Shown here piece by piece: positions 1 through 37,231 of a stretch of DNA of 37,231 nt (position 1 is its first letter; each line of letters starts with the position of its first letter). The DNA lies in IMG/VR virus record IMGVR_UViG_3300011116_000293, positions 1-37,231 of that record; one strand, given 5' to 3'. Source of the stretch: a virus. The notes below the pieces were generated by a model. It was not told the origin of the DNA. It made no database searches and saw only the letters and a list, made by a program, of their open reading frames with translations. The translations under genes were made by a program, and so were the position numbers.

Positions 1-114
1 ACACAAGCGCAACACAATTATTTGGTGGTGGAACTGTTACCCAATCAGGCGGTAACTTCATTCACACATTCACATCTTCTGGCGCACTTAGCCCTTTGTC
101 ATCTGTAACAGCAA
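1..114. repeat. Terminal direct repeat, copy 1 (circular closure)
   Basis: These 114 bases are identical to the last 114 of the window. The repeat lies inside the coding sequence of the glycine-rich fibre, and joining the two copies keeps the reading frame open. That fits a circular or circularly permuted assembly overlap better than a physical terminal repeat, which would not normally sit inside a structural gene. Confidence 0.95.
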
Positions 115-1715
115 GTTACTTGGTAGTCGCTGGCGGTGGTGGTGGCGGACGTTCAGAAAACTCAGCCAGCGGTGATGGCGGTGGTGGTGGTGGCGCTGGT
201 GGCTACCGTACAGCCACAGCAATAATTGACTCCAATTCAATTTACACAGTTACTGTTGGCGCTGGTGGTGCTGGCTCAACTTCTGTTGCCGCAAAAGGCG
301 TTAACGGTACTGATTCTGCCTTTTCTGCCATTACTTCAACAGGTGGCGGTGGTGGTGGCTCAGACAACGCCAATACAAATATCAACAATGGTGCTGATGG
401 CGGTTCGGGTGGTGGTGCGGCAAGTTTTTTCCAAACCGCAACAACTGGTGGTGCGTCAAGCCCCGTTACCTCTCCAGTTCAAGGCTTTGCTGGCGGTAGT
501 CTTGCCGCCCCTGCAAGTCCATCGGGTGCAAGGGCTGGTGCGGGTGGCGGCGGTTCATCGCAAGCTGGAAACACTAAAAACGCAAACATTGGCGGTGCGG
601 GCGGTAACGGTACTGCTAATAGTATTTCTGGATCATCAGTTACTTACGCTGGTGGTGGCGGTGGTGGTGGTGGTGGCGACAATGCTCAAGGTGGCGGCGC
701 TGGAGGAACGGGCGGCGGCGGTGCTGGCGGCACAATAAACACCAATGGAACTGCTGGTACTGCCAACTTGGGTGGTGGCGGTGGCGGCGGTGGCCCATCA
801 TCTGGAACTGGCGGCGCAGGCGGCTCTGGCGTTGTAATCATCTCTTACGCTGGCTCACAAGTGTTTGGTGGTGGAACAGTCACATCCTCTGGTGGCAATA
901 CTATTCACACATTTACAAGTAGCGGGTCTTTAGCCCCTACTTATGTTATTGATTATCTTGTCTTAGCAGGCGGTGGTGGTGGTGGATATGACACTGGTGG
1001 TGGTGGCGGTGCGGGAGGTTATCAAGAACTTACCACTCAGACCGTAGCGCCCTCAACTAATTACACCGTCACAATCGGTGGTGGCGGCGCTGGGGCAACT
1101 GGACTTGGCGGGCCGGGGTCAAATGGGTCAAATTCAACATTTTCAGCCACAACCTCAACTGGCGGCGGTGGTGCTGGAACTGGTAATGCTGGCGTAAATT
1201 CGGGCAATAATGGTGGTTCTGGCGGCGGAAGTGCCAGTGGCGGAACGGGCGGGACAGGAACATCTGGGCAAGGAAATAATGGCGGAACATCTGCTGGCAG
1301 AGGGGCTGGCGGTGGCGGTGCTGGCGGAGTAGGTGCAAGCGGCGGCGCACTTACTGGCGGCAACGGCGGAACGGGGACAACATCCTCAATTTCTGGATCG
1401 TCTGTTTGCCGAGGCGGTGGCGGCGGTGGTGGTGCTGCTGCTAGTACTCCCGGAACTGCAACTTGTGGCGGTAGCAATGGCGGTGGAAATGGAGTTTCTG
1501 CAACCAATGCAACTGCAAACTTGGGTGGCGGTGGCGGCGGTGGCAATGGTTCTGGGGCAGCAAGTAGAAACGGCGGCAATGGCGGGTCTGGTGTTGTAAT
1601 TCTTTCAATACCAACAGCTAAATACTCAGGCACAACCACAGGCTCACCAACAGTCACCACAAGCGGTTCAAACACAATTCTGACCTATACCGCGTCAGGC
1701 TCATACACGGCATAA
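1..1715 (+). CDS. Glycine-rich tail fibre/adhesin, C-terminal part (continues from window end)
   Basis: The open frame enters from the left edge (first full codon at 3) and ends with TAA at 1715. Read across the circular junction it starts at 36373, giving 819 aa. This part holds the end of repeat unit 1 and all of units 2 and 3. Each unit opens with an aromatic-hydrophobic strand (YLVVAGGGGGG, YLVLAGGGGGG), runs through about 200 residues of Gly/Ser/Ala/Thr, and closes with GSGVVIISYA (unit 2) or GSGVVILS (unit 3), then (I/L)HTFTSSG or LTYTASG. Glycine-rich domains of this type occur in distal receptor-binding fibres of aquatic phages. Role as host-recognition fibre is inferred from the family and from its place after another fibre gene. 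Long opposite-frame ORFs here are composition artefacts. Confidence 0.85.
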   Translation, partial: TSATQLFGGGTVTQSGGNFIHTFTSSGALSPLSSVTASYLVVAGGGGGGRSENSASGDGGGGGGAGGYRTATAIIDSNSIYTVTVGAGGAGSTSVAAKGVNGTDSAFSAITSTGGGGGGSDNANTNINNGADGGSGGGAASFFQTATTGGASSPVTSPVQGFAGGSLAAPASPSGARAGAGGGGSSQAGNTKNANIGGAGGNGTANSISGSSVTYAGGGGGGGGGDNAQGGGAGGTGGGGAGGTINTNGTAGTANLGGGGGGGGPSSGTGGAGGSGVVIISYAGSQVFGGGTVTSSGGNTIHTFTSSGSLAPTYVIDYLVLAGGGGGGYDTGGGGGAGGYQELTTQTVAPSTNYTVTIGGGGAGATGLGGPGSNGSNSTFSATTSTGGGGAGTGNAGVNSGNNGGSGGGSASGGTGGTGTSGQGNNGGTSAGRGAGGGGAGGVGASGGALTGGNGGTGTTSSISGSSVCRGGGGGGGAAASTPGTATCGGSNGGGNGVSATNATANLGGGGGGGNGSGAASRNGGNGGSGVVILSIPTAKYSGTTTGSPTVTTSGSNTILTYTASGSYTA

Positions 1716-1725
1716 GGAGAAACAA

Positions 1726-2082
1726 ATGTCACACTTTGCAAAAGTAGAAAACGGGATAGTGGTTAACGTAATCGTTGCCGAGCAAGATGTCATTGACTCT
1801 GGCATTTTTGGTCACGGTTGGGTGCAAACCTCATACAACACTTACGGCGGTCAACACCCAGAGGGCAGACCGTTGCGTAAGAACTACGCTGGTATTGGGT
1901 ACACATACGACAGTCAGCGTGATGCGTTTATTCCTCCGCAACCATATCCATCATGGGTTTTGAGCGAGGAGACTTGCCTGTGGTCTGCGCCAACTCCAAT
2001 GCCTACAGATGGCAAACTGTACAACTGGGATGAGACTACTGTGTCTTGGGTAGAAATGGAAGAGGTAATAAATGGGAATTAA
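1726..2082 (+). CDS. Conserved phage tail-associated protein (MSHFAKV family)
   Basis: A 118-aa soluble protein with a strong AGGAGA Shine-Dalgarno 10 bases after the fibre stop codon. It begins MSHFAKVENGIVVNVIVAEQ and contains RKNYAGIGYTYD and a Trp-rich C-terminus (SWVL, LWSAP, YNWDE). This layout is common in small proteins encoded beside tail-fibre genes of marine and freshwater phages. The function is unknown; a fibre chaperone or tail accessory role is inferred from position only. It overlaps the next gene by 11 bases, so the two are probably translationally coupled. Confidence 0.75.
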   Translation: MSHFAKVENGIVVNVIVAEQDVIDSGIFGHGWVQTSYNTYGGQHPEGRPLRKNYAGIGYTYDSQRDAFIPPQPYPSWVLSEETCLWSAPTPMPTDGKLYNWDETTVSWVEMEEVINGN

Positions 2083-2401
2083 CGCCTTCACAAAAACAGG
2101 TAACACGGTGGTGTTTACCGCAGCATCTTCTGCGCCTACAGCCGTGCAGTGTTCTTCTTCTACGCTTGGTGGAAATCAATATCGCATCATCAACGCTGGG
2201 ACAGTGACCGTGTTTTTGGGATACGGCACATCTGCAAGTGATGCAAGCAACAATGCCGTGGTGGTGTCTTCTTCAGGAACGTCTTTCCCTCTACTTGCGG
2301 GAACAGATGAAATCTTGACATTTGTGCCTAATTCTTACTTTACGGGTGTGACATCCAGTGGCACAGCTACTGTATACGTCACGCCTGGGGACGGGATGTA
2401 A
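2072..2401 (+). CDS. Small beta-rich virion protein, paralogue of the 11338 gene
   Basis: A 109-aa Ser/Thr/Val-rich protein predicted to be all beta. It ends TATVYVTPGDGM. The gene at 11338-11685 ends TATVYVTPGEGL, and both share an N-terminal VQCSSSTLGGNQYRI- or ILADSPCNQLRI-like strand, so they look like diverged copies of one small fold. It starts inside the end of the previous gene with GAAGAGG upstream and sits between a tail accessory and a fibre gene. No enzymatic motif is seen. A capsid or fibre decoration role is inferred. Confidence 0.65.
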   Translation: MGINAFTKTGNTVVFTAASSAPTAVQCSSSTLGGNQYRIINAGTVTVFLGYGTSASDASNNAVVVSSSGTSFPLLAGTDEILTFVPNSYFTGVTSSGTATVYVTPGDGM

Positions 2402-2403
2402 TT

Positions 2404-3039
2404 ATGTTAAAGACAGTAGCACAATCAGGCGTAACAGGTTCACTTGTCTATCAAGGCACTTGGGATGCGTCCACAAATACCCCAACTCTCACCTCCAGTG
2501 TTGGAACAAAAGGCTATTACTATGTGGTAAGTGTTGCTGGCTCTACAAATTTAAATGGCATTACAGATTGGCAAGTATCTGATTGGGCTGTATTTAATGG
2601 TGCTGTATGGGAAAAAGTAGACAACTCTGAAGTTATCTATGTCAGCAATGTAGCCACAGGTACAGGTCTTACAGGTGGCCCTATCACAACGACAGGCACT
2701 GTATCTCTAGCCAACACTGCTGTGACTATAGGTACATATGGTGATGCCACAAACGTAGCTTCCTTTACCGTAGACCAACAAGGCAGACTGACAAGCGCAA
2801 GCAATGTCACCATTTCTATCAGCAACACTGCTGTAACTGGCTTGGGTACGATGTCTACGCAAAATGCCAACAGTGTGTCTATCACTGGTGGTAATGTCAC
2901 CGCAAACATCTCATTGACAAACGCCACAAATGCAAGTGCCACGTTTGCCACATCGTCTTTACAACTTGTTCCCGCTGGTTATCTCAAGTTTCAATTAGCC
3001 AACTCAACAATAGTTCTTGTTCCGTATTACGCACAATAA
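2404..3039 (+). CDS. Tail fibre-like protein
   Basis: A 211-aa protein starting two bases after the previous stop. The N-terminal 75 residues form a WDAS/WQVSDWAVFNG/WEKV module often found in phage fibre proteins, apparently a carbohydrate-binding-like beta domain. It is followed by a fibre-shaft segment containing GTGLTGGPITTTGTVSLANT and FTVDQQGRLTSASNVTI. Shaft repeats of this kind are typical of trimeric phage fibres. Likely a minor fibre or distal tail protein. Composition (Thr, Asn, Ala, Ser) matches the 35613 fibre gene. Confidence 0.7.
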   Translation: MLKTVAQSGVTGSLVYQGTWDASTNTPTLTSSVGTKGYYYVVSVAGSTNLNGITDWQVSDWAVFNGAVWEKVDNSEVIYVSNVATGTGLTGGPITTTGTVSLANTAVTIGTYGDATNVASFTVDQQGRLTSASNVTISISNTAVTGLGTMSTQNANSVSITGGNVTANISLTNATNASATFATSSLQLVPAGYLKFQLANSTIVLVPYYAQ

Positions 3040-3040
3040 C

Positions 3041-3265
3041 ATGGATAACCAACAAATCTTCAACATTGTGGTCAGCATTGCTGGCTTTCTTGCTGTTTAT
3101 GTCTTCAACAACACGACAAGGCAGTTACAAAAACTGGAGGACAAGATAAATGAATTACCTAAAGAATATGTGGCAAAAGATGATTACCGCAATGACATCT
3201 CTGAAGTCAAAGATATTCTCAAGCAAATCTTCAACAAGCTAGACGCAAAGGCAGACAAACCTTGA
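3041..3265 (+). CDS. Small membrane-anchored coiled-coil protein (holin- or spanin-like)
   Basis: 74 aa, with the ATG immediately after the previous stop codon preferred over an in-frame start 24 bases upstream inside the fibre gene. One N-terminal membrane segment (IVVSIAGFLAVYVF, residues 7-20) is followed by a charged helical region with heptad character (LQKLEDKINEL, ISEVKDILKQIFNKLDAK). A single N-terminal TM plus coiled coil fits small phage lysis proteins such as inner-membrane spanins, but no partner Rz1-type lipoprotein was found. Function is uncertain. Confidence 0.65.
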   Translation: MDNQQIFNIVVSIAGFLAVYVFNNTTRQLQKLEDKINELPKEYVAKDDYRNDISEVKDILKQIFNKLDAKADKP

Positions 3266-3267
3266 AC

Positions 3268-3600
3268 ATGGAAACTCTCTCGTATGTGAAGTTCGGTGAT
3301 AAAGACGGACTAGGAGAGTTTTTGTTTGAGAACGGGATGCAGCACCAATTGTTCTACGACATCCTTGGAGACAATGGTATTCCTGTTCAAAAGTATCCTT
3401 TGTCAGAAGCTGACTACGAAAACTTAGATGATTGGTTGTTTGTGCATAACCAAGAACATCAGCGTTTAGCAAGCGTTTTAGGTTTGGACAATCCTTTTCA
3501 GTTGCTAGACAGTGATTGGAATGTGGAAGAAGATTTTTATGATTGGCTGGGTGTACACCTTACCATTCATCAACAGATAGCAAAGGCTTTAGGAGTTTGA
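3268..3600 (+). CDS. Acidic conserved hypothetical protein
   Basis: 110 aa from the ATG at 3268; a TTG at 3262 overlapping the previous stop is an alternative start. Rich in Asp, Glu, His and aromatic residues, with two similar segments: FLFENGMQHQLFYDILGD and WLFVHNQEHQRLASVLGL, then WLGVHLTIHQQIAKALGV. This looks like three repeats of a short helical W/F-x5-H-x3 unit. No membrane segment and no known domain recognised. It lies between a membrane protein and the internal virion protein genes. Confidence 0.6.
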   Translation: METLSYVKFGDKDGLGEFLFENGMQHQLFYDILGDNGIPVQKYPLSEADYENLDDWLFVHNQEHQRLASVLGLDNPFQLLDSDWNVEEDFYDWLGVHLTIHQQIAKALGV

Positions 3601-3601
3601 T

Positions 3602-4033
3602 ATGGCAGATGTGATGCAAACAATGAGAAAGCAGACTGTTGCTGATGACATACCTATGCTTGATATTCTAAGAAATGATGCAAAACAACAAGGTATAAAT
3701 TTCAACAATTTGCATGGAATGCTCAAAAGCGACATAAAGAGTGGAAAGACAAGAATCATGCGCTCTGGCAACACTTTGTTGATATATGACATCTTGCAAC
3801 CTGGCTTTGCTGAGGTGCATATTTCTACTATGGATTCTCCAGAAAAACTTGTTGTTGCTGTCAAAGATTTGTATGAGGCCATGAAAAAATCAGGATACAA
3901 AACACTTGTTGCTGTAACTGACAATTCACAAATTGCACGGGTTTTGAATGTTGCAAAAATCCCTGTTTCTGTTCAACAAATACCAGGCGAAGATGGTAGA
4001 GCCGAATATCAATTAACCATACAGGTGCAATGA
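3602..4033 (+). CDS. GNAT-like small protein in the internal virion gene block
   Basis: A 143-aa mixed alpha/beta protein. The segment GNTLLIYDILQPGFAEVHIST, then PEKLVVAVKDLYEAMKKSGYKTLVAVTDNSQIARVL, resembles the central strands and helix of GNAT-type acetyltransferases, which occur at this position before the internal virion genes in several podophages. I do not see a clear acetyl-CoA loop (Q/RxxGxG/A), so catalytic activity is doubtful and a structural role is possible. It overlaps the next gene by four bases (ATGA), indicating coupling with the ejection-protein genes. Confidence 0.5.
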   Translation: MADVMQTMRKQTVADDIPMLDILRNDAKQQGINFNNLHGMLKSDIKSGKTRIMRSGNTLLIYDILQPGFAEVHISTMDSPEKLVVAVKDLYEAMKKSGYKTLVAVTDNSQIARVLNVAKIPVSVQQIPGEDGRAEYQLTIQVQ

Positions 4034-5085
4034 TGGGTAAAAAAGTTAAACAAGCTGCGAATTGGGTTAACAAAGAAGTTATTCAGCCAGTAGGTACTTT
4101 TGTTGGTGAAACAGTAGAAGCTATTGCCAATGACCCCCTACCTTTTATTGCAACTATTGCTCTGACATCAGTAGGTGTTCCTCCTCCTCTTGCATCTGCT
4201 GCTGTTACCGCAGCCAGAGGTGGAAGTATGGAAGACATTGTTATTGCGGCAGGTGCAACCTACGTTGGAGTTCAAGCTGGTCAAGCTGCGGGTGCTGGTG
4301 CATCTAGTGCAGGGGCATCTGCTGCCACTGCAAACATTGCAGCTTCTGCGGCTGGCGCATCTGCGGCTACTGTGACCGCCAACCTTGCTTCTGGTAAATC
4401 TTTTGAAGAATCTATAAACGCAGGTTTGACTGCTGGTGCACTTGCAGGTGCAACTACTGGTGTGATAGAGACAGGAAAATATGCGCTTACACCTGCTGAA
4501 ACAGGTCAAGGTATCAAAGCCGTACCAGGTAAAGGTACTGAGCTTTTTGGTGACCAGACATCTGTTAGCGGTACTGGCCTGACTGAAAAAGTCCCTACAG
4601 GTGGTGGACAAGAATTGACTGTTGATACTAGTGCTGTTCTTCCAACTTCTTTGAAAAGGTACGACACGGACAGAACTACAGTCAGAGGCACAGAAGAGGG
4701 TGGTTTGCAACCAGCGTACACCTCTGCGGCTGATACGTTAACCCCACCATCTTTTGATAAGTCACTTGCACCTGATGTCGGGTACAAAGAACCAAAAACA
4801 GTCACAGATGTTATTGAGCCACCAATTTCCAAAACCACAGAACAACTTGCTAAACCTGTTATTTCTGGTGCATTATCAGAATTGTTTGGGCTTGGCCCTA
4901 AAGTGCCAGGCGCACCGTCTGCTGGTGACTCTTCTGCGGTTGCACAAACTGCCACAACAGGCACTACCGTAGGCTTGACAGCAGCGGGTGGAGCGGGTGA
5001 AATTGAAAGTAAAGAGTCTGGCAAGAAACGTTCAAACGTGTGGAATGAAGAGTCTTTACGACTCAAAGATGCACTAGGAGTGTGA
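4030..5085 (+). CDS. Internal virion (ejection) protein, Ala/Gly-rich
   Basis: 351 aa. Residues about 36-155 are very rich in Ala, Gly, Ser and Val with hydrophobic stretches (PFIATIALTSVGVPPPLASAA, AGATYVGVQAGQAAGAG), followed by a polar Thr/Pro/Gly-rich half. Low-complexity hydrophobic proteins of this kind, placed between tail genes and a long coiled-coil protein, are typical of podovirus internal core or ejection proteins that enter the host envelope with the DNA. There is no signal peptide. Assignment rests on composition and synteny, not a recognised domain. A second ATG directly follows the first. Confidence 0.55.
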   Translation: MMGKKVKQAANWVNKEVIQPVGTFVGETVEAIANDPLPFIATIALTSVGVPPPLASAAVTAARGGSMEDIVIAAGATYVGVQAGQAAGAGASSAGASAATANIAASAAGASAATVTANLASGKSFEESINAGLTAGALAGATTGVIETGKYALTPAETGQGIKAVPGKGTELFGDQTSVSGTGLTEKVPTGGGQELTVDTSAVLPTSLKRYDTDRTTVRGTEEGGLQPAYTSAADTLTPPSFDKSLAPDVGYKEPKTVTDVIEPPISKTTEQLAKPVISGALSELFGLGPKVPGAPSAGDSSAVAQTATTGTTVGLTAAGGAGEIESKESGKKRSNVWNEESLRLKDALGV

Positions 5086-5086
5086 T

Positions 5087-6175
5087 ATGGCAACATTAAG
5101 AAAGATGACCCGTGTAGGTGCAGATGTGCGCCAGATTGCTCGTTTGCTACAAGCAAAAGCACCTGAAAACCATTTGCTTGCCTACATCACCCCTGAAGAG
5201 GCAGAGTTGCTCAAGTCCAGAGGTGGTAGCGGTATGCCTGACCCACAGACAGGTATTCCTACCTACTATGTTCCTGACCCTGAATATGTTGACCCAGATG
5301 CTTTTGAATACATGCAACAGCCTTTTGGTAGCAATATTACAGACGTGCCAGATATTGCAACATCGGGAGCGACTACTGCTCCTAGCGCAACGTCTGTTGA
5401 TTTATTGCCTCAAACTGATTTTTCTGGCGGTGAAAGTCAACAACAAACTTCATATTACACACGTGGCTCACCTAGTGCGTATGGACAGCCTAGTGCTTTT
5501 TCTTCTTTTGTACAAGAAACTGCTCCCACATATTACATGGGTGAAACACCTGCGGGATTCGTTAAATATGGAGCAGACTTAGGTGAAGTTCCTGTTGATA
5601 TTAGAGATAGACCCGCTCCACCTATTGACACTACTCCAAGCAAAACTATTGGAGAAAGATATTCTGACCTAGCCAAGAGCTTGGGTGTTAAAGAAGACAC
5701 ATTGTCTCGTATAGGTTTGGCTGGTTTGCAAGTTGGTTTAGGTGCTAGACAAGCTAGATTAGCAAGAGAAGAAGCTAGAAAAGCAAAAGAAGAACAACAA
5801 AGACTTGCTGCTCCTTACCAAGCAAAAGGTGCAGAATTACAGCGTCAAGCACAAGCTGGAGAGCTTACCCCTGCGGGAAGGCAGCAGTTGCAGACAGTGC
5901 AAGCACAGGCGGCACAAGCGGCTTCTGCCCGTGGCGGTGTAGGCGCACAACAAACAGCGGCAAGGGTAGAAGCTATCCGAGGACAGTTACTGCAACAACA
6001 ATATGACTATGGATTAAAGCTGTCAGGTATTGGTGACCAAATACTCTTGGGTTCTATCAGAACAGGTTTGGAAGCTGACAGGTATGTCAATCAGTTGTCC
6101 AACACTTACTTCACAAATGTTGCAAGAACACTTGCAGGTTCACCCACAGTCATTCAATATGGAGTGCCAGCATAA
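5087..6175 (+). CDS. Internal virion protein with C-terminal coiled coil
   Basis: 362 aa. The first half is Pro/Ser/Tyr-rich and probably extended. Residues about 190-290 form a charged helix (ARLAREEARKAKEEQQRLA, then a Gln/Ala-rich run), and the C-terminus (LKLSGIGDQILLGSIRTGLEADRYVNQLSNTYF) looks like a conserved helical domain. The layout and gene order match the gp14-type internal virion proteins of podophages. It ends TAATG, sharing one base with the next start codon. Confidence 0.6.
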   Translation: MATLRKMTRVGADVRQIARLLQAKAPENHLLAYITPEEAELLKSRGGSGMPDPQTGIPTYYVPDPEYVDPDAFEYMQQPFGSNITDVPDIATSGATTAPSATSVDLLPQTDFSGGESQQQTSYYTRGSPSAYGQPSAFSSFVQETAPTYYMGETPAGFVKYGADLGEVPVDIRDRPAPPIDTTPSKTIGERYSDLAKSLGVKEDTLSRIGLAGLQVGLGARQARLAREEARKAKEEQQRLAAPYQAKGAELQRQAQAGELTPAGRQQLQTVQAQAAQAASARGGVGAQQTAARVEAIRGQLLQQQYDYGLKLSGIGDQILLGSIRTGLEADRYVNQLSNTYFTNVARTLAGSPTVIQYGVPA

Positions 6176-7776
6176 TGGTTGATTCTGCAATCAAAGACCT
6201 GACAAAACTTCCAGTTATGCCAAAACTGGAATCATTGAAACAACCTAAAGCAACACCGTCAGGAATGATTGGTGCGGCTGAACTTGGCCCTGTGTTGAGT
6301 GAATTAGATACGGCTGAATCACAAGCTGCAATGAAAGTTGGTCAAGCTGACATTGCTATAGAAGAAGCAAAAAGACAGGAAAAAGGACGAGAAGCCGAAT
6401 TAAGAAGCGAGTTAATTGGTCGTATGGCAACAGAAGCAAGAGAGTTGCCAGAACGCAAGGCATTGACTGCCGCAAGAACTGAAGTAGGAAATTTTGCTTT
6501 TGTGCCTACAAAAGAGACTACGCAAGACTTGGCGGGAATCTTCTCTCTTATGAGCGTTGTCGGCATGATTGTCGGCAAAGGTAATGCACAGCTTGCCATG
6601 TCTTCTATGAATGGCATGTTAGAAGGCTACCAAAAGGGTAGAGCAGACCTTTACAAGAAAGAGTTGATACAGTTTGACAAGAACTTCAAGGTATTGCAAA
6701 ACAAGGTAATGACTCTTGAGAAAGAGCTTACTGAAGCAATGGAGTTGAAAAAACTTGACAGGGAAAAAGGTGACTTAGCAATCACTATGGCTTTAGCAAA
6801 AGGAGAATCACAATTGCTTAATGCTCTGCGTAACAAGCAAGGTGATGTTGCTGTTTTAAATGCTGTGCAAAGTGCTAGAAATAATATTAAAACTCTTGTT
6901 ACCCTGTCTAACGATTTACAAGGCAAGGCTGATGCTAGAGCAGATGCCGCAGCAGCTAGAGCGCAACAAGAGCGCATAGCAGAAGAAAATCGTCGTGCAG
7001 CAGATGAAAGAGCAAGGCTTGCTAGAGACCAACAAAAACAATTGGCAGAATTAAGAGCATCGCAACCAGGAAAACAAGGTCAAAACGCTTTGACATTTGC
7101 TTCACGGGTGTATGGCAATATTGAAAACGCTACCAACGATTTGGTTAACTTGACCAACTTACCAGCAGTAGCTGAGTCTCCTATTTTTGCTGGAATGATA
7201 GGTGCAGACAGAGATACTGTATTGCGAAACATTACTGCTTTTGCAGCACGAAAAGTTACAGATAAAGACCAACGTGCGTTTGAACAGATAGCAAATAGCT
7301 TGGATGCCGCTCTTGCTAGATTAGAAGCACAGGGTCTTGCCACAGGAGCAACAAAAGCTGCAATACAAAGTTTTGGCGCACTTAAACCAAGGGTTGGTGA
7401 TGACGCTATCAACATGGCAATTTACCTTGCCCGTGTCAAACAAGAAATTGAAACAGGTATTAAAGTACATGCTGAAATGCCAGGCGCAACACCTGGTCAA
7501 AAACAAAACAATCTTAGAAATATTGAAAGAATAAATCAAACTGTTCCATTTAGTGTGGAAGACACTTTGAATGTATTAAAAGCAAACAGAAGGCCATTAG
7601 GCAAAAAAATGGAACAGCTTTTGACGCAACCTCAAATTGTTCCAAACGTAAGTATGGAGCCACAAGAAAGACAAAATAAATATGAGATAAACCAAATAAT
7701 TAAAAAAGGCAATAAGACTTACCGAATTATTGGCCTTGATGACCCTAATGACCCTGAGATAGAGGAAGTGAAATGA
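6175..7776 (+). CDS. Internal virion protein, long coiled coil
   Basis: 533 aa, mostly alpha helical. A strongly charged segment around residues 175-295 (LEKELTEAMELKKLDREKG; then repeated Ala/Arg/Glu) predicts a coiled coil, and a globular helical region follows. No lytic transglycosylase motif is visible. Gene order and size suggest an ejectosome component comparable to gp15 of T7-like or gp20 of P22-like phages, by inference. It shares ATGA with the following gene. Confidence 0.6.
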   Translation: MVDSAIKDLTKLPVMPKLESLKQPKATPSGMIGAAELGPVLSELDTAESQAAMKVGQADIAIEEAKRQEKGREAELRSELIGRMATEARELPERKALTAARTEVGNFAFVPTKETTQDLAGIFSLMSVVGMIVGKGNAQLAMSSMNGMLEGYQKGRADLYKKELIQFDKNFKVLQNKVMTLEKELTEAMELKKLDREKGDLAITMALAKGESQLLNALRNKQGDVAVLNAVQSARNNIKTLVTLSNDLQGKADARADAAAARAQQERIAEENRRAADERARLARDQQKQLAELRASQPGKQGQNALTFASRVYGNIENATNDLVNLTNLPAVAESPIFAGMIGADRDTVLRNITAFAARKVTDKDQRAFEQIANSLDAALARLEAQGLATGATKAAIQSFGALKPRVGDDAINMAIYLARVKQEIETGIKVHAEMPGATPGQKQNNLRNIERINQTVPFSVEDTLNVLKANRRPLGKKMEQLLTQPQIVPNVSMEPQERQNKYEINQIIKKGNKTYRIIGLDDPNDPEIEEVK

Positions 7777-10370
7777 AACTTTCTGAAGTAACCGAAGACA
7801 AGCCAGTTAAATTAAAACTGTCTGATATAGATGTTGTTGACTCTCCTATATCTGAGCAAGCTTATGCAGAAGACAAACCTAAAAAAGACATAATTGACCA
7901 AGCTACTGAAGTAAGCCGTCAAGGTTTGATAAGCGGTATTGCTGGTACGGTGTTTCCTGAAATAGCAGAAACCACAGGCAAGGTTATACGCAAGGGTGAG
8001 GCTTTGCCTGGCCCTGTTGGAAGAGCAGCTAGGTATGTAGGTACTGGCTTGGAATTGGCTGGTACAGCTATGAAAGCATCACGCCCTGCGGCAATGGCAA
8101 CAGGTGTTGTTGGTGGTCTTACTGGAGAAACTGCTGGTCAAGTTTATGAATCTCAATATGGCCCTGGTCTTGATGCTGAAGTAGTTCGCTTACTTTCAAG
8201 CACTCTTGGCCCTGTTCCTGTTCAATATTTAGGCACAAAGACAGGTGGATTGCTTTCTTCCTTAATCTCAAAATTTGTTCCTAGTTTTTCTACAGCCAGA
8301 ACTGTAGGGCAACTGATGGAAGAACAAGGTGTTAAAGCAACTAATCTTTCAGCAGAACAACGTGCATTTATCCAAAAGAAGTTAGATGATATTCGTGGTG
8401 GTCAGAGTAGCATAGACGCAGAAAAAGAAATTATTGAGATGCTCAAGAAGGATGTTGCACGTTTGCGTAGTACAGCGGCAACAGATGCTGGCGCAATAGA
8501 GGCACAAGCCGCTGCACAATCAAGAAGAATTTTGGATGATGCCACAAAACGTGCAAATGAAATAAGAGCTAGAGCTAGGTCGCAAAGTCCATCTATACGA
8601 CAGCTTGCAGAAATAGATGCAAAAGACATTATCAATAAAGCTCAACTTCAAGTTCAACAACTTGAAAAACAAACTCGTACACAGATTGCGAGTCTCAGAC
8701 AAAAATCAGGTGAGTTGACACAAAGAAGTCAGCAAAACATTGCGAAGGCGCAATCAGAAATAAAAACTGTTGGACAAGACAAGCCATTAACAGATGTATT
8801 TACGCCTGTGCAAGAAACCACCTTGGCAAGACAAAAAGCCATCATTGATGAAAGAGATGTGCTTGATAAGACTCTGCGTCAAGAGCAAGCAAGGATTGTT
8901 GCGGCAAACGAAGCTAATGGCGTAAAGCTGTCTGACATGGATGCCTATAAGCAGATAGAGACTCTTACACGACCTTTTGACCCAGTTACCTCACCAACAG
9001 TTCGTAGAGTTACAGACCCTGGTGTGCTTGCCTTTTACAAGCGTATCCGTGACTCTGTGATTGACCAACGATATGAGTTGACAAAAGAACAAGCGGAAGC
9101 TGCATCAAGGCTTGGTTTTCCTGTGCAACAAGATGGAGAACGGTTTTACAGAGTTTTCCGCTCATCTTTTGAAGCTGCTGATGATGCCCGTAGGTTTGCT
9201 GGCACAGTCTTTAAGAACCCCCCTGAAGGTTATGAAGCAGTCCGAGGACAAGTTCAACAAAATGTTTATAACTTGCTCAAGAAGTTGCAAGAGGACTATG
9301 TTGGTCAAGTACAGCGTAAAGCCTTGCAAGACAACTGGGCACAGGCTACAAAGCGTTTAGAGTTGTTTGAGACAAAGGCAGGTAAATCCCTGACTGAAAT
9401 AGAGCAAGGCACAGCAGATGTGTTAAAGCCACCTGCTGAATTGGCAAATGTATTTTTTGGTAACAGGACAGGTGTTGACAGGTTAATCGCCCAGACGGGG
9501 GATGAGCGTTTGGTAAGACAGACTGCTGGTGACTATGTTGCAAGTCAGCTGAGAGGAATGAATGCTCAACAGGCAAGCTCATGGTTGGGCCAAGCAAAGA
9601 ATAGAGACTTCTTGTCTCACCCATCTTTGTCTGACTTGCAAGCAAAAGCTCAAGCGTATGTTGCTAACCTTGCTAGGGCAGAGGGATTCGGTGCGGCAAG
9701 AGGAAAACTTGCTACCGCTTTGCGTACAGAAGCACAGGGTTTGCCAGAAATGCTGACAAAACAAACTCCAAAAATTACTTCTGAGGCTGAGAAGCAAGCA
9801 ACAAAGGTTGAGCAAAAACGCATACAAGATGCAGCAAAAGCGTTGAAGTTACAAAAGAAAACTGCGGCTGAAATTAAAACTACTGGTGAAAAAGAAGCTG
9901 CCGCAGTCACAAAGCAAGCTGGAACAGAAGCATCTGCAATCAGACAAGCCGCAGAGGACAAGGCTAAAGTTATTCTTGCTGGAACAACAGATTCAAAGCG
10001 TGTAAGAGACATTATTCTTGGCAGAAATCGTGCCGAGTTTGAGGAAATGTCTCGTATTGTTTTGGCAGAACCTGATGGCAAAAAACAATTTGCAAAAGCC
10101 GTTGGTCAAATTATTGCTGACAAGGCAGGGAGTAGCTTAAAAGGAGCAATTAACGATTGGAAATACATCAGTGATGACTTGGTGTCATATAACTTGATGA
10201 CCAAATCTCAAACAGATGCTATTGCTTCCAAGCTACAAGAAATCTATGTAGCACCTGCGTCACTGGCAGACAAGATGTCAATCACACAAAGACTGATAAA
10301 CAATGCAATCTTGGGTTATGGAATTCCAAGACCTGTAGGTGCAATAGTTGAAACCGTAACTGGAGAATGA
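7773..10370 (+). CDS. Largest internal virion/ejection protein (865 aa)
   Basis: The longest gene in the genome except the junction-spanning fibre. It contains a Gly-rich hydrophobic segment (residues about 75-180, PVGRAARYVGTGLELAGTA; MATGVVGGLTGETAGQ) that could insert in or cross the envelope. Two long coiled-coil regions follow (about 185-330 and 650-735, Lys/Glu/Ala/Gln-rich, e.g. KQATKVEQKRIQDAAKALKL) around a central globular part. It is the last of four consecutive genes with this character, as expected for the terminal ejection protein of a podovirus. I see no SLT or peptidase motif. The following short gene starts two bases after its stop. Confidence 0.65.
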   Translation: MKLSEVTEDKPVKLKLSDIDVVDSPISEQAYAEDKPKKDIIDQATEVSRQGLISGIAGTVFPEIAETTGKVIRKGEALPGPVGRAARYVGTGLELAGTAMKASRPAAMATGVVGGLTGETAGQVYESQYGPGLDAEVVRLLSSTLGPVPVQYLGTKTGGLLSSLISKFVPSFSTARTVGQLMEEQGVKATNLSAEQRAFIQKKLDDIRGGQSSIDAEKEIIEMLKKDVARLRSTAATDAGAIEAQAAAQSRRILDDATKRANEIRARARSQSPSIRQLAEIDAKDIINKAQLQVQQLEKQTRTQIASLRQKSGELTQRSQQNIAKAQSEIKTVGQDKPLTDVFTPVQETTLARQKAIIDERDVLDKTLRQEQARIVAANEANGVKLSDMDAYKQIETLTRPFDPVTSPTVRRVTDPGVLAFYKRIRDSVIDQRYELTKEQAEAASRLGFPVQQDGERFYRVFRSSFEAADDARRFAGTVFKNPPEGYEAVRGQVQQNVYNLLKKLQEDYVGQVQRKALQDNWAQATKRLELFETKAGKSLTEIEQGTADVLKPPAELANVFFGNRTGVDRLIAQTGDERLVRQTAGDYVASQLRGMNAQQASSWLGQAKNRDFLSHPSLSDLQAKAQAYVANLARAEGFGAARGKLATALRTEAQGLPEMLTKQTPKITSEAEKQATKVEQKRIQDAAKALKLQKKTAAEIKTTGEKEAAAVTKQAGTEASAIRQAAEDKAKVILAGTTDSKRVRDIILGRNRAEFEEMSRIVLAEPDGKKQFAKAVGQIIADKAGSSLKGAINDWKYISDDLVSYNLMTKSQTDAIASKLQEIYVAPASLADKMSITQRLINNAILGYGIPRPVGAIVETVTGE

Positions 10371-10371
10371 G

Positions 10372-10512
10372 ATGCCACTCAAACAAGGTAGTAGTCAGAA
10401 AACCATTTCTGCCAACATTCGTAGAGAGATGAAGGCGGGTAAACCGCAAAAGCAAGCAATTGCTATTGCACTCACGACAGCACGAAAAGTCAAAAGAAAG
10501 GCCAGAAAATGA
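10372..10512 (+). CDS. Small basic conserved protein
   Basis: 46 aa, strongly basic, beginning MPLKQGSSQKTISANIRREM and containing GKPQKQAIAIALTTARK. Short proteins with a KP-x-KQAIAIAL-x2-AR core are widespread in phages; the function is unknown and nucleic acid binding is plausible from charge. GGAGAATGAG lies upstream. It overlaps the next gene by four bases and is too short for standard ORF cutoffs. Confidence 0.65.
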   Translation: MPLKQGSSQKTISANIRREMKAGKPQKQAIAIALTTARKVKRKARK

Positions 10513-10688
10513 TGAAAGACCAATACGGCAAGCAATCTATGGGCAAGTCCACACAAGCTGATATTGACCGCATGGCCCGACAGGGTGGCGAGAATGAGGT
10601 TCGTGCTTCTGAGGACTACAACCGCATGATGATGAAAGAACAGGCAAAGCAAATGAAACGCTCTGCCCCCCGCAAGATGAAGCGATGA
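10509..10688 (+). CDS. Small hypothetical protein, Met/Lys-rich
   Basis: 59 aa, starting in an ATGATG that overlaps the previous stop and ending in an ATGA overlap with the next gene. Sequence includes MARQGGENEVRASEDYNRMM and a basic Met/Lys-rich tail (KQMKRSAPRKMKR). No domain recognised. Perfect overlap coupling on both sides supports it as a real gene. Confidence 0.65.
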   Translation: MMKDQYGKQSMGKSTQADIDRMARQGGENEVRASEDYNRMMMKEQAKQMKRSAPRKMKR

Positions 10689-10897
10689 GTAGGAAAAAGC
10701 CTGAGAAGGGCATAAATCCCGCTTTGGAGAAGGCTATCAACGAATTGATGACTGCGGTCATGCTTGACCCTACTGCGTCCATAACCGACAAGATGAAGGT
10801 TATAGACCGTGCCCTGAAGCTAGAAGCCTTGAAAATGAAGGATGCTGACGAGGGTTACGGAGCAGGGTTATTTGGTGACGATGACGAGGAGACATGA
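10685..10897 (+). CDS. Conserved small helical phage protein
   Basis: 70 aa: basic N-terminus (SRKKPEKG), a helical core (LEKAINELMTAVM; ITDKMKVIDRALKLEALKMK) and a very acidic end (DDDEET). The DKMKVIDRALKLEALK motif recurs in small proteins of many podophages. Function unknown. Predicted cytoplasmic. Confidence 0.65.
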   Translation: MSRKKPEKGINPALEKAINELMTAVMLDPTASITDKMKVIDRALKLEALKMKDADEGYGAGLFGDDDEET

Positions 10898-10932
10898 TAA
10901 TATGGTTATTCCATTATTAGAGAAGGAAAATC

Positions 10933-11154
10933 ATGGAACCAACCGCAATCATTCGTCTAGCGTTAAGGGTCATCTCCGACCGCTTAATCACCATTCTTGC
11001 CCTGCTCACCTCTTTTGGTCTGGGTTGTTGGGTGATGTGGGAACCCAAGTGGGAGAGGGTGACAACTCTTGCAATTTATGTAATATTCAGCTATCTGCTG
11101 GTGAGGATAAAGGAGAAAAAACATGGACATGATTCCGAAAGTCAAGACAACTAA
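10933..11154 (+). CDS. Small two-TM membrane protein (holin-like)
   Basis: 73 aa with GAAGGA upstream. Two hydrophobic segments, LITILALLTSFGLGCWVMW (about 18-36) and VTTLAIYVIFSYLLV (about 43-57), flank a short charged turn (EPKWER), and the tail is polar and charged. This topology and the position in the small-gene block leading to the lysis genes resemble a class II holin or holin antagonist. A three-TM holin lies downstream, so the role is uncertain. Confidence 0.6.
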   Translation: MEPTAIIRLALRVISDRLITILALLTSFGLGCWVMWEPKWERVTTLAIYVIFSYLLVRIKEKKHGHDSESQDN

Positions 11155-11338
11155 GTTACAGGCTCAAGTAGGCACTGGTATTACACAGAACAAGCTGTGT
11201 ATGCCTGGTGAATTCACGCCTGGCAAACTCCCCGCAGGTGGCTTCCAAGCCGTGTGGAACTTCAAAAACAACCAACCTAACGATTACTTCACTCGCAAGG
11301 AATCGCCTACTTCTGGTGGTGGTGGAAAGGTCTACTGA
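11123..11338 (+). CDS. Hypothetical protein
   Basis: 71 aa with a strong AAAGGAG ribosome site. Polar, Gly/Pro-rich, probably extended: contains LCMPGEFTPGKLPAGGFQAV and ends in a GGGGKVY tail. No membrane segment or known domain. It starts inside the end of the membrane protein gene and shares one base (TGATG) with the next gene. Confidence 0.6.
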   Translation: MDMIPKVKTTKLQAQVGTGITQNKLCMPGEFTPGKLPAGGFQAVWNFKNNQPNDYFTRKESPTSGGGGKVY

Positions 11339-11685
11339 TGGCTAACAATATACCTTTTCAAGTTCAAGGTAAGACAACCCGCATTAACGTAACCACAACG
11401 GCTAATACTGTTTCTATCCTTGCTGACAGCCCTTGTAATCAACTCAGAATACACAACGGTACAGCCGCAGAAGTGTTTATCCGTGTGGGCACAGAAAGCA
11501 CAGATGCTGCTGTCATTCCTGTTGCGGGTACTCCTGCATATGGAACAGTTTTGCACAACAATCAAACAATCATTATTACTGCACCCAAGCAAGCAGCCAA
11601 CACTGCCGCTAATTCTGTTTATGTCTCTGCCATTGTTCCCACAGGAACGGCAACTGTGTATGTGACTCCAGGCGAGGGCTTGTAA
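11338..11685 (+). CDS. Small beta-rich virion protein, paralogue of the 2072 gene
   Basis: 115 aa, beta-rich, beginning MANNIPFQVQGKTTRINVTT and ending GTATVYVTPGEGL, the same C-terminal motif as the protein at 2072-2401. Also shares the NQLRIHNGTAAEVFIRVG-type strand pattern (NQYRIINAGTVTVFLGYG in the other). Likely a small structural or decoration protein; function not established. It overlaps both neighbours by one base. Confidence 0.65.
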   Translation: MANNIPFQVQGKTTRINVTTTANTVSILADSPCNQLRIHNGTAAEVFIRVGTESTDAAVIPVAGTPAYGTVLHNNQTIIITAPKQAANTAANSVYVSAIVPTGTATVYVTPGEGL

Positions 11686-12020
11686 TGTCAGATGAATTTA
11701 AGGAAAAACATGCGTTGATAGAGAAAGTGGCATTTGCAATATTGCCCATTCTTTTCACTTGCGTGGTTTACCTTATGTCTGCCTTATCAAGTTTGTCGCA
11801 TGAGGTGACTGTTCTCAACAACAAGATTAGCCTAGTGGTTACCAGTGATAACAAGCAAGCCACCAACACAGGTGCTGAATTGGCAAGAGAAAAGCTACGA
11901 CAAGAGCTTGCTGCGGAGATACAAAAGAACAGAGATGACATTCAACTTAACAGAATGCACATAGCTATTCTTGAAGAAAAAGTGGGAGTCTCTAATAAAT
12001 TCAAAGGGTTAGATAAGTAA
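11685..12020 (+). CDS. Single-TM coiled-coil lysis-region protein (possible inner-membrane spanin)
   Basis: 111 aa. One N-terminal membrane segment (VAFAILPILFTCVVYLMSAL, about 15-34) is followed by an alpha-helical periplasmic-type region with heptad spacing (LAREKLRQELAAEIQKNRDDIQLNRMHIAILEEKV). Its position directly before the holin and endolysin supports a lysis role, possibly an i-spanin. No o-spanin lipoprotein was found in the +1 frame. Confidence 0.55.
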   Translation: MSDEFKEKHALIEKVAFAILPILFTCVVYLMSALSSLSHEVTVLNNKISLVVTSDNKQATNTGAELAREKLRQELAAEIQKNRDDIQLNRMHIAILEEKVGVSNKFKGLDK

Positions 12021-12529
12021 TGATACCTATTGTTGCATCATTACTTGGTAGTCTTGCCCAAAATGGTCTTGGTTTACTGTCTTCTGCCATACAAGCAAAA
12101 GGCAAAGATGTTGTAGAAAAAACCCTTGGCGTGAAGATTCCTGACAATCCTACGCCTGAAGATGTAGCAAAGCTACGAGAGTTGCAGTACGACCATGAAG
12201 AACGCCTATTAGAGCTTGGCATAGAGAAAGCCAAGATGGAACTGGCTGAGTTGGAGTTATTTGCAAAAGCTGCTCAAAGTGACGCAGATAACGTGACAGA
12301 CCGTTGGCAAGCCGATATGAGCAGTGACTCTTGGCTGTCCAAGAACATACGCCCTATGAGCCTTATAGCCATCTTTCTAGGCTATTTCCTGTTTGCCATG
12401 ATGTCTGCCTACGGGTATAACGCAAACGAGTCCTATGTCACCTTGCTTGGGAACTGGGGAATGCTCATCATGGGTGCGTATTTTGGTGGCAGAACAATTG
12501 AAAAACTTGCTGACATGAGGAAAAAATGA
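12020..12529 (+). CDS. Holin of the GTA/3TM superfamily
   Basis: 169 aa. An amphipathic or hydrophobic N-terminus (IPIVASLLGSLAQNGLGLLSS) and charged helix (KLRELQYDHEERLLELGIEKAK) are followed by the diagnostic segment DRWQADMSSDSWLSKNIRP and two TM helices (MSLIAIFLGYFLFAMMSAYG, WGMLIMGAYFGG). This matches the GTA_holin_3TM family (PF11351), which permeabilises the inner membrane to release endolysin. It shares ATGA with the endolysin gene that follows. Confidence 0.85.
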   Translation: MIPIVASLLGSLAQNGLGLLSSAIQAKGKDVVEKTLGVKIPDNPTPEDVAKLRELQYDHEERLLELGIEKAKMELAELELFAKAAQSDADNVTDRWQADMSSDSWLSKNIRPMSLIAIFLGYFLFAMMSAYGYNANESYVTLLGNWGMLIMGAYFGGRTIEKLADMRKK

Positions 12530-12864
12530 GCCTAAGTCAAGAGCAAGCTGCTTTTCTGCTAGATGCTTGTAAGCTCATTACCTACGCTACAGAACAAGGT
12601 TTTGTGGTCACAGGGGGTGAGCTTTCTCGCACACCTGAACAGCAAGCCATATATGTCAAAACAGGTCGTTCCAAGACCATGAAGAGTATTCACCTCAAGA
12701 GGTGCGCCATAGACTTGAACTTTTTCAAGGATGGCAAGATAATTTGGGACAAGGCCACAATTGCTCCTTTGGGTGCGTATTGGGAATCCTTGCACCCTAA
12801 GAACAGATGGGGTGGGAATTTCTCTAATTTGGTTGACTGTCCACATTTTGAGAGGAATGTGTAA
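12526..12864 (+). CDS. Endolysin, M15 family D,D-/L-alanyl-D-glutamate-type peptidase
   Basis: 112 aa, the usual size for a compact phage M15 (VanY-like) peptidase. The zinc motif SIHLKRCAIDLNFF provides His56 and Asp63, and DCPHFE near the C-terminus provides Asp104 and the third ligand His107. The N-terminal helix pair LLDACKLITYATEQGFVVTGGELSRTPEQQ is typical. It cleaves peptidoglycan stem peptides at the end of infection. No signal sequence, so export depends on the holin encoded just upstream. Confidence 0.88.
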   Translation: MSLSQEQAAFLLDACKLITYATEQGFVVTGGELSRTPEQQAIYVKTGRSKTMKSIHLKRCAIDLNFFKDGKIIWDKATIAPLGAYWESLHPKNRWGGNFSNLVDCPHFERNV

Positions 12865-13100
12865 TGGCTAAGAAAAAATTTCCCAATCTATCTGTAGGCA
12901 GAGGCGAGAAGTTATCTGTCAAGCAAGGTGCGGGATTGACAGCCAAAGGTCGTGCAAAGGCAAACAGGGAGACAGGCAGTAATCTCAAGGCTCCCACCAA
13001 AGATACATCAAACCCTCGCCATAAATCTTTCTGCGCTAGAAGCAGTGGATGGACGGGGGAACGTGGCAAGGCAGCAAGAAAGAGATGGGGGTGCAGATAA
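12864..13100 (+). CDS. Small basic conserved phage protein (DUF6321-like)
   Basis: 78 aa, Lys/Arg-rich. Contains GLTAKGRAKANRETGSNLKAP and RHKSFCARSSGW, ending KAARKRWGCR. This GL-x-KGR-x-N, SNLKAP, KSFCAR, RWGC pattern is that of a small phage family (DUF6321, from memory) often found in cyanophages and other aquatic phages. The conserved Cys residues and basic charge suggest nucleic acid binding, but no function is known. It shares one base with the next start (TAATG). Confidence 0.75.
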   Translation: MAKKKFPNLSVGRGEKLSVKQGAGLTAKGRAKANRETGSNLKAPTKDTSNPRHKSFCARSSGWTGERGKAARKRWGCR

Positions 13101-13246
13101 TGGCATACACACCAAAAGCCCAACGTGGTTTGTACTTCAACATTAACCAGCGCAGAGCAGCGGGTTTGCCGCCCAAGCGTCCAGGCATGACGGGTTACCC
13201 CACCAAAGAAGCGTTTATCAGGTCAAAGAGAACCGCTAAACGTTGA
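13100..13246 (+). CDS. Small basic hypothetical protein, last plus-strand gene
   Basis: 48 aa, starting MAYTPKAQRGLYFNINQRRA and ending FIRSKRTAKR. Starts at the ATG overlapping the previous stop rather than at an upstream in-frame ATG inside the neighbour. Basic, with no recognised domain. Its 3' end overlaps the 3' end of the convergent methyltransferase gene by 11 bases. Confidence 0.65.
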   Translation: MAYTPKAQRGLYFNINQRRAAGLPPKRPGMTGYPTKEAFIRSKRTAKR

Positions 13247-13706
13247 CATGAACTTTGACAAGCTCACACAATAGGTGTGGGCCGTGGTAGCGCATTTCTT
13301 TAATAACAAAAGCTCCCTTAAAACCATACTGTTTTGCCCAAATCTTCCTGTCATCAAAATACTCATAGAAAGTATCTGGCGTGATGATGTTGACATGTGT
13401 CGGGTCTTGGAAAGCCGCACCATGTGGGAACGCTGGTGTCGAGGATAGGAACTTGCCACCCACCTTCATCACCCTGTAAATCTCTGACATGAGTTCTACA
13501 AACGGGTATCTGCGATTTGGGACATACAACAGTCTGGGTATGTGTTCCAGAAAGTCATAGGCAGTCACATAGTCAAAATACTCGTTGGCATAGGGGATAG
13601 GCTCAATAGCGAGGTCAACGTCCTCAATATCAAGTCCTATCACTTCACTGGCATGGTAGGGGTTGCGGATGGTTTCTCCGCACCCAAGGTCAAGAGAGAT
13701 AGTCAT
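13236..13706 (-). CDS. Class I SAM-dependent methyltransferase
   Basis: 156 aa. Motif I LDLGCG is at residues 6-11, followed by an acidic loop VIGLDIED, post-I YDFLEHIPRL and RVMKVGGKF (the R-x-L-K-P-G-G signature of Methyltransf_11-type enzymes). Shorter than a standalone methyltransferase, as usual for phage versions. The acceptor is unknown. The gene is last in the early operon, abutting (TAA-ATG) a PAPS-reductase-like gene, so the pair may act on the same nucleic acid, sugar or small molecule. Confidence 0.8.
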   Translation of the reverse strand: MTISLDLGCGETIRNPYHASEVIGLDIEDVDLAIEPIPYANEYFDYVTAYDFLEHIPRLLYVPNRRYPFVELMSEIYRVMKVGGKFLSSTPAFPHGAAFQDPTHVNIITPDTFYEYFDDRKIWAKQYGFKGAFVIKEMRYHGPHLLCELVKVHVNV

Positions 13707-14528
13707 TTAATCACCACAAAAACAATCTATAGATTCTTCATTTGGGTCAAACATATCTTTTTGTTCTACCGAAAATTGAATCATTGACGCATAAGATGGT
13801 CGGTCTTTACGAAACACCGCACCGCTTGGCTTGGATGCCAATGCCAATGCCAATGCCTCCATTTTTGCCCACCAAATACCACGCTCTGGCTTTTCTGCAA
13901 TCAGAGATAACACTTGTGCACCGCCTTTTAAAAAACATAAATCGCAATTACCGTGATATGTCACGCCATTTATGTTTGGCAACTCAAGGTCAAAAGATTG
14001 ATTTCTCCAAAATTCACTCACAATTTCTTTTGTAACACCAGCAGCAACCAATGGAATTCTTGATTTGTCAGCAATTTTGGCGGCTCGACGTTGTTCATCA
14101 GCCCTCATACCCACCCAATCCATAGATTCATTATGTTGCCAACCCAATGACTTAAGGTATTTATGAATTGTTCGTATTTTTAGTTCTGCCGTACAAAATC
14201 TTGTCACAGGGTTTGGCAAGTATTGACGTTTACGAATAAGTGCTTCAAAAGGTTCGCCATTACGACTTGCAGTCTCAAATGTCACACGTTCAAAAGCAGG
14301 GTCTGCATCTCGGTATTCAAGCCAATGAATTTCAACATTCCATTCTTTTGCACATCTGTCAATAAAACGCAGTGTTGCCTCATCTTCCTTTCCTGTGTTG
14401 GCAAAACAAACAATAGCCTCATCGGGAAGACCATTGTTTGTTTTTAGCACTTGATACAACATATAAGCAGAAGTTCTGCCTCCGCTGAAGCTAATGCACG
14501 TTGGCTCAAGTATTTTGTATGGATTCAT
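13707..14528 (-). CDS. PAPS-reductase/DndC-like ATP-pyrophosphatase family protein
   Basis: 273 aa. The PP-loop SFSGGRTSAYML (residues 13-24) and the segment RFCTAELKIRTI (about 110-121) are hallmarks of the phosphoadenosine phosphosulfate reductase family. Cysteines in GNCDLCFLKGG (193-203) and a C-terminal CFCGD suggest a metal or Fe-S site, as in the DndC-like branch. Biochemical role in phages is unresolved; sulfur metabolism or modification chemistry are candidates. It overlaps the upstream glycosyltransferase by four bases. A 6-bp tandem repeat encodes its ALALALA stretch. Confidence 0.8.
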   Translation of the reverse strand: MNPYKILEPTCISFSGGRTSAYMLYQVLKTNNGLPDEAIVCFANTGKEDEATLRFIDRCAKEWNVEIHWLEYRDADPAFERVTFETASRNGEPFEALIRKRQYLPNPVTRFCTAELKIRTIHKYLKSLGWQHNESMDWVGMRADEQRRAAKIADKSRIPLVAAGVTKEIVSEFWRNQSFDLELPNINGVTYHGNCDLCFLKGGAQVLSLIAEKPERGIWWAKMEALALALASKPSGAVFRKDRPSYASMIQFSVEQKDMFDPNEESIDCFCGD

Positions 14529-15271
14529 GGTGCTGGCAACAAGCCCCCCTCAAACAGATAGCTACCAAAATGCCCCAAAACCACCCACGGAGCAGCGTAA
14601 ATCTTGTACCCATGCCGTCTGGCTTCTTGGCAGAAATAGTAGTCCTCTGACAGCAATCTGCCCACACCCTCTTCAATCGCACAGGCAAAGAACTCCACAA
14701 TCTTGTCTTGCTTGATTTCACCAGACAGGAAAGTAACGTCATTGATATAACTAGGCATCTTGGTAGCAAGGTCTTCTAAACAACTACGCTTTATAAGCAT
14801 GAAGCCTGTACCGCCATTCCAGATTTCCACAGGCTCATGTGCGGGTACGGTGACTGTCCCCTGATAGTCCACAAGGTTAACAACCAGGCTACCTGTACGG
14901 GTTTTCAGTTGGTCAACAGGCACACCGTCTTTAACGGCTTGTTCCACGCCATGCCAGTTGATTTCCTTCTTAGGGTAAATACCACAGATAATGTCTTTGT
15001 CAGCGTCAATCATAGGCACAATATCAGCGGGGTTCCACCGAATATCTGCGTCAATGAACATCAGGTGCGTGGCTTCCTTCTTGTTGAGAAAGCCATGTGC
15101 AAGAGCGTTTCTGCCACGCTGAATGAGGCTTTCGTTGAACATGCAGCTAAAGCTCATGTCTATATCGTTTGCCCTCATAACTGTCGTCATGTTGACCAAT
15201 GATTGACAATAGTAGCCTGTTGTCATGCCACCATACATAGGCGTTGCCACAAAGATGTGTGCTTTACTCAT
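14525..15271 (-). CDS. GT-A-like glycosyltransferase
   Basis: 248 aa. Starts with a strand and loop typical of family 2-like folds (HIFVATPMYGGMTTGY), has a DxD-type metal and sugar-nucleotide motif in FIDADIRW (72-79), then CGIYPKK, IWNGGTGFMLIKRSCLE and SEDYYFCQEARRHG, the acceptor-side acidic motif. Phage enzymes of this class glycosylate DNA, phage proteins or host surface glycans; the target cannot be told from sequence. Overlaps genes on both sides in an ATGA arrangement. Confidence 0.8.
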   Translation of the reverse strand: MSKAHIFVATPMYGGMTTGYYCQSLVNMTTVMRANDIDMSFSCMFNESLIQRGRNALAHGFLNKKEATHLMFIDADIRWNPADIVPMIDADKDIICGIYPKKEINWHGVEQAVKDGVPVDQLKTRTGSLVVNLVDYQGTVTVPAHEPVEIWNGGTGFMLIKRSCLEDLATKMPSYINDVTFLSGEIKQDKIVEFFACAIEEGVGRLLSEDYYFCQEARRHGYKIYAAPWVVLGHFGSYLFEGGLLPAP

Positions 15272-15456
15272 TGCTGTTGACCCCTGTCTGTCTTCATAAT
15301 TGCTTGTGCATCTTCAAAGCCAGCTTGGTAGGCAATGTTCCACAATTGTTGCAAAGACATGTTTACCAAGTTGACTGCGTAGTTGATAGAGTTGCCAGCT
15401 TTCTTCATGCTGTCATCACTCATTTGAAACTGTTGGGCTTGTTGAACTTCACTCAC
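15268..15456 (-). CDS. Small hypothetical helical protein
   Basis: 62 aa, Gln/Met/Asn-rich and predicted helical (MSDDSMKKAGNSINYAVNLV; LQQLWNIAYQAGFEDAQAIM). No known domain. Both ends use the four-base ATGA overlap with neighbours, which supports translation. Confidence 0.6.
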   Translation of the reverse strand: MSEVQQAQQFQMSDDSMKKAGNSINYAVNLVNMSLQQLWNIAYQAGFEDAQAIMKTDRGQQQ

Positions 15457-15776
15457 GATATATCCTCAATTCTTAAAACATATTTTTTGGTCTTAGCTGA
15501 CTTGCGCCAGCCATGAACTTCAATTCTGATTCCAGCATCTCTGACAAGAGCAAGCGTGTCAGAGGCCATAATCTTTTGTATGCGGTTACTGACAGCAGAG
15601 GCGGTTACCTGCACTGCCAGTACCTCACCCTTTCTGATAGCAAGAAGGTCAGCCCATCCCCACAGGTCTTTTCGTTGTTTGGTGAAGCTGTTCCACTTCT
15701 CAACTACTTCAACGTGGTAGCCCAACTCACGAAGGTGAGCCAAGCTACGCTGTGTGGGAGAGACTTTTGTTGCCAT
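15453..15776 (-). CDS. PD-(D/E)XK-like small nuclease
   Basis: 107 aa from the ATG at 15776; a longer frame to 15875 only reads through the upstream Cys-rich gene. The core QRKDLWGWADLLAIRKGEVLAVQVT places Asp43 before a beta-hairpin and Gln56-x-Thr58 where Glu-x-Lys usually lies, the pattern of VRR-NUC/Holliday-resolvase-like restriction endonuclease folds with a variant active site. Likely a DNA-processing nuclease working with the recombination genes upstream. It starts in TGATG, sharing one base with the upstream gene. Confidence 0.65.
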   Translation of the reverse strand: MATKVSPTQRSLAHLRELGYHVEVVEKWNSFTKQRKDLWGWADLLAIRKGEVLAVQVTASAVSNRIQKIMASDTLALVRDAGIRIEVHGWRKSAKTKKYVLRIEDIS

Positions 15777-15925
15777 CAATAACAGTTTGTGCTGCAATTG
15801 TTCCCATAGCAGCAGGTTGTGCAAGTTACATACTTGCCATTTGCATAGTAAGTATGTGTTGAACATGCCGCCCAAACCATAGAACTAGAAACAGAAAGCC
15901 AAGCCGCAATTAAAAAAATTTTCAT
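15776..15925 (-). CDS. Secreted six-cysteine mini-protein
   Basis: 49 aa, too short for usual ORF calling. A clear Sec signal peptide (MKIFLIAAWLSVSSSMVWA) with a VWA/A signal peptidase I site precedes a mature peptide of 30 residues with six Cys spaced C-x13-C-x2-C-C-x4-C-x3-C (core TCTTCCYGNNCSTNC). A strong AGGAGAG ribosome site lies seven bases before the ATG, and the stop overlaps the nuclease start (TGATG). Probably a disulfide-stabilised periplasmic peptide. Function unknown; superinfection exclusion or envelope interaction are guesses. Confidence 0.75.
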   Translation of the reverse strand: MKIFLIAAWLSVSSSMVWAACSTHTYYANGKYVTCTTCCYGNNCSTNCY

Positions 15926-15940
15926 TTTTCTCTCCTGTGT

Positions 15941-16252
15941 TTAAAAAGGTACTTCTTCATCATCCCGTGGGCGAGAGGGTCTGCGGTTGTAGGATGGCAC
16001 AACCTCTTTGTCTGCCCGTTCTTCTTCTCTCTTTTTCTTGCTCCAGTTATCTTCTTTCAAAGCAAGCAAGTTAAACCCTCGGCTTGTTGGCTTTTGCCAC
16101 GCTGCAATCTTTAACTTTTCCCCTGCCTTGTAGTCCATCTCCAGAACAATAAAGCCTTTAAAGTCTGGGCCTTTGGGAGATTTACGCATCTCCTCTTCTT
16201 CCCAATACATCACGCCTGAACCAGGCAATTCTTTGTGTGGATTGTTTGTCAT
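15941..16252 (-). CDS. Putative ssDNA-binding or recombination accessory protein with SSB-like tail
   Basis: 103 aa from the ATG at 16252, which has GAAAGGA upstream; the longer in-frame start is rejected because that DNA encodes the HTH peptide. The N-terminal 65 residues look like a small beta fold (GSGVMYWEEEE, FKGFIVLEMDY, LKIAAWQK). It continues with a charged linker and ends RDDEEVPF, close to the acidic-aromatic DDDIPF tip of bacterial SSB that recruits partner proteins. It lies two genes downstream of RecT. A role in ssDNA handling is inferred. Confidence 0.6.
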   Translation of the reverse strand: MTNNPHKELPGSGVMYWEEEEMRKSPKGPDFKGFIVLEMDYKAGEKLKIAAWQKPTSRGFNLLALKEDNWSKKKREEERADKEVVPSYNRRPSRPRDDEEVPF

Positions 16253-16262
16253 GTATGTCCTT

Positions 16263-16430
16263 TCAGTTGAGTGTGTACCTTGCGTACTTCTTGCCGTTTT
16301 GATTAACCATGTGCGTAAAGATTCTGTGTCCGTCCTTACGAAGACTTTCGATATGTGCTGCAAGCCTGAAACAACCGAACTCATTTAATGCCTCCATTGG
16401 TGTCAGGCTTTTCCCGCTTTGCAACCACAT
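16263..16430 (-). CDS. Small helix-turn-helix protein (HTH_39-like)
   Basis: 55 aa: SGKSLTPMEALNEFG, CFRLAAHIESLRKDGH, then a short wing and KYARYTLN. This LTPxEAL-x2-FG-x2-RLAAxIxxLRxxGH pattern matches the small winged-helix HTH_39 domain (PF14090) common in phages, often encoded beside recombination genes. Starts in TGATG overlapping the RecT stop codon. Probably a DNA-binding regulator or recombination accessory. Confidence 0.8.
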   Translation of the reverse strand: MWLQSGKSLTPMEALNEFGCFRLAAHIESLRKDGHRIFTHMVNQNGKKYARYTLN

Positions 16431-17290
16431 CAAAATATTGGTTCGCTGAGTCCCGAATCGGGAAGTGGTTGGGACTTGACGGGCTTTGGGTGTACAGTTC
16501 CCCCTGATTCAACGATGGCCCCTTTGAGTTTGACTTTATCCATTGTTGAGAAGTTTTCTGTAACAACCTTGTTGCACTCGGCAAGAGAGGAGAGCTTGTC
16601 TGCCTTTTCCTCCACAGAGTATTTTTGGCTTGCTGTGATGCGTCCGACCATTTGTGCATACCCGTCTATCCATTCCTCAACGCTTGCGTAGCGTTTGTAG
16701 GGTTCGTCAGAGTTCGGGACAAATAACGCAAACGCTCCGTCCTCAACCAGTTCGACAATCTCAACTTCTGGTAGGTCTTGTACCCGTTCAACATTACCCA
16801 TGAACTTTTCTTTGGGAGGTTCAAAATCCTGGACTTCCTCAGGCGTATAGACTCCGACAACAGCACCTGGATAGACGGAACGTATTCCCTCGCTAATGAC
16901 TCTCGCACGGAGCATCGCTCTTGGGTAGTTCTTCCAGTTGTCCTTGTTTGCAATTCCAATCTTCTTGGCTTGAGCAAGTGTCCACGACAACTCCAGAGTT
17001 CCCCCTTGAGGATGCGAAAAGATGCCTGTGACCTGCTCATCTGTATATTCCTTCCAATTAACTGAACCACCAGCTTGCTGAAATCTAGCGAGCATGGCAT
17101 CTGCTTTGAGTGCGGGTCTGCCTTGGATGACATGATAGTCACGCATGGCAACCGCTGGGTGCATGTTCTCGCCTTGGCAGAGCAACATGATGGCAAGTGC
17201 TTCTTGTGTACTCTTGAACCCGAACATCTTGCTACCAGCGGCAACCTCCGCCATCTGCTGCATGTCGTTGAAGGGGACTATGTTACTCAT
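16430..17290 (-). CDS. recT: RecT-family ssDNA annealing recombinase
   Basis: 286 aa. N-terminal and central segments (AVAMRDYHVIQGRPALKADAML; WTLAQAKKIGIANKDNWKNYP; AMLRARVISEGIRSVYPGAV) match the RecT/phage recombinase core, where the paired Arg and Lys residues contact DNA. The C-terminal third is divergent and acidic. Pairs with the YqaJ-type exonuclease upstream to form a two-component annealing recombination system analogous to RecE/RecT or Red. The ribosome site is inside a GGA-AGT-TCC palindrome. Confidence 0.85.
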   Translation of the reverse strand: MSNIVPFNDMQQMAEVAAGSKMFGFKSTQEALAIMLLCQGENMHPAVAMRDYHVIQGRPALKADAMLARFQQAGGSVNWKEYTDEQVTGIFSHPQGGTLELSWTLAQAKKIGIANKDNWKNYPRAMLRARVISEGIRSVYPGAVVGVYTPEEVQDFEPPKEKFMGNVERVQDLPEVEIVELVEDGAFALFVPNSDEPYKRYASVEEWIDGYAQMVGRITASQKYSVEEKADKLSSLAECNKVVTENFSTMDKVKLKGAIVESGGTVHPKPVKSQPLPDSGLSEPIF

Positions 17291-17495
17291 TGGGAACTTC
17301 CTTTCTTTGTTTCATCATTAAATCTGCCATTTGGTATGCCTTGGCTGCAAACTCATCCATCGTTGCGGTCAGGCTAGGTTCTGAAATCATGGCTTGCATG
17401 GCAAGACCTGCAAACCAATCTCTCAAATCCATACCTTCACTCTCTGTTGTCTGACCACTTGTAGGGTGTTTGTGCATGTAGGGATAGGCTTTCAT
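17283..17495 (-). CDS. Conserved small phage protein (DLRDWFAGLAMQ type)
   Basis: 70 aa. Contains GMDLRDWFAGLAMQAMI and AYQMADLMMKQRKE, a pattern widespread in phage early regions, where it is annotated only as hypothetical. Helical and soluble. It overlaps the RecT start by eight bases, so translation is probably coupled. Confidence 0.7.
   Translation of the reverse strand: MKAYPYMHKHPTSGQTTESEGMDLRDWFAGLAMQAMISEPSLTATMDEFAAKAYQMADLMMKQRKEVPNE
17293..17301 (-). promoter_or_regulatory. AGT-centred palindrome over the RecT ribosome site
   Basis: Minus strand GGAAGTTCC (in RNA GGA-AGU-UCC) two bases before the RecT ATG, with the AAGGA ribosome site as left arm. A shorter version of the early-gene mini-hairpins. 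Confidence 0.45.
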
Positions 17496-17677
17496 GCTTT
17501 CACCGCTGCCTTTCTGCCCATCTTCTTGCGTGGACTTCCATCTTTGTTGATACCGTTAGGGTAGGTTTTTATCAACGCAGACATTTGTGTTTTCAAGATT
17601 GACAATTCATCTTTGAGTCTCAGTACATCTGCTGTCAACATCAGGACTTCTAACTTGTGTTTGTTTGTGTAAAACAT
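17492..17677 (-). CDS. Small hypothetical coiled-coil protein
   Basis: 61 aa from the ATG at 17677, preceded by GAGG at good spacing; a GTG at 17689 directly after the upstream stop is the alternative. A helical heptad segment (LTADVLRLKDELSILKTQMSAL) is followed by a basic tail (KDGSPRKKMGRKAAVKA). ATGA overlap with the following gene. Sits between exonuclease and recombinase. Confidence 0.6.
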   Translation of the reverse strand: MFYTNKHKLEVLMLTADVLRLKDELSILKTQMSALIKTYPNGINKDGSPRKKMGRKAAVKA

Positions 17678-17685
17678 GGTGAACC

Positions 17686-18579
17686 TCACTTCAGTAAAAA
17701 TCTACGGGAACCAGGCATCTCACGCATGAACTGCTTGTAGATGTCGGGCATACTTTCTTGAAACAGCTTGGCATCAAACTTGACGCTTGGCTTGGATGAC
17801 TTCCATGTTGCAAGTACTTTGCCATCTATGGTGGTCAGTGTGTCCTTGTCTTGCATGTAGCCACGCACAAGGGTGTCGTACTGCTCTTCTTGAGCCTCTA
17901 GAGCTTTGATGTTGGCCTTGATTTGTGCAAGGGCCATGCAAGCCTGTTCGACACTGGCTGAAGCTGTTTTAATGCTTTCTGTGCTTGTAGGGTAAAGCAG
18001 CTTGACTTGCTCAAGGTCTTCAGGTGGGAGGGTTGTTCCCGCTTGGGCATGACCCCAGATGACTGCCATCTGTTTGATAAGGTCTTCCTTCTGCTCATCA
18101 GTGATGGTAAATGGGATAAGGACGAACTCTTGACCACCGAAAAGAATGGCGAGATAGACCATATCGACACCGAATACAGCTGCTTCATGTACCAGTTGCG
18201 CCACATCCGCAGGGGGTGCGAGGCCAGACACATCGAACTTATTACGCACACTTGCGTTGTAGTTCTTAGCTTCCACCAAAAATGTCTTGCTGCCTTGTTT
18301 ACCAGCAAAATCAAAATGAGACTTAAACCAAGGGTGTTTGGCATGTGTGAGACTCTCCTCTATTTTTGTTAACTCTACCCCTAGTTTCTGTTGGGCAAGT
18401 CTGCCTATTACTGGTTCCATCACATGACCCATTTGCACGGCTTCAACATGGGAAATGTCTTCAATTTCAAGTTTGCCTTGCTTTGTCAGGATGACCTCGT
18501 TGGCCTTGCCATTTGCTACCTTTCTGCTGTCACCAGACCAGATAGCGGAGTTTCTTGTTTGTGGGCTGAAGTCAGACAT
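17686..18579 (-). CDS. YqaJ-family viral exonuclease
   Basis: 297 aa. The lambda-exonuclease/YqaJ fold is shown by MGHVMEPVIGRLAQQKLG (Glu55), the Asp90 in HFDFAG, the E-x-K at 103-105 in FLVEAKNYN, and QLVHEAAVFG with AILFGGQEF. It is expected to resect dsDNA ends to give ssDNA for the RecT protein encoded two genes later. A GGAGG ribosome site is present, and the start overlaps the upstream gene by eight bases. Confidence 0.87.
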   Translation of the reverse strand: MSDFSPQTRNSAIWSGDSRKVANGKANEVILTKQGKLEIEDISHVEAVQMGHVMEPVIGRLAQQKLGVELTKIEESLTHAKHPWFKSHFDFAGKQGSKTFLVEAKNYNASVRNKFDVSGLAPPADVAQLVHEAAVFGVDMVYLAILFGGQEFVLIPFTITDEQKEDLIKQMAVIWGHAQAGTTLPPEDLEQVKLLYPTSTESIKTASASVEQACMALAQIKANIKALEAQEEQYDTLVRGYMQDKDTLTTIDGKVLATWKSSKPSVKFDAKLFQESMPDIYKQFMREMPGSRRFLLK

Positions 18580-18838
18580 ACTTGGCCTCCTTGAGCATGA
18601 GTTCTTCTTCTTCTGAAGTCATCACATGGTCGGCAGCTTCCCAGAGTTCACCAGAGCTCTTGCAAGGCTCATGGTTGAGCCGCTGGACAGCGCAGTAGGG
18701 TAACTTGTCATCAGGGACTAAAAGCCCTGTTACAAGGCTTACAGGGCGTTTGTAGCTACACCTTGCAGTTTCATTGTTGTCATGCAGCTTTGGCAAGACA
18801 ACGTGTTTACAGTTTACGCATAACTTTGTCATGGTCAC
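18572..18838 (-). CDS. Small Cys-rich (zinc-binding-like) protein
   Basis: 88 aa. The N-terminal CVNCKHV followed by a Cys about 17 residues on and another in LPYCAVQR resembles a one-knuckle zinc ribbon seen in small phage early proteins. The C-terminus is acidic (TSEEEELMLKEAKYV). First gene downstream of a strong sigma70-like promoter. AAAGG is upstream, with GGT and ACC around the start that could pair weakly. Confidence 0.65.
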   Translation of the reverse strand: MTMTKLCVNCKHVVLPKLHDNNETARCSYKRPVSLVTGLLVPDDKLPYCAVQRLNHEPCKSSGELWEAADHVMTSEEEELMLKEAKYV

Positions 18839-18868
18839 GAACCTTTCGATTAAGTTGTTGAGGATTAG

Positions 18869-18899
18869 ATTATAAGCACAGTTAGTTAGATGATGTCAA
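18869..18899 (-). promoter_or_regulatory. Sigma70-like promoter for the recombination operon
   Basis: On the minus strand there is an exact TTGACA (18894-18899) and an exact TATAAT (18869-18874) separated by 19 bases, longer than the usual 17. It lies just after the stop of the 131-aa gene and about 30 bases before the start at 18838, the largest gap in this part of the operon. Confidence 0.65.
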
Positions 18900-18908
18900 G
18901 TGTTTATT

Positions 18909-19304
18909 TCATGTGTTGCGCTCCTTCAATAAGGCGATGGCTTGAGCAACAGCACTTTGTTGACCTAAATTTGTGTTGTAGAACAAATCTGTTAACTCAT
19001 CATTCGTCAACCCATGCCATGTACGCTGTGGTGGGTGTGGGTAAAGTGGCGAACTTTTAAACATATCATGGGGGGTTTCTCCATAATTTAGCCAACCCTT
19101 ATTGTTTATCCATACCCACGCCACAGGCTCTTGCTCATGTCGCTGTTTTTGCATTTCATCGACATATTCCTTTGATGTGTCGTTGGTAGCGACATTTGCC
19201 AAGGCTTTTTCAAATACAGCAATAGCTTCTGCTGTGCCACAAGGTTCGCCACCGTGACACCACTTCAGTGCATCAAGCACAAGTTTCAATTCATCTTTTG
19301 TCAT
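18909..19304 (-). CDS. Conserved phage early protein (PLYPHPPQRTW type)
   Basis: 131 aa. Starts MTKDELKLVLDALKWCHG, then EQEPVAWVWINNKG, then SSPLYPHPPQRTWHGLTNDE and a helical tail. This order (helical start, EPVAW, PLYxxPPQR, GLTxxE) is a recurrent phage early protein layout with no established function. GGAGG lies upstream; the start overlaps the zinc-ribbon micro-gene by four bases. Confidence 0.75.
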   Translation of the reverse strand: MTKDELKLVLDALKWCHGGEPCGTAEAIAVFEKALANVATNDTSKEYVDEMQKQRHEQEPVAWVWINNKGWLNYGETPHDMFKSSPLYPHPPQRTWHGLTNDELTDLFYNTNLGQQSAVAQAIALLKERNT

Positions 19305-19390
19305 TGTGGATTACCTCCGCAATAAGGACAGCGTGTGATGATTGTCAGAATTCTGCGTTTGCATCGGAGGCAAATGTAGATTTGTGTCAT
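19301..19390 (-). CDS. Zinc-ribbon microprotein (29 aa)
   Basis: Complete ORF of 29 codons with two CxxC knuckles: ICLRCKRR and RCPYCGG, 12 residues between them. That is a minimal zinc ribbon. GGAGGG lies eight bases before the ATG, the stop overlaps the next start (ATGA), and the start overlaps the upstream TM microprotein in the same way. Likely a DNA- or protein-binding regulator; function unknown. Confidence 0.65.
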   Translation of the reverse strand: MTQIYICLRCKRRILTIITRCPYCGGNPQ

Positions 19391-19494
19391 GGGTTATCCC
19401 TCCACGCTAGGAAGCTGACAACTAGGGCTATGGCAATCAGGACTATCAGTCCCCCTGCTGAGAGCAGCACTATCCAGGTCAAAACATCTTGCAT
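19387..19494 (-). CDS. Single-TM microprotein (35 aa), nested in another frame
   Basis: The 35 residues are nearly all one membrane segment (WIVLLSAGGLIVLIAIALVV), ending with SFLAWRDNP. A GGAGA ribosome site at proper spacing and ATGA coupling to the zinc-ribbon gene support it. It lies almost wholly inside the 3' part of the 67-aa frame at 19394-19597 in a different phase. Either the genes are nested or the longer frame is partly spurious. Confidence 0.55.
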   Translation of the reverse strand: MQDVLTWIVLLSAGGLIVLIAIALVVSFLAWRDNP

Positions 19495-19597
19495 GTATGT
19501 CTCCAGTAATTGTTAGGGCTTTTATGATGGCAGAGGGGGGGTGCAATATGCCACCTCTGACTTGGTTTAAGAGTTGATTTGCTTCTTGTCTGGTCAT
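19394..19597 (-). CDS. Small hypothetical protein (MTRQEANQLL type) overlapping TM microgene
   Basis: 67 aa with an AAGGAG ribosome site. The first 36 residues (MTRQEANQLLNQVRGGILHP, then IIKALTITGD) resemble a common short phage protein, MTxxEAxxLLxxVRxG ... ALxxTGD. The remaining 30 residues overlap the TM microprotein out of frame and look less protein-like (Ser, Cys, Pro rich). The start is certain by motif and RBS; the C-terminal half may be a read-out after an ancestral shortening or a true overlap. Confidence 0.55.
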   Translation of the reverse strand: MTRQEANQLLNQVRGGILHPPSAIIKALTITGDIHARCFDLDSAALSRGTDSPDCHSPSCQLPSVEG

Positions 19598-19598
19598 G

Positions 19599-19607
19599 GT
19601 TACTAAC
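19599..19607 (-). promoter_or_regulatory. AGT-centred palindrome next to the 19597 start
   Basis: Minus strand GTTAGTAAC, one base before the ATG and adjoining AAGGAG. It resembles the element at 22312-22322 except for the outermost pair. Confidence 0.45.
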
Positions 19608-19782
19608 TCCTTCCTGTTAAGAATTTGATATGGGCTATTTGTTGGGGGCTTAACCCATCTACATAGCTATCTTTTTTTTTGATGTGTTGGGCTATCTCGT
19701 TATCAGACATACCCTTATATCTATCAACTAGACTTCTTTTATGGGCTAACCTTTTAAGATTCCTAACCTTAGACTTATTCAT
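19603..19782 (-). CDS. Small basic hypothetical protein (59 aa)
   Basis: Starts MNKSKVRNLKRLAHKRSLVD and ends QIAHIKFLTGRS; helical and very basic. AGGGG six bases upstream of the ATG overlaps the stop codon of the 96-aa gene. It contains LVDRYKGMSDNEIAQHI, which could be a small helix-turn-helix-like unit. No known family recognised. One codon too short for a 60-aa cutoff. Confidence 0.6.
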   Translation of the reverse strand: MNKSKVRNLKRLAHKRSLVDRYKGMSDNEIAQHIKKKDSYVDGLSPQQIAHIKFLTGRS

Positions 19783-19790
19783 CTATACCC

Positions 19791-20081
19791 CTATGCTGGA
19801 TGGTGAGCAAAACCTAGCCCTCCCCACTTAAGGGGCAGAGCCTTCAATGCTGGACGGAGCCGCACATACCCGACAGTCGTTCGGTATAGGGGCACTATCT
19901 TCGCCACCCCTGCCTCTGTCTCATACCTTCCCACAGTAGAGGCTATCCCCCATCCCCTGCCGTATGGGTCACCGACAGGATGGGCGGTTGACGTAGGGGC
20001 AATAAAAAAACCGTTACAACTGCCCTCGGTAGGAACCCATAGGTAAAGACCAAGGGCAAGGGCATGTGTAACGGCTTTCAT
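19791..20081 (-). CDS. Hypothetical protein downstream of an operator-containing promoter
   Basis: 96 aa. The N-terminus (MKAVTHALALGLYLWVP) is mildly hydrophobic but not a convincing signal peptide. The rest is Gly/Tyr/Val-rich (DPYGRGWGIASTVGRYETEAG). No family recognised. AGGA lies eight bases before the start. Support comes from an upstream promoter and fit between neighbours; composition is unusual, so I am only moderately sure it is translated. Confidence 0.5.
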   Translation of the reverse strand: MKAVTHALALGLYLWVPTEGSCNGFFIAPTSTAHPVGDPYGRGWGIASTVGRYETEAGVAKIVPLYRTTVGYVRLRPALKALPLKWGGLGFAHHPA

Positions 20082-20108
20082 TAGCTGCTTCCTACGGCAA
20101 CGGGGCAG

Positions 20109-20138
20109 ATATTAACAAACCCTATTAGGGCTTGTCAA
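20109..20138 (-). promoter_or_regulatory. Promoter with an inverted repeat between its -35 and -10
   Basis: Minus-strand TTGACA (20133-20138), 18-base spacer, TAATAT (20109-20114). The spacer is filled by an inverted repeat, ACAAGCCCTA and TAGGGTTTGT (20115-20135, one G-T pair), which would suit a repressor or activator. The -35 overlaps the stop of the upstream gene, and the first gene downstream starts at 20081. Confidence 0.55.
20115..20135 (-). repeat. ACAAGCCC-family inverted repeat in promoter spacer
   Basis: ACAAACCCTA and TAGGGCTTGT arms (plus strand) around one base, with one mismatch that becomes G-U in minus-strand RNA. It lies exactly between the -10 and -35 of the 20081 promoter. 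Related repeats are at 21012-21037 and 22087-22114. Confidence 0.5.
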
Positions 20139-20314
20139 TACCCCATAGCAATCAGGGCTGTTATATACCCCGCCACAAAGCAGCCAAGGTACATCACCAC
20201 CTTGTCATGCAATGGGGGCTTTTCTTCCCATTCGGGGCAGCTTGGGAAAGCCTCTTGCAGGGTACGGGGGAACCTGCGGGGGGTGTCATTGTCGGGGCTT
20301 GGGGCTTTTATCAT
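20135..20314 (-). CDS. Small protein with C-terminal TM segment (59 aa)
   Basis: Contains RRFPRTLQEAFPSCPEWEEK followed by PPLHDKVVMYLGCFVAGYIT and a hydrophobic end (ALIAMGY). The FPRTLxEAF...DKVV pattern with a membrane tail is familiar from small phage early proteins of unknown role. GGTGGAAG ribosome site; start overlaps the upstream gene by four bases; its stop codon lies within a promoter -35 element. Confidence 0.65.
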   Translation of the reverse strand: MIKAPSPDNDTPRRFPRTLQEAFPSCPEWEEKPPLHDKVVMYLGCFVAGYITALIAMGY

Positions 20315-20490
20315 TCTTCCACCTCTGAAATGTCATATATACGCCAATCTGCTAAATCATCATCACCTGCCTGTTCAAACAGTCCACCGTCCATTTCACG
20401 GGCTATTTCGTAGGCTTGGTCTTCGTCCTCTGCTTCTATTTCGGTTTGACAGTAAACCGTATAGGTTGCTTTTACTTTATAGGTTTTCAT
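20311..20490 (-). CDS. Small acidic protein, DpnD/PcfM-like (59 aa)
   Basis: Starts MKTYKVKATYTVYCQTEIEA and continues EDEDQAYEIAREM, ending DWRIYDISEVEE. The beta-strand, beta-strand, acidic helix pattern (YKV-x-ATYT-x-E-A-EDEDQAYE-A) resembles DpnD/PcfM-type small domains (PF14207). Function unknown. Strong CGGAGG ribosome site, ATGA overlaps on both sides. Confidence 0.65.
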   Translation of the reverse strand: MKTYKVKATYTVYCQTEIEAEDEDQAYEIAREMDGGLFEQAGDDDLADWRIYDISEVEE

Positions 20491-20654
20491 GGGGCTACCT
20501 CCGATTTAAGGGCTTGAATTTGGGCTACTTCACTGGCAAACCATTCGACATGGACAATTTCGTCACCGTCTTGGTCGTTGGAATATTCAACCCCCCATTT
20601 GTGGGTTGCGTGTGAATCGTCATAACAGGGGAATTTATATTGTTGGCAAGTCAT
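20487..20654 (-). CDS. Small hypothetical protein (55 aa)
   Basis: Starts MTCQQYKFPCYDDSHATHKW and includes GVEYSNDQDGDEIVHVEWFA, a beta-hairpin-like segment, then a short helix. AAAGGA ribosome site four bases after the upstream stop; ATGA overlap with the next gene. No family recognised. Confidence 0.6.
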   Translation of the reverse strand: MTCQQYKFPCYDDSHATHKWGVEYSNDQDGDEIVHVEWFASEVAQIQALKSEVAP

Positions 20655-20659
20655 GGGGC

Positions 20660-20977
20660 TTATCCTTTATCAATTTGGGCTAAAAGGGCTTTAATACGGA
20701 CTTCCAAGGCTTTAACGACATGGGGCTTATAGCATGGGTCATCTGCGGCATCTTCCACGTATGGTAGGCACGTGTAGAGTAAATCTAGCATGTCGGGGGC
20801 GGCTGCCATCATTCGGGCATTTGATACCGATTCGCTGCCAAAATTACGGTTTACAAGGGCAACGGTAAATATGGGGCTTATATCGTCATCCCGTTCATCT
20901 TCGCCCGTGATACGGTAAAAGCTATCATCCTCAAAATCAAAATCTACATTCCAAGGGTTTGTTGTGGTGTGTGACAT
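20660..20977 (-). CDS. Conserved phage protein (NARMMAAAPDML type)
   Basis: 105 aa. The first 55 residues are acidic beta-rich (FYRITGEDERDDD, IFTVALVNR), then SNARMMAAAPDMLDLLYTCL and an acidic helical end. The NAR-x2-AAAPD-LL motif is very common in phage early-region proteins of unknown function. Its ribosome site lies within the palindrome GGATAGTATCC that ends directly at the ATG. Confidence 0.75.
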   Translation of the reverse strand: MSHTTTNPWNVDFDFEDDSFYRITGEDERDDDISPIFTVALVNRNFGSESVSNARMMAAAPDMLDLLYTCLPYVEDAADDPCYKPHVVKALEVRIKALLAQIDKG

Positions 20978-20988
20978 GGATACTATCC
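20978..20988 (-). promoter_or_regulatory. AGT-centred palindrome over the ribosome site of the 20977 gene
   Basis: Minus strand GGATAGTATCC immediately before ATG; the AGGA Shine-Dalgarno is its left arm. In RNA this makes a GGAU-AGU-AUCC mini-hairpin. Identical in sequence and position to the element before the 22770 gene. Confidence 0.6.
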
Positions 20989-20997
20989 TTTAAAAGG

Positions 20998-21037
20998 TTA
21001 AAAAAAGGGGGTTACAAGCCCCTATAAGGGGCTGTAA
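20998..21037 (-). terminator. Terminator or attenuator between two early genes
   Basis: Reading the minus strand, AGCCCCT-TAT-AGGGGCT (21033-21017) forms a 7-bp hairpin. The same AGGGG can instead pair with CCCCT (21010-21006), giving a hairpin that runs into seven T (21006-21000). The two structures are mutually exclusive, an arrangement like terminator and antiterminator. It occupies the gap between stop 21043 and start 20977. Confidence 0.5.
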
Positions 21038-21042
21038 GGGGC

Positions 21043-21324
21043 TTATTTGAGAATACATTCCCGCAGGGTTCGCATTTCGTCAGGCCATGATTGACCGCAT
21101 ATGTACTCTGCGCCTTTATCGTTCAAAGTCATGCGGGAATATATGCCGTACCGTTCCCAAAGGCTTAGGGGCAATTCAAGCCTACGAGAGAGCCTTGTTT
21201 TTGTGTCTTGTCGGCAGCCTTTGCCTACCATGTTCAAAATTGCGGTTTTTTGTGCGTCATTCAAAGCAAACGTACCTTCCGAATGCTTTGCGTCATAAAT
21301 TAAGTTGTCCAGATTGCGTTGCAT
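21043..21324 (-). CDS. Hypothetical early protein (93 aa)
   Basis: Begins MQRNLDNLIYDAKHSEGTFA, continues with a helical region and ends DKGAEYICGQSWPDEMRTLR. Mixed composition, no membrane segment, no recognised family. It is preceded by an operator-like 7-4-7 palindrome and starts inside the GCATAGTATGC palindrome, a leader layout shared with the clamp-like gene, so the two are probably co-regulated. Confidence 0.65.
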   Translation of the reverse strand: MQRNLDNLIYDAKHSEGTFALNDAQKTAILNMVGKGCRQDTKTRLSRRLELPLSLWERYGIYSRMTLNDKGAEYICGQSWPDEMRTLRECILK

Positions 21325-21331
21325 ACTATGC
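21321..21331 (-). promoter_or_regulatory. AGT-centred palindrome containing the start codon of the 21324 gene
   Basis: Minus strand GCATAGTATGC; the ATG is within the right arm and AAAGGA lies just upstream. In RNA: GCAU-AGU-AUGC. The same 11-mer contains the start of the clamp-like gene at 22039. Confidence 0.6.
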
Positions 21332-21352
21332 GTCCTTTCAAGTTGATTATGT

Positions 21353-21370
21353 GATTATCGAATGATAATC
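21353..21370. promoter_or_regulatory. Operator-like 7-4-7 palindrome, copy 1
   Basis: GATTATC-GAAT-GATAATC, perfect 7-base arms, 29 bases before the 21324 start. A second copy with the same arms lies before the clamp-like gene. An 8-base-arm inverted repeat (CCCTATGC...GCATAGGG, 21370-21396) abuts it. Confidence 0.6.
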
Positions 21371-21403
21371 CCTATGCCCACAATATGAGCATAGGGGTAC
21401 CAC

Positions 21404-22039
21404 TTAGGCCGTTGCTGTTTCGTTTGCTGCAACCTTAGGCCGTGTACACCATGTAGGCACGTTGACGCTAGCATGCTCACGCATAGGCATAATCACGCCT
21501 ACGAACAACGGGTCACTGTCAATATTGACAAGGCCGCTATCGTTGCCCCGTTGCTTAATTTGTACGCTGATACCGTTTGCCTTATGACCCCGTAAGTCAT
21601 TCGCACAATCATAAAAGGCTTGAATATATTCGGGGTTATATGTGCTTTGTTCTAGCCCTTTATCGCTTGTAAGCGTAGGAACTACCCTATCACAATCGGG
21701 AAAATTACCCTCTAGGGCTTGAAAAATCATGGTTTCACTCATTGCAGTGATAACGCTTACCTTTACCCCGTCAACGGTAAAGCACAATGATTCGTTGCCC
21801 TTTTTACCCGTTGCGCCTAAGCTTTTCACCGATTCAAGCGGTAATATGACGCTACACGGGTTTGCTATCGGTGTTTCGTCAATAAGCAAACGGCCTAGAA
21901 TGTGCCCGTTTGTTGCTTCGATATATGTGCCCCTATTATTTTGCACAATGTGAAGCCCTTGTAAGTAATAACGTATGTCCTTCGTTGCTGCAAACCGTGA
22001 CATACCTTTGAGTTGTTTGCGGAGAATTGAGAATTGCAT
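21404..22039 (-). CDS. DnaN-like mini sliding clamp (domain II plus partial domain III)
   Basis: 211 aa against about 366 in bacteria. DIRYYLQGLHI (21-31), EATNGHILGR (41-50), LEGNFPDCDRVVP (109-121) and VGVIMPMR (180-187) line up in order with E. coli beta-clamp motifs recalled as DVRYYLNGM, VATDGHRLA, VDGRFPDYRRVLP and AAYVVMPMR. These come from domain II and the end of domain III. Domain I and about half of domain III have no counterpart, and 24 extra residues follow the usual C-terminus. The retained parts form the peptide-binding cleft that docks polymerases and repair proteins. It may be a trimerising compact clamp or a decoy for host clamp-binding proteins; no phage polymerase is encoded. 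Confidence 0.8.
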   Translation of the reverse strand: MQFSILRKQLKGMSRFAATKDIRYYLQGLHIVQNNRGTYIEATNGHILGRLLIDETPIANPCSVILPLESVKSLGATGKKGNESLCFTVDGVKVSVITAMSETMIFQALEGNFPDCDRVVPTLTSDKGLEQSTYNPEYIQAFYDCANDLRGHKANGISVQIKQRGNDSGLVNIDSDPLFVGVIMPMREHASVNVPTWCTRPKVAANETATA

Positions 22040-22046
22040 ACTATGC
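22036..22046 (-). promoter_or_regulatory. AGT-centred palindrome containing the clamp-like gene start codon
   Basis: Minus strand GCATAGTATGC with ATG in the right arm; GAAAG lies upstream. Same sequence as at 21321-21331. Confidence 0.6.
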
Positions 22047-22067
22047 TCGCTTTCATTTAAGGTTGAC

Positions 22068-22085
22068 GATTATCGGATGATAATC
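22068..22085. promoter_or_regulatory. Operator-like 7-4-7 palindrome, copy 2
   Basis: GATTATC-GGAT-GATAATC, identical arms to copy 1 at 21353-21370 and 29 bases before the clamp-like gene start, the same distance as copy 1 from its gene. Confidence 0.6.
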
Positions 22086-22086
22086 C

Positions 22087-22114
22087 TACAAAGCCCTATA
22101 AATAAGGCCTTGTA
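22087..22114 (-). repeat. Intergenic inverted repeat (ACAAGCCC family member)
   Basis: TACAAAGCC and GGCCTTGTA arms (one mismatch, G-U in minus-strand RNA) around an AT-rich loop, just upstream of the clamp leader palindrome and just past the stop of the 22120 gene. Related in arm sequence to the repeats at 20115-20135 and 21012-21037. Confidence 0.5.
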
Positions 22115-22119
22115 AGGTA

Positions 22120-22311
22120 TCACAATGGTTCAAAGCCTAAACCGAAACCCGCATACCCTAGAGTTTCACAACCCGCAAACCATGTTTCCAAGTCATAATC
22201 GCTAGCCACATGGTAAGCGTTATCCTCAAATACAACCCAAAAATCATCCGCTTTTTCATTGGATAAACGAATTGCAGCCCTTGCAGCGTCATTAAAATTA
22301 GCATATGCCAT
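22120..22311 (-). CDS. Small hypothetical early protein (63 aa)
   Basis: Start chosen at 22311 (MAYANFNDAARAAIRLSNEK), because GGTTAGTAACC with the ribosome site ends directly at this ATG; the longer in-frame start at 22377 lacks one. The chain continues WVVFEDNAYHVASDYDLETW and ends in an aromatic/Gly-rich GYAGFGLGFEPL. No family recognised. Confidence 0.65.
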   Translation of the reverse strand: MAYANFNDAARAAIRLSNEKADDFWVVFEDNAYHVASDYDLETWFAGCETLGYAGFGLGFEPL

Positions 22312-22322
22312 GGTTACTAACC
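22312..22322 (-). promoter_or_regulatory. AGT-centred palindrome over the ribosome site of the 22311 gene
   Basis: Minus strand GGTTAGTAACC directly before ATG; GGG of the ribosome site is its left arm. In RNA: GGUU-AGU-AACC. Confidence 0.6.
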
Positions 22323-22398
22323 CCTTAAAGTTGATTGATTGATTGATACGTTGAAAGCGTATCGCATGACCTAGCACGCTAGGCCATACGCTAGGCTT

Positions 22399-22770
22399 TT
22401 AATCCATGCGTGACTCTACATATGCTTTGATACCGTACTCATTCAATACGCTAGCAAAAGCATAGGCATAGGCCTCTTTTTTAGTCAACGATTGATTGAA
22501 ATCACGCACTGACATACTTACGCCGCCGTTGTAGGCTTTGCGACCTAAACCGTTAGCAACTAAAAACTTAGCGAATTTACTATTTGCGGGTTTGACGGTA
22601 ACGCTAGCAAACCCGCAAACACCGTCACTAACGAAATATTCCCGTACAACCTTAGAATCGTCATTAAACGGGTTTTCACGTTGTTGCACTACCATAGGTG
22701 CTACCGTAGTCATTTCAACGGCTACATTGCCCGCATAGTGCGCTTGTTGATAGATTGATTGTTCATTCAT
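22399..22770 (-). CDS. First early protein of the minus arm (123 aa)
   Basis: Mixed alpha/beta protein with VVREYFVSDGVCGFASVTVK, KPANSKFAKFLVANGLGRKA and a C-terminal helical segment ending VESRMD. The central VCGFASVxxKPANSKFAKFLxANGLxRKAY block looks strongly conserved-like, but I know no function for it. As the promoter-proximal gene next to the control region it is probably expressed first, and might be a host-takeover factor. The ribosome site lies in GGATAGTATCC. Confidence 0.7.
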   Translation of the reverse strand: MNEQSIYQQAHYAGNVAVEMTTVAPMVVQQRENPFNDDSKVVREYFVSDGVCGFASVTVKPANSKFAKFLVANGLGRKAYNGGVSMSVRDFNQSLTKKEAYAYAFASVLNEYGIKAYVESRMD

Positions 22771-22781
22771 GGATACTATCC
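22771..22781 (-). promoter_or_regulatory. AGT-centred palindrome over the ribosome site of the 22770 gene
   Basis: Minus strand GGATAGTATCC abutting ATG, identical to that at 20978-20988. Confidence 0.6.
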
Positions 22782-22907
22782 TCAGTGTGTGTTGATTGAA
22801 TTGTAAAGCCTAGAATTCTAGCCCTTACACATATATACATAATAGAATCGTGCCAACCCTTGTAAGTCGTTGATTTGTATAGCCTAGGTATTTCCCTAAT
22901 GTATATC

Positions 22908-22918
22908 TATACAGTATA
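22908..22918. repeat. TATACAGTATA palindrome, copy 1
   Basis: Odd palindrome TATAC-A-GTATA, preceded by C, in the divergent control region; second copy 59 bases away. Candidate regulator binding site. Confidence 0.5.
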
Positions 22919-22950
22919 TATTGTAATAATAAAGTAAGGACAACGGTAGT

Positions 22951-22968
22951 TAGTCTAGGGTTAGACTA
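22951..22968. promoter_or_regulatory. Inverted repeat TAGTCTA-GGGT-TAGACTA
   Basis: Perfect 7-base arms around four bases, the same 7-4-7 geometry as the leader palindromes at 21353 and 22068, but a different sequence. It overlaps the second TATACAGTATA by two bases. Confidence 0.5.
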
Positions 22969-22977
22969 TACAGTATA
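22967..22977. repeat. TATACAGTATA palindrome, copy 2
   Basis: Same 11-mer as at 22908-22918, also preceded by C, directly abutting the 7-4-7 inverted repeat. Confidence 0.5.
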
Positions 22978-23247
22978 CTAATTCTATTCTAGTGTGTTTA
23001 TGTAATAGGTTATCTAAGGGGTAACCTGGTCAACGATAGGGGAAGCTTGGGGGTTTACACATCTCGCCCTCCACTTAACATAATATTCCCCTACCGCTAC
23101 ACGCTAGCATTCTAGAAAAAGGGTAACGGGGTTGACTGTGCTTTGCGTGTGCTTGTCATGGCTTGCGTGACCATGCTTTTGGGGTTGAGGGTCTGAAAAG
23201 GCGTGCACCCCACTTCTCGTCCCCCCCAGAAAAAAATAGTTTTTTGG

Positions 23248-23334
23248 TATAGTGGAATTGCTGTTGGTTATCGAATGCTCCAGCAGTTGCCTTCAGGGTT
23301 GGTCAGGAGTTACTTCTTGACTAACCCTTTTTTT
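23248..23334 (+). ncRNA. Candidate small RNA: promoter, two hairpins, terminator
   Basis: TGG-TATAGT (23245-23253) is an extended -10 promoter without a clear -35. A transcript from about 23260 would form hairpin 1 (CTGTTGG with CCAGCAG, stem about 23261-23287) and then a strong intrinsic terminator ending near 23334. No start codon with a ribosome site gives a meaningful ORF. It could be a free RNA of about 75 bases or a leader attenuator for the terminase arm. Confidence 0.45.
23296..23334 (+). terminator. Intrinsic terminator before the packaging arm
   Basis: GGGTTGGTCA (23296-23305) pairs with TGACTAACCC (23318-23327), 10 pairs with one G-U, followed by seven T (23328-23334). It is the best intrinsic terminator I see in the window and lies 36 bases before the first plus-strand gene rather than after one. 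Confidence 0.8.
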
Positions 23335-23369
23335 GTCTGTAGTATGGAGTTATTGGTAGAGGGGAAGAG

Positions 23370-23594
23370 ATGATGATTACTGCGATAGAGGTTGAAGTAG
23401 GCGTACCTGCACCCAAGATGAGGGTGGTGTATGCGTACCCGTATGAGGAGATGGATGTGGGGGACAGTTTCTGTGTGCCTCTGGAGGCTAGGGCGAAGGT
23501 GTTGAATGCCAACTACAGGGCGGGTAAGAGGTTGGGGCGGGTGTTTACTGCCAAGACTGAGGGTGAGCAGGTGAGGGTGTGGAGGACAGCGTGA
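23370..23594 (+). CDS. Conserved small phage protein (EEMDVGDSFCVP type)
   Basis: 74 aa (a second ATG directly follows). Contains YPYEEMDVGDSFCVPLEARA and ends VRVWRTA. The YPFxxMxVGDSFxVP start and RVWR end are shared by many small phage proteins of unknown role. GAGGGGAAG provides the ribosome site. First gene of the plus arm; GTGA overlap with the next gene. Confidence 0.75.
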   Translation: MMITAIEVEVGVPAPKMRVVYAYPYEEMDVGDSFCVPLEARAKVLNANYRAGKRLGRVFTAKTEGEQVRVWRTA

Positions 23595-23806
23595 GTGAAG
23601 TGTTTTGGATGGATGAGGAGGAGTTACGGGATGCGTATGCTGACCTGTTGACTAAGCTTGTCCGTACGGAGCAGATGATGATGATGATGGCAATAAGTAT
23701 TGAGAAGGCTGTGGAGTATGGGTACAGAGTTGGATACGAGGATGGTGTTGCGGGAGAGTCGTATTCAGCTCAAACAGGACATTTGGAGAGCCTTGTCTTG
23801 CACTAA
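23591..23806 (+). CDS. Small hypothetical protein (71 aa)
   Basis: Start set at the GTG overlapping the previous stop (GGAGG five bases upstream); an in-frame GTG 12 bases earlier is possible. Acidic helical N-terminus (WMDEEELRDAYADLLTKLVR), then a Met run encoded by five ATG triplets and a Gly/Tyr-rich part (VEYGYRVGYEDGVAG). Helical; function unknown, though a regulatory or small-terminase-associated role would fit its position. Confidence 0.6.
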   Translation: MSEVFWMDEEELRDAYADLLTKLVRTEQMMMMMAISIEKAVEYGYRVGYEDGVAGESYSAQTGHLESLVLH

Positions 23807-23942
23807 CAAGAAGCAGAAGTTGGCGTTGGTGGCAGAGTGGAAGGGTAAGTACTGTGCAGACCATGTGAAGACGCTTATCAACTGTGTGAAGAACAAGCAA
23901 GCTGCGTATGTAATTCTTGAATGGAAAGATGATGAACTTTGA
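23742..23942 (+). CDS. Small conserved protein upstream of terminase
   Basis: About 66 aa, start uncertain (ATGs at 23700, 23718 and 23742 are all inside the previous gene). The body is LKQDIWRALSCTNKKQKLAL, EWKGKYCADHVKTLINCVKN and AAYVILEW. The ADYVKTL...CVK...AAYVIxEW pattern is known to me from small phage proteins encoded next to terminase genes. Its stop is inside the start of the terminase gene. Confidence 0.6.
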   Translation: MVLRESRIQLKQDIWRALSCTNKKQKLALVAEWKGKYCADHVKTLINCVKNKQAAYVILEWKDDEL

Positions 23943-25686
23943 CCTGAAGAAGTTTTATAAGTTCTGCTCTGAACTCAAGATTGAGACTAAGGAAGAGGGT
24001 TTGAAGAAGATGGGTAACCTTCTGGGGACTCAAACCTATGTCATGCAAGAGATACAAAAAGGCTTAGATGAAGATGTTCACTTCTTTGTCATCCTCAAAG
24101 GTAGGCAACTTGGTATCACGACTATTTCGTTGGCACTTGACCTTTACTGGCAGTTCACGCACCCTGGCTGGCAAGGTACGTTGGTTGCGGATACAGAGGA
24201 AAACAGAGACATGTTTCGCTCTACTCTCGCTATGTATATGGAAGGGTTGCCCAAAGAGTACAAGATTCCGCTGGTTGCCCATAACAGAAACCAGATGGTT
24301 CTAAAAAACAGGTCAAGACTCTTCTACCAAATTGCTGGAAACAAGTCTCGTCTGGGACAAGGCAAGGCTATCACTTACCTACACGGCACAGAGACAGCAT
24401 CGTGGGGGAATGAAGAAGGCTTGGCTTCTCTGATAGCTTCTTTGGCTGAAAAGAACTCAGAGAGGCTGTACATGTTTGAGAGTACTGCCCAAGGCTTCAA
24501 CATGTTTCACGACATGTACAAGACTGCCAAGCGAGCAAGAACACAACGTGCCATCTTCTGCGGTTGGTGGAGGAATGAGTATTACTCTGTTCCCGCTGAC
24601 TCCAACATCTACAAGGTGTACTGGGATGGCAAGCTGACAGGCGAAGAGAAGGAGTGGCACAAAGACATCAAGAAGCTCTACGGCTTTGAGATTAACAGCA
24701 GACAAATGGCTTGGTGGCGTTGGAAGATGGCAGAAGGCATCAAAGACGATGCGCTTATGTACCAAGAGTTTCCACCTACGGAGGACTATGCCTTTGTGAT
24801 GACAGGCTCCTCCTTCTTCTCGCACACACGGTGCACAGAAGCCGCCAAGAAGAGCAAGACCACAGACTGCGACTACTACAGGTATGCGTTTGGTCAACTC
24901 TTCCAAGACACTGAAGTGCTCAAATCCACAGAAAGACTCGGTACTCTCAAAGTGTGGGAGGAACCTATAGACTCAGCCTACTACGTTATTGGTGCAGACC
25001 CCGCCTATGGCAGCAGTGATTGGGCAGACAGGTTTTGTATTCAGGTCTACCGCTGTTATGCAGATGGCCTAGACCAAGTAGCAGAGTTTGCAACCTCTGA
25101 ACTCAACACCTACCAGTTTGCGTGGGTGATAGCGCACTTGGCTGGCGCATACAAGAACTCTACGCTTAACCTTGAGGTTAACGGCCCAGGTCAAGCTGTC
25201 ATCAATGAACTCAGAAACTTAAAACGCTTGGCAACCTCTATGGGAGGGGCTACAGGGCGGGATTTGATGGATGTGTTGGGTAGCATGACAAACTACATCT
25301 GGAGGCGTAATGACACCCTTGGTGGCCTCTCCAACAGTATTGGCTACCTCACCACTGCAAATAGCAAAGAACGCATGTTGCAGTACATGAAAGACTATTT
25401 TGAGCGTGGCATGATGGGCATTCTCAGCATGGATACCCTAGAAGAGATGAAAGGTATCGTGCGAGAAGGTGGTTTCTTGGGCGCACCTGGTCGTGGCAAG
25501 GACGATAGAGTGATTGCCTCTGCTCTTGCTGCCGTTGCCTACGCAGAACAGATTCAACCTAGATTGATAGCCCACAAGCTCTCACGCAATGTGAGTGCAG
25601 CACAAGAGTCCTTTACCCCAGAACAAATTGCAGTCGGCAGAAATGTCAGCGACTACCTCAAACGAATAGGAATTTACGGTGCATGA
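23929..25686 (+). CDS. terL: Terminase large subunit
   Basis: 585 aa from the ATG at 23929; TTG 23917 is an alternative. The ATPase domain has a variant Walker A GRQLGITT (58-65) and a region ITYLHGTETASW (148-159) with the coupling Glu155. The RNase H-like nuclease has Asp357 in IGADPAYG, Glu416 in NLEVNGPGQ and Asp525/526 in GKDDRVIASA. It cuts concatemers and drives DNA into the prohead through the portal encoded three genes later. No small subunit is clearly recognisable; the HTH protein at 26460 is one candidate. Confidence 0.93.
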   Translation: MMNFDLKKFYKFCSELKIETKEEGLKKMGNLLGTQTYVMQEIQKGLDEDVHFFVILKGRQLGITTISLALDLYWQFTHPGWQGTLVADTEENRDMFRSTLAMYMEGLPKEYKIPLVAHNRNQMVLKNRSRLFYQIAGNKSRLGQGKAITYLHGTETASWGNEEGLASLIASLAEKNSERLYMFESTAQGFNMFHDMYKTAKRARTQRAIFCGWWRNEYYSVPADSNIYKVYWDGKLTGEEKEWHKDIKKLYGFEINSRQMAWWRWKMAEGIKDDALMYQEFPPTEDYAFVMTGSSFFSHTRCTEAAKKSKTTDCDYYRYAFGQLFQDTEVLKSTERLGTLKVWEEPIDSAYYVIGADPAYGSSDWADRFCIQVYRCYADGLDQVAEFATSELNTYQFAWVIAHLAGAYKNSTLNLEVNGPGQAVINELRNLKRLATSMGGATGRDLMDVLGSMTNYIWRRNDTLGGLSNSIGYLTTANSKERMLQYMKDYFERGMMGILSMDTLEEMKGIVREGGFLGAPGRGKDDRVIASALAAVAYAEQIQPRLIAHKLSRNVSAAQESFTPEQIAVGRNVSDYLKRIGIYGA

Positions 25687-26482
25687 CCAGTTAACAATTG
25701 TCTCCATCTACGGGCACAACAATGGTGCTAGTGCCATACCCGCTATCTCCCGCTCTATGCGTGAGCTACCAGGCAGTAAAGGCTTGCTCATTTCCATAGA
25801 AGAACCACCTAACTTGCCAAGCAATGTGGTCTGGAAGCGTTGCCATGTCATAGACTACTTAGGGTATTCCCTGTTTATGATGCACAGCCTGTATGCGTTT
25901 ATAGAAACAGACTACTGCCTTATTGTCCAAGACGATGGGTGGGTGCTTAACGGTAAGAACTTCAAGCCCGAATACTATGATTACGATTACATAGGCGCAC
26001 CCTCACACTGCGCTTTTGGTAACAACACTCTGTACCTGAACTTCAATTGGACACAGGCCACAGAACCCGTAACCGTTGTACAAAATGGCGGGTTTTCCCT
26101 GAGAAGCAAGCGCTTTTTAGAAGCCTGTAACAAGCATGGCATCGTGCACTTGAACAGCAATGAGATACATGGGTGGAACGAAGATGCACAGTTATCTGCC
26201 ATTCTTAAACCTGTACTTGAGAGTTACGGGTACAAATATTGCCCTATCGACATTGCCAAACACTTCAGCATGGAGTATGTAGGACATGGTTTTCACGAAG
26301 ATGAGTTTGATTTTGATTCACTTGTAGGCCACCACGCCCAAACAAGGAAGTTAGTGAGCAATAACCACATTGTTGTGCCCTCTGACCCGACAAAAGCACA
26401 CGGGGAAGTCAAGTTCATGTTGTGGTTGCAAGAGCAAGGCTACACCGTGGAGTACAGATATGCCCCCGTTAAGCAAGCGTGA
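25679..26482 (+). CDS. DUF5672-type glycosyltransferase-like protein
   Basis: 267 aa, GTG start at 25679 inside the terminase end with TAGGA upstream. QDDGWVLN (84-91), YDYIGAPSH and QNGGFSLRSKRFLE are the signatures of DUF5672 (PF18922), a GT-A-like fold with a D-D-G substitution of the DxD motif. Phage homologues may glycosylate virion proteins, host glycans or DNA. It is unusual to find it between the large terminase and the portal. A different glycosyltransferase is in the early arm. Confidence 0.8.
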   Translation: MHDQLTIVSIYGHNNGASAIPAISRSMRELPGSKGLLISIEEPPNLPSNVVWKRCHVIDYLGYSLFMMHSLYAFIETDYCLIVQDDGWVLNGKNFKPEYYDYDYIGAPSHCAFGNNTLYLNFNWTQATEPVTVVQNGGFSLRSKRFLEACNKHGIVHLNSNEIHGWNEDAQLSAILKPVLESYGYKYCPIDIAKHFSMEYVGHGFHEDEFDFDSLVGHHAQTRKLVSNNHIVVPSDPTKAHGEVKFMLWLQEQGYTVEYRYAPVKQA

Positions 26483-26849
26483 ACTCACCTTACACATGCA
26501 GCGTTTCTACGCAGACAAGGAAAGAGGCATCTCTATTGCCCTTTTTTCTGAACTTGCAGGGATAAGTAAGGGTCATTTCCATGATGTTTTCATCTACAAG
26601 ACAGAACCACTGACCGAAAACGTGCAACGCAGGGTCAGTAAAGCCTACCAACAGTGGAAGGCAGGTAATGTGAAGGTGATGAGGCGCATAGACAGAACCA
26701 AATATGTGGACTACAGAAAAGAATCTCAGCCCGTTTTTAAGCCAAAAATGGGTCTACAAGTGACCTCAGAGGGCATAAAAATCAAGGTTGGGATGGTAAA
26801 CAGGCACGATTACAGCGAAATTTCACTTGACGAAGCACTTAGGGGGTAA
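26460..26849 (+). CDS. HTH DNA-binding protein (possible small terminase or regulator)
   Basis: 129 aa; start chosen at 26460 (MPPLSKRELTLHMQRFYADK) with GGAG upstream, overlapping the previous gene by 23 bases. Residues 27-62 (ISIALFSELAGISKGHFHDVF, then LTENVQRRVSKAYQQW) form an XRE-like helix-turn-helix. The C-terminal half is basic, with a beta-like segment (GIKIKVGMVNRH). Small terminases are HTH proteins next to terL, but this size and position also fit a regulator. Confidence 0.65.
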   Translation: MPPLSKRELTLHMQRFYADKERGISIALFSELAGISKGHFHDVFIYKTEPLTENVQRRVSKAYQQWKAGNVKVMRRIDRTKYVDYRKESQPVFKPKMGLQVTSEGIKIKVGMVNRHDYSEISLDEALRG

Positions 26850-26851
26850 AA

Positions 26852-27349
26852 ATGGGTATTTTGAGAGACTATTACTGCGAAAGCCACGGTATTTTTGAGG
26901 CATGGGAGGCAACTTGCCCCATGAAACACTGCAAAAGCACCATTTCTGTCGTGCATTTGAAGCCTGTAGGCACAAGGTCGGCAAAAACAGCGGCTACAGA
27001 CAATAATTTGAAGCAACTTGCTATTGAATACGACATGACGGACATCAAGTCCACAAAAGCGGGTGAACACCAAACTGGCTACATGAAACGCAAAAATAAG
27101 CTCACCGACAAGCAATTTGCCGAGGCTACAGACGCAATTCAGGCAAATAACCAGAGACAAACACGCCCTGGCGACTCCGTTATTTGGGGTGGAGGTGGCA
27201 ATATCAACATGAAATCTGTCATGGGTGGACAATTCAAGTCGGTTGCTGGAGAATCCGTGGGAATTAACCCCAAAGCAGCGGGTGACCTGCAAGGCCCCCG
27301 TGCGAGTGTAGTAATGAATGACCACGAAAACTTACAGGTGAGAAAATGA
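26852..27349 (+). CDS. Zinc-ribbon protein upstream of portal
   Basis: 165 aa. The N-terminus DYYCESHGIFEAWEATCPMKH with a following Cys has the C-x2-H, C-x4-C spacing of an FmdB-like zinc ribbon, common in phage proteins beside portal genes. A basic Gly/Asn-rich remainder includes VIWGGGGNINMKSVMGG. Not an enzyme by motif. Possibly a packaging or head-assembly accessory. ATGA overlap with the portal gene. Confidence 0.65.
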   Translation: MGILRDYYCESHGIFEAWEATCPMKHCKSTISVVHLKPVGTRSAKTAATDNNLKQLAIEYDMTDIKSTKAGEHQTGYMKRKNKLTDKQFAEATDAIQANNQRQTRPGDSVIWGGGGNINMKSVMGGQFKSVAGESVGINPKAAGDLQGPRASVVMNDHENLQVRK

Positions 27350-28992
27350 GAATTCCTAAAGAACCTATTGCCAGAGAACAGTTTTATTTAGACCTCATTG
27401 AAAAGTGCCTAGTCAGTCGTGAGCAACGCAAGGTGGACTATGCCGCCCTGCGCTCTTACTACTTGTTCGGAAATGCGCCTGATGACGTACCCGCCATCTA
27501 CAACAAAATCTATCCGCACATAGACCAACTTACCTCGTTCTTGTACTCCGCAGAAACCACCAAGTTTTCTATCCACACAGGTGCGTCTGTCCCAGAAGAA
27601 GAGCAGATAAAAGTGCCGACTCTGAGCAAAGCCTTGAATGATGAGTGGCTCAACAGCAATGCTGACCAAGTTTTCTCAACCGCAGTCACCTGGTCACTTT
27701 GCTACAACACAGCCTTTGTCAAACTTGTTATCAATAACGGCATCCACCCCTACATGGTAGAACCCGCCTGTATAGGCGTGTTGCGTGAAGACAGTGCCTA
27801 CACCGACAGACAAGAAGCCCTTGTCCACTCTTACTACATCACCAAGTCAGAATTGTTCGACAGGCTCTACTCTCATCCTGATAGAGATGCCATCGTCAAG
27901 CGGGTCATGTCTTCTCAACATGAACGCACAGAAATTGCCAACGGCATCCAACGTATTATTTTGTCGCAGACCAACCCGACCATGTACGGTACGGTCAACC
28001 TTGACTTGTCTGGAAACCCTACCTACAAAGCGCAAGTCTCAGAAGACACCATTGAGATGATTGAACTGTGGGTATGGAATGATGAAATAAAAGATTACCA
28101 AGTAGTTACAAAAGCAGACCCCAATGTCATCATCTATGACCGAACAGGCGAGTCTATGTTCTTAAAAGGTGAACTGCCTTTTATCCAAATATGTCCCAAC
28201 CCTCTTTACGATTACTACTGGGGTAGCTCAGAGGTTCAGCGTCTGATTTACTTGCAACAGCTACGCAACAAACGCATGACTGAAATCCTTGACCTGCTCT
28301 CAAAACAGGTTTCTCCACCTACCGCCCTTATTGGCTTTACGGGCATTTTGGATGAAAAGAATTTTGCACTCAACCGTGCAGGTGGCTTGTTAGCAACCGA
28401 CATGCCAAACGCCAAAGTAGAGAAGTTAGCACCCACTATTCCTCCTGATTTGTTCAGAGAGATTGGCGAAGTTGACCTGATGTTTGAAGAGGCATCAGGC
28501 ATTGTTTCTGTGTTGCAAGGCCGAGGTGAGGCGGGTGTGCGCTCGTCAGGCCATGCCTCGCAACTTGCTCGTTTAGGTTCAAGCCGAGCAAAAAAACGTG
28601 CCCTCGTTATTGAAGACAGTTTAGAGAAAATGGCAACCCTGTACCTTAAGTGTATGCAGGTCTATGACAACACCCACTACACAGACGCACATGGCTTGAA
28701 GTTCATTGCCGAACAATTTACCAAGGACTTTGTGGTGAAAGTGGATGCTCACTCTAATTCACCAATTTTCATGGAAGACAGCCGCAAGATGGCGTTTGAG
28801 TTGTTCCAAGCTGGCGTAATCGACAAGGAATCCTTGCTTGACATGATTGAGCCACCAATGAAACAATTGTTGTTAGAAAGACTTAAAAAAGCAGAGGAAA
28901 AACAAGTTGCTCAACAAGCTATGGAGCAACAAATGCAACAAATGCAACCTCCAAAAGCAGAAGGTAAACCAGACTTGAAAAAGGTGGGATGA
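27346..28992 (+). CDS. Portal (head-to-tail connecting) protein
   Basis: 548 aa, the usual length for podovirus portals of the Head-tail_con type. The stem and crown segments are recognisable: DQLTSFLYSAETTKFSI, YYWGSSEVQRLIYLQQLRNK, MFEEASGIVSVLQGRGEAG and a Gln/Met-rich C-terminal helix (AQQAMEQQMQQMQPP). Forms the dodecameric ring through which DNA is packaged and ejected. Starts in the ATGA overlap with the zinc-ribbon gene and shares ATGA with a small basic protein gene. Confidence 0.9.
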   Translation: MRIPKEPIAREQFYLDLIEKCLVSREQRKVDYAALRSYYLFGNAPDDVPAIYNKIYPHIDQLTSFLYSAETTKFSIHTGASVPEEEQIKVPTLSKALNDEWLNSNADQVFSTAVTWSLCYNTAFVKLVINNGIHPYMVEPACIGVLREDSAYTDRQEALVHSYYITKSELFDRLYSHPDRDAIVKRVMSSQHERTEIANGIQRIILSQTNPTMYGTVNLDLSGNPTYKAQVSEDTIEMIELWVWNDEIKDYQVVTKADPNVIIYDRTGESMFLKGELPFIQICPNPLYDYYWGSSEVQRLIYLQQLRNKRMTEILDLLSKQVSPPTALIGFTGILDEKNFALNRAGGLLATDMPNAKVEKLAPTIPPDLFREIGEVDLMFEEASGIVSVLQGRGEAGVRSSGHASQLARLGSSRAKKRALVIEDSLEKMATLYLKCMQVYDNTHYTDAHGLKFIAEQFTKDFVVKVDAHSNSPIFMEDSRKMAFELFQAGVIDKESLLDMIEPPMKQLLLERLKKAEEKQVAQQAMEQQMQQMQPPKAEGKPDLKKVG

Positions 28993-29171
28993 TGGCTACA
29001 AACAACACAGGCATGACACAACCTATAGCAGACCAACCTCGGGTTGACACTGCTTCCTTGAAAAGAAACGAAGCGAGTCCTAACTTGACAATGCGTCAAA
29101 CAGGGTTTAAAACCACATACGGTAGAAGTCAACGTGACTACAACCGCAAACCATCAGGAGGTATGAGATGA
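28989..29171 (+). CDS. Small basic protein after portal
   Basis: 60 aa, Arg/Thr/Asn-rich and probably disordered (KRNEASPNLTMRQTGFKTTY; GRSQRDYNRKPSGGMR). ATGA overlaps at both ends. No known family. Coding for basic peptides continues immediately downstream. Confidence 0.6.
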   Translation: MMATNNTGMTQPIADQPRVDTASLKRNEASPNLTMRQTGFKTTYGRSQRDYNRKPSGGMR

Positions 29172-29209
29172 ACATGAAGCCAAAAAGCGGTCGCAAGTGC
29201 CGTAGATAA
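29168..29209 (+). CDS. Candidate basic micropeptide (13 aa)
   Basis: MNMKPKSGRKCRR, starting in an ATGA overlap with the previous gene and preceded by a perfect AGGAGG at six-base spacing. That is a better ribosome site than most genes here have, which is the main reason to list it. Too short to judge by composition. Confidence 0.4.
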   Translation: MNMKPKSGRKCRR

Positions 29210-29276
29210 TTCAAGATTCCGTAAGGAAAGGGTGTGGCTGCTTCCCCTTTGAGGTGGCCTGTAAAAGGATTGCATC

Positions 29277-29348
29277 ATGTATATGAAAGCAAAAATGGCT
29301 CCAAAAATGGCTCGTATGGGACGAAAAGCCCGTAAAGGTCGCAAGTAA
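29277..29348 (+). CDS. Basic micropeptide (23 aa, Lys/Arg/Met)
   Basis: Starts MYMKAKMAPKMARMGRKARK; 10 of its 23 residues are Lys or Arg and none is acidic. AAAGGA lies seven bases upstream of the ATG. Protamine-like composition suggests binding to DNA or acidic capsid proteins. Upstream (29210-29276) there is no gene, only a short AAAGGG...CCCTTT inverted repeat. Confidence 0.5.
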   Translation: MYMKAKMAPKMARMGRKARKGRK

Positions 29349-29385
29349 TGTCTACGGAGGGCTGACAAAAAATGCCCTCCCCCTA

Positions 29386-29415
29386 TTGACAAGATGTTTG
29401 TAAGTGGTTACAAAC
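29386..29415 (+). promoter_or_regulatory. Promoter with internal palindrome before the head genes
   Basis: TTGACA (29386-29391), 17-base spacer, TACAAA (29409-29414). The inverted repeat GTTTGTAA-GTGG-TTACAAAC (29396-29415, perfect 8-base arms) covers the spacer and the -10, an operator-like placement. An imperfect terminator-like hairpin GGAGGGC...GCCCTCC (29356-29380, no T run) lies just before it. Confidence 0.55.
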
Positions 29416-29431
29416 ACGCCAAGGAGTGATT

Positions 29432-29890
29432 ATGAGTGTTCCACCAGATAAGTTGATGGAGTTAATGCGGGGTAGCCAAGCCGCTGCGGGCACACCCACC
29501 CCTAACGAAATGCCAGAAGAAATGGACACAGAAGCTCCAGAGCCTCCTCCAATGGCTTCTCCGATGTCTACTCCTGAACCCAAGATGGGAAACAAAGAAG
29601 CCGCAATGATTAACGTCAGTATGGCTATCGACTTGCTTGAACAATCTCTACCCGCTTTTGGCTCTGTTTCAGAAGAGGGTAAAAAAACTCTCAATGCCAT
29701 TCGTGCACTTAGCGGATTGATTGGTCAGAAAAAAGGCAAAACTGACGAATTGCAACAATCCGAAATTCTTCAGTTATTGCAAACCTTGCCACAGGCGGGT
29801 GGTGCTACCCCTGAAAGCAAAGCAATGGCGCAAGCACCTATCCCTGGTATGCCTCCACAAGGCGGTATGCCTCCTCCTCCCCCCATGTAA
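29432..29890 (+). CDS. Pro/Met-rich head-assembly protein
   Basis: 152 aa from the ATG with AAGGAG five bases upstream; the GTG at 29426 is not preferred. Acidic Pro/Met-rich N-terminus (NEMPEEMDTEAPEPPPMASP), a central helical region (INVSMAIDLLEQSLPAFGSV; LSGLIGQKK) and a Pro/Gly/Met-rich tail (PGMPPQGGMPPPPPM). It lies between portal and scaffold, where accessory scaffold or prohead proteins are usual. No protease motif. Confidence 0.55.
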   Translation: MSVPPDKLMELMRGSQAAAGTPTPNEMPEEMDTEAPEPPPMASPMSTPEPKMGNKEAAMINVSMAIDLLEQSLPAFGSVSEEGKKTLNAIRALSGLIGQKKGKTDELQQSEILQLLQTLPQAGGATPESKAMAQAPIPGMPPQGGMPPPPPM

Positions 29891-29899
29891 GGAACCAAA

Positions 29900-30082
29900 A
29901 TGGAACTTTTTAAACCCCGTGCCGCTGCGTCACCTCGCAAGCCAACTGACAACAACCAGCAAAATGGCGTTGTCACCAACACACCCCGTTTCTCTCAGTT
30001 TGGCGGCTTGAATGGCCCCAACAAAGTAAACAAGTCAAGCATGGCTGTCCAAAAGCCAGGTGATGGCAAACGTGTCATTTAA
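29900..30082 (+). CDS. Small basic hypothetical protein
   Basis: 60 aa, Pro/Asn/Lys-rich, predicted disordered (PRAAASPRKPTDNNQQNG; GPNKVNKSSMAVQKPGDG). AAGGAA ribosome site. A head-accessory role is only suggested by position. Confidence 0.6.
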   Translation: MELFKPRAAASPRKPTDNNQQNGVVTNTPRFSQFGGLNGPNKVNKSSMAVQKPGDGKRVI

Positions 30083-30103
30083 TCGTATAAAGAGGGTAAC
30101 TTT

Positions 30104-30634
30104 ATGTCACTAGAAAATCTTTCCTTAGAAGCCCGTGATGAATTGGCAGCACTTGCCCAAACACTTGCGGAAAACCCTGATACTCGCAAAGACTTCTTGC
30201 GTATGACTAAGAAGGTCAAACCAGACCTTCCTATTCCTGAACTTGACATTGAAGACTACACACAAAAAGCGGTTAGCCGTTCTGAAGACCGTGTGCAAGC
30301 CTTGGAAGCCAAGTTGCGTGAGAAAGAAGCGATTGAAGACCTCAACAATCGCAGACAGAATTTGATGAAAAAGGGCTTGATTTCTAACGAGTCAGAAGTT
30401 GGTGATGTAGAAAAAATCATGTTGGAGCGTGGTATCACAAATCACGAAACAGCAGCCGAATACCATCAGTGGATGAAGCAAGCCGCAGTGCCGACTTCAT
30501 CTGGATACAACCCAAGTGCTGTCAAGCAATTTGACTTGAACAAGTATTGGAAAAATCCAGTTTCCGCTGCACGGAATGAGGCATTGAATGCGCTCAATGA
30601 CTTGCGTAAACCGCATCGTCCTATTGGGTTGTGA
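30104..30634 (+). CDS. Scaffolding protein
   Basis: 176 aa, acidic and almost entirely helical (LSLEARDELAALAQTLAENP; SRSEDRVQALEAKLREKEAI), with a basic C-terminal segment (NEALNALNDLRKPHRPIGL) that would bind the capsid protein. Size, charge pattern and position directly before the capsid gene are those of podovirus scaffolds. AGAGGG ribosome site. Confidence 0.75.
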   Translation: MSLENLSLEARDELAALAQTLAENPDTRKDFLRMTKKVKPDLPIPELDIEDYTQKAVSRSEDRVQALEAKLREKEAIEDLNNRRQNLMKKGLISNESEVGDVEKIMLERGITNHETAAEYHQWMKQAAVPTSSGYNPSAVKQFDLNKYWKNPVSAARNEALNALNDLRKPHRPIGL

Positions 30635-30663
30635 GAGGGTAATTTTTTTTAATAGGAGGCCTT

Positions 30664-31665
30664 ATGGCTATTGGCGGTGGCATCCTACCAGCAACAGGGT
30701 CAGCACAGTTCAACGAACTGACTTACGTTACTCGTAGAGCCTTTATCCCAAAGTTGGTTGTCCAGCTTTACAACTCGACACCCCTCATGGCGGCTCTGAT
30801 TGCCAACAGTCAGTCTGCCTCTGGCGGTGTATCTTCTGTAACCGTGCCTGTACAGGGCGCACAATTTGTAAATGCTCAGTGGTCTGACTACAGTGGCTCT
30901 TTTGCCCAACCGTCAGTTCAACAGGGTGCTTACAACGCTGAATTTGACCTGAAACTGATGATTTCTCCCGTACCGTTCCTCGGTATGGAAGGCGCAGTTC
31001 AGCAAGATGCAGCGATTATCCCGTTGATTGAAGCTCGTATGAACGATGCAACCAACGTGATGATGGATGCAATGGCTACTGCCTTGTACAACAACACTAC
31101 CAACACACAACAGTTTATCGGCTTGCCCGCTGCTGTTGCAAACTCTGGCACATACGGCAACATTGACCGCAGTGCCTACACTTGGTGGAAATCTTCACAG
31201 TATGCCGCTGGCTCTGTGAACCCAACCCGTCAAAACATTCTGCAATACATTTCTGGCACAGTGAAAGCTGGTGCTGAAATGCCTAGCTTTGGTGTTTGCG
31301 GTTTTGGTACTTGGACATTGTTGGCTCAAGACTTTGTCGGTCAAGAACAATACGTTATCACCCCAGGCGCAGGTTTCGATGGTGAAACCAACGGCCCTCA
31401 AGCCGCTTTCCGTGCCTTGATGGTTGCTGGCGTACCTATCTATCCAGACCCCTATTGCCCCGAAGGTACTGTGTACTTCCTGAACACCAACTACTTGTCT
31501 CTGTACATCCATGAGCAAGGTTCGTTTGTGTTTACAGGCTTTGAGTCCACACTTCCGAACTGGCAAATTGGTTATGTTGGCGCAGTTTTGATGATTGCCG
31601 AATTGGTGAACGTCAAACCTAAGTCCATGACCAAGGTGACGGGTTACAACTACCTTTCACTGTAA
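30664..31665 (+). CDS. Major capsid protein
   Basis: 333 aa with a very strong AGGAGG site, fitting high expression. Features of HK97-fold capsid proteins of podophages: N-arm, TPLMAALIANSQS, VSSVTVPVQGAQFVNAQW, the spine-helix region IEARMNDATNVMMDAMATAL and a beta-rich P-domain ending VLMIAELVNVKPKSMTKVTG. No N-terminal protease cleavage region is evident, consistent with a separate scaffold and no prohead protease gene. Confidence 0.85.
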   Translation: MAIGGGILPATGSAQFNELTYVTRRAFIPKLVVQLYNSTPLMAALIANSQSASGGVSSVTVPVQGAQFVNAQWSDYSGSFAQPSVQQGAYNAEFDLKLMISPVPFLGMEGAVQQDAAIIPLIEARMNDATNVMMDAMATALYNNTTNTQQFIGLPAAVANSGTYGNIDRSAYTWWKSSQYAAGSVNPTRQNILQYISGTVKAGAEMPSFGVCGFGTWTLLAQDFVGQEQYVITPGAGFDGETNGPQAAFRALMVAGVPIYPDPYCPEGTVYFLNTNYLSLYIHEQGSFVFTGFESTLPNWQIGYVGAVLMIAELVNVKPKSMTKVTGYNYLSL

Positions 31666-31677
31666 GGAGAAAAAGTC

Positions 31678-32001
31678 ATGGCTTTAGCACTAAACAAAAT
31701 CATTCTTGCGAATGCAACCACTAACACCGCTGGTGCTTACTTTGCAAATGTCTCATTGACTGCCGCTAACGCAGGTACGGTGATTCCAGCAGGTACATAC
31801 TTGGTGTTCCCTTCAGCCAACGTAATTGTGACCGCCAACAATGGCTCATCCATCACAACCTTGCTTGCCAATAACACTGGCGGCATGATTTTGTCTGATG
31901 GCGTGAACGTGTTTGCACAGTCAATTATTGCGGGTGCGGGTGCTGCTACCGCTCTTACCATCAATGGTGGTTTGTCAGCTAACAGTACTTACACAAGCTA
32001 A
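31678..32001 (+). CDS. Small beta-rich head protein (possible decoration protein)
   Basis: 107 aa immediately after the capsid gene with AAGGAGA. Ala/Thr/Asn/Val-rich beta pattern with VIPAGTYLVFPSANVIVTAN, similar to trimeric capsid decoration proteins of the small beta-tulip kind. Position is the strongest argument; no sequence motif fixes it. Confidence 0.55.
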   Translation: MALALNKIILANATTNTAGAYFANVSLTAANAGTVIPAGTYLVFPSANVIVTANNGSSITTLLANNTGGMILSDGVNVFAQSIIAGAGAATALTINGGLSANSTYTS

Positions 32002-32010
32002 GGAGACAGT

Positions 32011-32421
32011 ATGAACTCGAATCATGTAGGGTCACTGTATCCCGATAGTTTTGGTAATGTCTTGATTGGCACGACCTCTGCTCCCGTAGGCATGGGAAGC
32101 ACAGGTAATGCTATTGCAACTATTCCAACTATCGGTACAAGCTACATTGTTCGCCGTATTACTGTTCAAAATGCCAACGGAAGTGTTGCGCTTGCTAACG
32201 TCACTATCATTAACAGCAATGATGGTGTCGTGGCAAACGCAGTTTCTAATGCGGTCGTGCTTGCAAACATCACAGCAACAACAAAATACCAGGATTTAGG
32301 GTTGACGGCAAACACTGCTACAACAATCTATTCTGGTTCTTTGTTTGTGTGTGTCAATACAGCCGCTGCCGCAAACAACACAGTTGACATCGCAGTGTAC
32401 GGTGACGTTGTAACACTATGA
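32011..32421 (+). CDS. Beta-rich virion protein
   Basis: 136 aa; Val/Thr/Asn/Ala-rich strands (YIVRRITVQNANGSVALANV; TIYSGSLFVCVNTAAAANN) and AAGGAGA before the ATG. Resembles small head or fibre accessory proteins. It shares ATGA with the following gene. Function unassigned. Confidence 0.55.
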   Translation: MNSNHVGSLYPDSFGNVLIGTTSAPVGMGSTGNAIATIPTIGTSYIVRRITVQNANGSVALANVTIINSNDGVVANAVSNAVVLANITATTKYQDLGLTANTATTIYSGSLFVCVNTAAAANNTVDIAVYGDVVTL

Positions 32422-32759
32422 CAGAACTCGTTTATGTAACCAACAATACCGACAAAGACCTGTACGCTGAGTACAACTATGTCGGTTATGACTTCCCTGT
32501 TGGCAAGACAGTTGAGTTGACTGTCCCCGCTGCTAGGCACATGTTAGGTTATGGAGATGAGGACAAGGAGAAGTATCTTGTCCAGTTGGGCTTGATACGA
32601 CTTCACAGCGAACTTGAAGAAGCAACGGAGAAATTTAGAAATGTTCAAATTTCTGAAGAGCCTCCCAAAAAGAACAGCTCGTTACCCTCGGCTGTTGGCG
32701 TAGTACCCTTACGGATTGAGAAATCCGTTGGGGGAAAGGTCAATCAGAGGGTTGCATAA
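32418..32759 (+). CDS. Head-region hypothetical protein
   Basis: 113 aa. Begins MTELVYVTNNTDKDLYAEYN, then FPVGKTVELTVPAARHMLGY and a charged helix. The short beta-sandwich start followed by PxxxARHxLGYG resembles small proteins encoded just before the adaptor in podophages. The C-terminal 40 residues are polar and probably disordered. Function unknown. Confidence 0.6.
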   Translation: MTELVYVTNNTDKDLYAEYNYVGYDFPVGKTVELTVPAARHMLGYGDEDKEKYLVQLGLIRLHSELEEATEKFRNVQISEEPPKKNSSLPSAVGVVPLRIEKSVGGKVNQRVA

Positions 32760-32771
32760 CATGAAGGTAAC

Positions 32772-33611
32772 ATGGCAACTCTCTCTTCCTACATCACGGA
32801 AGTACAGCGGTTATTGCATGATGCAAACGCTGTCTTCTGGACAACCTCGGAGCTAACGGACTACATCAACGATGCCCGTGAGCGAGTAGCGAGAGATACT
32901 GGGTGCTTACGCACTCTTCAAATAACTGCCACCCCAATTTCAAACACAGGTGTAGCCGCAACTATTTGGACTGCGGGTGCTACTGTTACTGCTGGTGAAT
33001 TTGTTTTTAACAACATCTTCATCTATGAAGTAACTGTCAGTGGTGTGCTTGGTAGCACCTCTCCACCTTATCCAGACTCTAGTTACACATTCCCGCCATC
33101 TGCTCCTTTTACAGATGGCACGGCAACCTTGCAGTATTCTGGCCCTGTCGAGGTCATCCCTTTTGCCACCATTTCTACAGGCACAACGCTAGATATTTTG
33201 AACGTCAATATTTACTGGGGTAACAGCCGCATTCCTCTGCGGTACTTGCCTTGGTCAAACTTCAATGCACAGTTGCGTTATTGGCAAAACTATGTAGGTA
33301 GACCTGTTTGTTTCTCTATTTACGGTCAAAACACCATCTATGTTGGCCCTGTTCCCGACCAAGCCTATGTGGTTGAGATAGACAGCACTATCTTGCCTAC
33401 GGCTTTGAGCTTGAATTCTCCTAATGTCAACGACCAAATACAAGACCCCTACACCACACCTGTAGCTTTTTATGCGGCTTACAAAGCCAAATACAAAGAA
33501 CAAAGCTATGGAGAAGCTGAAATATACAAACAAGAATATGCCAAGCAAGTTCAGGCGGTGCTGAACTCTGTGTATACCCGCAGAATCCCTGACCCCTACA
33601 GCACGTTCTAA
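32772..33611 (+). CDS. Head-tail adaptor (P22 gp4-like)
   Basis: 279 aa. The N-terminus ([34 protein letters not shown]) is the characteristic helical start of podovirus portal adaptors. A beta-rich middle is followed by [22 protein letters not shown] and a C-terminal helix ([20 protein letters not shown]). Expected to bind the portal bottom and connect it to the nozzle protein encoded next. Mild TGAAGG ribosome site. Confidence 0.75.
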
Positions 33612-33613
33612 TC

Positions 33614-35611
33614 ATGGCATCAGCAGAACAAAAAAAATCTTATGCTGTTTATAAGAATTTTAAGGGCTTGAATACCAAGTCCAATAGAACTGCTATTGAG
33701 GATGAAGAGTTTGCTTGGATTGAAAACGCCATGCCTATCGGGTTTGGCAACATCAAAATTGTCCCTGCACAAGTTGTAGTCAATGACGGTGGTGGTAATG
33801 CTATTTCGTTTGGCAACACGGTAACCACCCTGGTAAACACCAATTTGGAATTGTTTGATTATTTGTTGGCTTTCCAACAAGATGGAAGAGGACAGTACGT
33901 CATCATTGATACAGGCACTGTAGGCAATGTCGGAGTGACAGGAACATTTTCTTCTGCAAATGTGTCTATTGCACAGTGGAATAATGAAGAGGTATTTATA
34001 GGTGACCCTAGCAAGGGACTCTTTTCTTGGAATGGCACTGATTTACTTAATGTTGGTAGTGTAGGTCAAATAGGCATTACAAACAGAGGTTCAGGTTACA
34101 CCTCTGCGCCAGCAGTTACCATCTCTGCTCCCAACCAAACAAATGGCACACAAGCTACAGCAGAGGCAACAATCACTGCAAATACCGTGTCATCTATTGC
34201 TATCACTGAAGGCGGTAGTGGATACACCTCTGCTCCTACTGTAACAATTACAGGCGGTGGTGGTAGCGGTGCTACTGCTATTGCAGAAATACTTACCTTT
34301 ACAAAAGGTGCGCTGTTTGTTCAAGTTACAAACGGTGGTTCTGGCTACAACCCCTCTTCCCCTCCCGCTGTCACCATCACGGGTGGTGGTGGTGCAAATG
34401 CCGCTGCCACTGCCATTGTGTTTGGCAATGCGGTTACACAAGTCATAATGACAAATGTCGGTAACAACTTCACAAGTGTTCCAACCGTCACCATAGCTGC
34501 ACCTCCAACGCCTACAGGAAATTCAAATGCCACTGTAATAGGTGTACCCAACTTAGAAGAGATAGCAAGCGTTTCTACCTTTTCTGGTCGTGTGTGGGTG
34601 GCTACAGGCCGTACAGTCACTTTTTCCTCGGCAACTAGTCCTACTGACTTCACTTCTCTTTCTGCGGGGTCAGAGACAATTACAGACTCTACCTTGCGTG
34701 GCAACATACAAAACATGGTATCTGCCAACAACTTTCTGTACATTTTTGGTGAAGACAGCATCAACGTGTTTTCAGATGTGCGGATTACAAACACAGGAGA
34801 CACGTTATTTACGAACACAAACGTGTCTGCGTCTGTAGGCAGTAAGCTCAAATACGCTGTTTACCCTTACTTCCGTTCTGTGTTGTTTATGAATAATTAC
34901 GGGGTGTATGCCCTAGTTGGCTCTACGACAAGCAAGATTTCTGACCAACTAGATGGCATCTTCCCCTATATAGACTTCACCAAACCTGTAACTGCGGGTC
35001 AGGTTCTGCTCAACAACATCTTGTGTGCAGCATTTAACTTCTACTTGAACGCAAGTTTTCCGACTACCACGGGAGACAGGTTTGTGCAGTGCGTGTTTTT
35101 TGAGAAGAAATGGTTTGTCACAAGCCAAGGTGCGTTGCGGTATGTATCTTCTGCGCCTGTAGGTGGCTTGATAAACCTGTATGGTGTGACAGACACGGCT
35201 CTTTTCAAACTGTATGGCAATGCGACTGCCAACATTTCATCTGAGATACAGACATCCTTGTCTCCTATGAAAGACCCTATTCGCACCAAACAGGCACTAA
35301 AATTTGGCATAGAAGCAACGCTGACTACGGGTGCTACTTTCAATGTGACGGTTGACAGTGAGTATGGCTCTAGCCCACCTTACACAGTAACTAACAGCAA
35401 TGTGACTTGGTACAACAATTCCAATGTCACAATTCCGTGGATAAACAACTCATCTATCACTATTGGTTGGTTGTTGGCAAGCGGTTATGCTCTTTACAAA
35501 TCGGATGCACAGCAGTATGGTAAGTATATAGGTATGACAATTACCTCAACAGACCCTGCTTTTGTGCTTAACACCATTGAGTTTGAACATGAATTGAGAG
35601 TGAGGTTCTAA
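33614..35611 (+). CDS. Nozzle/tail stabilisation protein with inserted GSGYTSAP repeats
   Basis: 665 aa. The N-terminus ([31 protein letters not shown]) and C-terminus match the P22 gp10-like stabilisation (nozzle) family, which forms the tail tube below the adaptor. Residues about 155-310 are an insertion of four short repeats: [52 protein letters not shown] and [17 protein letters not shown]. They look like a beta-solenoid or Ig-like exposed stalk. Such inserts are often adhesion modules. Confidence 0.75.
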
Positions 35612-35612
35612 T

Positions 35613-36362
35613 ATGCCAGTACCGTTTACATTTGGAACAGCAACATCTGCTATTCCTCTGTCTCAACTAGACAGCAACTTTAACACTGCCATTACTATTG
35701 GTAACACCGCTGTACAGCTAGGTAACACTGTTACTACGCTCAACAGCATGACGCTGGCAAATGTAACCATCAGTAGTGTTTCTGGGCCTATCACAGCTAC
35801 ACAGGGCGGTACAGGGCAAACATCACTGACTGCCAACAATGTGGTGCTTGGTAATGGCACAGGCACAGTTTTGTTTGTCGCACCAGGTGCAACAGGCAAT
35901 GTGTTGGTGTCTAACGGCACAACATGGACAAGCAATGCAACAGTTGCCAATTTGACTGCAACTAACTTGCTCGTTACAGAGATGAGAGAAACAACAACTG
36001 TTTCTGCTACTGCTGCAACTGGAACAATTAACTACGATGCGCTGACTCAGGTTGTCTTGTATTACACCACCAACGCATCAGGCAACTTTACAGTTAATTT
36101 CAGAGGTAATAGCGGCACATCTTTGGACAGCGTAATGTCCACAGGACAATCGTTGTCTGCCACATTCTTGGTGACCAATGGTTCTACCGCTTACTACAAC
36201 TCTGCTGTAACAATTGACGGCAATAGCGTTACTCCCAAATGGCAGGGTGGCTCTGCACCGACAAGTGGCAATGCAAGCTCAATTGATAGCTACACATACG
36301 TTTTGCTAAAAACAGGAAGCGCCACGTTCACCGTGTTGGCATCACAAACCAAGTTCGCATAA
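35613..36362 (+). CDS. Tail fibre protein (proximal)
   Basis: 249 aa, starting one base after the nozzle gene's stop. N-terminus MPVPFTFGTATSAIPLSQLD followed by SNFNTAITIGNTAVQLGNTV is the attachment module of many phage fibres. ATQGGTGQTSLTANNVVLGN and VAPGATGNVLVSNGTTW form shaft motifs, and a beta-rich C-terminal domain (TVNFRGNSGTSLDS; TVLASQTKFA) follows. Likely trimeric, linking the tail to the large glycine-rich fibre encoded next. Confidence 0.8.
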   Translation: MPVPFTFGTATSAIPLSQLDSNFNTAITIGNTAVQLGNTVTTLNSMTLANVTISSVSGPITATQGGTGQTSLTANNVVLGNGTGTVLFVAPGATGNVLVSNGTTWTSNATVANLTATNLLVTEMRETTTVSATAATGTINYDALTQVVLYYTTNASGNFTVNFRGNSGTSLDSVMSTGQSLSATFLVTNGSTAYYNSAVTIDGNSVTPKWQGGSAPTSGNASSIDSYTYVLLKTGSATFTVLASQTKFA

Positions 36363-36372
36363 GGACACGCAG

Positions 36373-37231
36373 ATGCCACGTTTATCCAAAATTGGTGCTG
36401 CTGCACTCGCTGCCTTTGGGTGGACAGGGTTGCAATCTGTTACTGCCACCTACCTTGTGGTTGCTGGTGGTGGTGCTGGTGGCAATGGCGGTGGCGGTGC
36501 TGGAGGATATAGAACAGGAACAGCGTCATTAGACCCAACACTTTCATACACAATAACCGTTGGCGCTGGCGGTGCAAATGCAACTTACCCCACCGTTGGT
36601 TCTTCTGGGGGCGCATCTTCTATATCTAGCATAGGAATATCTTCTGCTGGCGGTGGTGCGGCGGCGCAAGCTGGAAATGCTGGCTTGTCTGGTGGTTCGG
36701 GCGGTGGCGGTGCTGGTTCGTCTTTTGGAAGTGGTGCGGCTGGCTCAGGAAATACTCCAAGCACTTCTCCATCTCAAGGAAATAACGGTGGTACAGCGGG
36801 TACTGGAACTACTGGAAGTTCTGGCGGCGGCGGCGCTAGTGCGGTAGGTGGTAACGGTTCTGGAGGAACAGGCGGCGCAGGTGGTGCAGGAACTGCCTCA
36901 AGTATTTCTGGGTCATCCGTCACTTATAGCGGGGGTGGTGGTGCTGGTGGAGACACTGCTGGTGCTGGAGGTTCTGGCGGCGGCGGCGCTGGAGCATCTG
37001 GAAATAATAATGGTACATCGGGAACATCCAACACTGGCGGTGGCGGCGGTGGAACAAGAAACAACACCATTATTGCAACTGCTGGCAACGGCGGCTCAGG
37101 CATTGTCATCATTTCATACACAAGCGCAACACAATTATTTGGTGGTGGAACTGTTACCCAATCAGGCGGTAACTTCATTCACACATTCACATCTTCTGGC
37201 GCACTTAGCCCTTTGTCATCTGTAACAGCAA
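36373..37231 (+). CDS. Glycine-rich tail fibre/adhesin, N-terminal part (continues at position 1)
   Basis: Open frame from the ATG at 36373 (after a weak AAGGAC) to the window edge, and in frame with the 1-1715 segment after circular joining. Total 819 aa in three repeat units. N-terminus MPRLSKIGAAALAAFGWTGL is short and basic-hydrophobic, not a clear signal peptide. Unit 1 then opens with TYLVVAGGGAGGNGGGGAGG and ends GSGIVIISYTSATQLFGGG. Ordinary linear ORF calling misses this half because it has no stop. Confidence 0.85.
   Translation, partial: MPRLSKIGAAALAAFGWTGLQSVTATYLVVAGGGAGGNGGGGAGGYRTGTASLDPTLSYTITVGAGGANATYPTVGSSGGASSISSIGISSAGGGAAAQAGNAGLSGGSGGGGAGSSFGSGAAGSGNTPSTSPSQGNNGGTAGTGTTGSSGGGGASAVGGNGSGGTGGAGGAGTASSISGSSVTYSGGGGAGGDTAGAGGSGGGGAGASGNNNGTSGTSNTGGGGGGTRNNTIIATAGNGGSGIVIISYTSATQLFGGGTVTQSGGNFIHTFTSSGALSPLSSVTA
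37118..37231. repeat. Terminal direct repeat, copy 2 (circular closure)
   Basis: Exact copy of positions 1-114. With one copy removed the circular unit is 37,117 bp. Confidence 0.95.

Follow-up and report, generated by a model that had tools for sequence, protein, structure and literature searches.

A DnaN-derived phage protein apparently reduced to one and a half domains, with most listed residues of the partner-binding pocket kept

Introduction

Sliding clamps are known as rings, and the known clamps are made of twelve modules. The chains of PCNA and T4 gp45 have two whole domains each and form trimeric clamps. For DnaN, a 2024 review (PMC11139829) divides the partner-binding pocket into subsite I, consisting of R152, L155, T172, G174, H175, R176, L177, P242, R246, V247, V360 and M362, and subsite II, consisting of H175, N320, Y323, V344, M362, P363, M364 and R365, and names I78, F106, I272 and L273 as residues that stabilise the dimer interface. 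According to another paper (PMC4041429), the I272A/L273A variant of the E. coli clamp is a monomer at low micromolar concentration.

Here, a short clamp-like gene of a viral genome (IMG/VR record IMGVR_UViG_3300011116_000293) is compared with these systems; the window, that is, the whole stretch of DNA analysed, is 37,231 nucleotides long. A preliminary description had read the product, which we call the mini-clamp, as a compact DnaN relative that keeps the cleft for partner proteins and lacks domain I.

A Conserved DnaN Relative in an Apparently Complete Genome

The window carries a perfect 114-bp direct repeat at its ends (1-114 and 37118-37231) and so looks complete, suggesting a closed genome of 37,117 bp. 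The gene is as follows.

21404..22039, minus strand: mini-clamp gene, ATG start, 211 aa, stop codon included; DnaN-derived, with modules II-A, II-B and III-B and a tail

A longer reading frame was rejected, as the open frame starts just 10 codons upstream of the ATG. The mini-clamp protein matches NCBIfam TIGR00663 over residues 4-124 (E 1.3e-10; 40.8 bits, short of the cut-off of 137.65) and Pfam PF02767 (E 4.2e-5; 24.2 bits, short of the cut-off of 27). PDB chains of DnaN are matched from E 5e-6 with the single protein and from E 5e-21 with the family profile, and hhalign of the mini-clamp family against DnaN gives 99.3% in local and 99.6% in global mode. These matches indicate that the product is a real, conserved relative of DnaN, with homology well beyond chance. 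The translated frame, both family models, the PDB chains and hhalign thus concur with the preliminary description in a compact DnaN relative of 211 residues, a reading that survives the profile searches; the motifs DIRYYLQG, EATNGH, NFPDCDRVVP and VIMPMR are also all present where that description had aligned them with DnaN.

PHROG 3007 is the family that the protein matches best (E 5e-28), residues 2-189 aligning to positions 2-187 of the 190 in the profile. Relatives confirmed in IMG/VR number 183 in one scan and 421 in a scan with alignment, and 78 of 80 viral relatives fetched are 208-216 aa long, one of the other two having 228 aa and one being cut by a contig end. A search of 50,697 phage records gave 99 matches, all below 60% identity and some of them full-length clamps, 71 of which cover at least 80% of the query. 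Twelve of 28 relatives were compared with it in pairs; dS could be estimated in 9 of the 12 pairs, and in these 9 the dN/dS ratio is 0.09-0.24, with synonymous changes in excess of non-synonymous ones. The values are rough because dS exceeds 1 in 7 of the 9.

Half-Domain Modules Kept and Lost

E. coli DnaN, as part of an alignment of 24 DnaN proteins, was cut into six half-domain modules, and each module was compared by hhalign with three parts of the mini-clamp family. Three of the six modules are kept (II-A, II-B and III-B), and the other three (I-A, I-B and III-A) are lost, matching none of the three family parts.

21860..22039, minus strand: residues 1-60, module II-A (E. coli DnaN about 126-185); hhalign 98.3%, the other five modules at most 1.1%
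21677..21859, minus strand: residues 61-121, module II-B (E. coli about 188-250); hhalign (residues 58-121) 96.6%, next II-A with 7.5%
21476..21676, minus strand: residues 122-188, linker and module III-B (E. coli about 310-366); hhalign (residues 122-190, local mode) 93.0%, the other five below 1%

The cleft positions of the mini-clamp are R23, L26, T43, G45, H46, I47 and L48 in module II-A, P114, R118 and V119 in module II-B, and N135, Y138 and MPMR (184-187) in the III-B part, before which the expected III-A is missing. In the global mode of hhalign, residues 122-190 give 38% with III-B and 0.3% with III-A. On PDB entry 7rzm, the family profile has one match at 151-262 (i-Evalue 1.4e-16) and a second at 324-373 (i-Evalue 1.5, weak support for III-B). 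The Pfam model of domain III matches in one of 25 mini-clamp records, that of Escherichia phage C1, at positions 65-121 of 121, which is the second half of the domain (E 4.2e-4, under the cut-off).

A remnant of domain I was considered, since PF00712 weakly matches 4 of 29 members (best E 0.052); because hhalign gave no match to domain I, these hits are taken as cross-matching between clamp domains. By these profile comparisons, the mini-clamp is a DnaN cut down to domain II and the second half of domain III, that is, to one and a half domains. Domain I is missing, with neither I-A nor I-B matched, as the preliminary description had proposed, but module III-A (E. coli about 250-310) is gone as well, so the reduction goes further than had been thought.

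The Partner-Binding Cleft and the Dimer Interface

The deletions separate the pocket from the ring interface. All 18 pocket positions listed in the review (PMC11139829) lie in the kept modules, and all four core residues of the dimer interface named there lie in the lost ones; being without domain I and III-A, the mini-clamp is without the whole of this core. In the alignment, the window protein has the E. coli residue at 16 of the 18 pocket positions, R176 and V344 being the two that differ. With these residues present and the fold predicted, the earlier claim that the partner-binding cleft is kept is borne out.

Pocket positions are invariant in 9 of 18 cases against 25 of 169 elsewhere among 29 aligned members (Fisher p 0.0012), and the mean frequency of the top residue in 13 diverse members is 0.79 in the pocket against 0.40 elsewhere (p 9e-8), p-values that overstate the evidence because the sequences are related. 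The nine residues invariant in the 29 members are R152, L155, T172, G174, H175, P242, N320, M362 and P363. Variation within the pocket falls on R176 and V344, which are not conserved, on Y323, which is Y or L, and on M364; in BcepC6B, the M and P of MPMR are lost. Since DnaN conserves the same pocket, its conservation reflects a continued constraint and not a new one.

The inner helices of the mini-clamp are more basic than those of 24 DnaN proteins, with +3.3 against +2.1 in II-A and +2.4 against +0.5 in II-B, for helix limits chosen by hand. In nine distant members the same helices are weaker, with +0.8 in II-A and +1.4 in II-B.

Predicted Structure and C-Terminal Tail

A first AlphaFold model of the mini-clamp (29 sequences, pLDDT 77) fits more poorly, with 3.9 Å over 170 residues to 2pol, than a second one built with 38 sequences (pLDDT 89.2, pTM 0.83), which overlays residues 126-366 of E. 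coli clamp entries over 170-179 residues at 2.5-2.9 Å (Z 14.1-16.8). The predicted elements of the second model are one full domain, a helix and three strands, and the III-B half-domain sits at the place of III-B in DnaN, so that the cleft should form. The processivity fold and the cleft residues, which the preliminary description had expected, are thus both present in the model and the alignment. The 50 structural matches listed are all bacterial sliding clamps or complexes containing one; PCNA and gp45 are not among them, which is no evidence of absence. A library of viral structures contains close matches of the same size, such as A0A6J5S145 (202 aa, TM 0.78/0.81).

The proposal that the protein could form a two-domain trimeric ring like PCNA fares less well. 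Three of the four half-modules that such a ring needs are present, and the dimer-interface core of DnaN lies in the deleted modules; with its one and a half domains, the mini-clamp lends this proposal no support.

The extension of 24 residues past the normal C-terminus, counted from R187, which corresponds to E. coli R365, was confirmed.

21407..21475, minus strand: residues 189-211, C-terminal tail with V/I-P-x-W-C; P195, W197 and C198 invariant in 29 sequences

In the second model, a short helix spans residues 196-199 of the tail, and the mean pLDDT, 82 over residues 181-200, drops beyond them. A further relative (L104) has N in place of the tail C, and some distant members have an aromatic residue at a similar distance, others stopping at the MPMR-like motif. 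The conservation of V/I-P-x-W-C in closer relatives indicates that the extension is not random, and the tail may cover the face formerly under III-A, or may fold into the pocket.

Genomic Neighbourhood

By reading frames, the mini-clamp gene is the third gene of a leftward block that starts near 22,770. The surrounding features are as follows.

22399-22770, minus strand: small frame preceding the mini-clamp in the leftward block, with a phrog_22149 match
22120-22377, minus strand: small frame preceding the mini-clamp in the leftward block, with no Pfam match
22068..22085, no strand: palindrome GATTATC-N4-GATAATC, just upstream of the mini-clamp start
21370-21396, minus strand: terminator-like stem adjoining the second copy of the palindrome
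21353..21370, no strand: second copy of the palindrome, between the mini-clamp stop and the start of the next gene
17686..18579, minus strand: RecE/YqaJ-like exonuclease in the same leftward block (PF09588 E 3.4e-5, phrog_434 E 1e-43)
16430..17290, minus strand: RecT-like annealing protein in the same leftward block (PF03837 E 9.7e-6, phrog_561 E 2e-24)

The palindrome has two exact copies in the window, which bracket the mini-clamp gene, and 0.05 copies are expected at up to 2 mismatches; the pair is possibly an operator or early promoter element. Relatives of the two small frames upstream (22399-22770 and 22120-22377) occur in 7 and 8 of 104 loci, respectively. Among other small proteins of the window, those at 19394-19597, 17283-17495 and 18909-19304 (all minus strand) have homologues in 21, 22 and 13 of the 104 loci, some of which are otherwise unlike the window. 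The frame at 14525-15271 (minus strand) gives a weak glycosyltransferase match and is followed by a phosphoadenosine-phosphosulfate-reductase-like frame (13707-14528) and a methyltransferase-like frame (13236-13706).

The company of the gene varies between phages. Of 29 loci that are 12 kb or longer, eight (L001, L002, L003, L006, L007, L010, L012 and L087) share much of the neighbourhood of the window, and the remaining 21 have the mini-clamp and at most 3 of the 23 other window genes compared, indicating that the mini-clamp occurs in phages of unlike gene order. In L001 (IMGVR_UViG_3300011339_000743), nearly all of the compared genes are 97-100% identical to those of the window, one small frame being 73% identical, suggesting a phage sampled twice or split over two records. 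A YqaJ match at E up to 0.001 is found in 13 of 16 IMG/VR records (12 over the cut-off) and in one of nine named mini-clamp phages, giving 14 of 25 in total, counts that have no background rate; other exonucleases are annotated in BcepC6B, Bcep781 and Rb1. In some named phages the mini-clamp lies beside genes of DNA metabolism, namely a polymerase and a nuclease or a primase-polymerase, and the polymerase A gene adjoins it in 2 of the 4 named phages that have both. Its neighbours in Xanthomonas phage Rb1 are RdgC and SSB; in Bcep781 and EP23 it stands among structural genes, and in Escherichia phage C1 it has a ParB-like/methyltransferase group on one side and structural genes on the other. 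In 31 of 103 loci, the strand of the mini-clamp also carries, some 0.8 kb upstream of it, a small frame resembling the N-terminal part of ArdC (anti-restriction), for example at L023:5240-5554.

Search for the Rest of the Clamp, a Polymerase and Phage Partners

The domain I model PF00712 matches none of the 25 mini-clamp records, but does match all 4 phage records that carry a full-length DnaN. When the closed window was searched in six frames (920 open frames, each 25 aa or longer), the profiles of DnaN domain I and module III-A gave best E values of 0.65 and 0.43, respectively. A supply of the missing modules by another phage gene finds no support in these two results. In agreement with the preliminary description, which had seen no phage polymerase, no family A, B or C polymerase was matched in any of 16 IMG/VR records of at least 30 kb, namely the window and 15 related records, the latter being possibly fragments. 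A DnaB helicase is matched in one of 25 records, which is not the window. Four of the nine named short-form phages (Bcep781, BcepC6B, Acinetobacter phage 4316 and EP23) have a polymerase A match.

The 57 reading frames of the window contain 3 matches to the canonical clamp-binding motif, where 5.2 are expected; in BcepC6B and Acinetobacter phage 4316, the polymerases, nucleases and helicases that adjoin the mini-clamp have no such match. The window exonuclease carries QVKLL, which its relatives in L010-L012 and L104 are without, and two proteins of Xanthomonas phage Rb1 show a motif, namely the exonuclease with QLDLL (0.10 expected) and RdgC with QARLML (0.31 expected). With the exonuclease motif unconserved, no phage partner with a canonical motif stands out.

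Annotation and Distribution of the Family

The names of the 40 matches listed of the 99 phage-record matches are divided between RusA-like (16), DNA polymerase III beta or sliding clamp (13), DNA polymerase (3) and hypothetical (7), and one has no annotation. The first of these names is also that of phrog_3007, labelled 'RusA-like Holliday junction resolvase', and is found on NC_005887.1, NC_004333.2, NC_054651.1 and other records. In two phage papers (PMC9038960, PMC9825357), genes annotated as clamps, which may be of the long or the short form, are assigned the textbook clamp role. No account of a phage clamp that is ringless or has 1.5 domains was recognised in the open-access PMC literature. 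The family is thus already known and annotated in many phages, and the module loss is apparently undescribed in that literature.

A search of a genome collection seeded with DIRYYL[QN]G gave at least 80 loci, of which 25 were examined; 24 are long DnaN-like frames and one is mini-clamp-like (Achromobacter, L111), the seed being one that favours such long DnaN proteins. A short-form match was also found on four Salmonella plasmid records, one of which was inspected; these are NZ_CP045061.1 (L200:4959-5525) and three similar records, large conjugative plasmids on which the short clamp-like protein (165 codons matched) is annotated as hypothetical.

Proposed Role and Alternative Explanations

The window thus encodes a partner pocket without the known ring interface, in a genome without a detectable remainder of the clamp or a family A, B or C polymerase. 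The part that grips is kept and the parts that close the ring are lost, suggesting that host replication and repair proteins are probably handled otherwise than by encircling DNA. The mini-clamp would not be able to close round DNA as DnaN does, and its pocket is predicted to dock host clamp-binding proteins, such as polymerases, the clamp-loader subunit delta, MutL, Hda and others. Host rather than phage partners are suggested because no phage protein with a canonical motif stands out. The basic helices may touch DNA non-topologically, and, as the least certain step, the host proteins might be held at the recombination or replication intermediates that the RecE-like exonuclease and the RecT-like protein make. 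This leads to the tentative hypothesis, to which we give slightly less than even confidence, that the mini-clamp acts as a ringless adaptor holding host clamp-binding proteins at phage recombination or replication intermediates. Such an adaptor is favoured by the replication and recombination genes that lie near the gene in several phages, by the absence of a polymerase and by the basic helices of the window branch. The less basic helices of distant members, the loss of the M and P of MPMR in BcepC6B, the want of a phage partner with a conserved canonical motif, the YqaJ match in just one of nine named mini-clamp phages and the positions in Bcep781, EP23 and phage C1, which are not beside recombination genes, argue against it.

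The lost interface and the kept cleft would also suit a soluble decoy, which the preliminary description had proposed beside a redirection of the host polymerase, and in which a monomeric pocket titrates delta, Pol III alpha, Hda, MutL, translesion polymerases or a defence protein, so that host replication and repair are slowed or reprogrammed. The one good argument for it is that, according to the review, the E. coli clamp has an about 50 times tighter hold on delta as a monomer than as a dimer (PMC11139829). The position as third reading frame of the leftward block, the unlike neighbourhoods in which the same gene is found and its frequent proximity to the ArdC-like gene in other loci also point to a decoy. 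However, several named members lie within replication gene blocks and the basic helices are kept in the window branch, and a general decoy would be somewhat self-defeating, since titration of Pol III or delta would harm a phage in whose genome no polymerase was found as well. We regard titration as possible and somewhat less likely than the adaptor, and a redirection of the host polymerase as likewise possible. A ring of a new kind, in which the orphan III-B of one subunit completes that of another, would reach the twelve modules of known clamps with four subunits of three modules each, and basic inner helices in module II of the window branch would suit it; the known dimer-interface core residues lie in the deleted modules, and we know of no precedent for III-B/III-B pairing, so that this assembly appears improbable. 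Slightly less credit is given to a mixed complex, in which the mini-clamp would join or cap the clamp or the clamp loader of the host, for instance with its free II-B edge presented to a subunit of the host clamp. Module II is whole, which suits this reading, but no evidence of mixed rings was found, and in DnaN domain II meets domain I inside one chain and not across the subunit interface.

Two further explanations can be practically set aside. The phrog_3007 label, on the best family match, and the 16 names among the 40 matches listed would make the protein a RusA-like Holliday junction resolvase, but the RusA family is matched by none of the 29 members in Pfam at E up to 1, against 29 of 29 for the central domain of DnaN, and all of the 50 structural matches listed contain a clamp. 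In Bcep781, moreover, the mini-clamp gene is noted as 'DNA Pol III b subunit fragment' and a separate gene as Rus. By these comparisons, the RusA-like label on this clamp-derived family finds no support. That the gene is a decayed, non-functional fragment of a clamp gene is suggested by its large deletions relative to DnaN, and is hardly compatible with the narrow length range of its relatives, the low dN/dS ratios and a cleft more conserved than the rest of the protein.

Returning to docking, the mini-clamp is most likely a ringless module predicted to dock host clamp-binding proteins, which it may either recruit to phage DNA or titrate. More broadly, it may belong to a recurrent class in phages, and also on plasmids, in which a clamp has been made into a ringless docking module with its pocket under selection, so that phages that encode no polymerase would take over clamp-binding proteins of the host with no need of a clamp loader; we consider the case for and against this generalisation evenly balanced. 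A clamp derivative that has the pocket but no ring would uncouple the two functions and tell which one is important for a polymerase-less phage. The doubtful label also affects a good share of phage records, as the listed names indicate. Provided that binding by the pocket is as predicted, its natural soluble form would be a possible reagent or guide for clamp-directed antibacterials.

Comparison with Known Clamps and Clamp-Directed Proteins

The mini-clamp resembles DnaN (TIGR00663; PF00712, PF02767 and PF02768) in domain II, III-B, most of the listed cleft residues and the predicted fold, and differs from it in being without domain I, III-A and the dimer-interface core, in its tail and in scoring below the cut-offs of TIGR00663 and PF02767. 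Full-length phage DnaN proteins, such as those of Rhizobium phage RR1-A, Aurantimonas phage AmM-1 and Microcystis phage Mae-JY04, are phage-borne too, but have 370-379 aa with domain I and the whole of domain III. Four phage loci in our set (L194, L196, L197 and L198) have a full-length DnaN of 369-379 aa; the full-length DnaN chain of Paracoccus phage Pyei1 gives no PF02768 match, and its domain III may be unusual.

PCNA and T4 gp45 share the processivity fold and a short chain with the mini-clamp, which consists of three DnaN half-modules instead. Gp168 of phage Twort blocks the DNA channel of the host clamp, according to the review (PMC11139829); the mini-clamp may resemble it as a phage product that targets the clamp network of the host. 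Unlike Gp168, the mini-clamp is itself derived from a clamp. There is also a likeness to the short proteins of PHROG 3007, such as Bcep781 gp15, BcepC6B gp31 and EP23 p08, nine distant members of which align by eye over the same three modules. The window branch has the V/I-P-x-W-C tail, whereas the proteins of EP23, phage C1, Vibrio 1.246 and Acinetobacter 4316 stop at the MPMR-like motif. Judged from its sequence, the mini-clamp descends from DnaN and belongs to PHROG 3007, and yet it departs from the features that define DnaN, namely three domains and a dimer interface.

Follow-up and report, generated by a model that had tools for sequence, protein, structure and literature searches.

A candidate small-RNA unit whose terminator overlaps a putative late promoter in an uncultured freshwater phage

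Directly upstream of the late genes of an uncultured freshwater phage, known from a 37,231-base virus record in IMG/VR that was analyzed over its full length (hereafter, the window), lies a compact region that is conserved in relatives and probably constitutes a unit for a short stable or regulatory RNA, its terminator fused to, and insulating, a late promoter (P2). Host RNA polymerase would start at an upstream promoter (P1), at about 23260, and stop at an intrinsic terminator at about 23335. The product would be a stable RNA of ~75 nt (23260..23335, plus strand; start placed from the -10 element, end from the T-tract) comprising a first hairpin, a GCAGUUGCC box, and the terminator hairpin. 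Late genes would start at P2, and the terminator would play a double role, ending the small RNA and keeping transcription from P1 off P2. The RNA itself would most likely serve trans-acting regulation or host interaction through its GCAGUUGCC region. If so, in this abundant uncultured phage group a single conserved stretch of 100 bases would both end a small RNA and start the late genes, and the overlap of terminator and P2 would represent an unusual and testable coupling of the two events.

Setting and elements of the predicted RNA

The unit is located between leftward early genes, whose products are RecT-like, RecE-like, and sliding-clamp-like, and a rightward late block. The first gene of this block (23370..23594, plus strand) encodes 74 amino acids with a weak match to phrog_10287, and is followed by terL (23917-25686, plus strand) and by genes for the portal and major head proteins. 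More than 600 TerL relatives were present in IMG/VR, 80 of which were fetched and kept for comparison, with their upstream regions aligned by the 74-aa gene; these relatives are not independent of one another, so that the counts given here overstate the number of events. DNA similarity to the segment was not found in the phage collection, and the nearest deposited relatives were two genomes from Manatee Spring, with 74-76% TerL identity. Two relatives sit in contigs binned with betaproteobacteria and the window itself encodes an Rfam Betaproteobacteria-1 RNA (19868-19986, minus strand; RF02932, 104.3 bits, full length), which together hint weakly at a betaproteobacterial host. A long-stem, terminator-like structure occurs just upstream of that RNA. 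Elsewhere in the window, a phosphoadenosine phosphosulfate reductase-like gene (13707-14528, minus strand; phrog_424) is a possible auxiliary metabolic gene.

The initial annotation had placed an extended -10 element, a first hairpin, and a terminator within 23245-23334, and all three were found there. P1 is a predicted extended -10 promoter, TGG-TATAGT (TGGTATAGT; 23245..23253, plus strand), with no recognizable -35. Because a generic scan of the window for promoters and terminators performed no better than chance (8 promoters against 9.4 expected; 7 terminators against 5.5 expected), the case for the unit rests on conservation. Of 51 distinct relative segments, 36 had TGNTANNNT following the A-tract at no more than 45 nt, compared with 5.8 expected from dinucleotide shuffles. 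P1 is not universal, since it is missing from a side branch of seven relatives (L059, L060, L062, L064, L076, L160, and L161) that keep the box and the terminator. Upstream of P1, at 23200-23239, there is a conserved block consisting of GGCGTGCACCCCACTTCTCG, a C-tract, and an A-tract, which persists even in relatives devoid of P1 and the terminator and may serve for packaging or for the binding of a protein. Two loci (L050 and L051) carry an insertion of ~700 bases, with an apparent leftward gene, between the GGCGTGCACCCCACTTCTCG block and P2.

Hairpin 1 (23260..23287, plus strand) has eight base pairs, formed by GCTGTTGG (23260-23267) and CCAGCAGT (23280-23287) around the loop TTATCGAATGCT, and corresponds to the CTGTTGG/CCAGCAG hairpin first described. 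Its pairing is kept in relatives, with 98.1% of cells paired across 13 distinct sequences, and its loop is conserved as TT-N-YCGRATGCT. Just one pair was doubly changed (GC to AU, in 5 of the 13 sequences), so covariation in this hairpin is modest. Hairpin 1 was restricted to the phage family of the window, at the locus preceding the late genes; taken together with the terminator, it was 96.5% paired in ten close relatives. Directly 5' of the terminator lies the GCAGTTGCC box (23283..23291, plus strand), which most relatives retain.

The segment 23258-23336 folds to -32.2 kcal/mol, well below its shuffles (-17.35 ± 2.8; z = -5.3, 0/200). As the initial annotation stated, the 90 bases contain no credible ORF: the single closed ORF inside the predicted RNA has 18 codons and shows no conservation, and a coding function was rejected. 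Comparison of 23245-23334 with the covariance models of Rfam 15 gave no match, whether at the gathering threshold or at E-values up to 5, and ARAGORN detected no tRNA in the window, the predicted 75-nt RNA included.

Relatives have other RNAs in the slot that precedes the terminator. Locus L040 has a tRNA-Met gene there, and the same tRNA-Met sequence occupies the slot in L034 and L036, which are without a canonical TGNTANNNT; a tRNA in this slot would be transcribed from P1. Other relatives carry a larger, conserved hairpin, ACACGCATGGGGATTG...CAGTCTCCAGCCGTGT. The presence of stable RNAs in the slot supports a stand-alone unit, and the locus appears to behave as a cassette site for stable RNAs. 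The small RNA of about 75 bases originally proposed has thus gained support, at the level of sequence, from the conservation of P1, compensatory stem changes, and tRNA-Met in the slot, and stands as a prediction.

The terminator and the overlapping putative promoter P2

The terminator (23295..23334, plus strand), assigned by fold and covariation, consists of a 15-bp stem, in which AGGGTTGGTCAGGAG (23295-23309) pairs with TTCTTGACTAACCCT (23314-23328), a TTAC loop, and a T7 tract (23328-23334). It had been singled out as the strongest in the window and, at -22.1, its hairpin is indeed the most stable candidate on either strand. A terminator with a T-tract precedes the 74-aa gene in 57 relative loci, which together contain 35 distinct stems; 97% of these stems scored 16 or higher, versus 2% of shuffles. 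Nine short stems of identical geometry were 100% paired, with 5 of 7 pairs changed on both sides and 15 doubly changed cells, a level reached by 0 of 500 shuffles. Compensatory changes, part of the evidence by which the initial annotation proposed to judge the unit, are therefore present in the stems. The terminator was more conserved than P1.

P2 is a probable late-gene promoter of the sigma-70 type, with the form TTGACT-N17-TAGTAT (23317..23345, plus strand), its assignment resting on the layout seen in relatives. The -35 element (TTGACT, 23317-23322) falls in the loop and 3' arm of the terminator, the T-tract falls in the spacer, and the -10 element (TAGTAT) occupies 23340-23345. The same layout, with TTG in the 3' part of the terminator, a spacing of 16-18 nt, and TANNNT, was found in 47 of 57 relatives, or 29 of the 35 stems that differ in sequence, with a spacing of exactly 17 nt in 41 of the 47 loci. 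By comparison, a P2-like layout was observed at 1 of 113 terminators from unrelated phage contigs, a control set produced by one terminator pattern scan (Fisher p ~1e-30 against 47/57). This overlap was absent from the initial annotation, as was the recurrence of GCAGTTGCC upstream of terminators in numerous unrelated phage contigs.

Several patterns of change among relatives bear on P2. Across 20 divergent loci, the TTG and TA of P2 were invariant while the terminator arms varied. Six loci (L023, L025, L028, L029, L041, and L581) have additional hairpins between the T-tract and the -10 of P2. In the first five of these, the hairpins added after the T-tract are accompanied by a new TTG element that brings the spacing back to 17 nt. 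In L011, a deletion took the terminator stem and spared the -10 of P2. Some relatives that do not have the RNA unit keep P2-like sites (e.g., L050 and L071), with TATTAT-type -10 elements retained at the P2 position in, for example, L050, L071-L073, L077-L079, and L081.

Alternative explanations and known systems

The initial annotation had also suggested an attenuator, that is, a lambda-type arrangement in which P1 is the late promoter, a phage antitermination factor overcomes the terminator, and the short RNA is a by-product. The extended -10 promoter and the strong terminator exist, directly 5' of the late block, and the lambdoid pR'-tR' region makes a comparable RNA (StxS, PMC7873438). However, P2 begins within the terminator in 47/57 relatives, and late genes starting there would need neither antitermination nor readthrough. 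P2-like sites persist in branches that lack P1 or the terminator, the terminator stem has been lost in L011, and no N- or Q-like PHROG was recognized among the early proteins scanned, although an antiterminator of an undescribed family may be encoded. Given that P2 would make readthrough superfluous and that relatives can lack individual parts of the unit, we consider attenuation quite improbable. The terminator might instead be a pure insulator that shields P2 from upstream transcription, with P1 weak or accidental and no functional RNA. This would agree with the greater conservation of the terminator than of P1 and with the side branch that has box and terminator without P1, but P1 is six times commoner than expected, the pairing and loop of hairpin 1 are conserved, and tRNA-Met occupies the slot in three relatives, all of which make insulation by itself unlikely.

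It has also been shown in vitro that, after termination, Escherichia coli RNA polymerase can diffuse on DNA and re-initiate at promoters close by (PMC6978380, PMC11347151). With this precedent and a promoter that overlaps the terminator itself, polymerase might release the short RNA, stay on the DNA, and restart at P2, such that P1 feeds the late promoter. Yet, according to the same reports, re-initiation still lacks an in vivo demonstration; branches without P1 also occur, and we regard such recycling as very improbable. Should the overlap be functional, it would offer a natural test of whether the recycling of RNA polymerase between a terminator and the promoter overlapping it matters in vivo.

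Our preferred reading, a small-RNA unit with an insulating terminator fused to P2, has partial counterparts among known systems. Short leader RNAs upstream of late operons are already known, as in the lambdoid late leader between pR' and tR', which includes the 6S RNA of lambda and StxS of Stx phages (PMC7873438). Like that leader, the predicted RNA is short, has its promoter just 5' of the late operon, and ends at an intrinsic terminator. Unlike it, the window unit has a probable second promoter inside the terminator and is flanked on its upstream side by divergent early genes. No Q-like gene was recognized among the early proteins scanned in the window phage, and relatives have a tRNA or other hairpins in the slot preceding the terminator. 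At the level of sequence, the P2 layout and the P2-like sites kept where the unit is absent speak against a dependence of late genes on readthrough from the upstream promoter, a lambdoid hallmark. The unit also resembles the phage-encoded trans-acting sRNAs PreS, sar, and VpdS (~50-90 nt; reviewed in PMC12197685) in its predicted short non-coding RNA, which is within their length range, and in having, in its letters, its own promoter and an intrinsic terminator with a U-tract, as expected of trans-acting sRNAs. It differs from them in that its terminator and the probable late promoter overlap, which is unusual. Phage tRNA units provide a further parallel through the tRNA-Met of L034, L036, and L040, whereas the window RNA is not a tRNA. 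A limited literature search returned no paper on a promoter built into a terminator like P2, or on the GCAGTTGCC box.

Recurrence of the GCAGTTGCC box and of a hairpin module

Scanning IMG/VR for GCAGTTGCC upstream of T7 yielded 80 loci, and a genuine hairpin terminator was present at 40 of them. Of these 40, at least 8 belonged to the TerL family, and the rest showed neither TerL nor a homologue of the 74-aa protein. The reverse complement of GCAGTTGCC, scanned in the same way, gave a terminator at 5/80 loci versus 40/80 (Fisher p 4e-10, relatedness ignored). If the box acts at all, it would be at an RNA or strand-specific level. GCAGTTG was present upstream of 0 of 110 generic phage terminators obtained by pattern scan, a search among cultured phages for the box together with a terminator gave generic terminators only, and literature on GCAGTTGCC with terminators produced only unrelated matches.

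Other roles for the box were considered and rejected. As a feature of host terminators, it showed no excess over a backward control when 74 genomes from a single candidate host family were scanned. Nor is it a repeated site: the phage has one exact copy, one-mismatch matches are near chance, and no perfect complement was found elsewhere in the phage. Its placement inside a hairpin loop was about twofold over shuffles and not general, and its distance to the T-tract, ranging from ~33 to 90 nt, does not fit a fixed-distance activator site for P2.

In a broader reading, to which we give little credence, the late promoter would be built into the small-RNA terminator with RNA polymerase handed over from one to the other, and GCAGUUGCC would be an undescribed terminator-proximal element of many unrelated freshwater phages that ends stable-RNA units. 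The GCAGTTGCC box offers a means of searching for what may be a new class of 3' ends in phage RNAs.

The box often comes after tRNA-like or hairpin arrays. A hairpin module of the form ACACGCATGGGGATTG-[variable]-CAGTCCCCAGCCGTGT-TGG was found in 112 IMG/VR stretches with 65 distinct inner sequences, at loci that include L517, L508, L472, L526, L461, L134, and ~75 others. Six loci were compared with Rfam and gave no match. Copies of the module often stand in tandem, along with CACCAACAACCTA linkers and pieces resembling tRNA, and have the appearance of a large, structured phage RNA not described before.
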